Below are positions 1 to 64,000 of a DNA stretch of 64,000 nt, piece after piece. Position 1 is the first letter of the stretch. Every line of letters begins with the position of its first letter. The DNA is from Halopenitus persicus. GTDB lineage: Archaea > Halobacteriota > Halobacteria > Halobacteriales > Haloferacaceae. A program made the translations under genes and the position numbers. The notes under the pieces are model-generated. The model saw nothing but the letters and a program-made list of their open reading frames with translations, was not told the DNA's origin and searched no databases. The stretch is from the NCBI RefSeq assembly GCF_002355635.1, contig NZ_AP017558.1, positions 310,001-374,000 on the forward strand, read 5' to 3'.

Positions 1-1
1 G

Positions 2-1168
2 GGGGAGATATTTCGGGACCGGAAACTCGTCCGCGTCGGCCACGTTCCCGAACTCGATCGCGTCGTGGGCCGTGACGACGAGATCGACCTGATGGGGAGT
101 GCGCTCGCGCCCGCGGTTCGCGGTGGCCCGCCCGAGACGACGATCGTCCACGGGAAGACCGGCACAGGAAAGTCACTCGTTACGCGGTGTGTGACCCGGG
201 AGGCGAAACGCCACGCGGCCGACAACGGCCACCGCTTCGCGTACGCGTACGTCGACTGTTCCGACTACGGCACCGAGGCCCAGGCGAGCCGGCAGATGGC
301 CCGCGAACTCCACGACGACCTCGACGGCGTCGTCGAGGAGCGGTCGATCCCACGCCGGGGGATCGGCGCCGCGGACTACCGCGATATCACCTGGGAACTC
401 CTCGCGGAGGGCGACGTCGACGCCTTCGTGATCGTTCTCGACGAGATCGACAAACTCGACGGCGACGCCCTCCTGCGCAGTCTCTCACGCGCCCGCGAGA
501 GCGGCAAGGCGGACGCGTTCATCGGCGCGGTCTGCATCAGCAACAAGATCGAGTACCGCGAACGCCTCAGCGAGCGCGTCGACTCCTCGCTGCAGGACAA
601 CGAGCTCGTCTTCGATCCGTATGACGCCACCCAGCTCGAGGCGATCTTGACCTACCGGCAGGACGCCTTCGCCGAGGGCGTCCTCGCGGACGGCGTGATC
701 GCGAAGACCGCTGCGCTCGCCGCCCGCGAACACGGCGACGCCCGGAAGGCGATGGATATGCTGTATGAGGCCGGGCGCCTCGCCGAGACCGAACGCGCCG
801 ACCGCGTCACCGAGGCGCACGTCGACGACGCGCTGACACGCGCCGAGATCAACCGGTTCCAGAAGCTCGTGAGCGGACAGACGCCGCACGTCAAACACAT
901 CCTCCGGGCGCTCGCGCTCCTCACCGAGAACGCCGATCGCCGGAAGTTCCGCACCGCCGAGGTGTACGACGCCTACCAGCGGATCACCGAGCAGGCCGGC
1001 ACGACCCCGCTCAGCTACGATCGCGTCCAGCGCCTCCTGAAGGAGCAATCCTTCCTCGGCGTCACGGAGAGCGAATACACCGGCGGGGGACACGGCGAGG
1101 GCAGCTTCCGCGTCCACCGACTCCTCCGGTCACCCGACGTCATCGCGCAGGGTCTCGACGCAACGTAG
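2..1168 (+). CDS. orc1: Orc1/Cdc6 family replication initiator (5' end outside window)
   Basis: Origin-binding AAA+ ATPase that marks replication origins and recruits MCM. The frame is open from the first bases of the window and reads IFRDRKLVRVGHVPELD just before the first internal GTG, which is the usual Orc1 N-terminus, so the gene starts upstream of the window and the GTG at 65 is not the start. Visible parts: Walker A GKTGTGKS near residue 51, Walker B VIVLDEIDKL near residue 140, a sensor-1 SNK, and a C-terminal winged-helix region over the last 85 or so residues. The gene points into a gene-free stretch with ORB-like repeats. Haloarchaea carry several orc1 paralogs; which one this is cannot be told from here. 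Confidence 0.93.
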   Translation, partial: GEIFRDRKLVRVGHVPELDRVVGRDDEIDLMGSALAPAVRGGPPETTIVHGKTGTGKSLVTRCVTREAKRHAADNGHRFAYAYVDCSDYGTEAQASRQMARELHDDLDGVVEERSIPRRGIGAADYRDITWELLAEGDVDAFVIVLDEIDKLDGDALLRSLSRARESGKADAFIGAVCISNKIEYRERLSERVDSSLQDNELVFDPYDATQLEAILTYRQDAFAEGVLADGVIAKTAALAAREHGDARKAMDMLYEAGRLAETERADRVTEAHVDDALTRAEINRFQKLVSGQTPHVKHILRALALLTENADRRKFRTAEVYDAYQRITEQAGTTPLSYDRVQRLLKEQSFLGVTESEYTGGGHGEGSFRVHRLLRSPDVIAQGLDAT

Positions 1169-1217
1169 GACTGCACCACGAAGGACTGCACCACGAAGGA
1201 CCGCGTCACGGAGGACC
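1164..1217. repeat. 15-bp tandem repeat at orc1 stop codon
   Basis: About 3.4 copies of a 15-bp unit that begins on the orc1 stop: ACG TAG GACTGCACC in the first copy, ACG AAG GACTGCACC in the second, then a diverged copy. The stop TAG of the gene corresponds to AAG in the copies. Confidence 0.85.
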
Positions 1218-1241
1218 GATCGACCGCCACGCGCCACACGT

Positions 1242-1317
1242 GTACGTTCTACACACTTTGCACGTTCTATACACTTTGCACGTTCTACACGTTTGCACGT
1301 TCTACACGTTTGCACGT
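1242..1317. repeat. 17-18-bp tandem repeat
   Basis: About 4.3 copies of a unit like GCACGTTCTACACGTTT (two 18-bp then two 17-bp copies). It is more AT-rich than its surroundings and lies between orc1 and the ORB-like repeats, so it could be part of an origin unwinding zone; that is inference. Confidence 0.85.
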
Positions 1318-1334
1318 CCCACCCAGTTGGATCT

Positions 1335-1640
1335 TCACTCGGTACGAGGTGTGTCCCACCCACGATCGACGACCACGACCTCACCCCGAAAACGCCGCAA
1401 CTCACTCGGTACGAGGTGTGTCCCCCCACCCCGTTTCCACGATCATCGATAGCGGTGACGTGTTCGAAACGACCGTCATTCTCGCGCGTACTCGACGTCG
1501 AGTGCGAGGACCGAGCCCCGGCAGGGATGCGGTGCGGGACTGTTCGGGGTGGGAATCAACGGGGCAGCCGCGAGTCCTCGCGGCTGGGGCGTTGGAGACG
1601 GACTGCTCGTCACTCCTCGGACACACCTCGTACCGAGTGA
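1335..1640. other. candidate replication origin: ORB-like repeats
   Basis: Two direct copies of a 23-bp element (1335-1357 and 1402-1424, core CGGTACGAGGTGTGTCC) and one inverted copy (1619-1640). Read on the other strand the element is a G-run followed by ACACACCTCGTACCGAG; the copy at 1402 has six Gs. G-runs at one end, inverted orientation around a spacer, and position next to an orc1 gene are the known hallmarks of haloarchaeal ORBs. The spacer holds a 14-bp palindrome at 1490-1503 and a 7-bp-stem hairpin CCGCGAG/CTCGCGG near 1570, but no strong AT-rich tract. The whole gap 1169-1747 has no convincing gene. Confidence 0.55.
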
Positions 1641-1747
1641 AAACTGGCCGCAACGACGATCGCACGAACCGACGATCGGACGTGAACCACTGGCTGACGT
1701 CGTCCGGCCGATCGACTGTGCGGTCAGTCGACGGCGGACAGGTCCGT

Positions 1748-3025
1748 TCACACTCCACCCAACACGTCGGGAGCGATCGTCGCGCCGACGCCGAGCCCGA
1801 TGCCGACCGCGATCAGCACGAGGCTGTAGCCGAGGACGGGCCCGACGAGCGACCGGTCGATCGTGGCCGCGAGGGCGACCTTGACGAGGATCGACGCGGC
1901 GGTCCCGACGATGACGCCCCAGACCGCGGTCCCGGCCGCGATCCCGCCGGTGCTGACGAGCGTGACGGCCGAGGTCACCGCCGTTCCCGAGGAGACGAGC
2001 CCCGCGAGGAACATCGTGAGGAGGAAGCCCCCCGTGCCGACGGTGGCCTGGGCGCCCGCCGCGACGACGAGCACGACCAGAAACAGCGCGCCGAAGGTCA
2101 ACGCGTTCGCCGTGCTGAACGGGGACGTCAGGTCGGTCTCGACCGTCGCGTCCCAGTCGCTGGTCCACAGCGACAGCGCCACGCCCGCGACCGCGATCCC
2201 CCCGAGCGGGAGCCCGACCGCGACCGCCTCGGCGGGGACGAACGCGGCGACGACGACCGCGTTCCGGAGCGCCATCGCCGCGTTGGCCAGGAGGATGGCC
2301 CCGACCGCCAGCTCGCGAAGCGAGGCGTCGACCGCGGCACGCTTGGCGATCTCAACGATGACCGCCGTCGAGTTGACGAGCCCGCCGAAGAAGCCGGTGA
2401 CGGCCAGCCCCCGCCCCTCGTAGCGCTTGAGCAGGGCGTAGTTGCAGAAGCCGATCGCCGCGATCGCGATCACGAGCAGCCAGACGACCCGCGGCTGGAT
2501 GGCGTTCCAGGGCCCCATCGGCTCGCTCGGCAACAGGGGATAGACGACGAACGCGAGGATGGCGAACTCGGTGGCCGACCGCACCTCCTCCTTCGAGAGG
2601 CCCCAGGCGAACTCGTGGAGCTCCCGCTTCAACACCAACAGCAGGGAGGACAACACCGCCACCGTCACCGCCTCGATGTAGAGCCCCTCGCCGACGAGCG
2701 CCCCGATGCTGTAGGCGACGAGCATCGAGACCGACGTCGTCAGCGAGAGCCCCTCGTGGTCCTCCTCGATGAAGCTCCGGACCGCCAGCAGGACCGCGTG
2801 CGCGACGATTAACAGCCCCCCGACGACCAGCAGCCCTCCGGCGTCGAGCACGATGAAGACCGCCCCGAGCAGCGCGAGGAGCGCGAACGTCCGGATGCCC
2901 GCGGTCTTGTGTGACCACTCCCGCTCCAACCCGAGGAACATCCCCAACAGCGTCGCGACCACCAGCTTCGTCACCGGCGAGTCGAGCTCGGCCACCAGCG
3001 CCCCCTCGATGCCCGTCTGGATCAT
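1748..3025 (-). CDS. MgtC/SapB-DUF4010 family membrane protein
   Basis: 425-residue polytopic membrane protein with roughly a dozen hydrophobic segments. The N-terminal 150 residues match the MgtC/SapB pattern (LLGMFLGLEREW, then KTAGIRTFALLALLGA); the rest fits the DUF4010 domain that is commonly fused to it. MgtC proteins act in Mg/phosphate stress, but the role of the fused form is not established. Start ATG at 3025 gives a short N-terminus leading straight into the first membrane segment. It is convergent with orc1 across the origin-like gap. Transported substrate, if any, cannot be deduced. Confidence 0.85.
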   Translation of the reverse strand: MIQTGIEGALVAELDSPVTKLVVATLLGMFLGLEREWSHKTAGIRTFALLALLGAVFIVLDAGGLLVVGGLLIVAHAVLLAVRSFIEEDHEGLSLTTSVSMLVAYSIGALVGEGLYIEAVTVAVLSSLLLVLKRELHEFAWGLSKEEVRSATEFAILAFVVYPLLPSEPMGPWNAIQPRVVWLLVIAIAAIGFCNYALLKRYEGRGLAVTGFFGGLVNSTAVIVEIAKRAAVDASLRELAVGAILLANAAMALRNAVVVAAFVPAEAVAVGLPLGGIAVAGVALSLWTSDWDATVETDLTSPFSTANALTFGALFLVVLVVAAGAQATVGTGGFLLTMFLAGLVSSGTAVTSAVTLVSTGGIAAGTAVWGVIVGTAASILVKVALAATIDRSLVGPVLGYSLVLIAVGIGLGVGATIAPDVLGGV

Positions 3026-3130
3026 CGACGCCGGCCTCCCCGCGTCGCCCGCCTCGCCGCCGGCAGCGGTCGGTCGATCATACGTCGACGTAGGACGGGC
3101 CGCCCCGAATAGGTTACGGATGGCAACGTT

Positions 3131-3216
3131 TCTCTATATATCCTATATATCCTATATATCCCATATACCTCATATACCCCAGATATCCCGTATACCCCAT
3201 ATACCCCATATATCAC
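3131..3216. repeat. 9-bp TATATATCC-type tandem array
   Basis: About nine copies of a 9-bp unit, TATATATCC at the left and degrading to CATATACCC to the right. It lies in the 373-bp divergent gap between the MgtC-like gene and the HAD gene. Every unit resembles a TATA element, which is unusual for an intergenic array in GC-rich DNA. The remainder of the gap shows no gene. Confidence 0.9.
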
Positions 3217-3398
3217 GGACGTCCTCGCTAGCAGATACCCATTTCCGGCCCTGCGAGCATCGCCGGTCGACGCCGCCACGCCGGTCAGCCCCACGGTCCC
3301 ACTGGCAACCACCTCCACGCACACCGCCCCACGGTCCCCCACCAGCCGACGCCGCGGCCACCACAAGGGCCATTTCCGTCGGGACCGTAGACGCGGGT

Positions 3399-4034
3399 AT
3401 GCTCACGAGCGCGTACGACTTTCACCTGTTCGACCTCGACGGGACGTTGGTCGACGCCGAGTGGGAGTACACGCGCGGCGTCTTCGACCGCGTCGGCGAC
3501 CGGCTCGACCGGCGCTTCTCCGACGAGCAGGCGCGGGTCCTCTGGCACGGATTGACGGGGTCGCGCAACGAGACGCTCCGGTCGTGGGGGATCGACCCCG
3601 ACGCCTTCTGGGACGCCTTTCACGCCGAGGAGGACCCCCGCGTTCGGGCGGAGTCGACGTACCTCCATCCCGACGCCGAGCGCCTCCTCGCGGCGGTCGA
3701 CGGCCCGACCGGCCTCGTGACCCACTGCCAGGAGTTCCTCACCGATCCCGTCCTCGACGCGCTCGACCTGCGCGACCACTTCGATACGGTCGTCTGCTGT
3801 ACCGAGTCGACCGGCTGGAAGCCCGACCCCACCCCGCTGCGGCTCGCGATGGACGACCTCGACGTCGACCCCGACCGGGCCCGGGGCTACTACGCCGGCG
3901 ACGGCGAGGGCGACGTCGGGGCCGCCTGGAACGCCGGCCTCGACGCGGTCCACGTCGAGCGGCTGGGCCACGCCGAGCGCGGTCGCTGCGTGCTCGGCGA
4001 CCACAGGGTCGAAAGCTTCGATCCGCTGCTGTGA
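3399..4034 (+). CDS. HAD-superfamily hydrolase
   Basis: 211-residue soluble phosphatase-like protein. HAD motif I is FDLDGTLVD at residues 8-16 (nucleophile and acid Asp), motif II is the THCQE region, motif III Lys is in GWKPDP, and motif IV is YYAGDGEGD. The helical cap (residues 17-100) fits the phosphoglycolate-phosphatase/beta-phosphoglucomutase type (subfamily IA). I chose the ATG at 3399 because motif I then falls at the usual distance from the N-terminus; the frame is open far upstream but through the repeat region. Substrate is unknown. Confidence 0.88.
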   Translation: MLTSAYDFHLFDLDGTLVDAEWEYTRGVFDRVGDRLDRRFSDEQARVLWHGLTGSRNETLRSWGIDPDAFWDAFHAEEDPRVRAESTYLHPDAERLLAAVDGPTGLVTHCQEFLTDPVLDALDLRDHFDTVVCCTESTGWKPDPTPLRLAMDDLDVDPDRARGYYAGDGEGDVGAAWNAGLDAVHVERLGHAERGRCVLGDHRVESFDPLL

Positions 4035-4060
4035 GGTCGTCCGTTCGCCGGGGACGCCCG

Positions 4061-5173
4061 TCAGGGCTCGCTCACGCGGAGGACGGGCTTGATCGTCTCC
4101 CCGCTCTCGGAGTCCTCGACCGCCTGCTGGATGTCGGCGAAGTCGTAGTAGGTCACCAGTTCGTCGAAGGGGAACTTCCCCTGTCGGTACAGCTCGATCA
4201 GGTCCGGAATGAACTGCTGGGGGTCGCCGTCGCCCTCGACGATGCCGGTGATCGTCCGCCCGTTCAGGATGAGGTCGTTGACGTCGTAACTCGCCTCCGT
4301 CCCGAGCGCGGGGGCGCCGATGATCCCGGCGGTCCCGCGCTGGGTGAGCGTCTCGACGACCTGCTCGGCCACCTCGGGGACGCCGGTCGTCTCGAGCGCG
4401 TAGTTCACTCCGCCGCCGGTGAGCTCGCGAACCGTCTCGACGGCGTCGTCGACCGCGGCCGGGTTGACGGTCTCGGTCGCGCCGAGCGCGGCGGCCGTTT
4501 CGAGCCGGTTGGGCTTCAGGTCGACCGAGATGATGTCGGTACACCCCTTGATCCCGGCCGCCATCACCGCCGAGAGGCCGACCGACCCGGCGCCGAAGAT
4601 CGCGATCGACGAGCCCGCCTGCGGGTCCAGCGAGTTGATGACGCCGCCCGCACCGGTCTGGATCCCGCATCCCAGCGGGCCGAGCAGCTCGAGGGGCACG
4701 TCGTCGTCGACCGGGACGACGTTCCGCTCGGTCGCGATCGCGTGCGTCGCGAACGAGGACTGCCCGAAGAAGCGCCCGCTGACGCGCTCGCCGTCCCGCG
4801 AGATCGGCGACGTGCCGTCCTCCGGGCGGGCGCCCGAGAAGTTGTGCGCGAAGAAGTCCTCACAGAAGGCCGGATGGCCGTCCCGACAGCTGTGGCAGTC
4901 GCCGTCGTAATCGTAGCTCAACACGACGTGGTCGCCCGGATCGATGCCCGTCACGCCGGGACCGACCGCCTCGACGACGCCGGATCCCTCGTGGCCTAAC
5001 ACCGCGGGCAGCGGGGTCGGATACAGCTGGTCGCGGACGATCATGTCCGTGTGGCAGACCCCGGCCCCGACGACCCGCACGAGCACCTCACCCGCCTGTG
5101 GCTCCTCGAGCTGGACCGTGTCGATCTCGAACTCCCCTTCCGGCTCGGTAACGAGTGCCGCGTCTACGTCCAT
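4061..5173 (-). CDS. zinc-dependent NAD(P) alcohol dehydrogenase (MDR family)
   Basis: 370-residue medium-chain dehydrogenase, closest in pattern to aryl-alcohol/class III-like enzymes. Catalytic zinc ligands are seen as CHTD, GHEGSG and GCGIQTG; the Rossmann motif is FGAGSVGLSA near residue 200. The structural-zinc lobe reads DGDCHSCRDGHPAFC, so the first of the four usual cysteines is Asp. The ATG at 5173 is preferred over the GTG one codon upstream. Its 3' end is 26 bp from the convergent HAD gene. Physiological alcohol or aldehyde unknown. Confidence 0.88.
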   Translation of the reverse strand: MDVDAALVTEPEGEFEIDTVQLEEPQAGEVLVRVVGAGVCHTDMIVRDQLYPTPLPAVLGHEGSGVVEAVGPGVTGIDPGDHVVLSYDYDGDCHSCRDGHPAFCEDFFAHNFSGARPEDGTSPISRDGERVSGRFFGQSSFATHAIATERNVVPVDDDVPLELLGPLGCGIQTGAGGVINSLDPQAGSSIAIFGAGSVGLSAVMAAGIKGCTDIISVDLKPNRLETAAALGATETVNPAAVDDAVETVRELTGGGVNYALETTGVPEVAEQVVETLTQRGTAGIIGAPALGTEASYDVNDLILNGRTITGIVEGDGDPQQFIPDLIELYRQGKFPFDELVTYYDFADIQQAVEDSESGETIKPVLRVSEP

Positions 5174-5243
5174 CACGATCCATGGGTGTGTCCGTCATCC
5201 CATAAGCGTGCTCCCGACTCCGGAGCCGTCACCCAACGCACGC

Positions 5244-5333
5244 AGCACGCCCTCCACCAGCACGTCTCACAACAGCACGCCTTCCACCAGCACGTCTCAC
5301 AACAGCACGCCCTCCACCAGCACGTCTTACAAC
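5244..5333. repeat. 30-bp x3 tandem repeat containing stop codons
   Basis: Three nearly identical 30-bp units at 5244, 5274 and 5304. The unit at 5304 contains the TAA stop of the minus-strand amidohydrolase (5327-5329). At the same site the other two units have TGA, and because 30 is divisible by 3 every copy keeps a stop in the same frame. Confidence 0.93.
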
Positions 5334-6367
5334 ACGACGCGTTTGACGTCCCCCTCGCCCGCCCGCCGGACGACCGCCCGGACGAGGTCCTCGGCGCCAG
5401 CGAGGTTGTCCGAGTCGCCGTCGAGCACGAGCAGCTTCGCGTCCGCGCCCTCCTCGATGACGCCGCGGTTCAGGCCCGCGATCTCGGCGCCGTTGACCGT
5501 CGCCATCCGGAGCACCTCCCGGGCGGAGACGTCGGCGAGCTTGGCGGCGAACTCCATCTCGCGGAACATCGACGGCGAGTTCAACATCACGTTGTCGGTC
5601 CCGAGCGCGACGGTCGTCCGGTCGGCCAGCTCCCGGATCGGCGGGACGCCCACGTTCGTCACGAGGTTCGACCGCGGACAGACGACGACCGGCGTGTCCC
5701 GGTCCGCGAGCCGCTCGAGGTGGATCTCGCCGGCGTGAACCATGTGGACGAGGAAGTCCGGGTCCAGGTCCAGCGCCGGGTTGATGTCCAGGTCGTCCCG
5801 CTCGCCCGCGTGGATGCCGAAGAGCTTGCCCGCGTTGCGGGCGGCGTTCCGCTCCGCGTCGAAGTCGGCGTCCCGCGCGCCCGAGGCGCCGAAGCCGTCC
5901 GCGACCTCGAGGACCGCCTCCTCCTCGCGTCCCAGGATGACGGCGTCGACGTCGCGCTCGCCGAGCGACTGGGCCCCGCCGGCGCCCGACAGCGCGTCCC
6001 GAAGCACCGAAACCCCCTCGCGGCCGCCCTCGCGAAACTCGAGGAACGTCCCGGTTCCGGTCGCCTCCATGTACCGGAGCGACCGGGCCATCGCGGCGAC
6101 CGTCTCCTCGCGGTCGGCCGCCCGGAGCAGCCGGTGTTTGAGCCCGTCGGGGGGCGCGACGAGCTCGTCGAGCGAGAGGCCGCCGCCGGCCTCCTTGGCG
6201 ATCGAGTCGCCGATGTGGGTGTGGGCGTTGACGAACGCGGGGCAGATCACGGCGTCTTCGTCCGTGTCCGTCTCCTCGATCGTGACGATCTCGCCGTCGG
6301 CCACCACGACGCGACCCTCGACCGGCGTGAACTCGGGTCCGCGGAGGATCGTCCCTTCCAGGTGCAT
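5327..6367 (-). CDS. amidohydrolase-family protein (chlorohydrolase/cytosine-deaminase-like)
   Basis: 346-residue metal-dependent hydrolase of the TRZ/ATZ-SsnA-like branch. Metal-site signatures in order: NAHTHIGD (HxH), GIHAGE, MVHAGEIH, and LGTDNVMLNSP (catalytic Asp). The small N-terminal and C-terminal beta domain ends with the typical GADAKLLVLDGDSDN. The ATG at 6367 begins MHLEGTIL, the expected strand; the upstream open frame runs through repeat DNA and is not coding. Substrate (guanine, cytosine, S-adenosylhomocysteine or other) cannot be decided. Confidence 0.85.
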   Translation of the reverse strand: MHLEGTILRGPEFTPVEGRVVVADGEIVTIEETDTDEDAVICPAFVNAHTHIGDSIAKEAGGGLSLDELVAPPDGLKHRLLRAADREETVAAMARSLRYMEATGTGTFLEFREGGREGVSVLRDALSGAGGAQSLGERDVDAVILGREEEAVLEVADGFGASGARDADFDAERNAARNAGKLFGIHAGERDDLDINPALDLDPDFLVHMVHAGEIHLERLADRDTPVVVCPRSNLVTNVGVPPIRELADRTTVALGTDNVMLNSPSMFREMEFAAKLADVSAREVLRMATVNGAEIAGLNRGVIEEGADAKLLVLDGDSDNLAGAEDLVRAVVRRAGEGDVKRVVL

Positions 6368-6423
6368 GCTCGTTCGGTCCACGCGGCGCGGCTTGAAGCT
6401 CACGACACCGGACGTGACGCGGC

Positions 6424-6525
6424 GTGACCGGTTGCATCCGCAGTGCGTGATCGGTCGCATCCGCAGTGCGTGATCGGTCGCATCCGCAGTGCGTGATCGG
6501 TCGCATCCGCAGTGCGTGACCGGCG
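6424..6525. repeat. 23-bp x4 tandem repeat
   Basis: Four 23-bp units (6424, 6447, 6470, 6493) plus a partial fifth, with core GGTCGCATCCGCAGTGC. It lies between the 3' end of the HD-domain gene and the 5' side of the amidohydrolase, 57 bp upstream of the latter's ATG. Confidence 0.93.
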
Positions 6526-6542
6526 TCCGCGGGCGGTCGGGA

Positions 6543-7808
6543 TCAGTACTCGTCGAGCGTCGTCTCCAACCCGTGGCGGACGTCGCTGATGAGCGAGTCC
6601 GAATCGAGCCCGAGCACGTCGGCGGTCGCCCGCCCCACCCGGTCGGTGAGCGATGCGGGGCAGTAGACGCCGAGCCGCCACTGGTTGCGCTGGGCGGTCC
6701 GCAGCGCGGAGACGAGCGGCGACTGGTCACCCAGCCGACGGATCTCGCCGTTGACGGTCACCCGGGAGGTCGACTCGCGCATCGACGGCTCCGGCGGGAC
6801 GTCGAGGATCACGTCCACGTCGTCGACGTCAGCAGGCGGGGCGGCACCGGTTCCGGCAGCCGAGTCGGAGCCGACACGAGCCGCCGCGGCGATCTCCCGC
6901 TCGAGCTCGCGGACGCGCTCGTGGTCGGCGTCGTGGACCGCGTCCGGGACGTCGTCGTACTCCGCCCAGACGGCTCGCTTGTAGAGGTCGCGTCGGTCGT
7001 ATCGGTCGACGATCGGGCGTGCGGCCTCGGTGCGCCGCAGCGCGACGATCAGCTCGTGGTCGTCCATCCGGCGGACCGCCTCGGCGGTCACGTCGGGCGT
7101 CTCGAGCAGCCGCGCGGTCGCCCGGCGCAGCATCGCCTTCGAGATGCGCGCGACGTGATGGGTGTAGACCACGGGGTTCATCAGCGCCCGCGCGAGCAGC
7201 AGGCTCTCGGCGGTCTGGACGTTCCCCTCGTCGAGCACGAGCGTGTCGTCGACGAACGTCAGCTCGCGGACCAGCCGACCGGTGTCGATCGTCCCGTACG
7301 GAACGCCGGTGTGGTGGGCGTCGCGCACGAGGTAATCCATCCGATCCACGTCGAGCTCCCCGGAGATCAACCCCGCGTACCGTCCCTCGCCGGCGATGAT
7401 CCCCGCGATCCGGTCCGGGTCGAGGTCGTGGTCGCGGAGGACGTCCCCGACCGCGCCGGCGGCCACGAGGTCCCCGACGTCGTCGTGGTACTTCCCGGTG
7501 TGGCGATGCAGCAGCGACTCCACGTTGTGGCTGAAGGGAGCGTGGCCGACGTCGTGGAGGATGGCGGCCGCCTCGATCCGGTCGGCCCGGGTCCCCTCGA
7601 TCCCGAGCTGCTCGAGCGCACGGCTGGCGAGGTGGTAGACCCCGAGGGAGTGTTCGAACCGCGTGTGGTTCGCGGAGGGATACACGAGCGTGACGGTCCC
7701 GAGCTGGGAGACCCGCCGCAGCCGCTGGACCGCGGGGGTGTCCAACAGGTCCGCGGCCACCCCGTCGATCCGGATGTGGTCGTGGACGCTGTCCTTGATC
7801 GTGACCAT
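6543..7808 (-). CDS. HD-domain phosphohydrolase (dGTPase-like)
   Basis: 421-residue HD-superfamily protein related to SAMHD1/YdhJ-type dNTP triphosphohydrolases. The N-terminus reads MVTIKDSVHDHI, then the metal-binding residues occur as RFEHSLGVYHLA, ILHDVGHAPFSH and LDVDRMDYLVRDA. A linker rich in Ala and Asp (about residues 310-345) separates the HD core from a C-terminal alpha/beta part. The ATG at 7808 is 23 nt from a palindromic TATA element at 7831. Nucleotide specificity is not visible. Confidence 0.87.
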   Translation of the reverse strand: MVTIKDSVHDHIRIDGVAADLLDTPAVQRLRRVSQLGTVTLVYPSANHTRFEHSLGVYHLASRALEQLGIEGTRADRIEAAAILHDVGHAPFSHNVESLLHRHTGKYHDDVGDLVAAGAVGDVLRDHDLDPDRIAGIIAGEGRYAGLISGELDVDRMDYLVRDAHHTGVPYGTIDTGRLVRELTFVDDTLVLDEGNVQTAESLLLARALMNPVVYTHHVARISKAMLRRATARLLETPDVTAEAVRRMDDHELIVALRRTEAARPIVDRYDRRDLYKRAVWAEYDDVPDAVHDADHERVRELEREIAAAARVGSDSAAGTGAAPPADVDDVDVILDVPPEPSMRESTSRVTVNGEIRRLGDQSPLVSALRTAQRNQWRLGVYCPASLTDRVGRATADVLGLDSDSLISDVRHGLETTLDEY

Positions 7809-7830
7809 GCCCCGGGCTTCGGCGGCGTGA

Positions 7831-7838
7831 CTTATAAG
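7831..7838. promoter_or_regulatory. shared bidirectional TATA box
   Basis: CTTATAAG, a perfect palindrome in the 73-bp divergent gap between the HD gene (ATG 7808, 23 nt away) and the small gene at 7882 (44 nt away). It can serve as a TATA element on both strands. Confidence 0.5.
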
Positions 7839-7881
7839 CGTCGGCGCAATTGCTATCCGCCGTCCGAACGAAGGGGATCGT

Positions 7882-8148
7882 ATGAGCACCGAGAAGCTTC
7901 ACGACGCGAGCGACGTGCTCCGGGAGGCGGCGACCGCGATCGAGGGCCCCGCCGACGAGCGACTGACCGAGCAGGCGGACCGACTGGCGACGCTCGCGGA
8001 GCGTGACCGCGGGCCCGACCACGGCACGGTCGCCCGCCTCCAGCAGAAGCTCAAGGACGTCAAATCTGACGATCCGGACGCCGCGGACGCCGTCGACGAG
8101 GCGAACGCCCTGCTGAACGAGTACCGCGAGACGGTCGAGGGGGTCTGA
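7882..8148 (+). CDS. small conserved haloarchaeal helical protein (DUF7553-like)
   Basis: 88-residue acidic, helix-rich protein with no membrane segment or Cys. The ending LNEYRETVEGV and the central RGPDHGTVARLQQKL resemble a haloarchaea-specific family I recall as DUF7553; function unknown. Divergent from the HD-domain gene. Confidence 0.75.
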   Translation: MSTEKLHDASDVLREAATAIEGPADERLTEQADRLATLAERDRGPDHGTVARLQQKLKDVKSDDPDAADAVDEANALLNEYRETVEGV

Positions 8149-8230
8149 CGCAACCGTTTGTCGGCTCACTTCGTCGGGAAGCCGAAGCTCCGACAGGTTC
8201 TTAGTCTTCTGTCGTCTCGATCAGGACGAA

Positions 8231-8902
8231 ATGATGCAGACCACCCACGCGCTCGTCGGGATGGCGATCGCCGCCCCGATAGCGGTGCGATTCCCCGAAT
8301 TGGCGGGGATCGTCCTGCTCGCGGGGCTCGTGGGCGGCGCGGTTCCCGACCTCGATCTTTATAAGGGACACCGGCGAACGCTCCACTTTCCGGTCCTGTA
8401 CGCCGCGGCCGCCGTGGCGTTCTCGCTCGTCGCCGCGGCCGGCCTCGCTGCGGCCACCCTCCCGACGGGCGCCCTTGCCGGAGGCAGCCCGCTCCACGGC
8501 GTGCTCGTGGCGTCCACGCCGGCGGTCGTCGCGGTCGCGGTCGGCTTCACCGCGGCGGCGGCCCACTGTCTGATGGACGTCCTCGGCGGCGGCCTCGAGC
8601 TTCGGCCGTGGGAGGGTCACGACGATCGGGCCGTCTACGACCACGTCCGTGGCCGGTGGATCGCGCCCCGGCGGTGGATCCGCTACGACGGCTCGCCCGA
8701 GGACCTCGGGATCGCGACGGCCGCCGGGCTTCCGGTGCTTGCCGTCGCCGACGGGGCGCTCTTCGCGCTCGCGGCGGCCCTGCTGGGCGTCTCGGCGGTG
8801 TACGTGGCCGTGCGCCGCCGGCTCCCCGACATCGCGGCCGCGATCGCGGCGCGGATGCCCGCATCGCTGCGGGCGTGGGTTCCGGACCGCTACTTCGAGT
8901 GA
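8231..8902 (+). CDS. YdjM/DUF457-type membrane metal-dependent hydrolase
   Basis: 223-residue membrane protein with four or five hydrophobic segments. The signature is TTHALVGMAIAAP at the N-terminus, VPDLDLYKGHRRTLHF at residues 37-52, and AHCLMDVL around 115; these His/Asp residues define the LexA-binding/metal-dependent hydrolase family (YdjM, YfhO-like). Two ATGs in a row (8231 and 8234) can start it. Actual substrate is not known for this family. Confidence 0.85.
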   Translation: MMQTTHALVGMAIAAPIAVRFPELAGIVLLAGLVGGAVPDLDLYKGHRRTLHFPVLYAAAAVAFSLVAAAGLAAATLPTGALAGGSPLHGVLVASTPAVVAVAVGFTAAAAHCLMDVLGGGLELRPWEGHDDRAVYDHVRGRWIAPRRWIRYDGSPEDLGIATAAGLPVLAVADGALFALAAALLGVSAVYVAVRRRLPDIAAAIAARMPASLRAWVPDRYFE

Positions 8903-8944
8903 ACGCTGCGTCGACCGACCCGCGGACTGCTTCGCGGACCGGCG

Positions 8945-10711
8945 CTACGGGTGTGCGTAGTAGACGACCAGGTCCTCCTCGCCGGTCGGACCGTATCCCG
9001 ACGGGGCGGGGTCGGGATCGAACGCGTCGAGGCGAACGAACCCGACGCGCTCGAACTGGATCATCTCGTCGACGGCGAGGTCGGCGACTCCGGGCTCGGC
9101 GTGGCCGGCCACGTCGCCGTCGACCGTCCGGAGCAACGTCTCGAGCGACTCGTCGGCCGGGACCCAGTGGACGACCGACACGCCCTCCTCGCGGACGGCC
9201 GTGATGTCGTCATCGAGGTATGCGAGGGTCTCGTCGGCCGCGTCGTAGCGGACGCAGCCGTAGCCCTTCAGCCAGACGCGGTCGCCGTCGGCGGGCAGAT
9301 CTGACTCCTCGAGGAGCACGGTGCCGGCGGGGACGGTGCGCGTGCCACGGTCCTCGTGGTCCGGATGCAGCGGCGGATGGCCGGCGTCGGGACCGCCCGC
9401 GAGGTCGAGCTCGACCGCGGGGTCGTCCGCGCGGTCGCGCACGAGGAAGTAACGGTTCGCCCCGTCGTCGATCAGCTCGCGGTTGTTCGCGTACACCGAC
9501 GACATCGCCAGGTCGACGTCGGAGGTCGACATCCCGAGCTCGACCATCGCGTCGACGATCGCCTGGCCGCGGATCCCGCGGCGACGGAGCGACCGGATCG
9601 TCGGGGCGCGGGGGTCGTCCCACCCGGTCAGCTCGCCGGCCTCGATCAGCTCCTTGATCGTCGACGTCGAGATCTTCACGTCGTACTCGTCGAGCTGGAC
9701 GTGGCCCCAGTGGAGCACCTCGGGATACTCCCAATCGAAGTAGTCGTAGACGAACCGCTGGCGCTTCGCGGAGTCCTGGAGGTCGATCCCGCGGATGATG
9801 TGGGTGACGCCGGTGAGGTGGTCGTCGACGCCCGACTGGAAGTCAAGCATCGGCCAGCAGCGGTACTCGGCCGCCTCCTCGCGGGGATGCGGCGTGTCGA
9901 TCAGCCGGAAGGCCACCCAGTCGCGCAGCGCCGGGTTCTTGTGCTCGACGTCGGTCTTCACGCGCAGCACCATCTCGCCGGGGTCGTACTCGCCGGCGAC
10001 CATCGCCGCGAACTCCTCGTGGACCGTCTCGACGTCCTTCCCGCGGTGCGGACAGGCCTCGGCGTTCGCCTTCAGCTCGCTGAACTCGGCGGCCGGACAC
10101 GAGCAGGTGTAGGCGCCGCCCAGGTCGATCAGCTCGCGAGCGTGGTCGTAGTAGGTCTCCACCCGGTCGGAGGCCTTTAAAACGACGTCCGGCTCGAACC
10201 CGAGGTACGCGATGTCCTCGAGGATCGCATCGTAGGCGTCCAGGTCGGGCCGCTTCGTCTCCGGGTCGGTGTCGTCGAACCGACAGATGAACTCGCCGTC
10301 GTACCGCTCGGCGTAGGTGCCGATCACCGAGGGCATCCGCGCGTGGCCCATGTGCCACGGCCCGTTGGGGTTCGGGGCCGCTCGCATCACGACCTCGCCT
10401 TCCTCGGCGTTCGGGAGGTCGGGAAGCGCGTGGTCGTCGGTCTCCTCGTCGGCCTCGAGCTCGTCGAGTCGCTCGGGCGCGAGTTCCGCGAGTCGCTCGC
10501 GGCGTTCGGCGGCGTCCATTCCGGCCACTCGGTTCACGATCGGCGCGATGACGCCGGGGATCGCGTCGCCGTGCGGCCGGAAGTCGGGGTTCGATCCCAT
10601 GAGCGGCCCCATGATGGCGCCGACGTCCGGGTCGCTGTCGTGTTTGAGCGCGTTGAACAGCGCGGCCTCCTCTGCGGCCGTCTCGACGCGCTCGCGGAGT
10701 TCCTCGTCCAT
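8945..10711 (-). CDS. gltX: glutamate--tRNA ligase (archaeal non-discriminating type)
   Basis: 588-residue class I aminoacyl-tRNA synthetase charging tRNA-Glu, and in archaea also tRNA-Gln for later amidation by GatDE. The archaeal-type helical N-terminal extension (about 100 residues) precedes the catalytic core. The HIGH motif is present as HMGH (PNGPWHMGHARM) and the KMSKS loop as VKISTSTI. The C-terminal half is a beta-barrel anticodon-binding domain of the GlnRS type. A T-rich element at 10731-10742 about 25 nt upstream of ATG 10711 fits a leaderless promoter. Confidence 0.97.
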   Translation of the reverse strand: MDEELRERVETAAEEAALFNALKHDSDPDVGAIMGPLMGSNPDFRPHGDAIPGVIAPIVNRVAGMDAAERRERLAELAPERLDELEADEETDDHALPDLPNAEEGEVVMRAAPNPNGPWHMGHARMPSVIGTYAERYDGEFICRFDDTDPETKRPDLDAYDAILEDIAYLGFEPDVVLKASDRVETYYDHARELIDLGGAYTCSCPAAEFSELKANAEACPHRGKDVETVHEEFAAMVAGEYDPGEMVLRVKTDVEHKNPALRDWVAFRLIDTPHPREEAAEYRCWPMLDFQSGVDDHLTGVTHIIRGIDLQDSAKRQRFVYDYFDWEYPEVLHWGHVQLDEYDVKISTSTIKELIEAGELTGWDDPRAPTIRSLRRRGIRGQAIVDAMVELGMSTSDVDLAMSSVYANNRELIDDGANRYFLVRDRADDPAVELDLAGGPDAGHPPLHPDHEDRGTRTVPAGTVLLEESDLPADGDRVWLKGYGCVRYDAADETLAYLDDDITAVREEGVSVVHWVPADESLETLLRTVDGDVAGHAEPGVADLAVDEMIQFERVGFVRLDAFDPDPAPSGYGPTGEEDLVVYYAHP

Positions 10712-10818
10712 ACGGGACCGGTCGGCGGCCCGCTAAAAAAGCGACCCGGAACGCCGGCCGACATCGACACGCCCGTTCGCGGCGTTGCCGACCGTTCCAA
10801 CGCCGGGACGTCAACCGC

Positions 10819-10886
10819 CGAGACGTCCAACTCGGTCTCACGAAGACGTCCAACCCGAACTCACGAAGACGTCCAACCCGGACCCA
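10819..10886. repeat. 22-23-bp x3 tandem repeat
   Basis: Three units (10819-10840, 10841-10863, 10864-10886) sharing GACGTCCAAC, in the divergent gap between gltX and the small membrane gene. Confidence 0.88.
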
Positions 10887-10949
10887 CGAGGTTCAAGCCC
10901 GTCCGTCCGCAAGGGCGCGTATGTCACCGGGACGGGAGGCGTGCGGCTG

Positions 10950-11195
10950 ATGGTCGACTCGACGCCCGAGGCGGACCGCGACGCCGGCGGCCGCTGGCTC
11001 ATGGCCCTGTTCGTGCTCATCGTCACCGCCTCCGCCGGCGGCGTGGCACTGCTGGGCGATCCGACGACCGGGCAACTGCTCGCGGCGCTCGGCGGCGGGT
11101 TCCTCGTCTCGCTCGTCCTGTTGTGGTACGTGGTCCGGACGATCCGCGACTTCACCCCGTCCCGCCGACGCGGGCGGGGCGGTCGGCGGCGGTAG
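10950..11195 (+). CDS. small two-helix membrane protein
   Basis: 81-residue protein with two hydrophobic helices (about residues 15-35 and 40-62) and a basic Arg/Gly-rich tail. No family recognised. Start is uncertain: ATG 10950 or GTG 10941. A nine-codon ORF starting ATG at 10921 ends in TGA that shares its last base with ATG 10950 (TGATG), which looks like translational coupling. Convergent with the metalloprotease gene 24 bp downstream. Confidence 0.65.
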   Translation: MVDSTPEADRDAGGRWLMALFVLIVTASAGGVALLGDPTTGQLLAALGGGFLVSLVLLWYVVRTIRDFTPSRRRGRGGRRR

Positions 11196-11219
11196 TTCGA
11201 TCGTCAATCGCCGTCTTCG

Positions 11220-12179
11220 TCAGGGATCCACCCGTCGGATCCACGCCGCGGGGTCGTCGATCTCGGCGTCCGTCGGGAGCGCGGCCGGCTCGTCCCAGAC
11301 GGCGGCCGCGGCCGCGACCCCGCGCTCGTCGGCGACGTGTTCGAAGAAGGCGGCGCCGCGTTCGTACTGCCGCTGTTTTAATCCGAGCCCCAGAACCCGC
11401 CGGAGGAGCCGGGCGATCGGGCCGCCGCCCGACCGACGGGCGTCGAGCTTCCGGCGAAGGTCGTCCGTGGCGTCGTCGAAGGCCCGGTCCATCAGCAGCT
11501 CGGCGTAGCCCTCGACGGCCGTCATCGCGGCGTCGAGCTCGCGGAACGCGTCCCGGTCCAGATCGCCGGCGGCGATCGCGACCACGCCGTCCTCCATCCG
11601 CGATTCGAGGTAGTCGGGCAGCCACGGCGCCGCGCCGAACTCGGCGGCGTGGGCGACCTCGTGGAACGCGATCCAGCGGCGGAAGCGCGGGTAGGAGACG
11701 TCGAGCTCGTCGGCGACGCGCACCACGTTCGGGTGGACGAAGTAGAGCCCGTGATCGGCGTCCGGCTCGTCCGCCAACAGCAGCGGGTCGTACTGCCCGA
11801 GCACGTTGCGAGCCAGGAACGCCAACAGCACCGACATCGTGCCGGTGTTCGCGACCCGCGAGAGTTCCGGAAACGCCGGCGTGGCGTGGGACTCCACGGG
11901 CGCCATCACGGTCCGGAACGTGTCGACGTTGGCGTCGATCCAGTGGTGACGGTTCTGCACCTCGACCGTCGGCGGGACGGCGAACGTGATCCCCGCAACC
12001 GACCCGAGCCGGTCGCGGGCGTCCCGGACGTCGCTCGCGTACCCCGCGCGGTCGGCCGGCGAGAGGTTCAGGACGCCGGGGTCGGTCCCCTCCTTGGCCG
12101 CCCGTCCGACCCGGTCCCAGTCCACGACGCCGGTGCCGGAGGCCTCGGCCACCGTCCGGACGCTGCGAAGGAGGTTCAT
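11220..12179 (-). CDS. zinc-dependent metalloprotease-like protein (DUF2342 zincin)
   Basis: 319-residue protein of the group often labelled coenzyme F420 biosynthesis-associated or zinc-dependent metalloprotease. The zincin motif HEVAH is in WIAFHEVAHAAEFG near residue 170, with a downstream Glu in AVEGYAELLMDRAF. No signal peptide or membrane segment. ATG 12179 starts MNLLRSVRTVAEA. It is divergent from the M42 peptidase across 144 bp. Real peptidase activity is not established for this family. Confidence 0.85.
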   Translation of the reverse strand: MNLLRSVRTVAEASGTGVVDWDRVGRAAKEGTDPGVLNLSPADRAGYASDVRDARDRLGSVAGITFAVPPTVEVQNRHHWIDANVDTFRTVMAPVESHATPAFPELSRVANTGTMSVLLAFLARNVLGQYDPLLLADEPDADHGLYFVHPNVVRVADELDVSYPRFRRWIAFHEVAHAAEFGAAPWLPDYLESRMEDGVVAIAAGDLDRDAFRELDAAMTAVEGYAELLMDRAFDDATDDLRRKLDARRSGGGPIARLLRRVLGLGLKQRQYERGAAFFEHVADERGVAAAAAVWDEPAALPTDAEIDDPAAWIRRVDP

Positions 12180-12323
12180 AGGCACGTTTCGGTTCCGGGC
12201 GCCCAAAGCGCTTGCGTCGGATCGTCCGGTTCCCACGCGCCTTGCCCCTCGATCGTCGCCGACGGGATCCGCACCGCTCGGCCGAGTCGTCGGTTTGATA
12301 CGGCTTCCCGTCCAGCGGCCGAT

Positions 12324-13385
12324 ATGGACGAGCGCCGACGCGAGTTTCTCGAGACGCTGCTGGAGACGCCGAGCCCCTCGGGCTTCGAGACGAACGGCCA
12401 GCGCGTGTGGATCGACCACGTCGAGACCTTCGCCGACGAGGTCCGAACCGACGCCTACGGAAACGCGATCGCGGTCCACGAGGGATCGGGCGATGGCCCG
12501 GAGATCGCGGTGACGGGCCACGCCGACGAGATCGGATTCATCGTTCGTGACGTCCTCGAGGACGGGTATCTCCGTATCGCCTCCGTCGGCGGCGCGGACC
12601 GGACCGTCTCGAAGGGCCAACACGTCACGGTCCACGCCGACGAGCCGGTGCAGGGCGTGATCGGACAGACGGCCATCCACCTGCGGGACACCGCCGACGA
12701 CGAGTACGAGGACGTCTCGGCGCAGTTCGTCGACGTCGGCGCGGCCGACGAGGAGGCGGCCCGCGAGCTGGTCGAGGTCGGCGACCCGGTCACGGTCTCG
12801 ACCACGATCCGGGAGCTCGCCGGCACCCGGCTCGCCGCACGCGGGATGGACAACCGCGTCGGAACGTGGTGTGCGGCCGAGGCGCTGCGACGGGCGGTCG
12901 CCGCCGACGTGGACGCGACGGTCTACGCCGTCTCGACCGTCCAGGAGGAGGTCGGCCTGCAGGGGGCGAAGATGGTCGGCTACGACCTCGATCCGGACGC
13001 GTTCCTCGCGGTCGACGTCACCCACGCCACCGACAATCCCGACATCGCCGCCAAGCGGCGCGGCCCGGTCGAGCTCGGCGAGGGACCGGTGATCACCCGC
13101 GGCAGCGCGAACCATCCGGTCCTCGTCGAGCTGGCTCGGTCGGCGGCGGCGGACGCCGACGTCGACGTCCAGATCCAGGCGGCCGGCACCCGAACCGGCA
13201 CCGACGCCGACGCCTTCTACACCTCCCGGTCCGGGATCCCCTCGGTCAACGTCTCGGTTCCGAACCGATACATGCACACCCCCGTCGAGGTGATCGACAC
13301 GACCGACCTCGACGACGTCGCGACCCTGCTCGCGGCGATCGCCGACGAGGCGAGCGCACACGACGACTTCCACGTGTCCGTATAG
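12324..13385 (+). CDS. M42-family aminopeptidase (TET/endoglucanase-like)
   Basis: 353-residue di-metal aminopeptidase, expected to form a tetrahedral dodecamer that trims peptides. Ligands and catalytic residues are visible in order: TGHADEIGF, ARGMDNRVG, QEEVGLQG (catalytic Glu pair), AVDVTHATD and YMHTPVE. The lid domain lies around residues 80-170. ATG at 12324 begins MDERRREFLETLL, as usual. The last codons GTG TCC GTA TAG are already part of the 25-bp repeat array that follows. Confidence 0.94.
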   Translation: MDERRREFLETLLETPSPSGFETNGQRVWIDHVETFADEVRTDAYGNAIAVHEGSGDGPEIAVTGHADEIGFIVRDVLEDGYLRIASVGGADRTVSKGQHVTVHADEPVQGVIGQTAIHLRDTADDEYEDVSAQFVDVGAADEEAARELVEVGDPVTVSTTIRELAGTRLAARGMDNRVGTWCAAEALRRAVAADVDATVYAVSTVQEEVGLQGAKMVGYDLDPDAFLAVDVTHATDNPDIAAKRRGPVELGEGPVITRGSANHPVLVELARSAAADADVDVQIQAAGTRTGTDADAFYTSRSGIPSVNVSVPNRYMHTPVEVIDTTDLDDVATLLAAIADEASAHDDFHVSV

Positions 13386-13555
13386 CTGGACATACCAGCG
13401 TGCCGTATAGCTGGACATACCAGCGTGCCGTATAGCTGGACATACCAGCGTGCCGTATAGCTGGACATACCAGCGTGCCGTATAGCTGGACATACCAGCG
13501 TGCCGTATAGCTGGACATACCAGCGTGCCGTATAGCTGGACATACCAGCGTGCCG
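13376..13555. repeat. 25-bp x7 tandem array with hairpin in each unit
   Basis: Seven perfect-looking 25-bp units whose TATAGCTGGA cores start at 13381, 13406, 13431, 13456, 13481, 13506 and 13531. Each unit holds the small stem-loop GCTGG-ACATA-CCAGC. The first copy contains the TAG stop of the M42 peptidase and every later copy repeats that TAG. No spacers, so it is not a CRISPR. Confidence 0.97.
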
Positions 13556-13597
13556 CGGAGTGGGAGACCGGCGTATCCGTGCCAATAAATATCAATA

Positions 13598-13622
13598 TCG
13601 ATCGTGAGTTATTCACGATCGA
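13598..13622. promoter_or_regulatory. 10-bp inverted repeat upstream of purF (candidate operator)
   Basis: TCGATCGTGA (13598-13607), spacer GTTAT, then TCACGATCGA (13613-13622): a perfect 10-bp inverted repeat. It ends 78 bp before the purF ATG and about 47 bp before the likely TATA element TTTTTACGA near 13670. Could be a repressor or activator site; a terminator hairpin for the upstream gene is the alternative. Confidence 0.55.
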
Positions 13623-13700
13623 GGATCGAACGCGTTGGGATTCGGGGACAACACGCCACAAACACGAGTCTTTTTACGAATCGATCCCGCATCGATCGGT

Positions 13701-15203
13701 ATGGAACCCGGAGGGGACGGGATCGCCGCGGGCCCGCGCGAGAAGTGCGGGGTCGTCGGCGTCGCGCTCGAGGACCGACCGGCCGCACGACCGCTGTATT
13801 ACGCGTTGTACGCGTTACAACACCGCGGGCAGGAGTCGGCGGGGATCGTCACCCACGACGGCTTTCAACAGCACGGCCACGTCGAGCGGGGCCTCGTCGG
13901 GGACGCCTTCGAGGCGGACGACCTCGAGTCGCTCAACGGGACGACCGGGATCGGCCACGTGCGCTATCCCACCGCGGGCAGCCTCGATAAGAGCTGTGCC
14001 CAGCCCTTCTCGGTCTCGTTCAAGTCGGGCTCGCTCGGGCTCTCGCACAACGGCAACCTCGTGAACGCCGCCGAGATCCGCGAGGACCTGGCGCGACAGG
14101 GGCACGCGTTCACCTCCGACGGCGACACCGAGGTGATCGCCCACGACCTCGCGCGGAACCTCCTCGACGCCGACCTCGTCCGTGCGGTCAAGCGGACGAT
14201 GGAGCGTATCCACGGCTCCTACTCGCTGACGATCATGCACGACGACACCGTCCTCGGCGTCCGGGACCCGAAGGGGAACCGGCCGCTGTGCATCGGGCAG
14301 CTCGACGACGGCTACGTGCTCGCCTCCGAGTCGGCGGCGATCGACACCCTCGACGGCGAGCTGGTCCGGGACGTCCGCCCCGGCGAGCTGGTCGTCCTCG
14401 AGTCGGACGGCACCGGCTACGACACCTACCAGCTCGTCGAGGAGGACCACGCCGGCCACTGCTTCTTCGAACACGTCTACTTCGCCCGGCCCGACTCGGT
14501 CATCGACGACGAACTGGTCTACGAGGTCCGACGGGAACTCGGCCGGAAGCTCTGGGAGGAGGCCGGCGTCGAGACCGACGTCGTGATGCCGGTTCCCGAC
14601 TCCGGCCGCGCGTTCGCTTCCGGCTACGCCGACGCGGCCAACGAGACCACGGCCGACGGCGATCCTCGGGCCGACGAGGACGACGGGGTCGCCTTCGCCG
14701 AGGGGCTGATGAAGAACCGCTACGTCGGCCGGACGTTCATCATGCCGACGCAGGACGAACGCGAGCGGGCGGTCCGCCTGAAGCTCAACCCGATCCGGTC
14801 GACCGTCGAGGGCAAGACCGTCACGATCATCGACGACTCGATCGTCCGGGGCACCACCTCCACCCAGCTCGTCGACCTCGTGAAGGAGGCCGGCGCCGAG
14901 GAGGTCCATATGCGGATCGGCGCACCCCCGATCGTGGCGCCCTGCTATCTGGGCATCGACATGGCGACCCGCGAGGAGCTCATCGCGGCCGACCGGTCGA
15001 CCGAGGAGATCCGCGAGATGATCGAGGCGGACTCCCTGTCGTATCTCTCGATCGACGCGATCGCCGAGACGCTCGGAACGGGACACGAGGACCTCTGTCT
15101 GGGCTGTGTCACCGGCGAGTACCCCTACGACGTCGAGGGCGAGGCGGCCGACCGCGACGTCGAGCGACCCGCGATCGGCGAGTCGCCGCCCGCCGACGAC
15201 TGA
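13701..15203 (+). CDS. purF: amidophosphoribosyltransferase
   Basis: 500-residue enzyme for the first committed step of purine synthesis (PRPP + glutamine to phosphoribosylamine). The N-terminal glutaminase domain begins after a short propeptide at EKCGVVGVAL, with the nucleophile Cys, followed by LQHRGQESAGI and SLGLSHNGNLVN. The PRPP-binding motif is TIIDDSIVRGTT near residue 375, in the C-terminal phosphoribosyltransferase domain. ATG 13701 lies about 25 nt after a TTTTTACGA TATA-like box, suggesting a leaderless mRNA. An inverted repeat further upstream may control it. Confidence 0.97.
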   Translation: MEPGGDGIAAGPREKCGVVGVALEDRPAARPLYYALYALQHRGQESAGIVTHDGFQQHGHVERGLVGDAFEADDLESLNGTTGIGHVRYPTAGSLDKSCAQPFSVSFKSGSLGLSHNGNLVNAAEIREDLARQGHAFTSDGDTEVIAHDLARNLLDADLVRAVKRTMERIHGSYSLTIMHDDTVLGVRDPKGNRPLCIGQLDDGYVLASESAAIDTLDGELVRDVRPGELVVLESDGTGYDTYQLVEEDHAGHCFFEHVYFARPDSVIDDELVYEVRRELGRKLWEEAGVETDVVMPVPDSGRAFASGYADAANETTADGDPRADEDDGVAFAEGLMKNRYVGRTFIMPTQDERERAVRLKLNPIRSTVEGKTVTIIDDSIVRGTTSTQLVDLVKEAGAEEVHMRIGAPPIVAPCYLGIDMATREELIAADRSTEEIREMIEADSLSYLSIDAIAETLGTGHEDLCLGCVTGEYPYDVEGEAADRDVERPAIGESPPADD

Positions 15204-15237
15204 CGACGGGAGCCCCTCCCCGCCCGCGAAATGGTGC

Positions 15238-15249
15238 CGAATATGTTCG
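15238..15249 (+). promoter_or_regulatory. halocyanin promoter motif, copy 1
   Basis: CGAATATGTTCG, a near-palindrome that ends 65 bp before the halocyanin ATG at 15315. The identical 12-bp word, in the same orientation relative to its gene, occurs at 32451-32462 upstream of the second halocyanin gene. Confidence 0.55.
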
Positions 15250-15314
15250 TCACACCGTCTCAGTCTCCGGGAACGACCGACGGGATATTCCCCCTCGAGG
15301 ACGAACCCGTGAAT

Positions 15315-16076
15315 ATGTCACCACGTGATTCATCGCGGGAGGCGGGGACGACCGACGACGCGACGACGATCGACCGCCGGGGATTCGTCCGGCTCGGTGC
15401 GGGCGCTGCGGCAGCGACCGCCGGAATCGCCATCGGGGCCGGAAGCGCGGCGGCGAACTACGACGGCTGGCTCGAGGGCGTGAGCAACTACGAGGGAACC
15501 GTGGATATGACGGGGCAAGACGAAGTGACGGTGTCCGTCGGCGCCGGCAACGGGCTGCTGTTCGACCCGCCCGCGATCCTCGTCGACTCCGGGACGACGG
15601 TGGTCTGGGAGTGGACCGGGCAGGGCGGCCAACACAACGTCTCGGAGGCCGACGGGGCCTTCGAGTCGGAGCTCGTCCAGGAGGCCGGTCACACCTTCGA
15701 GCACACCTTCGAGAGCGAGGGAACGTTCCGGTACCAGTGTGACCCCCACGCGGCGGTCGGGATGAAGGGCGTCGTCGCCGTCGGCAGCACCGACGACGAC
15801 CTCATCGAACCGTCCGGGGGAGGCGGCAGCGGCGGGGACGGCGGCAGCGGCGGCGATGGCAGCGGTGGTGGCTCCGGCGGCGATGGCAGCGGTGGTGGCT
15901 CCGGCGGCGATGGCAGCGGCGATGGTTCCGGCGACGGGTCCGCGGGGGAGACGCCCTCGGCGGCGTCCGGCGGCGTGACCCTCTCCGGGAGCGACCTGTT
16001 CGCGATCGCCACCAGCATCGGGTTCGTGGCGGTGCTGTTCGCCCTCGTGTTCGGCGACATCGACGCCGAGGAGTAG
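15315..16076 (+). CDS. halocyanin-type blue copper protein, membrane-anchored
   Basis: 253-residue secreted electron carrier. A Tat signal (DRRGFVRLGAG then an Ala-rich stretch to about residue 45) leads to a plastocyanin-like domain with type 1 copper ligands in GGQHNVS and YQCDPHAAVGMKG (His, Cys, His, Met). A Gly/Ser/Asp-rich linker with GGGSGGDG repeats follows, then a C-terminal membrane helix (SDLFAIATSIGFVAVLFALVF) before a short acidic tail. ATG 15315 puts the twin arginines at a normal distance; the frame is open upstream but unlikely to be translated. Convergent with a DUF420 gene linked to terminal oxidases. Confidence 0.93.
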   Translation: MSPRDSSREAGTTDDATTIDRRGFVRLGAGAAAATAGIAIGAGSAAANYDGWLEGVSNYEGTVDMTGQDEVTVSVGAGNGLLFDPPAILVDSGTTVVWEWTGQGGQHNVSEADGAFESELVQEAGHTFEHTFESEGTFRYQCDPHAAVGMKGVVAVGSTDDDLIEPSGGGGSGGDGGSGGDGSGGGSGGDGSGGGSGGDGSGDGSGDGSAGETPSAASGGVTLSGSDLFAIATSIGFVAVLFALVFGDIDAEE

Positions 16077-16142
16077 GGAGATACGACGTTTCGGAACGGG
16101 GGGTCACAGCGTGGCGCGGAGAGGGACCGGACCCCGTCCCGC

Positions 16143-16703
16143 TTAGAACACGTGGTGCAACAGCAGGTAGACGCCGACGCCCATCGCGAAGGAGACGATC
16201 CACAGCGGGGCCGCGATCCGACCGACGCGTCGGTGGGCCGTCTCGGGGATCGCCGCGACCGGTCGCGTCAGCGCGGACACCAGCGCGTAACAGACGAGCG
16301 GGATGCAGACGATCGCCAACAGGATGTGGACCGCGAGGAACGGAAGGTAGACGTATCGGTAATACACCTCTGGGCCGGGAAACTCGGCGGTCCCGACGAG
16401 GGTCAGCCGCCAGAGGTAACACACGAGGAAGGTGCCGAACAGAACGGTTGACAGTCCCATCAGGATGCGGTGGCGCCGCACGTCGCCGTTCCGGATCGCC
16501 CGCCAGCCGGCCGCGATCGTCGTGATCGCGATGACCGAGATGACGGCGTTGAGATGGGTGAACGACGACAGCACCGCCGGACCGGGGTCGGGAACGTACG
16601 CCGTGGGGATCGATCCGGTCACCGCGGCGAACACGAGCGCCAACGCGGCCGCCGACAGCAGCGCCGCCACCGCCGGCACGTGGTCGCGAGCTCGAAGGGC
16701 CAT
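16143..16703 (-). CDS. DUF420 membrane protein (cytochrome oxidase-associated)
   Basis: 186-residue protein with five to six membrane helices. Pattern SSFTHLNAVISVIAITTIAAGW, RHRILM and HILLAIVCIPLV with conserved His is that of DUF420 (CtaM/YozB-like), proteins connected with heme-copper oxidase assembly in bacteria. I prefer ATG 16703 over a start 29 codons upstream because the first helix then begins near residue 10. It ends 67 bp from the convergent halocyanin gene, consistent with a respiratory link. Confidence 0.83.
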   Translation of the reverse strand: MALRARDHVPAVAALLSAAALALVFAAVTGSIPTAYVPDPGPAVLSSFTHLNAVISVIAITTIAAGWRAIRNGDVRRHRILMGLSTVLFGTFLVCYLWRLTLVGTAEFPGPEVYYRYVYLPFLAVHILLAIVCIPLVCYALVSALTRPVAAIPETAHRRVGRIAAPLWIVSFAMGVGVYLLLHHVF

Positions 16704-16957
16704 GTCCGAGCCTACGACGTCCCCGGTGAAAGGACCTCCCGTTTCGGTCGCCGGCGGTCCCTCGACTCCCGGCGAACCACTGACCGACATCCGGATGCGA
16801 CCGGTGGATCGATCAATCGCCGAGATCGGCGAGCCGATCTCGAAACCGATCGCCTGCAGGGACGTCCGTGGCGTGGACCCGTTCCACGATGAACCGGAAA
16901 ATCGACAGCCCTTTTACTGTCCTTCCGATAGGAGGGAATGCGGAAAAACGCGCGAGC

Positions 16958-17042
16958 GCGTGGGTAGCCAAGCCAGGCCAACGGCGCAGCGTTGAGGGCG
17001 CTGTCCTGTAGAGGTCCGCCGGTTCAAATCCGGTCCCACGCA
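16958..17042 (+). tRNA. tRNA-Leu(GAG)
   Basis: An 85-nt class II tRNA without CCA. Acceptor stem GCGTGGG pairs with CCCACGC, discriminator A at 17042. The anticodon arm is CAGCG-TTGAGGG-CGCTG, giving anticodon GAG (Leu, CUY codons). A long variable arm follows and the T arm is GCCGG-TTCAAAT-CCGGT. No intron. A T-rich promoter element CTTTTACTG lies about 40 nt upstream. Confidence 0.96.
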
Positions 17043-17224
17043 TCGCACGGCGGCACACCCGCCACACCGATGCACGGTGTTGTCCCCTACGACAGCACCC
17101 ACGCACAATCCTTCGACGACAACGCTCGGGAGCCGCGGCGTCGTCCACGGCCGCCGATGGTCGTGCCAGGCGTTCCCGACCGAGCCCTCGTTTCTTTTAA
17201 ACCCTTGCGGCCGGTACGCCGGGT

Positions 17225-17746
17225 ATGGCCAAATACTCGACGGGGTCGTCAAGCGGCGGCGGCGACGGCGACTCCTGCGAGCTCTGCGGACGCGAGACGG
17301 GCGATCTCCGACGAGCGAAGGTCGCGGGCGCGACCCTGCTCGTCTGTTCGAACTGTCGCCCACACGACGACAGCGCCGACTCGAGTTCGAGCGGCGGGTC
17401 GGGCAGTTCCGACCGGGGGGACGACTCCCCGAGTCGGTCGCAGGAGCTCGCGCGCAAGCAGGCGGAGATGTACGACGCGGGGAAAGGCGACGCCAGCCAC
17501 TGGGAGCAACACGGGACCGATTACGAGGACGACCAGCTCCCCTATCTCGTGTCCGGCTACGGCGCACGCGCCGAGCAGGCGCGCCAGGACGCGGGGCTGA
17601 CGATCGAGGAGCTCTCCGCGGAGACCGGCCTCGCGGAGGACGACGTCCTGGCGGTCGAACAGGGCCGAGCCGCCCGCGCCAACGTCGGCGGGTCGGTCAT
17701 CCGGGCGCTCGAGGAGCACCTGGACGTCACCCTCGTCGACGAGTAA
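17225..17746 (+). CDS. multiprotein bridging factor 1 (MBF1) homolog
   Basis: 173-residue transcription coactivator-like protein. An N-terminal zinc ribbon is formed by CELCG and CSNC (residues 19-45), a low-complexity Ser/Gly linker follows, and the C-terminal half is a Cro/C1-type helix-turn-helix (AEQARQDAGLTIEELSAETG). This order is the archaeal MBF1 architecture. TATA-like CTTTTAAAC sits about 25 nt before ATG 17225, fitting a leaderless transcript. It follows tRNA-Leu by 182 bp with nothing else seen between them. Confidence 0.92.
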   Translation: MAKYSTGSSSGGGDGDSCELCGRETGDLRRAKVAGATLLVCSNCRPHDDSADSSSSGGSGSSDRGDDSPSRSQELARKQAEMYDAGKGDASHWEQHGTDYEDDQLPYLVSGYGARAEQARQDAGLTIEELSAETGLAEDDVLAVEQGRAARANVGGSVIRALEEHLDVTLVDE

Positions 17747-17821
17747 GGCGGCTCCCGGCGGGCGGTCATCCGGGGTTCGGGTCCGGAGATTCGGGCCAGG
17801 GAAGGATCTCGTCGCCTCCCG

Positions 17822-18724
17822 CTAGCCGGACAGCGAGACGAGCGCGGCGCCGACCACGACCACGGCCGCCGCCAGGACGAGCCGAAGGGTGACCCGTTCG
17901 ACGCGTCGCGGCAGGAACGCCGCGGAGATGACCAGCACGACCAGCGGCGACACCTGCACGATCGGGATCACGATCACCACCGGCGCGACCGACAAGGCGG
18001 CGAAGTACGCGATCAGCCCGGCCGAGCTCGAGAGCCCGGCCCAGACGTACCAGCGGGGGCCCTCGCCGTGTCGAGGGAGCGAGATCGCCCCGTCACGGAC
18101 GCGCCGGTAGCCGAGATAGCTGACGGACGCCGCCGCGATCATCACCGAGAGGCCGACGGGAATCGGCGTCCCCGCAGTCAGCCCGACGCGGATCAACACC
18201 GGCTCGATCCCGATGAACGCCGCGGCCGCAAGCGGCAACAGCAGGGAAACCCCGATCCCGCGGAGCGAGTCGTCGTCCCCGGCGTCCGTCGCGGTCAGCC
18301 AGGAGATGACGGCGACGCCCGCGACGATACAGCAGATGCCGACGAGGTGCCTCGCGGTGATCGTCTCCCCGAGGAGCCACACGGCCAGGCCGGTCGAGAC
18401 CAGCGTCGACGCGGAGACGACGGGCGTCGTCCGGCTGGCCCCGATCGCCGTGATCGCCTCGAACATACAGAGGCGTCCGAGCAGCAGCCCGGCGAGCCCG
18501 GCGGCCGCGAACGCACCGGTGGAGACCGGCGTGAGGCCGTAGTCGGGGTAGTAGGCGACCGCCGAGAACGGGACGAGACAGAGGACGTTCACCGCCAGCA
18601 CGACCGCCAGCGTGTCGGCGACCGTCCCCGTTCGGGTCGCGACCCGGACGATCACGTTGTGAACGGCCCACAACACGGCCGCGAGGGCGGCAAAGAGCAG
18701 ACCCGCGAGTGCGAGAAGTTCCAC
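17822..18724 (-). CDS. EamA/DMT-family transporter
   Basis: 300-residue protein with ten predicted membrane helices in two EamA repeats (about 1-140 and 150-300). Typical features are the first-helix ALAAVLWAVHNVIVR and the charged loop between repeats (TDAGDDDS). Drug/metabolite exporters of this family move amino acids, nucleotides or sugars; the substrate is unknown. Convergent with MBF1. Confidence 0.87.
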   Translation of the reverse strand: MELLALAGLLFAALAAVLWAVHNVIVRVATRTGTVADTLAVVLAVNVLCLVPFSAVAYYPDYGLTPVSTGAFAAAGLAGLLLGRLCMFEAITAIGASRTTPVVSASTLVSTGLAVWLLGETITARHLVGICCIVAGVAVISWLTATDAGDDDSLRGIGVSLLLPLAAAAFIGIEPVLIRVGLTAGTPIPVGLSVMIAAASVSYLGYRRVRDGAISLPRHGEGPRWYVWAGLSSSAGLIAYFAALSVAPVVIVIPIVQVSPLVVLVISAAFLPRRVERVTLRLVLAAAVVVVGAALVSLSG

Positions 18725-18797
18725 GCCTGTACGGCGGTGCGGCGGGTTCGATAAAGAAACGATCGGTCGCGGAAGACGCGGCCGGCGTCATTTCGGC

Positions 18798-18842
18798 GAT
18801 CGAACGGCCGGGGATCGAACGGCCGGGGATCGAACGGCCGGC
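18798..18842. repeat. 15-bp x3 tandem repeat
   Basis: Three consecutive copies of GATCGAACGGCCGGG (last base C in the third), ending 18 bp before the katG stop. Confidence 0.92.
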
Positions 18843-18860
18843 GTCACCGGCCGGGTCGCA

Positions 18861-21041
<2,181 letters not shown>

Positions 21042-21165
21042 TCAGCCTCTTAACTCTGTCCACCTCCCCCGTCAGTCCGGCGATCGACGGTCCCTATCTC
21101 CCCCGTCCGTCCGGCGATCGACGGTCCCCATTTCGGCCGAGTGATCGTCGTCCGCAAGCTCATCG

Positions 21166-21319
21166 CGACCGAACGCACCGACCGACTCGACCGAACGCAC
21201 CGACCGACTCGACCGAACGCGCCGACCGACTCGACCGAACGCACCGACCGACTCGACCGAACGCACCGACCGACTCGACCGAACGCGCCGACCGACTCGA
21301 CCGAACGCGCCGACCGACT
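21166..21319. repeat. 22-bp x7 tandem array
   Basis: Seven 22-bp units with core ACCGACTCGACCGAACGC and a single A/G polymorphism between copies. The array fills the divergent gap between katG and the PurD-like gene, ending 43 bp before the latter's ATG. Confidence 0.96.
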
Positions 21320-21362
21320 CGACCGGGGGAGAATTCAAGTCGCTGCTGGGAGATGGTCAGCC

Positions 21363-22673
21363 ATGGCATCCACACGGTTCCTGTTCGTCTCCGCGGATGC
21401 GGCGCTCATCACGGACCTGGCCTGGCAGGTCCATCGCGAGGGACACGACGTGAAATACTACATCGAGGCCGAAAGCGACCGGGAGATCGGGGACGGATTC
21501 GTTCCCAAGACGGACGACTGGCGTGCGGACGTCGAGTGGGCCGACGTCATCGTTTTCGACGACATCTGGGTCGGCTCCGACGTCGGAACGGGGGCGCTCG
21601 CCGAGGAGCTCCGTGCGGAGGGACACGCCGTCGTCGGCGGGACGCCGAACACCGACCGGCTCGAGGAGGACCGCGGCTACGCGATGGACGTCCTCGAGGA
21701 GCACGGCGTGAACACCGTCGAACACCACGTCTTCCACGACTTCGATGCGGGCATCCAGCACGTTCAGGAACACCCCGCCCCGTACGTCATCAAGCCGCTC
21801 GGGGAGGTGCAGAACGTCAAGCGGCTCCTGTACGTCGGGAACGAGGACGACGGGAGCGACGTCGTCGACGTCCTGCAGGCATATAAGAAGGCGTGGGGCC
21901 ACCGGATGAAGGGCTTCCAGCTCCAGCGGAAGGTCGAGGGCGTCGAGATCGCCATCTGCGGGTTCTTCAACGGCGAGGAGTTCATCGACCGCGTCAACTT
22001 CAACTTCGAGCACAAGAAGCTGTTCCCCGGAAACATCGGCCCCTCGACCGGCGAGATGGGGACGTCGATGTTCTGGGCCGGGCAGAACAAGCTGTTCACG
22101 GAGACCTTCGGCAAGCTCGAGGGCTGGCTCGCCGACGAGGGCTACGTCGGGAGCATCGACATCAACTGCATCGTCAACGAGACCGGAATCTACCCGCTGG
22201 AGTTCACGCCCCGGTTCGGCTATCCGACGATCGCCCTCCAGGAGGAGTCCATCGAGTCCTCGACGGGCGAGTTCTTTTATGACCTCGCCCACGGCAACGA
22301 CCCCGAACTAGACGTTCACAACGGCTACCAGATCGCCGTTCGGATCGTGCTCCCGCCGTTCCCGTTCGACGACGAGCAGACGTACGACGAGAACTCCCGG
22401 AACGCGGCCGTAGTGTTCGAGACGGAGAGCCACGAGGGGGTTCACATCGAGGACGCGAAGAAGGTCGACGGCCAGTGGCGCGTCGCCGGCGACAACGGGA
22501 TGCCCATCGTGGTGACCGGCAAAGGCGACACGATGGCGGCCGCACGCGAGCAGGCGTACGACCGAATCGATGACATCGTGATGCCCAACATGTACTACCG
22601 AGACGACATCGGCGAGCGGTGGACGGACGGCGAGGGCGACCGGCTGCAGGCGTGGGGCTATCTGGGTCCGTGA
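21363..22673 (+). CDS. ATP-grasp protein, PurD-like (phosphoribosylamine--glycine ligase family)
   Basis: 436-residue protein with the three-part ATP-grasp layout of PurD: N-terminal Rossmann-like part, ATP-grasp with PYVIKPLGEVQNVKRLLYVG and GVEIAICGFFNGEEF, and the C-terminal barrel. The metal-binding stretch reads NETGIYPLEFTPRFGYPTIALQEE. The N-terminus lacks the usual PurD glycine-rich loop (it is FLFVSADAALITDLAW), so it may be a paralog with another carboxylate-amine ligase role rather than the pathway enzyme. A 22-bp array precedes it. Divergent from katG. Confidence 0.78.
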   Translation: MASTRFLFVSADAALITDLAWQVHREGHDVKYYIEAESDREIGDGFVPKTDDWRADVEWADVIVFDDIWVGSDVGTGALAEELRAEGHAVVGGTPNTDRLEEDRGYAMDVLEEHGVNTVEHHVFHDFDAGIQHVQEHPAPYVIKPLGEVQNVKRLLYVGNEDDGSDVVDVLQAYKKAWGHRMKGFQLQRKVEGVEIAICGFFNGEEFIDRVNFNFEHKKLFPGNIGPSTGEMGTSMFWAGQNKLFTETFGKLEGWLADEGYVGSIDINCIVNETGIYPLEFTPRFGYPTIALQEESIESSTGEFFYDLAHGNDPELDVHNGYQIAVRIVLPPFPFDDEQTYDENSRNAAVVFETESHEGVHIEDAKKVDGQWRVAGDNGMPIVVTGKGDTMAAAREQAYDRIDDIVMPNMYYRDDIGERWTDGEGDRLQAWGYLGP

Positions 22674-22728
22674 CGTCCTTCCGGCGCGAAAGCGTAATCG
22701 CGGTGTCGGAACGGACGGGCCGGTCGTC

Positions 22729-24096
22729 TCACGTGATGATGGCGGATAACTCGAGGAGGAGCACGTCGTCACGCGAGTCCGCAACGCGTTCGAGATCGTC
22801 GGTGTACCCGGAGCGGCTGCACAGGACGTATAGCGGCTCTCCGTCTGCCGGTCCCGTTGACCACCGCACTTCCGACGTCGTTCGTTCGAGGTCCGAGAGG
22901 ACGCCTTCGCTCACGGGTTGTGAGGTGAACTTGCATTCGCCGGCGACGAGTCCCTCGTCCGTGAGTCCAAGGACGTCCAACTCGTGTTCTTTGAACCACC
23001 ACTGGCCGACGTCACGGAACCGTCGATCGATGAGGTCCGGGAGCGCTTGCTGACAGAGCCGTTCGAACAGCGGACTCACGTAATCCGCCAGCTCGGGCGC
23101 AACGAGCTCGTCGTACGCGTCGTCGCCGAGCATTCGAAGTCGGTCCTGAGTGCCATACACGAACCGGAACCAGAAGCGGAACAGCGGCGCGGCGATGCGG
23201 TACCGCCCACGCTTCGAGGCCGTCGGCGATTCAGTGACGGGAATATGGCGTTCGACGAGGCGGAGGCGGCGAAGCTTCTGGAGGTACGCGCTGAGCGACC
23301 CCGACTCCACGCCAGCCATCCCTGCGATCTCGTTCGGAGTCCGACGCCCGTGAGCGAGCGCACGGAGAATGCTAAAATACGTATTCGGCTGTCGGAGTTC
23401 GGTCCGGAGCAGGAACTCGGGCTCGGAGTAGAGGAGTCCGCGTTCCGACAGGATCGACTGCTGGACGTTCATTCCTAACGACTGGTCGGGGTCGATGGTC
23501 TGGAGGTAATACGGCGTGCCGCCGTAGATCGACCACGCGGCGATGGCAGTCTCGGAGTCGTATGCCGGAAAGAACCGGCGTGCATCGGCGACGGAGAGGG
23601 GCTTGAGGTCGATCGTCGCCGTCCGCCGACCGTACAGCGGCGCGCTGCCGGAGAGAACCTTCTCCTCCATAACGCTGATCGAGGAGCCGACGAGTACGAG
23701 CGTCATCCCCGTCTCCTGGAGCTCCATATCCCAGACGCGCTGGATCCGTGAGGGAAGCGACTCGTCCTCCTCGATGAGGAACGGGAACTCGTCGATGACG
23801 ACGATCGCGTCCTCCTCGCCGAGCGTTTCGAGCACGGCTTCCCAGTCGCGGCGGACGTTCTGCAGTGACGGAAACTGCGTGGTGGCGGCATCGACGAACC
23901 CTTCGAGCTGGTTTTGCGACGTGGATTCGACCGCTTGATAGTAGACGGCGTCATCCCGATCAGCGACGGACCGGCGGACGAGCTCGCTTTTTCCGAGGCG
24001 ACGACGGCCATAGATGACGACGAAGTCCGCGGTCTCGGACTCGTAGCAGTCCGTGAGTTGATCGAGTTCGCGGTCCCGATCAACGAATCGTTCCAT
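22729..24096 (-). CDS. archaeal ATPase with DUF234 nuclease-like C-terminus
   Basis: 455-residue AAA-type protein: MERFVDRDRELDQL start, P-loop VIYGRRRLGKSELVRR near residue 35, Walker B AIVVIDEFPFLI, then a winged helix (EIAGMAGVESGSLSAYLQKLRRL). The C-terminus has ELDVLGLTDEGLVAGECKF, a PD-(D/E)xK-like D...ExK site typical of DUF234. This family is common in archaeal mobile and defence contexts but its role is open. Codon use is less GC-biased than the neighbours and the upstream 300 bp is AT-rich, suggesting acquisition. Four 15-bp operator-like repeats precede it. Confidence 0.88.
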   Translation of the reverse strand: MERFVDRDRELDQLTDCYESETADFVVIYGRRRLGKSELVRRSVADRDDAVYYQAVESTSQNQLEGFVDAATTQFPSLQNVRRDWEAVLETLGEEDAIVVIDEFPFLIEEDESLPSRIQRVWDMELQETGMTLVLVGSSISVMEEKVLSGSAPLYGRRTATIDLKPLSVADARRFFPAYDSETAIAAWSIYGGTPYYLQTIDPDQSLGMNVQQSILSERGLLYSEPEFLLRTELRQPNTYFSILRALAHGRRTPNEIAGMAGVESGSLSAYLQKLRRLRLVERHIPVTESPTASKRGRYRIAAPLFRFWFRFVYGTQDRLRMLGDDAYDELVAPELADYVSPLFERLCQQALPDLIDRRFRDVGQWWFKEHELDVLGLTDEGLVAGECKFTSQPVSEGVLSDLERTTSEVRWSTGPADGEPLYVLCSRSGYTDDLERVADSRDDVLLLELSAIIT

Positions 24097-24122
24097 ACCA
24101 CGTGTCCGATCCCGAGCATAAT

Positions 24123-24182
24123 GGAAATTACGATTTTGGAAATTACGATTTCGGAAATCATAATTTCGGAAATCATGATTCC
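24123..24182. promoter_or_regulatory. four 15-bp operator-like repeats upstream of the ATPase gene
   Basis: Units at 24123, 24138, 24153 and 24168: GGAAATTACGATTTT, GGAAATTACGATTTC, GGAAATCATAATTTC, GGAAATCATGATTCC. The last contains the palindrome AATCATGATT. They end 27 bp from the ATPase start codon (24096). The rest of the gap to 24436 is AT-rich with no gene seen. Confidence 0.6.
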
Positions 24183-24436
24183 TTTATTGGATCAGTATTT
24201 AAGTCCGAATCAGTATGTAACGGACCTCGATTCAAAAGCGAGGGTCGAGAATACTCGGTTTGAAGCGTCTATACGGCGGTGTTTCCGTTTCGGAACCCAT
24301 ACTCGATTCCGTATTCGAGAGCACGTAAACGCGTCTCGGGGGACGCCGCCCCGTCGACCGCGTCAACGGGATGCCGATCGTGGTCGTTGGGAGGGAGCTA
24401 ATCCACGGGCCGCGATCACGGTCGCGATCGGGGACG

Positions 24437-24592
24437 CTACTCGGCGGACTCGTCGCCGAGTCTCAGCGTCGATCGGATCCGGTCGGCGAAGAGGTTGATC
24501 CCGACGCCGGCGAGGAACGCCAGCAGCGTCGGGGCGGCGATCCACCACAGGTCGGGGTGTTCGCTTCCGGTATGTAAGGCGACGTCGAGCAT
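24437..24592 (-). CDS. 51-residue single-helix membrane protein
   Basis: MLDVALHTGSEHPDLWW, then one hydrophobic helix (IAAPTLLAFLAGVGINLFA) and a charged tail ending RLGDESAE. No family recognised. ATG 24592 is about 27 nt downstream of a TATA-like GTTTTACC, supporting a real leaderless gene. Too short for routine gene callers. Confidence 0.65.
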   Translation of the reverse strand: MLDVALHTGSEHPDLWWIAAPTLLAFLAGVGINLFADRIRSTLRLGDESAE

Positions 24593-24684
24593 ACCCGCCG
24601 TTTCTCGCCGGCAGGTAAAACGTTCCTGAAAAGCGAGCGCCGAACCGGTTGCGACAGCAAGCGGTCGACGTCCTCTGGGCCGCG

Positions 24685-25236
24685 TCAGTGGAACCCGCGA
24701 CCGACCTCGTCGTCCTCGATGAGGTCCTCGAGCTCCGCGGACAGTAGGCGTTCGGCCTCCTCGAACTCGTCGGTCAGTTCGTCGAGTTCGTCGGGGCGGC
24801 CGTCGAACTCGTAGTCCATCGGGCCGAACGCGGGGGCGTCCATCGCCTCCATCACGTCCTCGAAGAGGTGGTCCGGCTCGGTGGGCGCCTCGGCGTGGAC
24901 CTTCAGCGTCTCCTCGAGGCGGGTCGCCATCTCCTTCGCGTGGTCCTCGTCCTCGGGCGGCGTCCGAACCGCGAACCGACCGGCGGCGTCCTCGGCGGGC
25001 AACAGGGGATCGAGCCCGTCGTCGACCCGGCGCGCGACGCGGGTGCCGACCCCACGAAGCTCCCGGGGATTCTTCGCGTACGTCTTGAGCTGGTAGACGC
25101 CGACGCTTGGGTGGCCGATGAACAGGTCCTCGCCGACGCCGTTCCGGCGATTGCCGGCGACGGCGCGCCACCCGTCCGGATCGGTCGACCCCTCGGTCAC
25201 CTCCTGCAGGATGTCCTGCCAGTCTCGAACGCGCAT
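24685..25236 (-). CDS. conserved haloarchaeal protein, unknown function
   Basis: 183-residue acidic protein, no signal or membrane segment. It starts MRVRDWQDILQEVTEG, continues GWRAVAGNRRNGVGEDLFIGHPSVGVYQLKTYAKNP in its first third, and ends in a Glu/Asp-rich helical region (DELDELTDEFEEAERLL). I do not recognise the family. ATG 25236 is chosen because upstream frame is Arg-rich and looks non-coding. Confidence 0.72.
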   Translation of the reverse strand: MRVRDWQDILQEVTEGSTDPDGWRAVAGNRRNGVGEDLFIGHPSVGVYQLKTYAKNPRELRGVGTRVARRVDDGLDPLLPAEDAAGRFAVRTPPEDEDHAKEMATRLEETLKVHAEAPTEPDHLFEDVMEAMDAPAFGPMDYEFDGRPDELDELTDEFEEAERLLSAELEDLIEDDEVGRGFH

Positions 25237-25370
25237 ACGACCCCGTTGCCGCTTGCGCCGCATTAGCGTGTCGATGCTCGGGATCGCTGGACGTCCCGCG
25301 TTCCCGGACGCGGTCGCTCCGGCTTGGGTCCCGTCGATCTCGATCGGATCCCGCCGCTCCCGCTTGGACC

Positions 25371-27044
25371 CTATCGATCCGCCCGGTCGAGCGTGATGAC
25401 GACGACGCTGCCGCGGGGAGACCGCTCCTCGAAGGAGAGCTGGCCGCCCGACAGCTTCACCACCCAGAAGACGTACCAGAGCCCGATCCCCGAGCCGTGA
25501 TAGAGGGCGTCGATGTCGTGCTTCTCGGTCAGGATCGCCCGCTCCTGTTCGGGGATCCCCGGCCCGTCGTCGGCGATCCGGACGGTCACGCTCCCGTCGG
25601 TCGCCTCGACGGTGACCCACACGCGTGGCTCCGCGTCCCCGTGGACGACCGCGTTCTCGAGTACCTCCTCGAGCGCGGTCTCGAGGGCCGGGAGGGTGAC
25701 CGCGGACGCCGACTCGGGCGCCTCGAGTTCGATCGTCGCCGCGGGCGCCGCGGTCCGGACGGTCTCGACCGCGGCGTCGACCATCGGACGAACGTCGAGC
25801 GGACGGGGGGTCGGGTTCTCGGTTATGAGCTGGACGACGCGGCGCTCGGTTTCGGCCTTCTCCAGCAGCCCGGTTCCAGTCTCACGAATGCGTCTGGCGC
25901 TCTCCCGAAGCGTGCCGTCGGTGGCCTCCTCGATCGTTTCCGCGTAGCCGAGCACGAGGCTCAGGTCGTTTCGCAGGTTGTGACGAAGGATCCGGTCGAG
26001 GACCGCGAGCTGCCGTTCCCGGAGCTTCCGGTCGGTCACCTCGATCTGGATGGCGACGTACTCGACGATCCCGCCGTCCTCGTCGAACACCGGCGCTATC
26101 GTCTGGCTCGCGTGGTATCGATCCCCCGACTTCCGTTCGTTCGTGATCTCCTCACGCCACGTCCGGCCGGATTCGATCGTGTCCCAGAGTCGCTCGTAGT
26201 ACTCCTCGTCGTGTGCGCCCGAGGAGAGCAGCCGCGGGGTCCGGCCGATCGCCTCCTCGGCGGCGTACCCCGTGATGTCCTCGAAGGCCGGATTGACGTA
26301 CACGATCGTGGCATCCCGGTCGGTGATGTAGACGGCGGCTCCGGCGGCATCGACGGCGCGGCGGAACCGCCGGCGGTCGCGTTCCCGTTCCTTTCGCTCG
26401 GTTATCTCGCGGCGGCTCGCCAGCACGCGGTCATCGGCCGCCGCGGACGAGCCGGAATCGTCCACGCGGGCGGTTCGCACGTCGTACCAGCGTCGGTCCC
26501 CGTCCTGATCGACCGTGTACTCGATCCGCTCGACGGTGCCGGTCCGTCGCGTCGTCTCGATCGCTTCGAGCATCCGACCGGCCGGCTCCGGCGGGAACAG
26601 CTCCGTCACGGACCGGCCGACGAGATCCGGGGTGACGTCCTCGTCGTTTCCGGAGATGATCTCGACGCACCGCCCCTCGGCGTCGAAGACCACCACGTCC
26701 TCGGGCGAGGCGGCCACCGTGGCCGCGAGCCGGCTCCGGCTCGCACGGAGGGTCCTGTTCGTCTCGGTGAGCTCTGCCTTCGTGGCCTGCTCCTGTCGGA
26801 CGTAGCCGTACAGGTAGTAGATGACCACGAGCGAGAACACGCTCACGAGGAGCCCCGGGATCTCGGTGACCCCCGGGGCGAAGCCCGAGAGGGCGAACAG
26901 CTGTCTGACCGCCATCAGCGACAGCAACAGCGTGAGGAACGCGAACCGACGGTCACGAACGTGGTACAGCAATATGAGCGACGCCCCGACGCCAACGAGC
27001 CGCAACAACAGGGACAGCGAGAGCGTCAGGCTGAGTACGTCCAT
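25371..27044 (-). CDS. PAS-domain sensor histidine kinase
   Basis: 557-residue membrane sensor. Three or four membrane helices (residues 1-85) are followed by a coiled stretch, two PAS domains (about 105-225 and 235-360; the second has YVNPAFEDITGYAAEEAIGR), then a histidine kinase core with the phospho-acceptor box ILRHNLRNDLSLV and ATPase motifs ENAVVHGD, ADDGPGIPEQE and GSGIGLWYV. No receiver domain and no adjacent response regulator, as is common in haloarchaea. Divergent from the Dna2-like gene. Confidence 0.92.
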   Translation of the reverse strand: MDVLSLTLSLSLLLRLVGVGASLILLYHVRDRRFAFLTLLLSLMAVRQLFALSGFAPGVTEIPGLLVSVFSLVVIYYLYGYVRQEQATKAELTETNRTLRASRSRLAATVAASPEDVVVFDAEGRCVEIISGNDEDVTPDLVGRSVTELFPPEPAGRMLEAIETTRRTGTVERIEYTVDQDGDRRWYDVRTARVDDSGSSAAADDRVLASRREITERKERERDRRRFRRAVDAAGAAVYITDRDATIVYVNPAFEDITGYAAEEAIGRTPRLLSSGAHDEEYYERLWDTIESGRTWREEITNERKSGDRYHASQTIAPVFDEDGGIVEYVAIQIEVTDRKLRERQLAVLDRILRHNLRNDLSLVLGYAETIEEATDGTLRESARRIRETGTGLLEKAETERRVVQLITENPTPRPLDVRPMVDAAVETVRTAAPAATIELEAPESASAVTLPALETALEEVLENAVVHGDAEPRVWVTVEATDGSVTVRIADDGPGIPEQERAILTEKHDIDALYHGSGIGLWYVFWVVKLSGGQLSFEERSPRGSVVVITLDRADR

Positions 27045-27171
27045 CGGGGCAACTCTGCCGGTCCGTTTGGACGCTCCGAAGAAATAGGCGTCGGTGGGTC
27101 CGACTCTCGCGGCCGGTCGGGTCGGTAGCACGACCGACAGCGTTTTTCTCGCCCGTCACCCACACGCGTCC

Positions 27172-29898
27172 GTGAACCTTCGGGGGCCGATCGTCGACGT
27201 CGGCGAGGTCAGATCGGCGTCGACGCAGTACGGCGAACGCGACTGCTGTTCGATCGGGATCCGCCCCGAGGACGGCGCGGCGGACCCGGTTTCGGTCACG
27301 CTGTGGGGCGACTGGACGCACACGGCCGAGCACGCCGAGATCGGGATGGAACTGCTCGTGACGGATGCCGAGGCGGGCGAGTACCGCGGGGAGACGACCT
27401 ACTCGACGACCGGCGACTCGGCCGTCGTGCTCGAGCCGGACTTCCTCGTGGACGTGACCGGGCTCCGGTCGTGGGTCCAGTGTCCCCGGATGTACTATTT
27501 AAATAAGCTGTCCGGGATCCCGCTGAACTACCCGGTGGTCAAGGGGACGATCGTTCACGAGGTGTTCGGCGATCTGCTCCGCGGGGTCGATCTGGAGGCG
27601 TCGATCGCCGACCGCGTCGCCGAGGCCGGCCTCGAGCTCGGGATCCTGGGGTACGACGCCGCGGACGTGATCGACGAGGTCCGGCGCAACGCCGCCGCGA
27701 TCGACGGTTGGCTGGCACAGGGAACCCTGACCGACGGCGACGACTGGCGCTCGGAGTACACGCTGATATCGCCGACCTACGGGCTGAAGGGGCGAGCCGA
27801 CGCGATCCGGCGGGGGATGCCGGTCGAGCTGAAGACCGGCAAGAACACGAACCGCGAGCCCCGGTTTCAGGACAAGATCCAGGCCGCCTGTTACGGGCTG
27901 CTGCTCGCGGAACACGACCAGCAACCCGATACCGGCACGCTGTTGTACACGAAGAACACCGCCCTGGACCGGACCGAGGCCACCGGGGACCTCTCGCCGG
28001 CAAAGGAGTTCTCGATCGGCGACGGGCTGCTCGATTTCGTGGTCCGCACCCGAAACGAGCTCGCCGCCATGGAGTGGCACGCGCTCAACGGCACCGGCGA
28101 CCAGCCGGGCATCCCGACCGGCTACGAGGCGGACGCGACCTGTCAGTACTGTTTCGAGCAGGACACCTGTATGGTCGTCTCCGGCCGGCTGAACCAGGAG
28201 TCGAAGGCCGGGCAGATCGGCGCGCCGCTGCCCGCCGAGGAGCGCGACTACGTGGACCGATTCTACCGCGCGATCGAGGCGGAGCGGCGGGAGACGCACG
28301 CGGAGTACCGGAAGCTCTGGGAACAGTCGCCGGCGGAGCGGGCCGACGACGACCGGGCGCTGATCGACCTCGAGCCCGTCTCCGAGACCGAGATCGAGGG
28401 CGGCCAGTGGCGGCTCGAGGCTCGCAAGCCCGGTGCCGCGGTCTCGAAGCTCCGGGAGGGCGACGTCGCACTCGCCTCCGACGGGGATCCGATCGCCGGG
28501 GACGCCGAGCTCGGGCGGATCCGGTCGCTCGGGGAGACCGTGGTCGTCGAGACCGACGAGCCGGTTCCCCTCCGGCGGCTCGACGTCTACCCCTCGGAGA
28601 TCTCGGTCGACCGGATGCTCACCGCGGTCCACGACGCGATCCTGAAGGGCGACGACCGCCGCAAGGACGTGCTGTTCGACCGGCGCGAGCCGGCCTTCTC
28701 CGGCCCCGAGCGGGAGTGGATCGCCAACAACGACGCGCAAAACGACGCCGTGAACCTGGCGACGACCGCGGCGGATCTCGCGCTGATCCACGGCCCGCCC
28801 GGCACCGGAAAGACCTACACCATCGCCCGGGCGATCGAGGCCCTCGTGGCCGACGGCAACCGGGTGCTGCTCGCGGCGTTCACGAACCGCGCGGTCGACA
28901 ACGCACTGGCGGCGCTGCGGGACGGAACGGGTGCAGGGGGCGAGGCCGGAGGCCCGGACGGCGAGAGCGGGCTCGCGGTTCCCGACGAGGACGTCGTCCG
29001 CGTCGGCACCGAGACCGGGGTTCGCGGGGACATGCAGGACGTTCGGCTCCGCCAGCGGGGGAATCCGACCGACCGCGCGCGGGAGCTGGAGTCGGCCCCG
29101 GTCGTGGCCGCCACGACCGCCGCCTGCGGCTCCCGCGAGCTGCGCGAGCAGTCCTTCGACGTGGCGCTGGTCGACGAGGCCTCCCAGCTCACCGAGCCGA
29201 GCACCCTCGCGGCGATCTCGCTGGCCAACCGGTTCGTCCTCGTCGGCGACCACGAACAGCTCCCGCCGGTGGTCCGGGCCGAGAACGACCTTCGGCGCTC
29301 GCTGTTCGAGCGGCTCGTCGAGACGTATCCCGAGGCGAGCGTGATGCTCGACCGCCAGTACCGGATGAGCCAGCGGATCCAGGCGTTCGCCTCTCGGGAG
29401 TTCTACGACGGAGCGCTCCGTCCCGCGACCGGCGCGGTCGCCGCCCAGTCGGTGGCCGATCTCGTCGCCGATCTCGGCGATCTTCCGCCGGAGCTCCGGC
29501 GGGACGTCACCCTCATCGACCCCGACGGAACCCGGGACGGCAACCGGAACGTTCGCGAGGCCGAGCGCGTCGCGGAGATCGTCGACGCGTACGTCGCCGC
29601 GGGGGTCGACCCCGACGACATCGGCGTCATCGCGCCGTTCCGCGCGCAGGTGGCCGAGATCGGACGCCGGACCGACGTGACCGTCGACACCGTCGACCGG
29701 TTCCAGGGCTCCAGCAAGCCGGTGATCGTGGTCTCGCTCGTCGCGTCCGGGGAGCTCGACGGGCCGATCTTCGAGGACCATCGCCGCATCAACGTCGCAC
29801 TCACGCGGGCGAAGCAGGCCCTCGTGCTGGTCGGGGACCGGACGGCGCTCCGGTCTGACCCCTTCTATGCCCGGATGGTCGAGTGGGCCGACCGGTAA
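27172..29898 (+). CDS. dna2: Dna2-like nuclease-helicase (Cas4-type nuclease + SF1 helicase)
   Basis: 908-residue protein. The N-terminal part has the Fe-S nuclease layout of Cas4/AddB/Dna2: WVQCPRMYYLNKL supplies the first Cys, GRADAIRRGMPVELKTGK the RecB motif (D, E, K), and CQYCFEQDTC the three distal Cys. The C-terminal SF1B helicase has Walker [43 protein letters not shown] and VALTRAK. This fits Dna2, which processes flaps and broken ends. GTG 27172 is chosen: it lies about 27 nt after a T-rich TATA-like box, and the upstream ATG frame is not conserved-looking. Confidence 0.9.
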   Translation: MNLRGPIVDVGEVRSASTQYGERDCCSIGIRPEDGAADPVSVTLWGDWTHTAEHAEIGMELLVTDAEAGEYRGETTYSTTGDSAVVLEPDFLVDVTGLRSWVQCPRMYYLNKLSGIPLNYPVVKGTIVHEVFGDLLRGVDLEASIADRVAEAGLELGILGYDAADVIDEVRRNAAAIDGWLAQGTLTDGDDWRSEYTLISPTYGLKGRADAIRRGMPVELKTGKNTNREPRFQDKIQAACYGLLLAEHDQQPDTGTLLYTKNTALDRTEATGDLSPAKEFSIGDGLLDFVVRTRNELAAMEWHALNGTGDQPGIPTGYEADATCQYCFEQDTCMVVSGRLNQESKAGQIGAPLPAEERDYVDRFYRAIEAERRETHAEYRKLWEQSPAERADDDRALIDLEPVSETEIEGGQWRLEARKPGAAVSKLREGDVALASDGDPIAGDAELGRIRSLGETVVVETDEPVPLRRLDVYPSEISVDRMLTAVHDAILKGDDRRKDVLFDRREPAFSGPEREWIANNDAQNDAVNLATTAADLALIHGPPGTGKTYTIARAIEALVADGNRVLLAAFTNRAVDNALAALRDGTGAGGEAGGPDGESGLAVPDEDVVRVGTETGVRGDMQDVRLRQRGNPTDRARELESAPVVAATTAACGSRELREQSFDVALVDEASQLTEPSTLAAISLANRFVLVGDHEQLPPVVRAENDLRRSLFERLVETYPEASVMLDRQYRMSQRIQAFASREFYDGALRPATGAVAAQSVADLVADLGDLPPELRRDVTLIDPDGTRDGNRNVREAERVAEIVDAYVAAGVDPDDIGVIAPFRAQVAEIGRRTDVTVDTVDRFQGSSKPVIVVSLVASGELDGPIFEDHRRINVALTRAKQALVLVGDRTALRSDPFYARMVEWADR

Positions 29899-29993
29899 CC
29901 CGGTCTTCACGGCGGCTGGCGGCGTGCCTCCGGGATCCCCCCGTCGCTCGCCGGACACGAGCGATTTAAGCGGCGTCCGTGGTACCCTCGGAT

Positions 29994-30833
29994 ATGACCA
30001 CGACGCGGGGCCTCCGGAGCAAGGCCGGCGAGGAGCCGATCACGATGTTGACGGCCTACGACGCGCCGACGGCGTCGATCATCGAGGAGGCGGGCATCGA
30101 TATCATCCTCGTGGGCGACAGCATGGGCAACGCCGTGCTCGGGTACGACTCGACGATCCCGGTCACGATGGACGACGTCGCCAGCCGGACCGGCGCGGTC
30201 GCGCGCGCGACCGAGGACACCCTGGTCGTCGCCGACCTCCCGTTCCTCTCGTTCGGTGCCGACGAGGCGGAGTCGATCCACAACGCCGGACGGCTTTTAA
30301 AGGAGGAGGGCGCCGACGCCGTGAAGATCGAGAGCGGCGACCACACGGTCGCGCTGACCGAGGCGCTCGTCGACGTCGGCATCCCGGTGATGGGCCACCT
30401 CGGCTTGACGCCCCAACACGTCAACGAACTCGGCTACGCCCGGCAGGGAACCGACCGGGAGGCCGCCGAGTCGATCATCGAGCTGGCCGAGGCCCACGAG
30501 GCGGCCGGCGCGTTCGCGCTCGTTCTCGAACACGTTCCGGCCAACCTCGCCGCGACGATCACCGACCGCCTCGAGATCCCGACGATCGGGATCGGTGCCG
30601 GGCCCGACTGCGACGGGCAGGTGCTCGTGATCACTGACGTGCTCGGGCTGAACGACTGGTCGCCGTCCTTCTCCGAGCAGTTCGGCGACGTCGGCGCGGA
30701 GACCCGCCGGGCCGTGGCGGCGTACCGTGATGCGGTGACCGACGGGGAGTTCCCGGCCGACGAACACAGCTACGTCGAGGAGGATATCGAGGGGATCGCC
30801 GACGGCGACGACGAGGATCGCCTCGACGAGTGA
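29994..30833 (+). CDS. panB: 3-methyl-2-oxobutanoate hydroxymethyltransferase
   Basis: 279-residue TIM-barrel enzyme making ketopantoate from 2-oxoisovalerate and methylene-tetrahydropterin, first step of the pantoate branch of CoA synthesis. Family motifs: MLTAYDAPTASIIEEAGID, VGDSMGNAVLGYDST (metal Asp), DLPFLSFG, VMGHLGLTPQ and IPTIGIGAGPDCDGQVLV. Ends in an acidic tail. TATA-like GATTTAAG sits about 27 nt upstream of ATG 29994 (leaderless). Confidence 0.96.
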   Translation: MTTTRGLRSKAGEEPITMLTAYDAPTASIIEEAGIDIILVGDSMGNAVLGYDSTIPVTMDDVASRTGAVARATEDTLVVADLPFLSFGADEAESIHNAGRLLKEEGADAVKIESGDHTVALTEALVDVGIPVMGHLGLTPQHVNELGYARQGTDREAAESIIELAEAHEAAGAFALVLEHVPANLAATITDRLEIPTIGIGAGPDCDGQVLVITDVLGLNDWSPSFSEQFGDVGAETRRAVAAYRDAVTDGEFPADEHSYVEEDIEGIADGDDEDRLDE

Positions 30834-30887
30834 ACGCGAGGGACGGTGAGCGCAACTGCGGACGACGCAGGATCGCGGTCCGCCGAT

Positions 30888-31607
30888 CTACTCCCGTGCG
30901 TCGACCGTGCCGGCGGCCGCCCCCTCGCCGTCTCGGTCGACGTCGGCGCCGTCCAGGTCCGGCTCGGCGTCGATCCGCGGCGGGAGGTCGTCGATGAAGC
31001 GTTTGATTATCTCCTCCTCCGCGCGATGGAGCGTCTCGCTGCAGGTCGATTTGGCGATCCCGACGTGGTCGGCGAGCTCGGTGAGCGAACACTCGCGGGG
31101 CGTGTCGTAGTAGCCGAGTTCCACGGCGGTGAGCAGAAGTCGCTGTTGGTTCTCGGTGAGGACCTGGCTCGGCTGGAGTCGCTCCTGGATGTACTCGATG
31201 CGGAAGTCCATCTCCAGCTCCTGGAACTGCCGGCCGAGCTCGGAGAGGCGGTCGTGGGCCCCCGTGACGTCGATCGTCGCCTCCCCGTCCTGGATCTCGA
31301 TGGGCATCTCGATGGGGATCCCCGACCGCTTGGCCGCGACCAACAGCATCGGCGCGGTCGTCTCGAACTGGACGGTCGCCTCCGTGTCGGTCCGCTGCAT
31401 CAGCGACATGTCGGTGACGACCGCGTGCTCGCGCATGTCCTCGAGGACCGCGTCGAGGTCTGACGCCGAGATCCACACGAGCGCGAACCCGGGACCGTCG
31501 CCGGGCAGCGCCGCGAGTACCTGAAACGTCGCGTCGGGGTGTGCGCGCGAGACGTCCGCGACCCACGGCCCCTCGGGCATCTCGACGACGAGGCGTGCTT
31601 GTGTCAT
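30888..31607 (-). CDS. HTH-10 family transcriptional regulator (Bat-like)
   Basis: 239-residue regulator. The N-terminal 150 residues form the sensor-like region seen in haloarchaeal HTH-10 proteins; the C-terminal domain carries LTENQQRLLLTAVELGYYDTPRECSLTELADHVGIAKSTCSETLHRAE-type helices (the bacterio-opsin-activator HTH, residues about 155-215). The last 25 residues are low complexity. No nearby target is evident. Convergent with panB, 54 bp away. Confidence 0.9.
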   Translation of the reverse strand: MTQARLVVEMPEGPWVADVSRAHPDATFQVLAALPGDGPGFALVWISASDLDAVLEDMREHAVVTDMSLMQRTDTEATVQFETTAPMLLVAAKRSGIPIEMPIEIQDGEATIDVTGAHDRLSELGRQFQELEMDFRIEYIQERLQPSQVLTENQQRLLLTAVELGYYDTPRECSLTELADHVGIAKSTCSETLHRAEEEIIKRFIDDLPPRIDAEPDLDGADVDRDGEGAAAGTVDARE

Positions 31608-31768
31608 TGTGTGGTCTCCTGTCGTGTGCTCGACCGTCGCACCGGCTGCGTGCGTGACGACCCGTATCGGGACCGATCGTCCCCGGATCGTAAGTATGTA
31701 TCCGTCGAATTTCACGCCCCCGCGTGGAGCGCTTGCGACCGCGGCCGACGACCGCGGCCGTACTTGAC

Positions 31769-31850
31769 GACGACCGCTCCCGACGACGACCGCGATCGCT
31801 AGCGACGACCGCTCCCGACGACGACCGCGATCGCTAGCGACGACCGCTTA
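31769..31850. repeat. 35-bp repeat, two full copies plus the halocyanin gene end
   Basis: Units at 31769-31803 and 31804-31838, then a partial copy from 31839 that runs into the last codons and TAA stop of the minus-strand halocyanin gene. The unit is a diverged copy of that gene's 3' end plus downstream bases, with the stop position altered. Confidence 0.85.
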
Positions 31851-32381
31851 CTCGACGACGATCGCGCCCTTCATCCCGACCGCCTCGTGGGGCGTACAGA
31901 CGTACGTGTACGTCCCCGCGCTCTCGAAGGTGTGCTCGAAGGTGTAGCCCTCCTCGTCGGTCCGCTCGGACTCGAAGGATCCGTCCTCGGCGGCGACGTT
32001 GTGCTGGCCGCCCTGGCCGGTCCACTCCCAGGTCACCGTGGTGCCGGTCGAGACCGCCACCGCGGGCGGGGCGAACTGCAATCCGTCGCCAGCCCCGACG
32101 TCGACCGTGACGCCGTCGGCGTCGCGGCGGTCGAGCGTCTGTCCCTCGTAGTTGCTCACGTCGTCGAACCAGCCGTCGTAGTTCGGCTCCTCGGAGAGGT
32201 ATTCGCTTCCGCCACCGTTGCCGTTCCCGCCACCGTTGCCGCCGCCGTTGCCGTTGCCGCCGCCGTTGCCGTTGCCGCCGCCCGAGCAGCCCGCGAGCAG
32301 CGTCGCGCCGACCGCCGCGGTCGCCGAGAGATACGTTCGCCGATCGAGGCTTCGTCCCGCGTTCCGTGTTCGGTCGCTCAT
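31848..32381 (-). CDS. halocyanin (Tat lipoprotein blue copper protein)
   Basis: 177-residue electron carrier. Tat motif DRRTYLSATAAVG and lipobox LLAGC (Cys near residue 32) show export and lipid anchoring. A Gly/Asn linker (GGGNGNGGG repeats) follows, then a plastocyanin-like domain with ligands in GGQHNVA and YVCTPHEAVGMKG. The sequence of the copper domain closely parallels the halocyanin at 15315, but here the anchor is N-terminal rather than C-terminal. A 12-bp motif shared with that gene lies 69 bp upstream. Confidence 0.94.
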   Translation of the reverse strand: MSDRTRNAGRSLDRRTYLSATAAVGATLLAGCSGGGNGNGGGNGNGGGNGGGNGNGGGSEYLSEEPNYDGWFDDVSNYEGQTLDRRDADGVTVDVGAGDGLQFAPPAVAVSTGTTVTWEWTGQGGQHNVAAEDGSFESERTDEEGYTFEHTFESAGTYTYVCTPHEAVGMKGAIVVE

Positions 32382-32450
32382 AAACAGGTGGTCCTATCAT
32401 CGCCGTCGGTATAGGGGAAGCGGTTGGTTCCCATCGGCTGAGGACGTCAC

Positions 32451-32462
32451 CGAACATATTCG
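32451..32462 (-). promoter_or_regulatory. halocyanin promoter motif, copy 2
   Basis: CGAACATATTCG on the plus strand, i.e. CGAATATGTTCG in gene orientation, 69 bp before the halocyanin ATG at 32381. Identical to the word at 15238-15249. Confidence 0.55.
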
Positions 32463-32505
32463 TTCGTCGAGCCCCTCGGCGGGCTCCGATCGCGACTCGC
32501 CGTCC

Positions 32506-32847
32506 TCACTCCGCCAGCCAGTCGGGGTCGAGGCGGGGCGGCGAGAAGACGTCGTACCCCTCCACGGGCACGTCGCCGCGGTTGACCGCCGCGTGCGGTT
32601 CGTCGCCGGGAATGACGTACGACTCGCCCGCGCTAACGGGTCGTTCCTCGCCGGCGATCAGGAACGTCAGCGTCCCGGCGGTGACCACGCCGGCCTGTTC
32701 GTGATCGTGCCGGTGCTCCGGCACCGTCGCGCCCGGCTCGATCGTGAATCCCTGGACGCTCGTGTGTTCGCCCGCGGCTTCCTGGGTCAGATGGACGCCG
32801 TCGGCGGCCTCGGTCGCCTCGACGTCCGCGTCGGTGACGATCTCCAT
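32506..32847 (-). CDS. single-domain cupin protein
   Basis: 113-residue small beta-barrel protein. Cupin motif 1 is PEHRHDHEQAGVVTAGTL with metal-binding His/Glu residues, and motif 2 is VIPGDEPHAAVN. It could bind a metal and a small ligand; no specific reaction can be assigned. Divergent from bolA. Confidence 0.88.
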   Translation of the reverse strand: MEIVTDADVEATEAADGVHLTQEAAGEHTSVQGFTIEPGATVPEHRHDHEQAGVVTAGTLTFLIAGEERPVSAGESYVIPGDEPHAAVNRGDVPVEGYDVFSPPRLDPDWLAE

Positions 32848-32924
32848 ACCGGATCGACGGCGAGGTCGCTGAAAAACCCTCGGCGTCCCGCGCCGTTTTT
32901 ACCCCGGCGACGCGATCGCTGGGT

Positions 32925-33239
32925 ATGGAACTGGACGCGATCGAGGACCTGATCGAGGCGGAGATCCCCGACGCCGTCGCGAGCGTCACGCGACCGCGCG
33001 TACATAACGACGAGGACGAGGACGACCACTACGCGGCCACGATCGTCTCGCCTGCCTTCGAGGGGCTCTCGCTCGTCGACCAGCATCAGCGCGTCTACGA
33101 CGCGCTGGGCGAGCACATGACGACGGACATCCACGCGATGGAGCTGCAGACGTACACCCCGAGCGCGTACGCCGACCACGGGGACGGCGCGCTCGACCAC
33201 GAACTGCGCGAGGCCGGACTGCTGCCCCTTGAGGAGTAG
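32925..33239 (+). CDS. BolA-family protein
   Basis: 104-residue protein with the BolA fold order: N-terminal helix, then DDHYAATIVSPAFEGLSLVDQHQRVYDAL, matching the family signature around the conserved His and the turn before the second helix. BolA proteins partner with monothiol glutaredoxins in Fe-S handling in other organisms; no glutaredoxin is adjacent here. TATA-like GTTTTTACC lies about 28 nt upstream of the ATG. The gene ends CTT GAG GAG TAG, and this end is copied in the repeat that follows. Confidence 0.88.
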   Translation: MELDAIEDLIEAEIPDAVASVTRPRVHNDEDEDDHYAATIVSPAFEGLSLVDQHQRVYDALGEHMTTDIHAMELQTYTPSAYADHGDGALDHELREAGLLPLEE

Positions 33240-33284
33240 GCCGTCGTCGAGGAGTAGGCCGTCGTCGAGGAGTAGGTCGTCGAG
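33231..33284. repeat. 18-bp x3 repeat copying the bolA stop
   Basis: Units at 33231, 33249 and 33267 start GAGGAGTAGG; each contains the bolA ending GAG GAG TAG. The period is six codons, so each copy restates Glu-Glu-stop in the same frame. Confidence 0.93.
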
Positions 33285-33346
33285 CGTGTCGGTTCGCGCC
33301 GGCGCGTTTCAGTAGGTTTTACGCGCTTGACCCACCACGGGCGCGT

Positions 33347-34753
33347 ATGGGAGACGACTACCGGATCGAATCGGACAGCCTCGGAGAGATGCAGGTCCCG
33401 GCGGACGCCTACTGGGGCGCACAGACCCAGCGTGCCGTCGAGAACTTCCCGATCTCGGGGATCACCTTCGGTCGACGGTTCGTCCGCGCGCTCGGGATCG
33501 TCAAGAAGTCCGCGGCGCAGGCCAACCGTGACCTCGGGCTGCTTGAGGAGGAGACGGCCGCGGCGATCGTCGAGGCGGCCGACGAGGTCATCGCGGGCGA
33601 GCACGACGACCAGTTCCCCGTCGACGTGTTCCAGACCGGCTCGGGCACCTCCTCGAACATGAACGCCAACGAGGTCATCGCCAACCGGGCCGCCGAGATC
33701 GCCGGCGCGGAGATCGGCGACCGCGTCGTGCACCCCAACGACCACGTCAACTACGGGCAATCGAGCAACGACGTGATCCCGACCGCGATGCACGTCGCCG
33801 CCCTCGAGGCGGTCGAGAAGGATCTCATCCCGGGGCTCGAAACGCTCCGGACGGCCCTCGAGGAGGCCGAAACCGAGTTCGACGGCGTCGTCAAGACGGG
33901 GCGAACCCACCTCCAGGACGCGACGCCGATCCGGCTCGGCCAGGAGTTCGGCGGCTACCGGACGCAGGTCGAGAAGGGCATCAAGCGTGTCGGCGACGTC
34001 CGGCTCCACCTCCGCGAGCTCGCGCTCGGCGGGACGGCGGTCGGAACCGGCCTCAACACCCACCCCGACTTCCCGGAGCTGGCGGCCGAGTACATCTCCG
34101 AGGAGACGAACACGACCTTCCGCGAGGCCGACAACCACTTCGAGGCGCAGGCCGCCCACGACGCGATGGCCGAGGCACACGGCGCGCTCCGGACCGTCGC
34201 CGGGTCGATGAACAAGATCGCCAACGATCTGCGCCTGCTCGCCTCCGGCCCGCGGAACGGCCTCGGGGAGATCGAACAGCCGGAGAACCAGCCCGGCTCG
34301 TCGATCATGCCCGGCAAGATCAACCCGGTCGTCGCCGAGTCGGTTAACCAGGTCCACAAGCGCGTGATCGGCAACGACGCGACGATCAGCGCCGGCGCCG
34401 CCCGCGGCGAGATCGACTTGAACCTCTACAAGCCGGTTCTGGCGCACAGCTTCCTCGAGTCCGCCGCGCTGTTGGCCAACGCCGCCGAGACGTTCGGCGA
34501 GAAGTTCGTGGCCAAACTCGAGGCGAACGAGGACTACTGCGCCGAGCAGGTCGACCGCTCGATGGCGCTGGCGACCGCGCTCAACCCGGCGATCGGCTAC
34601 GACAAGGCCTCGAAGGTCGCCAAACGGGCGCTCGACGAGGACAAGACCGTCCGCGAGGTCGCCGTCGAGGCGGGCTACCTCACCGAGGAGGAGGCCGACG
34701 AGGTGCTCGACCCCGAGCGGATGACCCACCGCGGGATCCTCGGCGACGACTGA
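33347..34753 (+). CDS. fumC: class II fumarate hydratase
   Basis: 468-residue TCA-cycle enzyme (fumarate to malate), homotetramer. Family stretches include YWGAQTQRAVENFPISG, TGSGTSSNMNANEVIANRA, HVNYGQSSNDVIPTAMH, GRTHLQDATPIRLGQEF and the signature loop GSSIMPGKINPVVAE with the catalytic Ser. Length and order are standard for FumC, separating it from argininosuccinate lyase and aspartase. ATG 33347 follows the bolA repeat by 62 bp. Confidence 0.97.
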   Translation: MGDDYRIESDSLGEMQVPADAYWGAQTQRAVENFPISGITFGRRFVRALGIVKKSAAQANRDLGLLEEETAAAIVEAADEVIAGEHDDQFPVDVFQTGSGTSSNMNANEVIANRAAEIAGAEIGDRVVHPNDHVNYGQSSNDVIPTAMHVAALEAVEKDLIPGLETLRTALEEAETEFDGVVKTGRTHLQDATPIRLGQEFGGYRTQVEKGIKRVGDVRLHLRELALGGTAVGTGLNTHPDFPELAAEYISEETNTTFREADNHFEAQAAHDAMAEAHGALRTVAGSMNKIANDLRLLASGPRNGLGEIEQPENQPGSSIMPGKINPVVAESVNQVHKRVIGNDATISAGAARGEIDLNLYKPVLAHSFLESAALLANAAETFGEKFVAKLEANEDYCAEQVDRSMALATALNPAIGYDKASKVAKRALDEDKTVREVAVEAGYLTEEEADEVLDPERMTHRGILGDD

Positions 34754-34781
34754 GCGGTCGAGCCGGAGCCCCGAACGGCGA

Positions 34782-35228
34782 TCACTCCCGCGGTCCCTCC
34801 CGGCCGGTCGGGAGCCGCGTTTGGACGGAGCCGGGTCCCGCCCGTCGCGATTCGAATTCGAGGAGCCGCCGCTTCGTCGCGACGCCCCCTGCCGCCGAGT
34901 ACCCCCCGAGCGTTCCGTCGCTTCCGACCACGCGGTGACAGGGGACGACGATCGGTACGGGGTTGCGTCCGCAGGCCTGCCCGACCGCGACCGGGGCGGA
35001 TCCGACGGCTGCCGCGATCTCGCCGTACGTCCGGGTCTCGCCGTAGGGGATCTCGGTCATCGCGGCCATCACGTCGCCGGTCAGCCCGTCCGGAGTCGTC
35101 ACCGACAGGTCGAACGCGCGGCGGTCGCCGCGGTCGTAGGCACGGATCTGGTCGCGGATCTCGGCGGGCGGCTCGGCGACGTACGTTTCGTCGATCTCGA
35201 GCGTCCGTGACTGGACGGATACCTTCAT
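34782..35228 (-). CDS. ogt: methylated-DNA--protein-cysteine methyltransferase
   Basis: 148-residue suicide DNA-repair protein removing O6-alkyl groups from guanine. The active-site loop is IVVPCHRVVGSDGTLGGY (acceptor Cys), preceded by the helix-turn-helix region YGETRTYGEIAAAVGSAPVAVGQACGRNP with the Arg finger. ATG 35228 starts MKVSVQSRTLEI. A TATA-like TATTTATAC lies about 55 nt upstream, near 35284. It converges on fumC with a 28-bp gap. Confidence 0.94.
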   Translation of the reverse strand: MKVSVQSRTLEIDETYVAEPPAEIRDQIRAYDRGDRRAFDLSVTTPDGLTGDVMAAMTEIPYGETRTYGEIAAAVGSAPVAVGQACGRNPVPIVVPCHRVVGSDGTLGGYSAAGGVATKRRLLEFESRRAGPGSVQTRLPTGREGPRE

Positions 35229-35303
35229 GGATGGGTTCGAACGCCCCGGATCCGAAGCGGTCGATGGCTTCCGTTGACCGCGCCAGTATAAATATCGTCC
35301 GCG

Positions 35304-35347
35304 TGATCCGGATCCGGATCCGGATTTGGATCTGGGTCTGGATCCGT
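35304..35347. repeat. 6-bp GGATCC/GGATCT microsatellite
   Basis: About seven degenerate copies of a hexamer (ATCCGG / ATTTGG / ATCTGG) in the divergent gap between ogt and the rhodanese gene. Confidence 0.85.
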
Positions 35348-35426
35348 GATGATCGAGTGCACGGGCGGAATCCACGGCGCGGTCGTCCCCGAAACGGGTT
35401 AGGGCGTGAGGGACGCAGAGGGTGGT

Positions 35427-35747
35427 ATGGTCGAGGAGATCTCCCCCGAGGACGTCGAGTCGAAGATCGACGACGAGAACGTACAGATCGTCGACATCCG
35501 CGGACCGGGTCAGTTCAAGCGCGGGCACATTCCGGGCGCGATCAACGTCCCGATGAGCGACCTCCCGAGCCGCATCGACGAGCACGAGTGGGGCGACGAG
35601 ATCGTGGTCGCCTGCCCCATCGGACAGTCGTCGGTCCAGGCCGCGAAGCTCATCAGCAGCTTCGAGGCGGTCGACGACGACGCGCGCGTCGCGAGTATGG
35701 CGGGCGGCTATCGGGAGTGGAACGGCGAGCTTCAGACCGAGAGCTGA
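35427..35747 (+). CDS. rhodanese-domain protein
   Basis: 106-residue single rhodanese domain. Features: EISPEDVESKID, IVDIRGPGQFKRGHIPGAINVP and the active-site loop VACPIGQSSVQAA, in which Cys is the sulfur carrier. Ends SMAGGYREWNGEL. Likely transfers sulfane sulfur; partner unknown. ATG 35427 is chosen over an upstream GTG because it starts directly before the first conserved helix. Confidence 0.92.
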   Translation: MVEEISPEDVESKIDDENVQIVDIRGPGQFKRGHIPGAINVPMSDLPSRIDEHEWGDEIVVACPIGQSSVQAAKLISSFEAVDDDARVASMAGGYREWNGELQTES

Positions 35748-35764
35748 CGACGATCGGTCCCAGC

Positions 35765-35806
35765 GGACGATCCGGCTGAGGGACGATCCGGCTGAGGGAC
35801 GATCCG
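35765..35806. repeat. 16-bp x2.6 tandem repeat
   Basis: Copies of GGACGATCCGGCTGAG at 35765 and 35781 and a partial one at 35797, between the rhodanese and SDR genes. Confidence 0.9.
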
Positions 35807-35837
35807 TTTGAAGTGGGGTGCGATCGTATCCCACGAT

Positions 35838-36542
35838 ATGAACGTCGAGTTCGACTTCGAGGGCGACGTCGCGATCGTGACCGGCGCGGCCGGGGCGCTC
35901 GGCAGCGCGACCATCGAGGCGTTTCGCGAGGCCGGGGCGACGGTCGCCGCGGTCGACGTCCGTGCGCCGGACGACGAGGACGCGGTCCTCGATCCCGACG
36001 ACGTCGAGCACTTCTACCGGACGGACTGCACGGACGAGGACGCGGTGCGCGGGACCGTCGATGCGGTCATCGCCGACCACGGGCGGATCGACTACGTCCT
36101 GAACGTCGCCGGCACCTGGCGCGGCGGCACGCCGATCCACGAGACGGAGGTGGACGCCTTCGACTTCCTCTTCGACGTGAACCTGAAGACGACGTTCCTC
36201 GTCTCGAAACACGCGATCCCGCACCTCCGGGAGACCGAGGGGGCGATCGTCTCGGTCTCGGCCCGCGCCAGCCTGGAGGGCGGCGAGGGCGACGGGATCT
36301 ACCGGGCCAGCAAGGCCGGGGTTCGGCTGCTCACCGAGACGATCGCCGCGGAGAACCGTGGCGTCGTGCGGGCCAACGCCGTGATGCCGAGCGTCCTCGA
36401 CACGCCGATGAACCGCGAGATGATGACGCCATCCGAGGAGTGGGTCGCTCCGATCGAGGTCGCTCGCGTGATGTGTGCGCTCTGTTCGGACGCCACGAGC
36501 GTGACGAGCGGCGCGGCGGTCCCGGTCTATGGAGAGGCGTGA
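35838..36542 (+). CDS. short-chain dehydrogenase/reductase
   Basis: 234-residue SDR. Cofactor loop VTGAAGALGSA (residues 13-23), NVAG motif, catalytic Ser in VSVSARAS and YRASK as the Tyr-Lys pair. Asp after the second strand (VDVRAP) favours NAD. The C-terminus is short. Substrate unknown. It follows the rhodanese gene by 90 bp that hold a small repeat. Confidence 0.92.
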   Translation: MNVEFDFEGDVAIVTGAAGALGSATIEAFREAGATVAAVDVRAPDDEDAVLDPDDVEHFYRTDCTDEDAVRGTVDAVIADHGRIDYVLNVAGTWRGGTPIHETEVDAFDFLFDVNLKTTFLVSKHAIPHLRETEGAIVSVSARASLEGGEGDGIYRASKAGVRLLTETIAAENRGVVRANAVMPSVLDTPMNREMMTPSEEWVAPIEVARVMCALCSDATSVTSGAAVPVYGEA

Positions 36543-36584
36543 CCGTCGCTTGCTTATAAAACCTGGCCGCCACGCAGCCCTCGG

Positions 36585-37067
36585 CTAGGGCGATGCCTGG
36601 CCGCCGTTCCGCGCGGACCGGCGTCCGTTCTCGGCGGCATCGCGTCGGTTGCCGAAGGCCCGTCCCGACACGTCCGCAGGGCGGAGCTGATAGAGGTTCA
36701 TCGAGAGATCATCGAGCGCGGCGGTCGGGGAGACGTTCAGCGTCGGGATGGCGGCGTTCTCGGCGATCGCGTTCATAGCGACCGCGCGGTCGTCCTCCGG
36801 GACGGTCTCGATCGGCCCACGGACGATGACGCTCTCGGCGGGCGACTCGTCATAGACGGTGAACGTCGCCGCGTCGGTCGTCTCGATGAACGCCATCTTC
36901 TCGCTGTCGTCGTCGTGGACCAGCTGGAAGTAGAGGACATCCCCGTCGTATCCGAACGACTCCGGCACGGCGTAGGTCTCCGTGCCGTTACACAGCGACA
37001 ACACCCCGGACCCGGCGGTTCGGAGGATCTCGTCGATCTCGTCGGCCTCGAGCTGTACCGTGACCAT
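36585..37067 (-). CDS. pyridoxamine-5'-phosphate oxidase-like flavoprotein
   Basis: 160-residue split-barrel flavin-binding protein of the nitroimidazole-resistance/PNPOx-like group: GVLSLCNGTETYAVPESFGYDGDVLYFQ is the typical start, followed by KMAFIETTDAATFTVYD and SVIVRGPIETV. The C-terminal 25 residues are Arg/Asn-rich and variable. Convergent with the SDR gene. Reaction not known. Confidence 0.87.
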   Translation of the reverse strand: MVTVQLEADEIDEILRTAGSGVLSLCNGTETYAVPESFGYDGDVLYFQLVHDDDSEKMAFIETTDAATFTVYDESPAESVIVRGPIETVPEDDRAVAMNAIAENAAIPTLNVSPTAALDDLSMNLYQLRPADVSGRAFGNRRDAAENGRRSARNGGQASP

Positions 37068-37224
37068 CGCCCGTGCCTATTCGATCGACTGGAATAACCC
37101 ACCGGATCGGTCCCGCCCCTGTGAACGCGACTCATCCTGCGGTGCCCGTCCGTCCCGCGATCCCTCGTTCCCGACCGGATCCGGCCTCCGTGGGTTTAAT
37201 AGCCCGAGCGCGTCCCTCACGAGT

Positions 37225-38616
37225 ATGGAACGCGTAGACGTTGCGATCGTCGGCGGCGGCCCCGCCGGGTCCTCGGCGGCCCACGCCGCCGCGAGCGCCG
37301 GAGCCGACGCGATCGTGTTCGAGAAGGGCGTCCCGCGCGCCGACCGGGAGGGGATCGGCCCCGATTCGACCGACGCGGCCGGCATCCTCGACTACTGGGT
37401 CGACATTATGGGGATCCACCCCGACGAGTTCCCGGACGGGGTCGTGCAAAACGAGCTCGACCGGGCCGAGTTCCGCGGCCCGAACACGGACTGTACGCTC
37501 TATCACACCGGGATCGACTCCTCGTACGACTCCTTCGGCTACACCTTCCACCGCGCGCGCTTCGACGATTTCCTCCGGGAGCGTGCCGAGGACGCGGGCG
37601 CGCGCTACCGCGTGCAGGCGTCCGTCCGCGACGTCGAGACCGACGGGACGGTCGATCCCGGCCGCGACGACGACCCGCGGCACGTCCTCCACCTCGCGGA
37701 CGGCGAGACCGTGGGAGCCGACGCCCTCGTGTTGGCTGACGGCCCCCAGCGGACGGTCACCAACAAGGTGCTCGACCGCTATCTCCCGGACGGCTCGAAG
37801 GCCTCCGAGCGGCTCGCCTCCCGGGAGGCCAACCACATCGCCTATCAGGAATACCGGCGATTCCCCGAGGAGCTCTACGAGGAGGTCCGGGACGCCATCG
37901 TCTTCTGGTGGGGCGTGATGCCCGGCGAGACCGCCTATCCGTGGGTCTTCCCCAACCAGGACCGGGTCTGCCGGGTCGGCCTCACGATGCCGATCGGGAT
38001 CGACATCGACGACGTTGACGACCGCAAGTCGTACCAGCTGCTGCGGCCCGAGGACGACGCCATCCCGAACGGCGCGACCTACATCGAGCGCCTGCTCGAG
38101 TGGCAGTACGGCGACGAGTACGACCTCGAGGAGTTCCCGATCGTCGAGGACGCCGGCAAGCGGAACGGGACCGAGACGTACGCGATCTCCTCGACGAAAC
38201 CGATCGACTCGCCCACCGACGCCGGCATCGCCGTCACCGGCGGCGCGATGGGAACCACCTCCGCGTTCCACGAGGGCGGCGACCACGTGGCGGTCCGGAC
38301 CGGCGCGATCGCCGGGGAGCTGGCCGCGGCCGGCGATCTCGCGTCGTACAACCGTCGCTGGAAGGAGGCGATCGGCGACGAGGTGCTCCGCAGCGCGGCG
38401 ATGGCCGAGATGGTGAGCGAGTACGGCCCCGCCGACTGGGACCGCGTGATCGACACCGCGGACGTGATGCTGGCGGCCGAAACCGGCGGCGACCTCTTAA
38501 AACGGACCTACTCCGCCGGCTGGGGCGCGACGAAACTGCTGTTGCGGTATAAATGGACCAAGCGACAGCTCCGCGGCAACTACACCCAGATCACCGCGGA
38601 CGAGTACGTCTACTAA
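37225..38616 (+). CDS. geranylgeranyl-reductase-family flavoprotein
   Basis: 463-residue FAD-dependent oxidoreductase. The FAD-binding motif is VAIVGGGPAGSSAAHAA at residues 5-21; the second nucleotide motif region is ALVLADGPQRTV, and the conserved tail TDAGIAVTGGAMGTTSAFHEGG fits the GGR/digeranylgeranylglycerophospholipid reductase group, which saturates isoprenoid chains. It could act on membrane lipids, menaquinone side chains or carotenoids. ATG 37225 follows a TTTAATAG box by about 27 nt. The end YTQITADEYVY is well conserved-looking. Confidence 0.88.
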   Translation: MERVDVAIVGGGPAGSSAAHAAASAGADAIVFEKGVPRADREGIGPDSTDAAGILDYWVDIMGIHPDEFPDGVVQNELDRAEFRGPNTDCTLYHTGIDSSYDSFGYTFHRARFDDFLRERAEDAGARYRVQASVRDVETDGTVDPGRDDDPRHVLHLADGETVGADALVLADGPQRTVTNKVLDRYLPDGSKASERLASREANHIAYQEYRRFPEELYEEVRDAIVFWWGVMPGETAYPWVFPNQDRVCRVGLTMPIGIDIDDVDDRKSYQLLRPEDDAIPNGATYIERLLEWQYGDEYDLEEFPIVEDAGKRNGTETYAISSTKPIDSPTDAGIAVTGGAMGTTSAFHEGGDHVAVRTGAIAGELAAAGDLASYNRRWKEAIGDEVLRSAAMAEMVSEYGPADWDRVIDTADVMLAAETGGDLLKRTYSAGWGATKLLLRYKWTKRQLRGNYTQITADEYVY

Positions 38617-38695
38617 CGGCGACGTCGAAATCGTCCAGTAATGTTGCGGGCAGACATTTTTGGATTTGATATGGCTCACTCTGATGTCCGCGGAT

Positions 38696-39436
38696 TCAGC
38701 TGGGGAAGTCGACGGGCCGTGGCTTGGGAATCGATGGGGAGAACACAGTATCGTTCTGAATCGCCATTCTTTCTCGTACGTCTTCGTCTTCCTGCGTGCG
38801 ACTGGCCTTGAATAACTCCTGCTTGTTGTCGATCGATTCCTGTAGTTCGTCGCTATCTCCAGACGTAGTCTCCATATCCGTCTCCTCAGCAATCGATTCC
38901 AAGAGATATCCCGCTTCGCTCGGTTCGGCTCGACTACGCTCGGTCCATTCTCCGCGTGGACCTTTTCTCTTCTCCAGTACCGCGATCTGCTCTGTCACGT
39001 CCACATCGCGTTCTTCTTCCGAGATTCTGATTCGATAGTAGACTTCATTCCTCGTGTACACCGCGAGCGGGAGTTGTTGTTCGTCCTCCACGATAATTCC
39101 CCCGAGCCCAAGCCCTTCGACTTCGATTGTCTCGACACTCCGGGACGAACCGACAACTGTTAGCGGGTTCACAGCTTCGCCGTTTGCCCGAAACCCGAAC
39201 GCTTGTCGATCGGCGACAGCCGCCACGGCAGAGGTTGGTGTATCGTACCTCCCATCCTCCAAAAAGTTCACTTCTAGTTCTTTACGACGCTCGGACAGCC
39301 AATCTCCCGTGTCCGCTTGACGCGCCTTGATAAGTTCTCCATCAGTGTGTTTTAGCACGACCTCGTTCGGCATATGGGTTGGATTGTAGAGCGCTGATGC
39401 CACATCGAGTGTGAGGAGCGCTATCGCCCGTGACAT
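38696..39436 (-). CDS. unknown protein in accessory patch
   Basis: 246-residue soluble, acidic protein with no recognised domain. Codon use is noticeably less GC-rich than neighbours, which suggests recent acquisition. Regions: MPNEVVLKHTDGELIKARQ (an alternative start at 39373), a beta-rich middle (LGLGGIIVEDEQQLPLAVYTRNEVYYRIRIS), and a charged C-terminus. It lies between core metabolic genes and the ribosomal stalk operon, next to an orphan PIN-like gene. Confidence 0.65.
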   Translation of the reverse strand: MSRAIALLTLDVASALYNPTHMPNEVVLKHTDGELIKARQADTGDWLSERRKELEVNFLEDGRYDTPTSAVAAVADRQAFGFRANGEAVNPLTVVGSSRSVETIEVEGLGLGGIIVEDEQQLPLAVYTRNEVYYRIRISEEERDVDVTEQIAVLEKRKGPRGEWTERSRAEPSEAGYLLESIAEETDMETTSGDSDELQESIDNKQELFKASRTQEDEDVRERMAIQNDTVFSPSIPKPRPVDFPS

Positions 39437-39581
39437 ATACTCGATGTTATCCTCCGCTTGTCAAAAGCCTTGGCTGAAGGTCACTCGTGGAGCCAATCGT
39501 GCCACTCATCGAGATCGACTAGTTCACCTTTGATGCCCGTCGATCCGTACCGATACAGACCGATAGCGCATACCACCGTCT
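39437..39581 (-). other. intergenic stretch with possible gene remnant
   Basis: On the minus strand a frame different from the DUF5615 gene runs past its stop and ends at 39481 with a protein-like tail (GIKGELVDLDEWHDWLHE). It has no start of its own outside the overlapping gene, so it is either a decayed gene end or chance. Confidence 0.25.
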
Positions 39582-39941
39582 TCAGGCGGAGGTCAAGCGA
39601 TAGGCATAGTGTGTCAATGCACGAGTCCCGCCATTACGAAACACTTCATCCACGGTTCGGGCGAGGCCCTCCGGGTCGGTGTCCGGGAGTTCCTGGTCGA
39701 AGTACACGAGAATTCCAGCGTGTTCGTAGTCCGGATGGAGGTCTTCGAAGTCCTTCGCGTTGGTCGTGAGAAGGACGATCCCCTCGTCGGCGTACCACTG
39801 GAGAAGTTCGGCGTCCTTGGTCCGTTCCCCGAACTGATCTTTGGCCTGGACGGTGTCGTAGTCACGTTCACGGAGCAGTCCCTCGAAGATACGCCCGACG
39901 TGCTCGGCGAACATAATTCGTGGGTCAGGTAGCGGACTCAC
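39582..39941 (-). CDS. DUF5615 PIN-like (toxin-type) protein
   Basis: 119-residue protein resembling DUF5615: N-terminal IMFAEHVGRIFEGLLRERDYD (usually LxDEHxxxxxxxxLRxxGxD), then DAELLQWYADEGIVLLTTNAKDFEDLH with the conserved Asp pair of PIN-like nucleases. DUF5615 genes usually follow a DUF433 antitoxin; here no full partner is present upstream, only a 21-residue ORF. The first active-site Asp is Ala in FAEH, so the protein may be inactive. GTG 39941 or ATG 39914 can be the start. Confidence 0.75.
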   Translation of the reverse strand: MSPLPDPRIMFAEHVGRIFEGLLRERDYDTVQAKDQFGERTKDAELLQWYADEGIVLLTTNAKDFEDLHPDYEHAGILVYFDQELPDTDPEGLARTVDEVFRNGGTRALTHYAYRLTSA

Positions 39942-39948
39942 TAGTAGA

Positions 39949-40014
39949 TCATCGCCCGGTAGGTTCGACGAGGCTGTCCATCGGGGGGACGTCTTGCGGA
40001 TGGCCGTGGCTCAC
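39949..40014 (-). CDS. 21-residue ORF in the antitoxin position
   Basis: GTG-started frame MSHGHPQDVPPMDSLVEPTG(R), stop at 39949, 7 bp before the DUF5615 start. A TATA-like TTTTTATAT lies about 17-25 nt upstream. It may be a remnant or truncated antitoxin; it could also be chance. Confidence 0.25.
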   Translation of the reverse strand: MSHGHPQDVPPMDSLVEPTGR

Positions 40015-40101
40015 GCTCGTAATCTGATATAAAAACGGTGCTCGTGAGGAACGAGCTGGTGGTCGGGCGCCCGAGTGGGCGCGAACTCCGGATACGGAGC
40101 G

Positions 40102-40440
40102 TTAGCCGAACAGCTCGCCGAGGCCTTCGCCGCCGTCGCCTTCGTCCTCGTCTTCCTCGTCAGCCTCGTCGGCTTCCTCGGCCTCGTCCTCGCTCTCGTC
40201 GGCCTCGTCGGCGTCCCCGCCGGCGTCGGCCGAGCCACCCGCGGCGGCACCGGCGGCCGGCGCCGCGGCGGCCGTCTCGATGGCCTCCTCGATGTCGACG
40301 TCCTCGAGGGCCGCGACGAGTGCCTTGACGCGGGACTCCTCGACGTCGACGCCCGCGGCGTCGAGCACCGCGGTGAGGTTGTCTTCGTTGATCTCTTCGC
40401 CCGTCTCGTTCAGGATGAGCGCAGCGTAAACGTATTCCAT
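40102..40440 (-). CDS. rpl12: ribosomal protein P1/L12 (50S stalk)
   Basis: 112-residue acidic stalk protein that recruits translation factors. Archaeal P1 layout: dimerising helical N-terminus ([20 protein letters not shown]), Ala-rich hinge, Asp/Glu-rich tail ending GLGELFG, which binds elongation factors. Last gene of the L1-L10-L12 cluster, 18 bp after rpl10. Confidence 0.97.
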
Positions 40441-40458
40441 TGGTGTAATCTCCGTGTG

Positions 40459-41502
40459 TTATCCGAACATCGCGCCGAGACCGTCGCCCGCGTCGCCGTC
40501 GTCGCCGTCGTCGTCGTCCGCGTCGGCGTCGTCAGCGTCGTCGGGCGCCTCCTCGGCGTCCGATTCGTCGTCAGCCTGTTCCTCTTCGGCGTCCGCCGCG
40601 GCTGCCCGGGCGTCGACGCCCTGCAGCTCCTCGGGGAGCGCCTCCTCGTCGTCGATGTGGGCCGCGAGCGCACGCAGCTGGGCGTCGGCCCTTCCGATCA
40701 GGTCGGGCACGACGTCCGGGCTCTCGATCTCGGCGTGCAGCGCGACGGATTTGGCCTCGCCGGACGCCTTCGCGAGAAGGGTGCCGGCGGTGCGGGCCGT
40801 CGGGTAGCTGGCGTTGACCGAGAGGTTGCGGGCGGCGGCGGCGGCGGACTGCACGTCCGCCTCGTACTCCTCGACGTCGATCGCGAGTTCCTCGGGCTCG
40901 AAGAGCACGCCCTCGGAGTAGACGGACTTCAGGTCGAGTCCGACCTCCTTGGGCTCGATGCCGAGCTCGGTGAGGACGTTCGCGAGGTCCTCGGAGACGA
41001 CCTCGCCCGCCTCGAGCACGGTCGAGTCCTCGGTGACCTGGATCGAGCCGTCCTGGATCCGGGCGGCCGCGCCGACCGTCTGGAGTTCGCCGACGAACGG
41101 TCCGGGGTCGACGCCGGTGTCGCCCTCGGGGATGACGATGTCGTTCGGGGCGACCTCGCCGGCGTTGATCGGCGCCGGCGTCTTCGAGGCCTCGAGCTGC
41201 TTGTAGAGCCCGAAGGGATTGTCGTTCGTGCCGACGAGCGCGACCTGGCCGCTCACGTGTTCGGTGAGCTGCTCGACGCCCTCGTCGACCGCCTCGAGCG
41301 CGCGGACGACGAGCGTGTTCCGGCTCATCCGCAGGTCCGCGGAGCCGTGCAGCTCGCGCCGCATCAGCTGGAGCTGGCGGCTCGGGATGCCGGCCACGCC
41401 GACGATCCCGACCGAGGCGAAGGAGTCGATGAACTCGACGAGCTCGTCGACCTCCTCCTTTTTCCACTCGGGGATGGTCTCGGTTTGCCGCGCGGAGCTC
41501 AT
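40459..41502 (-). CDS. rpl10: ribosomal protein L10 (P0)
   Basis: 347-residue stalk base. rRNA-binding N-terminal domain (residues 1-110 with [24 protein letters not shown]), an insertion domain, helical spine for P1 dimers, and an acidic C-terminal tail ending GLGAMFG, parallel to the L12 tail. Its ATG overlaps the L1 stop (ATGA, 4 nt), so translation is coupled. Confidence 0.97.
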
Positions 41503-42137
41503 ACGGGCACCTCCTGGGCGGGACCCATCGTCGTCTTGACGAAGATCCCGTCGATGTTGAGCGGACCCTTCTCGAGGTCGGCCTCGAGACGACGGATGAT
41601 GACGTCGACGTTGTCCGATATCTCCTCGGCGCTCATGTCCTCCGCCCCCACGCGCGTGTGGAACGTCCGGCGTTCGCCGGAGCGGAGCTGCACCGTGTTC
41701 TTCATTCGGTTGATCGTTTCGACGACGTCATCGTCCGGCTGGAGTGGAGTCGGCATCTTGCCGCGCGGACCGAGGACGGTACCGAGGTACCGACCGATGT
41801 CCTGCATCAGGCTGGCCTCGGCGATGAAGAAGTCCGTCTCATCGGCGAGGTCCTTTGCGGCGTCATCGTCGTCGCCGAGGTCCTCGAGGTCATCGCTGTC
41901 GAGCACCTCGTCGGCAACCTCCTCTGCGCGGACGGCGGTTTCGCCCTCCGCGAAGACGACGATTTGCGTCTCCTGTCCCGTTCCAGCCGGCAGCACGATT
42001 GACTCGTCGACGCGATTCGACGGATCGTTGAGGTCGAGATCGCGCAGATTGATCGCGAGGTCCACCGTCTCACGGAAGTTCCGCTCGGGTGCCTCATCGA
42101 GTGCGCGAGAAACTGCCTCCTCTATTGTGTCTGCCAT
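41499..42137 (-). CDS. rpl1: ribosomal protein L1
   Basis: 212-residue L1-stalk protein and, in archaea, autoregulator of its operon. Starts [21 protein letters not shown]; the rRNA-binding surface includes [26 protein letters not shown] Shine-Dalgarno lies 5 nt before ATG 42137, which is unusual in this mostly leaderless genome and fits a gene with a leader. Four-nt overlap with rpl10. Confidence 0.97.
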
Positions 42138-42141
42138 TTTT

Positions 42142-42231
42142 CACCTCCGTAGTACGCAGGAACGCTCCTACGGGTCAGTGAAACAGGCGAAGCCTGTCTC
42201 ACCGGGGACTTGCCCCAGGCGGCGTTTAAAC
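42142..42231 (-). promoter_or_regulatory. structured leader and promoter of the L1-L10-L12 operon
   Basis: On the minus strand: TATA element GTTTAAAC (42224-42231), hairpin GGGG-CAAGT-CCCC (42204-42216), a strong 11-bp hairpin GTGAGACAGGC-TTC-GCCTGTTTCAC (42178-42202, one G-T pair), then the ribosome binding site GGAGGTG (42142-42148). In haloarchaea L1 is known to repress its own operon by binding the mRNA leader, so this hairpin is the natural candidate; binding is inference. Confidence 0.6.
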
Positions 42232-42315
42232 CCGTCGAAGCCGCGATGCGCGTGGGACCCGGGCACAGGGCCGGAACGGGAGGACCGTCGGCCGGCGGAC
42301 GTCAACCGCGTGGGT

Positions 42316-42368
42316 GGGGAAACGCCGACGCCACGAACGGGGAAACGCCGACGCCACGAACGGGGAAA
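42316..42368. repeat. 23-bp x2.3 tandem repeat
   Basis: Units at 42316 and 42339 with core GGGGAAACGCCGACGCCACG and a partial third, between the ribosomal operon promoter and the next plus-strand gene. The third partial copy GGGGAAAAATTG blends into that gene's TATA region. Confidence 0.9.
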
Positions 42369-42399
42369 AATTGATGCGCCGACCCTCGCTAGTCGGCCC

Positions 42400-42849
42400 G
42401 TGGCGTCCGGCTGGACCGCTCCGATCGCGGCGACCGTGTTCGTGTGGTTCCTCGTCACCGTCGCGTGTCTTCCCGTCCTCGCCGCCGGGAGCGTGCGCGC
42501 GGCGATCGACGACTGGCCCACCGACCGGTACGCGCTGAACTACTTCCTCCTGTTCGGCGCGGTCGTTCTCGGCCACGCCGCCGTCTTCCTGGGCGGCGTC
42601 GTGGTTCGGGGCGGAATCGGCGGCGTCGAACTCGTCCGGTGGACGCTGCTCGTGGCCGCAGGCTATCCCGTCCTCGTCTGGGTGGTTCTGGCGGTCGTGC
42701 TTCCGGCCGCGGGTCGGTGGGATCCCACCGCCGAGGGCCTCGACGGGCGGATCGTTCTCGCCGCCGCCGCGATCTGGTACGCGATCGTGCTCTCGATCAC
42801 GGCCGCGGCGACGTTCTTCCTGCTGTTCGTCCTGTACTTTCCGGGGTGA
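42400..42849 (+). CDS. four-helix membrane protein, unknown
   Basis: 149-residue protein with four hydrophobic helices (about residues 8-30, 45-68, 78-100, 122-147). No family recognised. GTG 42400 is chosen: it lies 25-30 nt after an AAAAATTG box and begins VASGWTAPIAATVFVWF just before helix 1. It interrupts the L11 to L1 neighbourhood on the opposite strand. Confidence 0.7.
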   Translation: MASGWTAPIAATVFVWFLVTVACLPVLAAGSVRAAIDDWPTDRYALNYFLLFGAVVLGHAAVFLGGVVVRGGIGGVELVRWTLLVAAGYPVLVWVVLAVVLPAAGRWDPTAEGLDGRIVLAAAAIWYAIVLSITAAATFFLLFVLYFPG

Positions 42850-42885
42850 CGGTCGCGGTGCTTGCGGTTGCAGTGCACGACGGTC

Positions 42886-42980
42886 GAGCGTCATATCGCA
42901 GCGCCCAGCGGGAGCGTCATATCGCAGCGCCCAGCGGGAGCGTCATATCGCAGCACCCAGCGGAAGCGTCCATACTGCGG
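42886..42980. repeat. 26-bp x3.3 tandem repeat
   Basis: Units at 42886, 42912 and 42938 with core GAGCGTCATATCGCAGC, then a diverged partial copy. Lies in the 200-bp convergent gap between the membrane gene and rpl11. Confidence 0.93.
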
Positions 42981-43049
42981 TACGTCGAGAGAAGGAAACC
43001 CGCGCGTCGGCCAGCGCCCGCCAGGCTGCGTCGGCCGGTCCGACCTCGA

Positions 43050-43526
43050 CTACTCGGCGAGGACGTCGTCGTAGTCGCCCGCGTCGACGCGGTCGTCGAA
43101 CGTCCGGGCGTTCTCGCCGTCGATCGTGACGCCGAGGGAGGCGCAGGTGCCGCCGATCTCCTTGGCGGCGTTCTTCGTGTCGTACGCCAGCAGGTCGGAG
43201 GACTTCTGCTCGGCGATCGTCTTGACCTGCTCGACCGAGAGATCGGCGACGAACTCCGACTGCGGCTCGCCCGACCCGGTGTCGAACCCGGCCTCGTCCT
43301 TGATCAGCTCGGCGGTCGGCGGGACGCCGACCTCGATGCTGAAGGATCCGTCGTCCTCGTACTCGACGGTGACGGGAACCTCCATCCCGTCGAACGCGGC
43401 GGTCTCCTCGTTGATCTCGCTGACGACGTCCTGCACGTCCACGGGCGTCGGTCCGAGCTCGGGACCGAGCGGCGGGCCGGGATTGGCCTGCCCGCCCGGA
43501 ACGAGCACTTCGATGGTTCCAGCCAT
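43050..43526 (-). CDS. rpl11: ribosomal protein L11
   Basis: 158-residue GTPase-centre protein. N-terminal domain IEVLVPGGQANPGPPLGPELGPTPVDV carries the conserved Pro-Gly switch, and the C-terminal rRNA-binding domain covers about residues 75-140 (IAEQKSSDLLAYDTKNAAKEIGGTC). Transcribed toward the L1 operon but separated from it by an opposite-strand gene and two repeats. Confidence 0.97.
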   Translation of the reverse strand: MAGTIEVLVPGGQANPGPPLGPELGPTPVDVQDVVSEINEETAAFDGMEVPVTVEYEDDGSFSIEVGVPPTAELIKDEAGFDTGSGEPQSEFVADLSVEQVKTIAEQKSSDLLAYDTKNAAKEIGGTCASLGVTIDGENARTFDDRVDAGDYDDVLAE

Positions 43527-43680
43527 ACGCGTACGAACCCGACCGCGACTTTTAACGGTTGTTCTTCGCCCTCGAGCACGCGAGCGGTTCGCACAGCCCG
43601 CAAACGGTCCGTTTCCCGTTCCGATGCCGGTCGATCGGGCGGACCGTTCCCCACGCTCGTTCGGGCTCGACCGTCTCCCG

Positions 43681-43750
43681 AGTCATCGCGCAGGAGTCAT
43701 CGCGCAGGAGCCATCGCGCAGGAGCCATCTCGCAGGAGTTATCGCGCAGA
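43681..43750. repeat. 14-bp x5 tandem repeat
   Basis: Five 14-bp units, AGTCATCGCGCAGG twice and then variants with one or two changes, at 43681, 43695, 43709, 43723 and 43737. Located just after the archease gene end, upstream of rpl11. Confidence 0.92.
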
Positions 43751-43776
43751 GACGTCGGTCCTCGGAGCCATCACAC

Positions 43777-44214
43777 CTAGACGTCGAAGACGACGTACGC
43801 GTACCACTCCGTTCCGCGTTGCTCGAGCACCATCTCGGAGTACGTCACCGCCTTCACGTCCCGGGCTGCGACGTCGCGCAGCGGGACGCCCCGAGCGCTG
43901 GCCTCGACGGTCCACGTGTCGTCAGCGTCGTGGTCTGGAGCGTCCGTGGCCGCCGGTCGGACCTGGCAGTCGTGGTCCACCGGCAGGACGCCGCGGACGT
44001 CGCGCTCGTAGATGAGTCGATCGAGGTAGTCGAACAGCGCCGCCTCGCCGGACTCAGCGGTAATCTCCATCGTGAACCGGTCGCCGCCTGCGGGCGGATC
44101 CTCGCACATCGCTTCCGTGAGTCCGGACGCGATGTCGGCGAAGACGGCGGCGAGGGTGTCGGCGGTTGCCTCGACAGCCACGTCGGCAGTATGGTCGCGA
44201 AGTCGGTGAGTCAC
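43777..44214 (-). CDS. archease
   Basis: 145-residue activator of the RtcB tRNA ligase. Family features: THRLRDHTADVAVEA at the N-terminus (metal-binding His/Asp), DYLDRLIYERDVRGVL, and VKAVTYSEMVLEQ near the end. Its first codon overlaps the DUF502 gene stop by 4 nt. The client gene rtcB lies 1.9 kb away at 46086, on the other strand. Confidence 0.94.
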   Translation of the reverse strand: MTHRLRDHTADVAVEATADTLAAVFADIASGLTEAMCEDPPAGGDRFTMEITAESGEAALFDYLDRLIYERDVRGVLPVDHDCQVRPAATDAPDHDADDTWTVEASARGVPLRDVAARDVKAVTYSEMVLEQRGTEWYAYVVFDV

Positions 44215-45371
44215 GCGGAACGACCCTCCTCGTCCTCCACGCTCTCGCTCTCCACGCTCTCGCTCTCCACGCTCTCGCTCTCCACGCTCTCACCCTCCGG
44301 CTTCCGGTCGCTCGGGTCGTGTCGTTCCGGCGGAACGTCGGTTCGGCCCCGTTCCTGTGGGTCGCGCTCCGCTCGCTGGGAGGGCGGGACCTCGGTCGCG
44401 CCGCGATCCGCCGCACGGCGGTCGGCACGCTCGGCCGGCGTCGGTCCTCCCGGGGTCGACTCGGACTCGGCGTCCACGTCCCGCTCCCGCCGAACGATCG
44501 CGTCCGGTGTCTCGGCCGTGCTCGGGTTGATCGCCTCGTCGTACCGCTCGGTTCGATCGGCCATCGTTCGGTCCTGGTCGGTGGTCATCCGTGCCGCCGC
44601 CGCCGGGTCGATGCGCTGTTCGACGTGTCCGATCCGGGAAACGTCCCGCAGCGTGTCGGCCGTCACCCCGTCACTCGGTGGCCCGTCCTCCGCGCCGTCG
44701 TCTGCTCCATCCCCGATCGCGACGCCGCTCGTGACCAGCGCCTGGATCCCCTCCTCGACGGTGAGATCGATGTCGACGATCCGGGATTCGGGAACGAACA
44801 GGACGTGTCCCCCCATCACCGGGTTCGGAGCCATCGGCATGAACAGCGTCCGCATTCCCTCCCGTTCGCTTCCGGCCGGGTCGGCGATCGCCGTCGGCGT
44901 GTGGCTCGTCACGAACGCCAGCGTGTAGGTGTCGTCGGTGGGGAACTCGACCAGGACGACCTCCTGAAAGTTCTCGCCATCGGACTCGAGCATCACGTCC
45001 GACATCCGCCGAAAGCTCTCGTAGACGGCCCCGACCCCCGGAACCCGTTCGATGAGATGATCGAAATAGTCGACCGCCAACGCGCCGTAGCGCGATGCGT
45101 TCACCGCCAGCCCGACGCCGAGAATGATCAGGAAGAGCACGATCGGCGTGGCGATCTCCACGAGGAGCTCCCGTCCGATCGCACCGACGAACGGAACCAC
45201 GATGCGCGGCGAGAACGGGAGGATCGCGTTCGAGAACAGGTCGAGGTACTGATAGACGTAGTTGAACGCGATCGTCAACACGATCAGCGTGATCACCAGC
45301 GGAACGACGACCGCGACCCCGGTGAGAAAGCCGCGGCGGATCGTCCCGACGAGTGGCCGGTCCGTCCTCAT
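44211..45371 (-). CDS. DUF502 membrane protein
   Basis: 386-residue protein: two N-terminal membrane helices (FLTGVAVVVPLVITLIVLTI and a second around residues 75-95), the DUF502 core with PGVGAVYESFRRMSDV, TLAFVTSHTP and GGHVLFVPESRI, then a long charged, probably disordered C-terminus from residue 215. The tail ends in four SVESE units coded by a 15-bp tandem repeat (44233-44292). Overlaps archease by ATGA. Function unknown. Confidence 0.87.
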   Translation of the reverse strand: MRTDRPLVGTIRRGFLTGVAVVVPLVITLIVLTIAFNYVYQYLDLFSNAILPFSPRIVVPFVGAIGRELLVEIATPIVLFLIILGVGLAVNASRYGALAVDYFDHLIERVPGVGAVYESFRRMSDVMLESDGENFQEVVLVEFPTDDTYTLAFVTSHTPTAIADPAGSEREGMRTLFMPMAPNPVMGGHVLFVPESRIVDIDLTVEEGIQALVTSGVAIGDGADDGAEDGPPSDGVTADTLRDVSRIGHVEQRIDPAAAARMTTDQDRTMADRTERYDEAINPSTAETPDAIVRRERDVDAESESTPGGPTPAERADRRAADRGATEVPPSQRAERDPQERGRTDVPPERHDPSDRKPEGESVESESVESESVESESVEDEEGRSA

Positions 45372-45471
45372 TGCTCTCCCGAACGGGAGTCGGGAGTATA
45401 ATCGTTCTGACGTGCAGCGGCGACGGTCGCGACGGAGGAGTTATATTCGACGCCCGCGTTAGCACCGCTCA

Positions 45472-45945
45472 GTGAGCGTCACCGTCGAGAAGCGGATCGA
45501 TCAGCCCGGCGACGCCGAGCACGTCTCGGCGACCTGGGAGCTCAAGGAGACGATCCGCAAGGAGGAGGGCGTACTCCGGCAGCGGCGCGGGTTCTTCACC
45601 GACGCCTACCGGCGTTCGCGGGCCCACCTCCTCTTCGAAAACGACGACCTCGTCGCGTTCGCCTGCGTGCGACGGGACGGCTACCTTCTGTTTCTGGGCG
45701 TGGCACCGGATGCCCGTGGTCGGGGCTACGCCCAGCGGCTGATCGCCGATATCGCCGAGGAGCACCGCTCCGTAACCTGCCACGCGCGGTCGACGAACGA
45801 GAACGCGATCGGCTTTTATAAGCACCTCGGGTTCGAGGTCAAACGCCGGATCAACGACTACTACGAGGACGGCGGCGACGCCTATTATCTCAAGCTGGGC
45901 CGCGACTCGCTGCGCGATCGCCTCGCCGATATCGTTCACGGCTGA
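45472..45945 (+). CDS. GNAT-family N-acetyltransferase
   Basis: 157-residue protein with acetyl-CoA-binding motif A LFLGVAPDARGRGYAQRLI (R/Q-x-x-G-x-G type) near residue 80 and motif B NENAIGFYKHLGFEVKRRI. Start is GTG 45472, about 27 nt after a TTATATTC box. RimI-like protein acetylation is possible but not shown. Confidence 0.9.
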   Translation: MSVTVEKRIDQPGDAEHVSATWELKETIRKEEGVLRQRRGFFTDAYRRSRAHLLFENDDLVAFACVRRDGYLLFLGVAPDARGRGYAQRLIADIAEEHRSVTCHARSTNENAIGFYKHLGFEVKRRINDYYEDGGDAYYLKLGRDSLRDRLADIVHG

Positions 45946-46085
45946 GCCGCGGATCCTCGGCCGAACGTCCACCTCGTCCACCTCGGACGTCCCGCCGTCG
46001 AACCGCCTCCCGGTCGGCACGGGGCCCGCTCCGGCGGCCGCCCCGCGTCGTAACGCTATTCCACCTGCCCGGCCTCCCTCGAGGT

Positions 46086-47549
46086 ATGACCACCCGCGAG
46101 TTCGGCGACGTCCGTCTGCGGCAGGTTCGTGAGAACGTCTGGGAGATCCCGAAGGAGGGCGGGATGAACGTCCCGGCCCGCGTGTTCGCCTCGGAATCAC
46201 TTCTCGAGGAGATCGGCGAGGACGACACGCTCACCCAGCTCCGGAACGCGACCCACCTCCCGGGAATGACGAGGTACGCGCTCTGTATGCCCGACGGTCA
46301 CCAGGGATACGGGTTCCCGGTCGGCGGCGTCGGCGCCATCGACGCCGAGCAGGGCTGTATCTCGCCCGGAGCGATCGGGTATGACATAAATTGTGGTGTG
46401 AGGATGGTGAAAACAAACCTCACCTACGACGACGTTCGGGGTCACGAGGAGGAGCTCGTGGACGCCCTCTTCGACCGGATCCCCTCCGGGCTCGGCGGCG
46501 GCGGGATCGTCACGGGCGACAGCGACACGGTCGAGGCGATCCTCGAGCACGGCGTCGAGTGGGCGGTCGATGCGGGCTACGGCGTCGCGAGGGACCTCGA
46601 GCGGTGTGAGGACGAGGGTCGCCGTCCCGACGCGCGGCCGGAGTTCGTTCCGCAGAAGGCCAAGGACCGCGGCCGCAACCAGATCGGATCGCTCGGCTCC
46701 GGTAACCACTTCCTGGAGGTCCAGCGCGTGACGGACGTCTTCCGTGAGGACGTGGCCGACGTCTACGGGCTCGAGCCGGGGCAGATCGTCGTCCTGATCC
46801 ACTGCGGCTCGCGGGGACTGGGCCACCAGACGTGCACGGAGTACCTGCGGGAGATCGAGAAGCGCCACGGGGACCTCCTCGAGGAGCTGCCCGACAAGGA
46901 ACTCGCGGCGGCGCCCGCCGGGTCCGAGCTCGCCAACGAGTACTACGGCGCGATGTGTGCGGCGATCAACTACGCGTGGGTCAACCGGCAGCTCATCACC
47001 CACCGGACGCGGACGGTGTTCGGCACCGTCTTCGACGCCGACCCGATCGACGACCTCGGGATGGAGCTGCTCTACGACGTCGCCCACAACATCGCCAAGC
47101 GCGAGACGCACGTCGTCGACGGCGAGAAACGCGACCTCTACGTGCACCGGAAGGGCGCGACGCGGGCGTTCCCCGCCGGCCGCGAGGAGGTTCCGGCGGT
47201 CTACCGCGACGTCGGCCAGCCCGTCATCATCCCGGGGAGCATGGGCGCCGGCTCCTACGTCCTGCGGGGCGGCGAGAACTCCCTCGACGTCTCCTTCGGC
47301 TCGACGGCCCACGGCGCCGGGCGGTTGATGAGCCGCACGCAGGCCAAACGCGACTTCTGGGGCGGCGACGTGCAGGAGGAACTCGAGGAGCAGGAGCGGA
47401 TCTACGTGAAGGCCCAGAGCGGCGCGACGATCGCCGAGGAGGCGCCCGGCGTTTATAAGGACGTGGACGAGGTCGTCCGCGTCAGCGACGCGTTGGGGAT
47501 CGGCGACACGGTCGCCCGGACGTTCCCCGTCTGTAACATCAAGGGCTAG
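46086..47549 (+). CDS. rtcB: RNA-splicing ligase RtcB
   Basis: 487-residue GTP- and Mn-dependent 3'-phosphate RNA ligase that joins tRNA exon halves. Key parts: MPDGHQGYGFPVGGVGA, the metal Cys in GYDINCGVRMV (near residue 103), GSGNHFLEVQ, IHCGSRGLGHQ and the nucleophile His region GSTAHGAGR. Length is normal and no intein is present. Codons around the catalytic Cys are strikingly AT-rich (see separate entry). Works with archease encoded 2 kb upstream. Confidence 0.97.
   Translation: MTTREFGDVRLRQVRENVWEIPKEGGMNVPARVFASESLLEEIGEDDTLTQLRNATHLPGMTRYALCMPDGHQGYGFPVGGVGAIDAEQGCISPGAIGYDINCGVRMVKTNLTYDDVRGHEEELVDALFDRIPSGLGGGGIVTGDSDTVEAILEHGVEWAVDAGYGVARDLERCEDEGRRPDARPEFVPQKAKDRGRNQIGSLGSGNHFLEVQRVTDVFREDVADVYGLEPGQIVVLIHCGSRGLGHQTCTEYLREIEKRHGDLLEELPDKELAAAPAGSELANEYYGAMCAAINYAWVNRQLITHRTRTVFGTVFDADPIDDLGMELLYDVAHNIAKRETHVVDGEKRDLYVHRKGATRAFPAGREEVPAVYRDVGQPVIIPGSMGAGSYVLRGGENSLDVSFGSTAHGAGRLMSRTQAKRDFWGGDVQEELEEQERIYVKAQSGATIAEEAPGVYKDVDEVVRVSDALGIGDTVARTFPVCNIKG
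46380..46418 (+). other. low-GC codon patch at the RtcB intein site
   Basis: Thirteen codons from Tyr of GYDINC to Asn of KTN include TAT, ATA, AAT, TGT, GGT, GTG, AGG, GTG, AAA and ACA, whereas the flanking rtcB codons almost all end in G or C. The patch is centred on the catalytic Cys, directly before which known archaeal RtcB inteins insert. Confidence 0.7.
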
Positions 47550-47635
47550 TCCGGGCGTTCGGCCGGATCCGGTATGTGAAAGAGGACGTCCGGATCCGTC
47601 TCACGCCGGATTTCTCGCCGACCCCGACACCGGGA

Positions 47636-48148
47636 TCACCCCCAGAATCCGCCCGACCCGCCGTCGGGGCCCGACGGGCCGGTCGGGCCGCGAGGGCTGT
47701 CCGGCTCCCGACCGAGGTTGAGCCGGATGCGTTCCCCGCTCGTGCCGCTTCTTGGATCGACCTCCCGCCCGTCCTCGAAGCGAACGAACGAGAGGTAAAA
47801 GGGCTCGCCGCAGCCGACGTCGGCGCGATCGTCATCGTCGGTGCCGGTGGCGTCGGTGTTTCCGTCGACGGTTTCGGACGCCATCTCGGCCGTCTCCGGC
47901 GCCCAGGTCACGCCGGCGCTCTCTCCACAGACGAACCGGACGCCGTCGGCGTCGGACGGCTCGCGGTCCGCCGATCCCGCCGACACGTCGGCTGCCGATC
48001 CGGCGGAGCCGAACGCGACGTCGGGGTCGACGTAGGTCCACCCCTCGAGCGGGTACGGCGTGACCGCCTTGTCGTTGAGGTAGCCCTCCCGCTGGACCTC
48101 CACGAGGGTTTCACAGTGCGGACAGTAGTACGTGACCGGGTAGCCCAT
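47636..48148 (-). CDS. Cys-rich (zinc-ribbon-like) haloarchaeal protein
   Basis: 170-residue protein starting MGYPVTYYCPHCETLVEVQREGYLNDKAV; two Cys pairs or near-pairs (CPHC at residues 9-12, later FVCGE and VGCGEPFYLSFVRFEDG) suggest a split zinc ribbon with an acidic insertion. C-terminus is Gly/Pro-rich. No family recognised. ATG 48148 is preferred over an upstream start lacking these features. Convergent with rtcB. Confidence 0.72.
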   Translation of the reverse strand: MGYPVTYYCPHCETLVEVQREGYLNDKAVTPYPLEGWTYVDPDVAFGSAGSAADVSAGSADREPSDADGVRFVCGESAGVTWAPETAEMASETVDGNTDATGTDDDDRADVGCGEPFYLSFVRFEDGREVDPRSGTSGERIRLNLGREPDSPRGPTGPSGPDGGSGGFWG

Positions 48149-48269
48149 CGATCGATCGTCGGACCCGGAGCGGTAAGTCGACGTCGACCCGAATGGGTAT
48201 GGATCGACGGGGACCGCTATATAGGCCACTTAGAAGACTACTTCGGGCCGACGGGCCTGGGATCGACCG

Positions 48270-49010
48270 ATGGCCGCACAACCCGAACGGCGGTTCGACG
48301 ACCGGATCGTCTCGCGGACGGAGGCGTATCTCGACCGGATCGACGAGTGTGTCCGCCTGCTGTCGGACCTGTTCGATGCGTACATCGACGGGGGTGCCGA
48401 TGATCCCACGGTCCGGGAGCTGGTCGACGCGATCACGGCTCGCGAAAGCGACTGCGACCGCCTCAAGCGGGACATCTCCGCGCAGATCACGAACGCCGAC
48501 GCCCGGGAGATCGGGCTGCGGAACGCCCGGATCCACCTCAACTCGCCGCGCGTGCTCGATCTCTATCAGCGGCTCGACGAGATACCGAACGCGGTCGAAC
48601 GCCTCGCCGAGGAGTTGGTCACGATCAAGCCGCCGCGGGAGGCCGCCACCTTTGACCGCTACGCGGAGATGGCGCGGTGTGCCGAGCGGGCGATGGACGC
48701 GCTCGCGGACGCCGTCGCGTGCTATGTCCGGCTGTTGCGCTCCCCCTCGCGGTCGGACTCGATCGCCGCGGAGATCGCCACGGTCCGGGGCGCCGAGAGC
48801 GCGGTCGACGAGAGCCGGAACGAGGTGATCGAGACCGCGTTCGCCGATGACGCCATCGACCGTCCGTTCGTCTTCCGGACCGTCGCGCTCCGCTTCGACG
48901 AGATCCTCGACGCGATGGAGGACGTGACCGATACGCTCGTGCTGATCTCGAGCACTGAATCGTGGATCACGACCGAGTCGAATACCCGAACGACCGAGTC
49001 GAACGACTGA
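48270..49010 (+). CDS. DUF47 (PhoU-like) protein
   Basis: 246-residue all-helical protein fitting DUF47: N-terminal helices with LLSDLFDAYIDGG, ESDCDRLKRDISAQI (family E-x-x-x-D-x-x-x-x-x-I motif), and DDAIDRPFVFRTVALRFDEILDAMEDVTDT at the end. DUF47 proteins often regulate PiT phosphate transporters, but none is adjacent. The C-terminus TTESNTRTTESND comes from a 21-bp tandem repeat that includes the stop. Confidence 0.87.
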   Translation: MAAQPERRFDDRIVSRTEAYLDRIDECVRLLSDLFDAYIDGGADDPTVRELVDAITARESDCDRLKRDISAQITNADAREIGLRNARIHLNSPRVLDLYQRLDEIPNAVERLAEELVTIKPPREAATFDRYAEMARCAERAMDALADAVACYVRLLRSPSRSDSIAAEIATVRGAESAVDESRNEVIETAFADDAIDRPFVFRTVALRFDEILDAMEDVTDTLVLISSTESWITTESNTRTTESND

Positions 49011-49020
49011 ACGACCGACC
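48969..49020. repeat. 21-bp x2.5 repeat across the DUF47 stop
   Basis: Units at 48969 and 48990 share ACGACCGAGTCGAA, partial third from 49011. The gene's TGA (49008-49010) sits where the first unit has CGA; the period is seven codons. Confidence 0.85.
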
Positions 49021-49134
49021 GATCTCCGAAGAGTCGACAGCATCGTCGGAATTTCGACGCCCCCGTTCGGCCGCCACGCTCCGGTGATGGGAACCGGTCA
49101 CAACCCTTAGGACGAATCCACGAGTAACGATACC

Positions 49135-50124
49135 ATGGAGTACACGACGCTGGGCGACACGGGAATGGAGGTCAGCCGGATCTGCCTCGGCTGTATGAGC
49201 TTCGGATCGAGCGACTGGCGCGAGTGGGTCCTCGACGAGGGGGAGAGCCGGGCGATCATCGAACGGGCGATCGATCTCGGCATCAACTTCTTCGACACGG
49301 CGAACGTCTACTCGAACGGCGAGTCCGAACGCGTCCTCGGGAACGCGTTGGAGGGATACGACCGCGACCGGCAGGTGGTGGCCACGAAGGTCTACGGGGA
49401 GATGGACGGGACGAATCCCAACGCCGGCGGGCTCTCGCGCAAGGCGATCGATCAGGAGCTGTCGAACAGCCTCGACCGCCTCGGGATGGACACGATCGAC
49501 CTCTATCAGACGCATCGGTGGGATTACGATGCCCCGATCGACGAGACCCTTCGGGCGCTCGACGACGCCGTTCGCCGAAACCAGGTCCGTTACATCGGCA
49601 CCTCCTCGCAGTGGGCCCATCAGTTCTCGCGGGCCCTCCACACGAGCGACGATCTCGGGCTGGAACGGTTCCAAACTATGCAGAACCACTACAACCTCGC
49701 CTACCGCGAGGAGGAACGCGAGATGGTGCCCCTCTGTGACCGCGAGGGGATCGGCGTCATCCCGTGGAGCCCGCTCGCACGCGGGTACCTCACCCGCCCC
49801 CACGAGGAGTTCCTCGAGACGACCCGCGGCAAGTATATGAACGACGGCCGGTTCGCCGAGCGGATCGACACCTATCGCGCGAACGGCGGCGACGAGATCA
49901 ACGACCGCGTCGCGGAGCTCGCGGCCGAAAAGGGCGTCACGATGGCGCAGATCGCGCTCGCGTGGCTCCTCCACCAGGATGCGGTCGACGCGCCCATCGT
50001 CGGGACGACGAGCGTCGAACACTTGGAGGAGGCCGTCGAGGCGCTCGAGATCGACCTCTCGGAGAGCGACCGGGCATATCTCGCGGAGCCGTACGGACCG
50101 GTCGCGGTGAACGGCCACGAGTAG
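49135..50124 (+). CDS. aldo/keto reductase
   Basis: 329-residue TIM-barrel NADPH oxidoreductase. Catalytic set: Asp in FFDTANVYSNG, Tyr in that same motif, Lys in VVATKVYG and His in YQTHRWD. The cofactor region is IVGTTSVEHLEEAVEAL. Sequence start MEYTTLGDTGMEVSRICLG is typical of the AKR/YghZ-like group. Substrate unknown. A non-autonomous transposon is inserted 30-40 bp after its stop. Confidence 0.94.
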   Translation: MEYTTLGDTGMEVSRICLGCMSFGSSDWREWVLDEGESRAIIERAIDLGINFFDTANVYSNGESERVLGNALEGYDRDRQVVATKVYGEMDGTNPNAGGLSRKAIDQELSNSLDRLGMDTIDLYQTHRWDYDAPIDETLRALDDAVRRNQVRYIGTSSQWAHQFSRALHTSDDLGLERFQTMQNHYNLAYREEEREMVPLCDREGIGVIPWSPLARGYLTRPHEEFLETTRGKYMNDGRFAERIDTYRANGGDEINDRVAELAAEKGVTMAQIALAWLLHQDAVDAPIVGTTSVEHLEEAVEALEIDLSESDRAYLAEPYGPVAVNGHE

Positions 50125-50162
50125 CAGTCCAGGCCAGGCCCGATCGAGAGTGCGGACGGTCG

Positions 50163-50863
50163 GGCTCCGTTGAAATCCTATTCTTCAGACATTCTGACTG
50201 AAACAGCCGATCGATGGAGGCTGCGTATACAGTAATCGGCTATGATTGATTGGCATCTCCCTGGAATGTTTCGGCCGATGGGAACTCGTCATAGCAAACG
50301 TTCCTCAATTGTGGATTGGTAGGACGTTCGGGCTCAAATTGTACGAATATGGCGTCGCCAGTATATTCGGGGTGGCAATCCAGCGTGATCGACTCGGTTT
50401 GCTCGTGGCCATCGCCGAACGATGCTGTCACGTCGAGACGGGTACCAGTGGGCATCTTACCGAGTGCGATCTCTGTTTCTACTGTCGTCCATTCGTCAGG
50501 CGGAGCTCCAGCGACCTCCATATACTGGCGGGCTACCACCGTGTCACCGTTCTCGATGAGAAGGGCTCCCTCGTGACGTGAATCGGTATAATTGTGGACC
50601 GAAATCAGCAGGGACTGCTCCGGATCGGAGAGCGCCGCACACCCTGCAATCGCGGTGATACCGCCTGTACTTCCGAGGAGGAACTGCCGACGAGTCGGGG
50701 ACATACGACTGCTTGCGTGTCAAGTTGTGATATTTTTTTTTTCCACGGTGAACGAGCCGATGGGGATGAAAGATACAATCTCTGGACTGAGCGATCCGTG
50801 AGTCTCCTGTCTCGAACGAGGTGGGAGTCCGACGTATCAGCCCCTGAGGGTTTCAACAGAGCC
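50163..50863. mobile_element. 701-bp non-autonomous IS6-type element with lipoprotein cargo
   Basis: Left end GGCTCCGTTGAAATCCT (50163-50179) and right end, inverted, GGCTCTGTTGAAACCCT (50847-50863) match at 15 of 17 positions. Immediately outside lie identical 8-bp words GACGGTCG at 50155-50162 and 50864-50871, a perfect target-site duplication. The GGCTCTGTTGAAA ends and 8-bp duplication agree with IS6-family elements. There is no transposase inside; the only gene is the lipoprotein at 50240-50704. Insertion is between two convergent genes, with the right duplication ending one base before the GDT1-like stop. Lower GC than the flanks. Confidence 0.85.
50240..50704 (-). CDS. Tat-exported lipoprotein, unknown (transposon cargo)
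   Basis: 154-residue protein. Signal MSPTRRQFLLGSTGG with twin Arg and lipobox IAGC (Cys 22) show Tat export and lipid anchoring. The remaining 130 residues look like a single beta-sandwich (LLISVHNYTDSRHEGALLIE, VTASFGDGHEQTESITLDC, AIFVQFEPE) with two distal Cys. No family recognised. It is the only gene between the transposon ends and keeps an intact frame; a run of T (minus: A) about 25 nt upstream can serve as promoter. Confidence 0.8.
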   Translation of the reverse strand: MSPTRRQFLLGSTGGITAIAGCAALSDPEQSLLISVHNYTDSRHEGALLIENGDTVVARQYMEVAGAPPDEWTTVETEIALGKMPTGTRLDVTASFGDGHEQTESITLDCHPEYTGDAIFVQFEPERPTNPQLRNVCYDEFPSAETFQGDANQS

Positions 50864-50871
50864 GACGGTCG

Positions 50872-51705
50872 CTATCCGACGAGCGTGAGGATCGTCGCCG
50901 CCGCCGCCTCGACGACGGTGTCCCAGACCGAGACGCCGGTCACGATCGCCTGCAGCGTGTCGATCCCGAAGAACGCGAAGGCGGCCCCCGCCAGGTGGTG
51001 TGCCGTCCGGAGGTCGAACCGGTTCGCGAACCGGAAGAACACGAACGCGTTCACGAGGCTGACCGGGATGATGGCCGCCATCTCGCCCGCCCAGATGGCC
51101 GCCGGGAACGCGGGGTACTGGGCGGCCAGCCCGATCGTGACGAGCTGGGTCTTGTCCCCGAACTCGCCGAACGCCATCAGCGCGAAGATCGGGAGGAATC
51201 CCCCGAACGCGTTGGGTATTCGCCACCCGAGATAGGGAACGCGCACGTCGAGCTCCCCGTCGAGCATGCTCGTCCCGCCGTCGTCGTCCGGGAGCGAGGC
51301 GTCCTCGCCGGCCGCGACGCGGTCGGGGGTGGCAGCGGTGGCGTCGGCGGCGTCGGCGTTCACGTCGGCGGCGTCGGTGTTGTCGTCGTCCGGTGTGGCG
51401 GCGGCCGACCCGCCGTCCGTCCGCGTCCGCGAGGGCGCGGACCGCAACAACGCGACGGCGAAGAACAGGAACAACAACCCGGTGAGCAGGTCGAGATAGA
51501 CGGCCGGAAGCACCCGCTGAACGTAGCTTCCGAACGCGATCTCGAGGACCGTCCAACCGGCGAAGGCGCTCCCGGCGGCGGCCACGACCAACAGGGGGTT
51601 GTACCGCGTCGACAGGCCGGCGATGATGAACTGGACCTTCTCGCCCGGCAGCACCGCGAGCTGGGCGAGAAAGGCGATCACGGCGACGTCCATCCAGGTC
51701 GTCAT
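50872..51705 (-). CDS. GDT1/TMEM165 (UPF0016) family transporter
   Basis: 277-residue cation transporter-like protein with two three-helix repeats. The second repeat has the family motif FGEFGDKTQL; the first has the degenerate LPGEKVQ, where the E-x-G-D-K/R-T motif is altered. A long acidic Ala/Asp loop (about residues 92-145) separates the repeats. GDT1 proteins move Mn or Ca against protons. Its stop is one base from a transposon target duplication. Confidence 0.88.
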   Translation of the reverse strand: MTTWMDVAVIAFLAQLAVLPGEKVQFIIAGLSTRYNPLLVVAAAGSAFAGWTVLEIAFGSYVQRVLPAVYLDLLTGLLFLFFAVALLRSAPSRTRTDGGSAAATPDDDNTDAADVNADAADATAATPDRVAAGEDASLPDDDGGTSMLDGELDVRVPYLGWRIPNAFGGFLPIFALMAFGEFGDKTQLVTIGLAAQYPAFPAAIWAGEMAAIIPVSLVNAFVFFRFANRFDLRTAHHLAGAAFAFFGIDTLQAIVTGVSVWDTVVEAAAATILTLVG

Positions 51706-51837
51706 TCGGCGGCGCTCCCGGTGACGGGTTCGATCCGCATTCGAAGCGAATTAGACGGATCGAACGTTTATATTCTACGCACCGATTCCGAGGGCTGCGG
51801 GACCACCGACGGTACACGCCGTCCGTACTCGCCGACG

Positions 51838-51905
51838 GCGTGTCCGCTTTTGAGGCCCGTCCGGCTGTTGAAGTGTGTCGGCTTTTTGAGGCGTGTCCGG
51901 CCGGG
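51838..51905. repeat. 17-18-bp x3.8 degenerate repeat
   Basis: Units at 51838, 51855, 51873 and 51891 share GTCCG-CTTTTTGAG; lies 10 bp beyond the end of the cdc48 gene, inside the 209-bp gap to the GDT1-like gene. Confidence 0.78.
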
Positions 51906-51914
51906 TTCGTGCGC

Positions 51915-54188
51915 CTACTGGAAGGCGCCGCCCGGCGTCGCCTCGGGTTCCGTTTCGACCTCGGAGCGCTTGAACTGTTTCTCGATCTCCTCGTAGCGCT
52001 CGCGGGTCTCGGCGGTCACGCTCGGGTTGACTTCATCGAGCGCATCCTCGAAGTGGGCCATCGTCACGCGGACGTTCCCGACCGACTCGCCGACCTCCTC
52101 CTTGTCGACGCTGGCGATGAACTCCCGGGAGGCGTTCATCGAGGCCTCGCGGGCGACCGCCTCGATGTCGGCGCCGACGTAGCCCTCGGTCCGACGCGCC
52201 AGTTCGTCGAGGTCGACGTCGTCCGCGAGCGGCTTCTCGCGCGTGTGGACCTCGAAGATCCGGCGGCGAGCGTCCTCGTCGGGGACGGGCACGTGGACGT
52301 GCCGGTCGAGCCGACCGGGGCGCAACAGCGCCGAGTCGATGAGGTCCGGACGGTTCGTGGTGGCGATCACCACGACGTCCTCCAGCGACTCGAGACCGTC
52401 GAGCTCGGTGAGCAGCTGGGAGACGACCCGCTCGCCGACGCCCGAGTCGCCCGTGTTCTGCCCGCGTTCGGTCGCGATCGAGTCGATCTCGTCGAAGAAC
52501 ACGATCGTCGGCGCGTTCTCGCGAGCCTTCGAGAAGACCTCGCGGACGCCCTTCTCGGACTCGCCGACGAACTTGTTCAACAGCTCGGGGCCCTTGATCG
52601 AGATGAAGTTCGACTCCGCCTCGTTTGCGACCGCCTTCGCCAGCAGCGTCTTGCCGGTGCCGGGCGGGCCGTACAGCAATACGCCCTTGGCGGCCTCCAT
52701 GTCGAGCTGGTCGAACACCTCGGGGTACTCGAGGGGCCACTGGACGGTCTCGCGGAGCCGTTCCTTGGTCTCCCCGAGCCCGCCGACGTCCGCCCAGGTG
52801 ACGTCGGGAACCTCGACGAAGACCTCACGGAGCGCGGAGGGCTCGATGCCCTTCAGCGCTTCCTTGAGGTCGCGCTCGGTGACCTGGATCGACTGGAGTA
52901 CGTCCGCGTCGATCTCGTCGGATTCGAGGTCCAGCTGCGGGCGGATGCGGCGCAGCGCGTGCATCGCGGACTCCTTCGCCAGGCTCTCGAGGTCGGCGCC
53001 GACGAAGCCGTGGGTGTTCTCCGCGTACTCGTCGAGGTCGATCCCGTCCACGAGCGGCATGTTCCGCGTGTGGACCTGCAGGATCTCCTTGCGGCCGTCG
53101 CGATCGGGCACGCCGATCTCGATCTCGCGGTCGAACCGGCCGCCGCGCCGGAGCGCGGGGTCGATCGCGTCCACGCGGTTGGTGGCGCCGATGACGACGA
53201 CCTGGCCGCGCTCCTCGAGGCCGTCCATCAGCGAGAGGAGCTGGGCGACCACGCGCCGCTCGACGTCGCCGCCGGCCTCCTCGCGCTTGGGAGCGATCGA
53301 GTCGAGCTCGTCCATGAAGATGATCGCCGGCGCGTCCTCGGAGGCCTCCTCGAAGACGTCGCGCAGCTGCTCCTCGGACTCGCCGTAGTACTTCGACATG
53401 ATCTCCGGCCCGGAGACCGTGTGGAAGCTGGCGTCGATCTCGTTGGCGACGGCCTTCGCGATCAGCGTCTTGCCGGTGCCGGGTGGCCCGTGCAGCAGGA
53501 CGCCCTTCGGCGGGTCGATGCCGAGCCGCTTGAACAGCTCGGGGTGGCGCATCGGCAGCTCGATCATCTCGCGGACCTGCTCGAGCTCGTCGTCGAGGCC
53601 TCCGATGTCCTCGTAGGCGACGTCGGGCGTCGGGTCGCCGCCCGCACCGGCGCCGCCGACGTTCTCGACGATCTCCTCGGCGGGCTTTTCGGAGATCTCG
53701 ATCTCCGTGCTGTCGGTGACGACGACCGTTCCCGAGGGCGTGGTCGAGGCGACCTTCAGCGGGACCGCCTGCGACTGGCCGCCCATGAAGCCGAATCCGA
53801 GCGGCAACTGGACGTTCTGGCCGGGCGTCACGGGCTGGCCGCCGAGCTCGCGGCGGATCAGCGCGTCGATGTTGCCGCGAATCCCCAGCCGCTGAGGGAG
53901 CGCGACGGTCACTCGATCGGCCGGCTTGACCTCGACCTTCTCGACGGTCACGCGGTCGTCGATCCCGACGTCGGCCTCCTGGCGGAGGCGGCCGTCGATT
54001 CGAACCACGCCGGTACCGTCATCTTCGGGGTATCCGGGCCAGACGCGCGCGATGGCGCTGCCGGACTGGCCGTCGATGCGCACGAAGTCGCCGCCCGACA
54101 GGTCGAGCTCCTCGGCGGCGACGCGGTCGATCGCGGCGAGACGCCGGCCCGCGTCCTTCTGTTTGAGCGGCTTGACGGTGAGCTTCAT
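51915..54188 (-). CDS. cdc48: Cdc48/VAT-type AAA ATPase
   Basis: 757-residue unfoldase that feeds the proteasome. N-domain (residues 1-180) of double-psi barrel type, then two AAA modules. D1: [30 protein letters not shown]2: [28 protein letters not shown] with the [20 protein letters not shown]. The C-terminal tail is short and acidic. The start codon overlaps the stop of the small Hsp20-like gene by 4 nt, so the two are co-translated. Confidence 0.97.
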
Positions 54189-54430
54189 TTGGCCACCTCG
54201 ATGGTCAGGACGCCGTTGTTCACGGTCGCGTCAGCGGCCGGACCGGGCAGTTCGATCTCGGTCTCGGCGTCGACGTCGTCGCGGTCGACGACGACGATCG
54301 CCGTCTCGCCGACGGTGTCGACTGAGACGAGTTCGTCGTCGACGCCGAGGTCGGCGGCGACGACCCATCGGTCCGGGTACTCATAGCGGCGAAGAACGGT
54401 TTCGCCGTCGGTGATCTGGGTGAGATTCAT
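54185..54430 (-). CDS. small Hsp20/CS-like protein coupled to cdc48
   Basis: 81-residue all-beta protein; [29 protein letters not shown] and [25 protein letters not shown] follow the alpha-crystallin/CS-domain strand pattern (ending NGVLTIEV is typical of Hsp20). It lacks the N-terminal arm of true Hsp20. ATGA overlap with cdc48 suggests an adaptor or co-chaperone for that ATPase; this is inference from context. An inverted repeat lies between its TATA box and ATG. Confidence 0.75.
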
Positions 54431-54436
54431 TTCGAT

Positions 54437-54470
54437 CCTAACTCCAAGTTAGGTGGTTAGCTATATAAAC
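54437..54470 (-). promoter_or_regulatory. promoter with inverted repeat for the hsp20-like/cdc48 operon
   Basis: TATA element GTTTATATAG (54461-54470 on the minus strand) and, between it and ATG 54430, the inverted repeat CCTAAC-TTGGA-GTTAGG (54437-54453). A protein bound there would block initiation, so it is a candidate repressor site. Confidence 0.55.
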
Positions 54471-54660
54471 TTGTCGCCGATTTATCGCAGGAGGGCTCCG
54501 GGTATTAGATCGAGAGTGTGATTGCGGTTCGGTTGTCTGATTCGGGTCGAGGAGATGCGTGTCGGCGAGGTGCCTCACGATGATTGGCGATCCGACACGA
54601 CTGTCGATGAGCGATGATCCGACACGACCGTTTTTGTCACCGCGTGCGAAACGCGGTAGT

Positions 54661-55446
54661 ATGGAGTACGTCACACACCACGGCCGCCGGACCGCGTACC
54701 GCGTCTCCGAGGGCGACGGCGAGGGGCCGGGGATCCTGTTCGTTCACGGCAGCGGCGGCACCCACGCGATCTGGAAGGCGCAGGCGCGGCTCCGGGATGC
54801 GGCACCCGTGGTCTCGATGGACCTGTCCGGCCACGGCGAGAGCGACGACGTCGACGCCGAGCCCGGGCCGGAAGCGCTCGCCGCCTATGCCGACGACGTG
54901 GTCGCCGTCGCCGAGGAGACGGGCGCGACGGTGCTCTGTGGGAACTCCCTGGGCGGCGCCGTCGTCCAGTGGGTCGCGCTCGAACGCGACTACGCGGCCC
55001 GGCTCGAGGGACTCGTGCTGCAGGGAACCGGGGCGAAGCTCGCGGTCCTACAGGATCTCCGTGAGTGGCTCGCCGACGACTTCGAGCGAGCGATCGAGTT
55101 CCTCCACGGCCCGGACCGGGTCTTTCACGACGCGCCGGCGGAGTACGCCGAGCTCTCGATGGACGCGATGCGGCGGACCGGCCGGGCGGTCGTCGAACGC
55201 GACTTCCTCACGTGTCACCGGTTCGACGTCCGTGACCGCGTCTCGACGATCGACGTTCCCACGCTGGCGGTCGCCGGCGAACACGACCGGCTGACGCCCC
55301 CGCGGTACCACGAATTCCTCGCGAGCGAGATCCCGAGCTGCGAGCGGGCCGTCATCGAGGACGCCGCACACCTCGCGATGATCGAGCAGCCCGAGGCGTT
55401 CAACGCCCTTCTGCGCGAGTTTCTCGGCAGGGTCGCGAACGCGTGA
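54661..55446 (+). CDS. alpha/beta hydrolase
   Basis: 261-residue alpha/beta-fold esterase-like protein. Oxyanion/HG motif VHGSGGTHAIW, nucleophile elbow CGNSLGGA (Ser near 103), acid AGEHDRLTPP, and catalytic His in EDAAHLAMIEQP. ATG 54661 follows a TTTTTGTC box by about 27 nt and two copies of CCGACACGAC (period 28 bp). Substrate unknown. Confidence 0.91.
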   Translation: MEYVTHHGRRTAYRVSEGDGEGPGILFVHGSGGTHAIWKAQARLRDAAPVVSMDLSGHGESDDVDAEPGPEALAAYADDVVAVAEETGATVLCGNSLGGAVVQWVALERDYAARLEGLVLQGTGAKLAVLQDLREWLADDFERAIEFLHGPDRVFHDAPAEYAELSMDAMRRTGRAVVERDFLTCHRFDVRDRVSTIDVPTLAVAGEHDRLTPPRYHEFLASEIPSCERAVIEDAAHLAMIEQPEAFNALLREFLGRVANA

Positions 55447-55600
55447 GACGTCCGTGGCTGCGGGCAGGGTCGAGTGACCGGGAACGTCGAGACTGGCGGT
55501 GTGGTGAATGCGGAACCGAGAAAGGATCGTCGTCTCGGATCGCCCCGTCGCGCCGATCGAACCGACCGTAGTCGGTGCGGATCGGCGTCCCCGGGCGTGG

Positions 55601-55777
55601 TCAGTTGTCGCCGGACTTCGACTGCCAGGCGTACTCGCGGCGCTTGGCGGACTTGCCGAAGCCGCACGACGAGCAGCGTTCCTTCTTGAGGTGGTAGGAC
55701 TTCTCGCCACAGCGGCGGCACTTCACGTGAACCGTCTTGTTCTTTTTCCCCTGGGAGGGCGTTCCGGCGCCGGTCAT
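55601..55777 (-). CDS. rpl37e: ribosomal protein L37e
   Basis: 58-residue zinc-binding ribosomal protein. Reads [20 protein letters not shown] at the start, with the zinc pairs CRRC and CSSC and the C-terminal [14 protein letters not shown] 55777 overlaps the LSm stop by 4 nt; archaeal LSm-L37e pairs are a known conserved arrangement. Short enough to be missed by length filters. Confidence 0.96.
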
Positions 55778-56010
55778 GCTTTGATGGTGACGACGTTATC
55801 GCCGCGTATAATCGTTGTGTCTTCGACCGCGACGGCGAACTCGGCGTCGCCCTCGACGCGATCGTCGGCGGCCTCCTCGGGGTCGATGACCAGGTTCATG
55901 TGCTGGTCGTAGCCGGCGAGCAGGCCGTAATACGTGGTTCCGTCCTTGAGGTGGACGGTCACGGCCTCGTTCAGCGATGACTCCAGCACGTCGAGGGGTC
56001 GGCCACTCAT
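55774..56010 (-). CDS. lsm: LSm/Sm-like archaeal protein
   Basis: 78-residue ring-forming RNA-binding protein (archaeal Hfq-like). Sm1 motif [26 protein letters not shown] and Sm2 motif [11 protein letters not shown] are both present. Its TATA box ATGTTTAATAG (about 25 nt upstream of ATG 56010) is directly next to the end of an IS200/IS605 insertion. Confidence 0.96.
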
Positions 56011-56044
56011 ACTTCCGATCGCCTCCCGTCGGACTATTAAACAT

Positions 56045-56140
56045 ACCGGGATGGGGATGTTCCGCGAGACGCGTTCTCACGACCGTCTCCGGGTGAACTA
56101 CCCTACCCTACTCGCTCACGGCTGACGCCGTTCGCTCGTT
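56045..56140 (-). ncRNA. candidate omega-RNA region of the TnpB element
   Basis: In this family the guide RNA overlaps the tnpB 3' end and the right end of the element. Here that zone includes the ACGGC-GTCA-GCCGT hairpin and TAGGGTAGGGTAG just past the tnpB stop. The guide would be the first bases beyond the true right end, next to the lsm promoter. Placement is by analogy only. Confidence 0.35.
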
Positions 56141-57352
56141 GAGGGGAGGGCTTCCTGCTTCGATGACGCGCTTTGCAGACACCGAATTGGTGTCCGTAGG
56201 GAGCGCAGTCTCCACAGGCGTTCCTTCGGAGTGTCCCACTCCTACGTCTCTGAGGCCGCGAGAAAGGATGTTCCACGCCGCGTTCGCGTCCCTGTCCGCC
56301 TCAAACCCGCAGGCGGGACAGGAGTGTTCACGAACCCACAACGGCTTCTCCGTCGAGACGCCACACGCCGCACACTCTTTGGTCGTTCCTCCCGGGTTGA
56401 CCGCCACGAAGTGCGTCCCCTCACGCTCACACTTGTATTCGAGGAACGAGAGGAACGTCCCCCACGCGGAAGACGCGGTGTTGCGGCTGTTCGACGGCGA
56501 CTCCAGCATTCCCTTTACGTTCAGGTCTTCGACCGCCACGAGGTCGTACTCCCGAGCGTAGTAGTTCGAGAGCTTGTGCAAGAAGTCGCGGCGCTTGCGT
56601 CGGATGTCGGCGTGACACTCCGCGACTCGACGACGTTGCTTCTCGTAGTTGTTCGAACCGTGTTCCTTCCGCGAGAGTTTCCGTTGCTCACGGTCCAGCC
56701 GTTCCCGTTCGTCGGAAAGGTCGAGCGACCCGACTGCCGTGCCGTCGGTGTCGTGGGCGTACGTGAGAATCCCCACATCGATACCGACACACTTCTCGGG
56801 GTTCTCTGGTGGTTCGGGTGGTTCACGATCCATTTCGACGCCGAAGGTGGCGAACCACTCGCCCGTCGGTTCCTTCTTGAGCGTGACCTGTTTGAGGGTG
56901 GCGTCCTCGGGGATGGCGCGGTGGAGTCGGATCGGGATGTCCGCGAGTTTCGAGAGTGACAGCACAGCCTGACCGCCCTTCTTGTCGAGCTTGAAGCCAG
57001 ACTGACTGTACGTGAAACTACGGAACTCCCGTGGCGGCTTCCACGTGAGGTGACCGACGCCGTAGCCGTTCTCCTTGAGTGCGGAGAGTCCTTCGAGATT
57101 GTCGAACAAACGTTCCACGACGGTTTGGAGAACCTTCGAGTACACGTCCGAAAGGTCGTCCCACCACTTCTTGAGATCGGGGAGTTCCGACCTTAGGGTG
57201 GTCATGGACGGTAGTTCGCCGTGTTCGTCTTGGTACTCGTTGAGGCGGTAGAGCGTGTGGTTGTACAGTTGCCGACAAATATCGCGGTGGCGGTCCAACT
57301 CCTCGCGGTGGGCGTCGGACGGCTTGAGACAGTACTTGTAGGCGTAGTACAT
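56108..57352 (-). CDS. tnpB: RNA-guided endonuclease TnpB
   Basis: 414-residue protein with RuvC-type catalytic residues all present: GIDVGILTYAHD (Asp), AVEDLNVKGM (Glu) and DRDANAAWN (Asp). The zinc ribbon is CAAC...CPAC near residue 335-355. N-terminal helical part MYYAYKYCLKP is the usual start. It follows tnpA by only 6 bp. Full length and intact, so the element may still express an active guide complex. Confidence 0.95.
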   Translation of the reverse strand: MYYAYKYCLKPSDAHREELDRHRDICRQLYNHTLYRLNEYQDEHGELPSMTTLRSELPDLKKWWDDLSDVYSKVLQTVVERLFDNLEGLSALKENGYGVGHLTWKPPREFRSFTYSQSGFKLDKKGGQAVLSLSKLADIPIRLHRAIPEDATLKQVTLKKEPTGEWFATFGVEMDREPPEPPENPEKCVGIDVGILTYAHDTDGTAVGSLDLSDERERLDREQRKLSRKEHGSNNYEKQRRRVAECHADIRRKRRDFLHKLSNYYAREYDLVAVEDLNVKGMLESPSNSRNTASSAWGTFLSFLEYKCEREGTHFVAVNPGGTTKECAACGVSTEKPLWVREHSCPACGFEADRDANAAWNILSRGLRDVGVGHSEGTPVETALPTDTNSVSAKRVIEAGSPPLNERTASAVSE

Positions 57353-57358
57353 AGCTCT

Positions 57359-57763
57359 CTACTCGCGTTGGTTTTCGACGTACTGTTTCAGCACGTCCAG
57401 CGACACCTGCCCCGTCGAGATGAGGCAGTACGAATCGTTCCAGAACGAGTCACCCCACAGTTCGGTCTTCAGTTCGTCCGCGTACTCGTTGCGGATACGG
57501 CGGGCGGTCGCGCCCTTGACCGTATTGATGAACTTCACGAGGTCCGTGGTGGGTTTCGCTCGGAACAGGATGTGAACGTGGTCGTCCTCGCCGTCGAGGT
57601 TCGTCAGTTCGACACCGTAGTTGTCCGTGAACCCGCTGATGACCTCGTGAATGAATTGGGTTCGTTCCTCGGTTAGCACTCCACGCCGATACTTGGTGGT
57701 GAGTATCAGGTGGTAGTGGAGGGAATACGTTGAGTGCGCACCCGAGTCGAGGTCATACTCCAT
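57359..57763 (-). CDS. tnpA: IS200/IS605 Y1 transposase TnpA
   Basis: 134-residue HUH single-strand transposase. The HUH motif is DDHVHILF near residue 63 and the catalytic Tyr is in LDVLKQYVENQ at the C-terminus. N-terminal YSLHYHLILTTKYRRGVL is typical. TATA-like TATAATATTG lies just upstream of ATG 57763. Confidence 0.96.
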   Translation of the reverse strand: MEYDLDSGAHSTYSLHYHLILTTKYRRGVLTEERTQFIHEVISGFTDNYGVELTNLDGEDDHVHILFRAKPTTDLVKFINTVKGATARRIRNEYADELKTELWGDSFWNDSYCLISTGQVSLDVLKQYVENQRE

Positions 57764-58027
57764 TGGGTTCGATCAATATTATACCACCCTACTGCAAAAC
57801 CGTTGCGATGGCGTGGGCCTGTGGGCCTGCAACCGTAGCGTGTATGAGAACCGTGCGGCGTTGACGAGACGCTTTGCGTCTCGTTCGCGCACAAGAGCTG
57901 CGCTCTTGTGAACGCTGTATCCCCTCCCTGCTCGCGCCTCCCCCTCGGTCGGCGCTCGCTGAGGAAGGGGGCTTAGCGCCTACTTTCAGCTAAAACGGCC
58001 GACGCGCTGACGTCGACCGTCGCCTTC

Positions 58028-58096
58028 GAACCGAACGTCGTCCGAACCGAATACCATCCAAACCGAACCGAACGTCGTCCGAACCGAACGCCGTCA
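58028..58096. repeat. 16-bp x4 tandem repeat
   Basis: Units GAACCGAACGTCGTCC at 58028 and 58065, with variants at 58044 and 58081 and a 5-bp insert between the second and third. Lies between the IS element and the small membrane gene; nothing else seen from 57990 to 58216. Confidence 0.85.
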
Positions 58097-58216
58097 CCTC
58101 CTCGAGAGTCGCCGTTCACGCGAAGTCGTCACCGATAGCGGACGATACCTCCGCCATCGATGACGAGCCATCACGGATCAGCAGACTTTACCCGCCGACC
58201 CGGATAGCCGAAGTTG

Positions 58217-58393
58217 ATGACGGATCGGGGATCGGCAATCGAACGGGCTCTGTGCCAATGGCGGCGGCTCGACCGTGGCTGGCGGCGGCTCAACCGTGGC
58301 TGGCGGCGGCTCGACCGCGGTTGGCAGGCGATCTGCGTGGCCGTCCTTCTCGTGGGCGCCATCGCCGGGCTTGACCTTCCGATCCCGTGGTGA
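58217..58393 (+). CDS. 58-residue membrane protein with WRRLDRG repeats
   Basis: Reading frame ATG 58217 to TGA 58393: MTDRGSAIERALCQ, then three copies of a 7-residue basic unit (WRRLDRG, WRRLNRG, WRRLDRG) coded by a 21-bp tandem repeat, then one hydrophobic helix (ICVAVLLVGAIAGLDLPIPW). Positive residues before a helix predict the N-terminus inside. The stop is 2 bp from the ATG of the exporter gene at 58396, so the genes look coupled. No family recognised. Confidence 0.65.
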   Translation: MTDRGSAIERALCQWRRLDRGWRRLNRGWRRLDRGWQAICVAVLLVGAIAGLDLPIPW

Positions 58394-58395
58394 GG

Positions 58396-59460
58396 ATGGC
58401 CGGGTTGCGGCACCGTTCGCCGGCGTGGCGTGTGCTTCCAGGGATCGCCGTTCTCGTGTTGGTCGGGCTGTCTGCCCGCGCGGTCACCACGGTCGTCCCG
58501 ATCGGAAGCCACCTCCTCGTCGCCATCGCGATCGGCGCACTCCTCGCGAACACGATCGGGGTGCCCGACTGGGCAGCCCCGGGCGTCGACACGCACGGCC
58601 TCTGGCTCGAGACTGGGATCGTCCTGTTGGGGGCCACCGTCGCCGTCGGCCGGATCATCGACGCCGGCGGGCGGGTTCTCGCCATCGTACTCGGTGCCGT
58701 ATCGGCCACCGTCCTCCTCGTGGAGATCGTCTCGCGATGGGTGGTCGGGATCGACGAGAAAGCCGGATCGCTGCTGGCCGCGGGGTCGGGGATCTGCGGC
58801 GTCTCCGCCGTCGCGGCCGTTGCCGGCGCGATCGACCCCGACCGTGGACAGGTCGCCTATGCCACCGCAACCGTTCTCCTGTTCGATGCGGTCACCCTCG
58901 TGGCGTATCCGACCGTGGGGCGGGCGCTCGGTCTGTCGGACGTCGTCTTCGGGGTCTGGGCCGGGACGACGATGTTCAGCACCGGTCCCGTCACCGCTGC
59001 CGGGTTCGCGTATTCGCCCGTCGCCGGCGAGTGGGCGGTTCTCGTCAAGCTCGCGCGCAACGCGCTCATCGGGGTCGTCGCCGTCGGATACGCGATGTAT
59101 TACGCCCGCGAGGTGGATGACGCGGACGAGGTGGACGGCGGCCGTGACGCAAACGGCGGCGGTGACGGGCGCGCCGCGCTTTACGCTCGGCTCCGGCAGC
59201 TTCGCGAGGGAGTCCCCGTCTTCCTGCTCGGATTTCTCCTCCTGGTCGTGCTGTCGGCGCTGGGCGCGTTCACGCCGGCACAGCGGACCGCGATCGGGAA
59301 CGCCTCGAGCTGGCTCTTCCTCGTCGCGTTCGCCGGCCTGGGAATGCGGATGAACGTTCGGGAGTTCCGCGAGGCGGGGATCGCGCCGGTCGTCGTGGTC
59401 CTCCTCGCGCTCCTCGTCGTCAGCTCGACGACGCTCGTCGTCTCGATGGCGGTCCTCTAG
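58396..59460 (+). CDS. YeiH-type putative sulfate exporter family protein
   Basis: 354-residue membrane protein with about ten helices. Family pattern (PSE, UPF0324): LLVAIAIGALLANTIG, WLETGIVLLGATVAVGRI, SGICGVSAVAAVAGAI and the C-terminal LFLVAFAGLGMRMNVREFREAG. A charged loop (DDADEVDGGRDANGGGDGR) lies near residue 245. ATG 58396 is preferred over two upstream GTGs. Sulfur-compound export is assumed from family naming only. Confidence 0.87.
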   Translation: MAGLRHRSPAWRVLPGIAVLVLVGLSARAVTTVVPIGSHLLVAIAIGALLANTIGVPDWAAPGVDTHGLWLETGIVLLGATVAVGRIIDAGGRVLAIVLGAVSATVLLVEIVSRWVVGIDEKAGSLLAAGSGICGVSAVAAVAGAIDPDRGQVAYATATVLLFDAVTLVAYPTVGRALGLSDVVFGVWAGTTMFSTGPVTAAGFAYSPVAGEWAVLVKLARNALIGVVAVGYAMYYAREVDDADEVDGGRDANGGGDGRAALYARLRQLREGVPVFLLGFLLLVVLSALGAFTPAQRTAIGNASSWLFLVAFAGLGMRMNVREFREAGIAPVVVVLLALLVVSSTTLVVSMAVL

Positions 59461-59770
59461 ATGACGGGTCGCATCCGTTTCGACGACGGTCCCTCCGGAT
59501 GGCGATTCGCATCCGTTTCGACGACGATCCGGGAGCGGCCCCACGCTCGCCGGACGGTCGGTGTGCGCACCAACCCACACAGTTTTTAAGAGGGGCCCGT
59601 GTACCCGTAGATACCATCATCCCGCGGGACACGGTGGGCCGACGTCGGCTCGACCGAAGCGGGGCCCTCGCCGACGTGCTGTAAGACGCCGGGGCTTTGG
59701 CCCCAGATGCGGGTTTCAGTGAGCAGTATCGCCGTTCGAACGCGGCTTTGGATGCTCTGGGAACACGACT
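59461..59770. other. gene-free leader region of the RNase J operon
   Basis: Two copies of CGCATCCGTTTCGACGACG (59469 and 59507) follow the exporter stop. TATA-like GTTTTTAAG is at 59581-59589, so a transcript would begin near 59612 and carry an unusually long leader of about 160 nt. It contains GGGGC-TTTG-GCCCC (about 59691-59704) and other G/C-rich pairings. A 61-codon frame (59499-59684) exists but looks like chance. Confidence 0.5.
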
Positions 59771-61123
59771 ATGGAAATCGAAATCGCAACAATCGGCGGA
59801 TACGAAGAGGTCGGTCGACAGATGACGGCGGTCCGGGCGGGCGAGGACATCGTCATCTTCGACATGGGCCTGAACCTGAGTAAGGTCCTGATCCACGACA
59901 ACGTGGAGACCGAGAAGATGCACAGCCTCGACCTGATCGACATGGGCGCCATTCCGGACGACCGCGTGATGTCCGAACTCGAGGGCGACGTGCAGGCCAT
60001 CGTGCCGACGCACGGCCACCTCGACCACATCGCCGCGATCCCCAAGCTCGCCCACCGGTACGACGCGCCGATCGTCGCCACTCCCTTCACGATCGAGCTC
60101 GTCCGCCAGCAGATCCAGGACGAGGGCAAGTTCCAGGTCGACAACGACCTGGTAAAGATGAACGCGGGCGGCACGATGGCGATCGGCGACTCCGAGCAGG
60201 TCGAGCTCGAGTTCGTCAACGTCACCCACTCGGTCATCGACGCGATCAACCCGGTCCTGCACACCCCCGAGGGCGCGATCGTCTACGGGCTCGACAAGCG
60301 GATGGACCACTCGCCGGTCATCGGCGACCCGATCGATATGGACCGGTTCCGCGAGATCGGCCGCGAGGACAACGGCGTCCTCTGTTACATCGAGGACTGT
60401 ACCAACGCCGGCCGGAAGGGCCGAACGCCGTCCGAGTCGGTCGCGCGCAGGCACCTCGAGGACGTGATGCGCTCGGTCGAGGATTACGACGGCGGGATCG
60501 TCGCCACGACGTTCTCCTCCCACATCGCCCGGGTCTCGAGCCTCGTCGAGTTCGCCCGCGACATCGGTCGCCAGCCCGTCCTGCTCGGTCGGTCGATGGA
60601 GAAGTACTCCGGAACCGCGGAACGGCTCGACTTCGTCGACTTCCCCGGCGATCTGGGGATGTACGGCCACCGGAAGTCGGTCGACCGAACGTTCAAGCGG
60701 ATCATGAAGGAGGGCAAGGAGGACTACCTGCCCATCGTCACGGGCCACCAGGGCGAGCCGCGCGCGATGCTCACCCGGATGGGACGCGGCGAGACGCCCT
60801 ACGAGCTGGACGACGGCGACAAGGTCATCTTCAGCGCCCGGGTCATCCCGGAGCCGACCAACGAGGGCCAGCGCTACCAGTCCGAGCAGCTCCTCCGGAT
60901 GCAGGGTGCCCGCATCTACGACGACATCCACGTCTCGGGCCACCTGCGCGAGGAGGGCCACTACACGATGCTGGACGCGCTCCAGCCCCAACACGTCGTC
61001 CCGGCCCACCAGAACCTGGAGGGACTCGCACCGTACGTCGACCTGTGCCGTTCGCAGGGATACACGCTCGATCGTGACCTCCACGTCACGGAGAACGGAA
61101 ACGTCTTCCAGCTGGTCGAATGA
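59771..61123 (+). CDS. rnj: archaeal RNase J (beta-CASP ribonuclease)
   Basis: 450-residue 5'-3' exoribonuclease of the metallo-beta-lactamase/beta-CASP class. Motif II is [12 protein letters not shown]; other beta-lactamase and CASP residues occur at [38 protein letters not shown] and [11 protein letters not shown] with VVPAHQN. ATG 59771 starts [15 protein letters not shown]. It overlaps idsA by ATGA, a pairing seen across haloarchaea. Confidence 0.95.
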
Positions 61124-62166
61124 CGAACGACGCGACGGAGGCACGGGTTCTGGACGCGGTTCGACAGCGGCGCAAGCTCGTCAACGCCGCGATCGACGAG
61201 GAGCTCCCGCTGGCGGAGCCAGAGCGGCTCTACGAGGCGGCCCGGTACATCCTCGAGGCCGGCGGCAAGCGGCTCCGCCCGACGGTCGTCCTCCTCGCCG
61301 GCGAGGCGATCGCCGACGTCGCCCCCGGCTCCGTCGACTACCGGTCGTTCCCGACGGTGACGGGATCGACCATCGACCTGCTACGGGCGGCGGTGTCGAT
61401 CGAGGTCATCCAGTCGTTCACGCTGATACACGACGACATCATGGACGAGGACGACCTCCGGCGGGGCGTCCCCGCGGTTCACGAGGCCTACGACACGTCG
61501 ACGGCGATCCTCGCGGGTGATACCCTCTACTCGAAGGCCTTCGAGATGATGGCCGACGCCGGGGCCGACCCGGCCGACGGGCTTGAGGCGATGCGGCTGC
61601 TCGCGTCCACATGCACGAAGATCTGTGAGGGCCAGGCGCTCGACGTTGCCTTCGAGTCACGCGGCGAGGTGCTGCCCGACGAGTACCTCGAGATGGTCGA
61701 GCTGAAGACCGCCGTCCTCTACGGCGCCGCCGCCGCGACCCCGGCGGTCCTGCTGGGCGCCGACGACGAGGTCGTCGACGCGCTGTATCGATACGGGATC
61801 GATTCGGGCAGCGCCTTCCAGATCCAGGACGACGTGCTCGATCTGACCGTCCCCTCCGAGGAGCTGGGTAAACAGCGCGGCTCCGATCTCGTCGAGGAGA
61901 AGGAGACGCTCATCACGCTCCACGCACGCCAGCAGGGCGTCGCCGTCGACGACCTCGTCGACGCGGCGACGCCGGCGGAGGTGACCGAGCCGGCGATCGA
62001 CGACGCCGTCTCGACGCTCGAGGATGCCGGATCGATCGAGTACGCACGCGGGAAGGCCGAGGAGCTCACCGAGCGGTCGAAACGGCACCTCGAGGTGCTG
62101 CCGGACAACGAGGCCCGTGAGACGCTCGCCGAGCTGGCCGATTACCTGATCACGCGCGGGTACTGA
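61120..62166 (+). CDS. idsA: geranylgeranyl/farnesyl diphosphate synthase
   Basis: 348-residue trans-prenyltransferase for archaeal lipid chains. First Asp-rich motif is [15 protein letters not shown] and the second is FQIQDDVLD; lysine/arginine substrate contacts occur in GGKRLRP near residue 48. Residues before the first Asp motif ([11 protein letters not shown]) set chain length, but the product cannot be fixed by eye. 4-nt overlap with rnj. Confidence 0.96.
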
Positions 62167-62213
62167 CGCGGCGGCCGACGCCCACGCGTCCGTCGTTCCT
62201 ATGTGCGTCCGCG

Positions 62214-62681
62214 TTATGCGCGTTCGTCCGCGACGTCCGCGAGGATCGCCTCGGCGTGGTCCTCGGGGTCGACGCCCTCGTAGGCGAGGACGATCTCGCC
62301 CGCCGCATCGACGACGTAGGTGTTCCGGAAGACGCCGTCGACGACGTTGCCGAACACGTTCTTCTCGCCGTAGGAGTCGTAGGCGCCGGCCACCGATCCA
62401 TCCGTATCCGACAGGAGGTGAAACGGCAGATCGTACTTGTCGGCGAAGTCCGCGAGGTCGTCGACCGGGTCGTCGCTGATCCCGACGACCGCGACGTCAG
62501 CCGCGGCGAACCGGTCCCACGCGTCGCGGAACCCGCAGGCCTCGGTCGTACACCCCGGGGTGTCCGCCCGGGGATAAAAATAGACGACGGTGTAGTCGGC
62601 GTCGATCGACTCGAGCGAGACCGTTTCGCCGTGCTGGTTCGGCAGCGAGAACGACGGGGCGTCGGTGCCGGGATCGAGCAT
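62214..62681 (-). CDS. bcp: peroxiredoxin, BCP/PrxQ type
   Basis: 155-residue thiol peroxidase. The active loop is YPRADTPGCTTEACGFRD: peroxidatic Cys with the resolving Cys five residues later, the atypical 2-Cys arrangement of PrxQ. N-terminus MLDPGTDAPSFSLPNQHGE is standard. Convergent with idsA; the electron donor would be a thioredoxin elsewhere. Confidence 0.95.
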   Translation of the reverse strand: MLDPGTDAPSFSLPNQHGETVSLESIDADYTVVYFYPRADTPGCTTEACGFRDAWDRFAAADVAVVGISDDPVDDLADFADKYDLPFHLLSDTDGSVAGAYDSYGEKNVFGNVVDGVFRNTYVVDAAGEIVLAYEGVDPEDHAEAILADVADERA

Positions 62682-62749
62682 ACCCGCTCTCGCCGGCCGG
62701 CGACAAAAAGTCCGCCGGTCGGGGTTCGACGGAGCCGGTTGGGTGGACG

Positions 62750-63805
62750 CTATTCGATCCGTTCGGCCGCGTCACGCTTCAGCAGCGGGTCGGCGTTGGC
62801 GGCCGGCAGCGTCACCACGTCCTCGCTCTCGAGGTCGTACTCCCGTTCGTCGACCCCGAGGATCTCCCCGACGTCCCGGGTGATACGAACGACGGTGCGG
62901 TCGAGATCGACCCCGTCGTGGCTGCGATCGTCCACGGCAGTCTCGTCGTGGCTGCGGCCCTCCGAAGCACCGTCCCCGCGACCCTTCGCGGCGCCGTCGC
63001 CGACGGCGTCGACGGCGTCGTCGGTGCCGGTCTCGGTGCGGCCCTCGGTCGTACGGTCCCCGGTGCCGTGACCGGCTTCCGTCACGGGATCGGTCTGGAC
63101 GCTCGCGGCGGTCGACGTGGTCGAATCGACGCCCATCGCCTCGGCGAGCGCTCCGCCGTCGTCCGTACCGGGGGCGGACTCGACGGCGGTTTCGGTCGCG
63201 TGGTCGGTCGTCTCGACGTCCGCGTCGCCGTTCGCCGGCGCCGGTGGATCCTCCGGCGGGACCGGGCGGTCGGCGTCCTCTTCCCGTTCCGTTCCGGGTC
63301 GGGTCGCGGACGCGTCGGCGTCCGCCGTGACATCGGCGTCCGCCGGAACGTCGGCGGTGGCGGCCGACGCGGCGTTCGTCAGTTCCGACGCGCTCGGCGC
63401 CGCCTCGGTGACGGTCTCCGCGCCCGTGAGGACGTCGAGCACCGAGGACTTGTTGGCCTCGATGCGGGTCACCAGGTCCTCGAACAGCTCGCGCTCCTGG
63501 GTCGTCATCCCCTCGCGCTCGACCGGCATATCGGCCGCGGCGAAGGAGGCGAGCTTGACGACCTTTCCGACCCGGCGCTCGTACAGTGCCTCGGCGACCT
63601 CCTCGGCCGTCTCGACCTCGTCGGACATCCGGCGCACGTCGTCGTCCGAGAAGGGGTTCTCCACGCGCTCGGCCCGCCGATCGCGCGCGGCGCGGAGGTC
63701 GGCGATGTAGGACGCCACGTCCTCGTAGAACGCGTCGCGGAGATGCTGCAGGCTGTCCTTTCGGCGTTCCTTGGCCTGCACCGATCTGAGCTCGTCCAGA
63801 TTCAT
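62750..63805 (-). CDS. GINS complex subunit (Gins51-type)
   Basis: 351-residue replisome protein. The helical A domain covers residues 1-125 (MNLDELRSVQAKERRKDSLQ, YIADLRAARDRRAERVENPF, MTTQERELFEDLV); a 150-residue acidic Ala/Thr/Asp linker follows, and the small B domain is at the C-terminus (VVRITRDVGEILGVDEREYDL ... VVTLPAANADPLL). A then B order is that of Gins51 (Sld5/Psf1). It follows priS, as in other haloarchaea. Confidence 0.9.
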   Translation of the reverse strand: MNLDELRSVQAKERRKDSLQHLRDAFYEDVASYIADLRAARDRRAERVENPFSDDDVRRMSDEVETAEEVAEALYERRVGKVVKLASFAAADMPVEREGMTTQERELFEDLVTRIEANKSSVLDVLTGAETVTEAAPSASELTNAASAATADVPADADVTADADASATRPGTEREEDADRPVPPEDPPAPANGDADVETTDHATETAVESAPGTDDGGALAEAMGVDSTTSTAASVQTDPVTEAGHGTGDRTTEGRTETGTDDAVDAVGDGAAKGRGDGASEGRSHDETAVDDRSHDGVDLDRTVVRITRDVGEILGVDEREYDLESEDVVTLPAANADPLLKRDAAERIE

Positions 63806-63834
63806 CGTGTATGCGGGTTCATCGTGGATGCGTG
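63801..63834. repeat. 17-bp x2 repeat at the priS-gins junction
   Basis: TTCATCGTGTATGCGGG and TTCATCGTGGATGCGTG. On the minus strand each copy contains CACGATGAA: the right copy holds the TGA that ends the shifted priS frame, the left copy the ATG that starts gins. Confidence 0.8.
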
Positions 63835-64000
63835 TCGTCAGGGGGACGAAGGTACTCGTCCAGCAGCGACGTCACGGTCCGCTCGAGATCATCGTTCCGG
63901 GGCCTTGCTGGCGTCGCCGCGCGCCATCAGGAACACGCCGACGCACTCGGGGACCGTGTTCGTTCCCGGCTCCACCATTACGGCCTCACCGTTTAACTCT
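63819..64000 (-). CDS. priS: DNA primase small subunit PriS, C-terminal end (partial, probable frameshift)
   Basis: The minus-strand frame entering from the window edge reads NGEAVMVEPGTNTVPECVGV then FLMARGDASKAPER and stops at 63889; this looks like the C-terminus of archaeal PriS. One base out of frame, directly after that point, the sequence continues as DDLERTVTSLLDEYLRPPDD and stops at 63819, only 13 bp before gins. The simplest reading is a one-base insertion near 63890 that shortens PriS by about 24 residues, or a sequencing error. Most of the gene lies outside the window. Confidence 0.7.

Follow-up and report, generated by a model that had tools for sequence, protein, structure and literature searches.

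Haloarchaea are known for rampant gene exchange, and mini-transposons that carry cargo generally count as rare oddities. A mobile insertion cassette (MIC) consists of the ends of an insertion sequence (IS) placed around a passenger gene; it lacks a transposase, is expected to be mobilised in trans and is modular. MIC231 of Bacillus cereus belongs with the IS231/IS4 family and is flanked by duplications of 10-12 bp. Papers on MIC231 are among those cited in PMC2266710. In haloarchaea MITEs have been described, such as the HqIRS families of Haloquadratum and MITEHsal2 of Halobacterium with a length of 411-413 bp (PMC3119063, PMC10264941). Four of five Haloquadratum MITE families were reported to be non-coding, and only the ISH2-type family has a likely protein-coding ORF (PMC3119063). 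For the IS6 family, tips of the form GG..cTGTt..aaa have been described, and passenger-carrying elements are very rare (PMC7986276). A passenger gene of a Halorubrum lacusprofundi transposon was named a candidate virus-exclusion factor (PMC10544981).

The window, which is the whole 64-kb stretch of DNA analysed here, comes from a 3.1-Mb haloarchaeal genome (G000:C1:310001-374000) and contains an element of 701 bp at positions 50163-50863. The element and its surroundings comprise the following features (window coordinates):

49135..50124, plus strand: flanking gene outside the element, aldo/keto reductase (AKR), PF00248
50155..50162, no strand: left copy of the target-site duplication (TSD), GACGGTCG, exact over 8 bp
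50163..50179, plus strand: left terminal inverted repeat, GGCTCCGTTGAAATCCT
50163..50229, plus strand: left end module of about 66 bp, 58 of 72 columns equal to the consensus of 54 elements
50230..50783, minus strand: captured segment with the lipoprotein gene and its upstream region, 83% DNA identity to the free copy of H. persicus
50240..50704, minus strand: passenger gene, Tat lipoprotein of 154 aa with the Tat motif TRRQFLL and the lipobox AIAG/C
50784..50863, minus strand: right end module of about 80 bp, 58 of 85 columns equal to the consensus of 54 elements
50847..50863, minus strand: right terminal inverted repeat, GGCTCTGTTGAAACCCT (reverse complement)
50864..50871, no strand: right copy of the target-site duplication, GACGGTCG, exact over 8 bp
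50872..51705, minus strand: flanking gene outside the element, GDT1 cation/proton antiporter, PF01169

The AKR and GDT1 genes are convergent, with stop codons facing each other across a short gap, and the stop codon of GDT1 abuts the right target duplication. The inverted ends of the element are identical in 15 of 17 bp, and GGCTCYGTTGAAA, with at most one mismatch, occurs at two places in the 64-kb window, which are both element ends (0.06 expected). GC content amounts to 52-58% in the element versus 62-74% in the flanks. The congeners compared were Halopenitus persicus (G066) and H. malekzadehii (G065); in H. persicus the AKR-GDT1 junction is empty, with 95-97% DNA identity and 35 bp between the genes. 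The exact TSD, the inverted ends and the empty site of H. persicus agree that the 701-bp segment is an insertion. Neither a transposase nor any transposase remnant was found inside it. With IS-type ends and a passenger but no transposase, the segment has the make-up of a mobile insertion cassette. An earlier note had described a 701-bp segment with ends matching in 15 of 17 bp and a perfect duplication, containing an intact Tat lipoprotein gene and no transposase; this description is borne out by the GACGGTCG copies at 50155-50162 and 50864-50871 and by the 154-aa gene at 50240-50704(-), and the empty AKR-GDT1 site which it proposed to look for exists in H. persicus. Its further claim of a non-autonomous, cargo-bearing element that was transposed as one unit and depends on a transposase in trans is supported, and full elements with the same ends exist as well.

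The anatomy of the element is tripartite. The module consensus was derived from an alignment of the window element with 53 others (54 in total). The left module corresponds to the end that follows the transposase stop codon in IS5/ISHla2-type elements, and the right one to the transposase-start side of the parental IS, the right module of the window element being divergent from the consensus (58/85). Homology of the captured segment to the corresponding H. persicus locus (L021) breaks off where both end modules start, the inner limit of the right module meeting the captured segment at 50783. It should be added that the consensus of the right module contains an imperfect repeat, GGTCAGTACAGG / GCTCAGTACAG, possibly a pair of transposase-binding sites.

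The 154-aa lipoprotein gene is intact and is the sole credible gene in the element. Its dN/dS against relatives is 0.28-0.36, which indicates that the captured gene is under purifying selection. The protein gave no NCBIfam, PDB-sequence or PADLOC match, only a weak signal-peptide match in Pfam, and no match in viral contigs; the predicted fold is all-beta (mean pLDDT 52), and its PDB matches are generic, uninformative beta-sandwiches with a TM-score of about 0.35. Free homologues without ends are found in H. persicus (79% amino acid identity), H. malekzadehii (62%) and two Halorubrum genomes (62%), and homology to the H. persicus copy also covers about 80 bp preceding the start codon. The earlier note had also suggested a search for the two ends together with this lipoprotein, and the answer is divided: the ends are widespread, and in other genomes the lipoprotein has distant relatives within or next to such ends (L030, L035, L036, L038), but the cassette itself was found nowhere else in the genome or in the relatives searched. 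The window genome holds the lipoprotein gene a second time, in decayed form, at G000:C1:1600692-1601136 (L012, about 2190-2640); this copy shows 69% DNA identity, contains two stops, is without end modules and adjoins an aldehyde-dehydrogenase-like gene.

Autonomous elements with comparable ends point to the transposase concerned. The GGCTCTGTTGAAATCC ends surround a 273-aa transposase with a DDE_Tnp_1 domain (PF01609), for which the annotation reads IS5 family, ISHla2 or ISHxa2, and every TSD-flanked, transposase-encoding full element with such ends that was recovered is of this IS5-family type. An element of Natrinema (L047, 1177 bp) combines the left module of the window element with a transposase of the 273-aa type and an 8-bp duplication, AGAAATTC. 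A second one, from H. malekzadehii (L189, 1463 bp), has GGCTCTGTTGAAATCC-type ends, is flanked by AAATAATC on either side and encodes an intact transposase with 81% identity to that of L047. The left module of the window element is common to L047 and L063, and the right module is alike over about 35 bp. In terminal repeats, 8-bp TSD, shared subterminal sequence and an IS5 partner transposase the window element thus has the features of an IS5/ISHla2 derivative. In the window genome no intact partner transposase with matching ends was found: the closest copies are broken (a copy with 92%/86% identity is frameshifted), and the nearest intact transposase is 68% identical and has a divergent end. 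A present-day source acting in trans is therefore not established in the window genome; an intact partner in the same genome is not strictly required for derivation from the IS5/ISHla2 group. A more remote relative in the window genome (L198, 45% identical) has GGCTCTGGTGAA / GGCTCTGGTGAATCGC ends and an 8-bp TSD, GACTAAAT. The window genome also contains four IS6 transposase genes, whose elements have the terminal repeat AGTCGTGTTTAGTT. These are four near-identical 697-bp elements (L016-L019), the duplication of L016 being the 8-bp GATGCCTT, and an IS605-type TnpB gene is apparently interrupted by this IS6 copy.

Both end modules recur across haloarchaea. The left-module consensus was matched in 123 of 171 genomes of the family and on 60 plasmids across haloarchaea; no match to the pattern was obtained in viral contigs and in phages. 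About 100 further loci were taken and end pairs with target duplications were sought in them. An exact 8-bp duplication at offset 0 was present in 45 of 176 distinct end pairs (0.003 expected by chance), and none was present at offsets 1-6 in the same pairs. When one TSD mismatch is allowed, the survey gives 57 distinct elements of 178-2466 bp, of which 45 have exact duplications. This large cassette family with common end modules is apparently undescribed: no description of it or of ISHla2 was found in the literature searched, a scope which leaves ISfinder and the key IS reviews outside, and individual members may already be on record as MITEs in their own right. Two minor sites in the window genome belong here, a mini-element of about 125 bp, GGCTCTGTTGAAATCC...GGTTTCAACAAAGCC, at G000:C1:1148786 (L003/L011), with no room for a gene and no obvious duplication, and a lone left end module with no second end in its vicinity at G000:C1:2427923-2427992 (L010/L013).

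Signs of mobility and fusion were found in other members. On plasmid pHLAC01 of Halorubrum lacusprofundi a 462-bp cassette is present twice with 100% identity, one copy having a perfect duplication. A cassette with an M48 peptidase stands alone in one genome, at L220:1490-2612 (1123 bp, TSD AAAGTTCC); in another genome, at L179:2501-4371, the same cassette follows a different one in a fused unit bounded by GAATCTTT. At the junction of this fusion the inner terminal repeat lacks about 12 bp. Internal copies of the ends occur in 8 of 57 elements, and in L164 the left module stands at both ends of a host-type symporter gene that is free in related genomes. The fusions, the internal ends and L164 are the traces expected of composite transposition followed by loss of the inner ends.

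On the basis of the module structure, the TSD, the empty site, the free homologue of the cargo, the IS5 elements with the same ends, the diversity of the family and its fusions, all of them read from DNA comparisons, the 701-bp segment is considered an IS5/ISHla2-type mobile insertion cassette, one of a large haloarchaeal family, presumably moved in trans (probability about 0.88). Its history would have been as follows. An IS5-family element would have kept end modules of about 66 and 80 bp while a host-type lipoprotein gene took the place of its transposase gene; pick-up of the gene may have occurred by composite transposition of two neighbouring elements, the inner ends of which were then lost. 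An ISHla2-type DDE transposase from elsewhere would recognise the end modules, the cassette would have been inserted where the convergent AKR and GDT1 genes leave a short gap, and an 8-bp staggered cut would leave GACGGTCG on both sides.

The earlier note had assigned the segment to IS6, and this affiliation has to be abandoned. In such a case an IS6 transposase would act on the ends of a non-autonomous element via co-integrate formation, and the 8-bp TSD, the GG tip with the motif CTGTTgaAA, which is like the IS6 consensus (PMC7986276), and the presence of IS6 transposases in the window genome all agree with that. However, the AGTCGTGTTTAGTT ends of the genome's actual IS6 copies have no motif in common with the 701-bp element, and the partner transposases of GGCTCTGTTGAAATCC-ended elements are IS5-family DDE_Tnp_1 proteins, not PF13610. 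The likeness to IS6 tips is superficial; an IS6 origin was rejected and is left with a very low probability. The note had also proposed to look for a full IS6 element with the same ends; full elements do exist (L047, L189) but encode an IS5 transposase. The passenger, which the note had called unexpected, is the rule in this family, where nearly every element with these modules has one and lipoproteins recur.

A less improbable alternative, though still an unlikely one, is that an autonomous IS once carried the lipoprotein gene beside its transposase and lost the latter by internal deletion. Small passenger ORFs beside the transposase are indeed known from autonomous relatives: L047, L063, L138 and the annotated ISHla2 (L050) each have an extra ORF of 57-93 aa, mostly membrane proteins. 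Against such decay speak the 701 bp without a transposase remnant, the free lipoprotein gene copies outside any ends, and the failure to find an element with both a transposase and this lipoprotein in the relatives searched. The two histories differ in the order of events only. A chance arrangement, in which a lipoprotein gene native to the AKR-GDT1 interval happened to lie between accidental repeats, has nothing in its favour and is contradicted by the empty site in H. persicus, the exact TSD, the modules conserved across haloarchaea and the 45 duplications where 0.003 were expected.

Taking the segment as an IS5/ISHla2-type cassette, the best-fitting known kind of element would be the mobile insertion cassette, with MIC231 of Bacillus as its example. 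Both have IS ends, a passenger gene, no transposase and a modular make-up, and both would be mobilised in trans. In contrast to MIC231, the present cassettes are haloarchaeal, have IS5/ISHla2 ends, 8-bp duplications and long conserved subterminal modules, and carry dozens of different passengers enriched in envelope proteins. With IS5 elements of the ISHla2/ISHxa2 type the window element shares the terminal sequence, the whole left module of L047 and the 8-bp duplications of L047 and L189; in place of its lipoprotein gene, those elements encode the 273-aa DDE transposase. Haloarchaeal MITEs are likewise non-autonomous, with terminal repeats and target duplications, but nearly every cassette element codes. 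The MITE class, understood as short, non-coding and internally uniform, was rejected because the gene is intact and under purifying selection and the interiors differ among members.

If mobilisation in trans is confirmed, such cassettes would be a general route for gene movement in haloarchaea, would account for many of the orphan hypothetical genes that haloarchaeal plasmids carry, and would supply a transposon vector ready for use in this group. Across the 57 sampled elements, a single pair of end modules surrounds dozens of unrelated genes, most of them for envelope proteins, and the cassettes fuse. More tentatively, and with the odds rather against it, the end modules could be a haloarchaea-wide platform for gene capture and shuffling, integron-like without an integrase, on which IS5/ISHla2-type transposases acting in trans would pick up, fuse and spread single host genes. 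If so, a preference for surface lipoproteins and small membrane proteins would help to diversify the cell envelope.

Nearly every recovered element carries a passenger, and the interiors are mostly unlike, with few recurring families. Recognised passengers include a sodium/bile-acid-type symporter, an M48 peptidase, an AstE/AspA enzyme, a 7TM histidine kinase, a trypsin-like protease, TnpB, a phosphate-binding-like lipoprotein and several DUFs; as the calling of short ORFs was mechanical, errors are possible for single small passengers. Lipoproteins account for 12 of 55 passengers by the lipobox pattern. With a simple hydropathy window as predictor, at least two transmembrane (TM) segments were predicted in 50% of element ORFs vs 15% of flanking ORFs (p=6e-12). 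Dinucleotide-shuffled interiors gave 0% with at least two segments, so base composition alone does not explain the enrichment in membrane proteins. Orientation of the passengers relative to the modules is unbiased (29 vs 26). A general defence function of the passengers was considered and rejected, PADLOC matches coming from a few passengers only, including TnpB. The element at L076:1499-3050 combines a PIN-domain gene and an adjacent AbrB-like ORF, which look like a toxin-antitoxin pair carried as a transposable passenger, with a further small membrane ORF.
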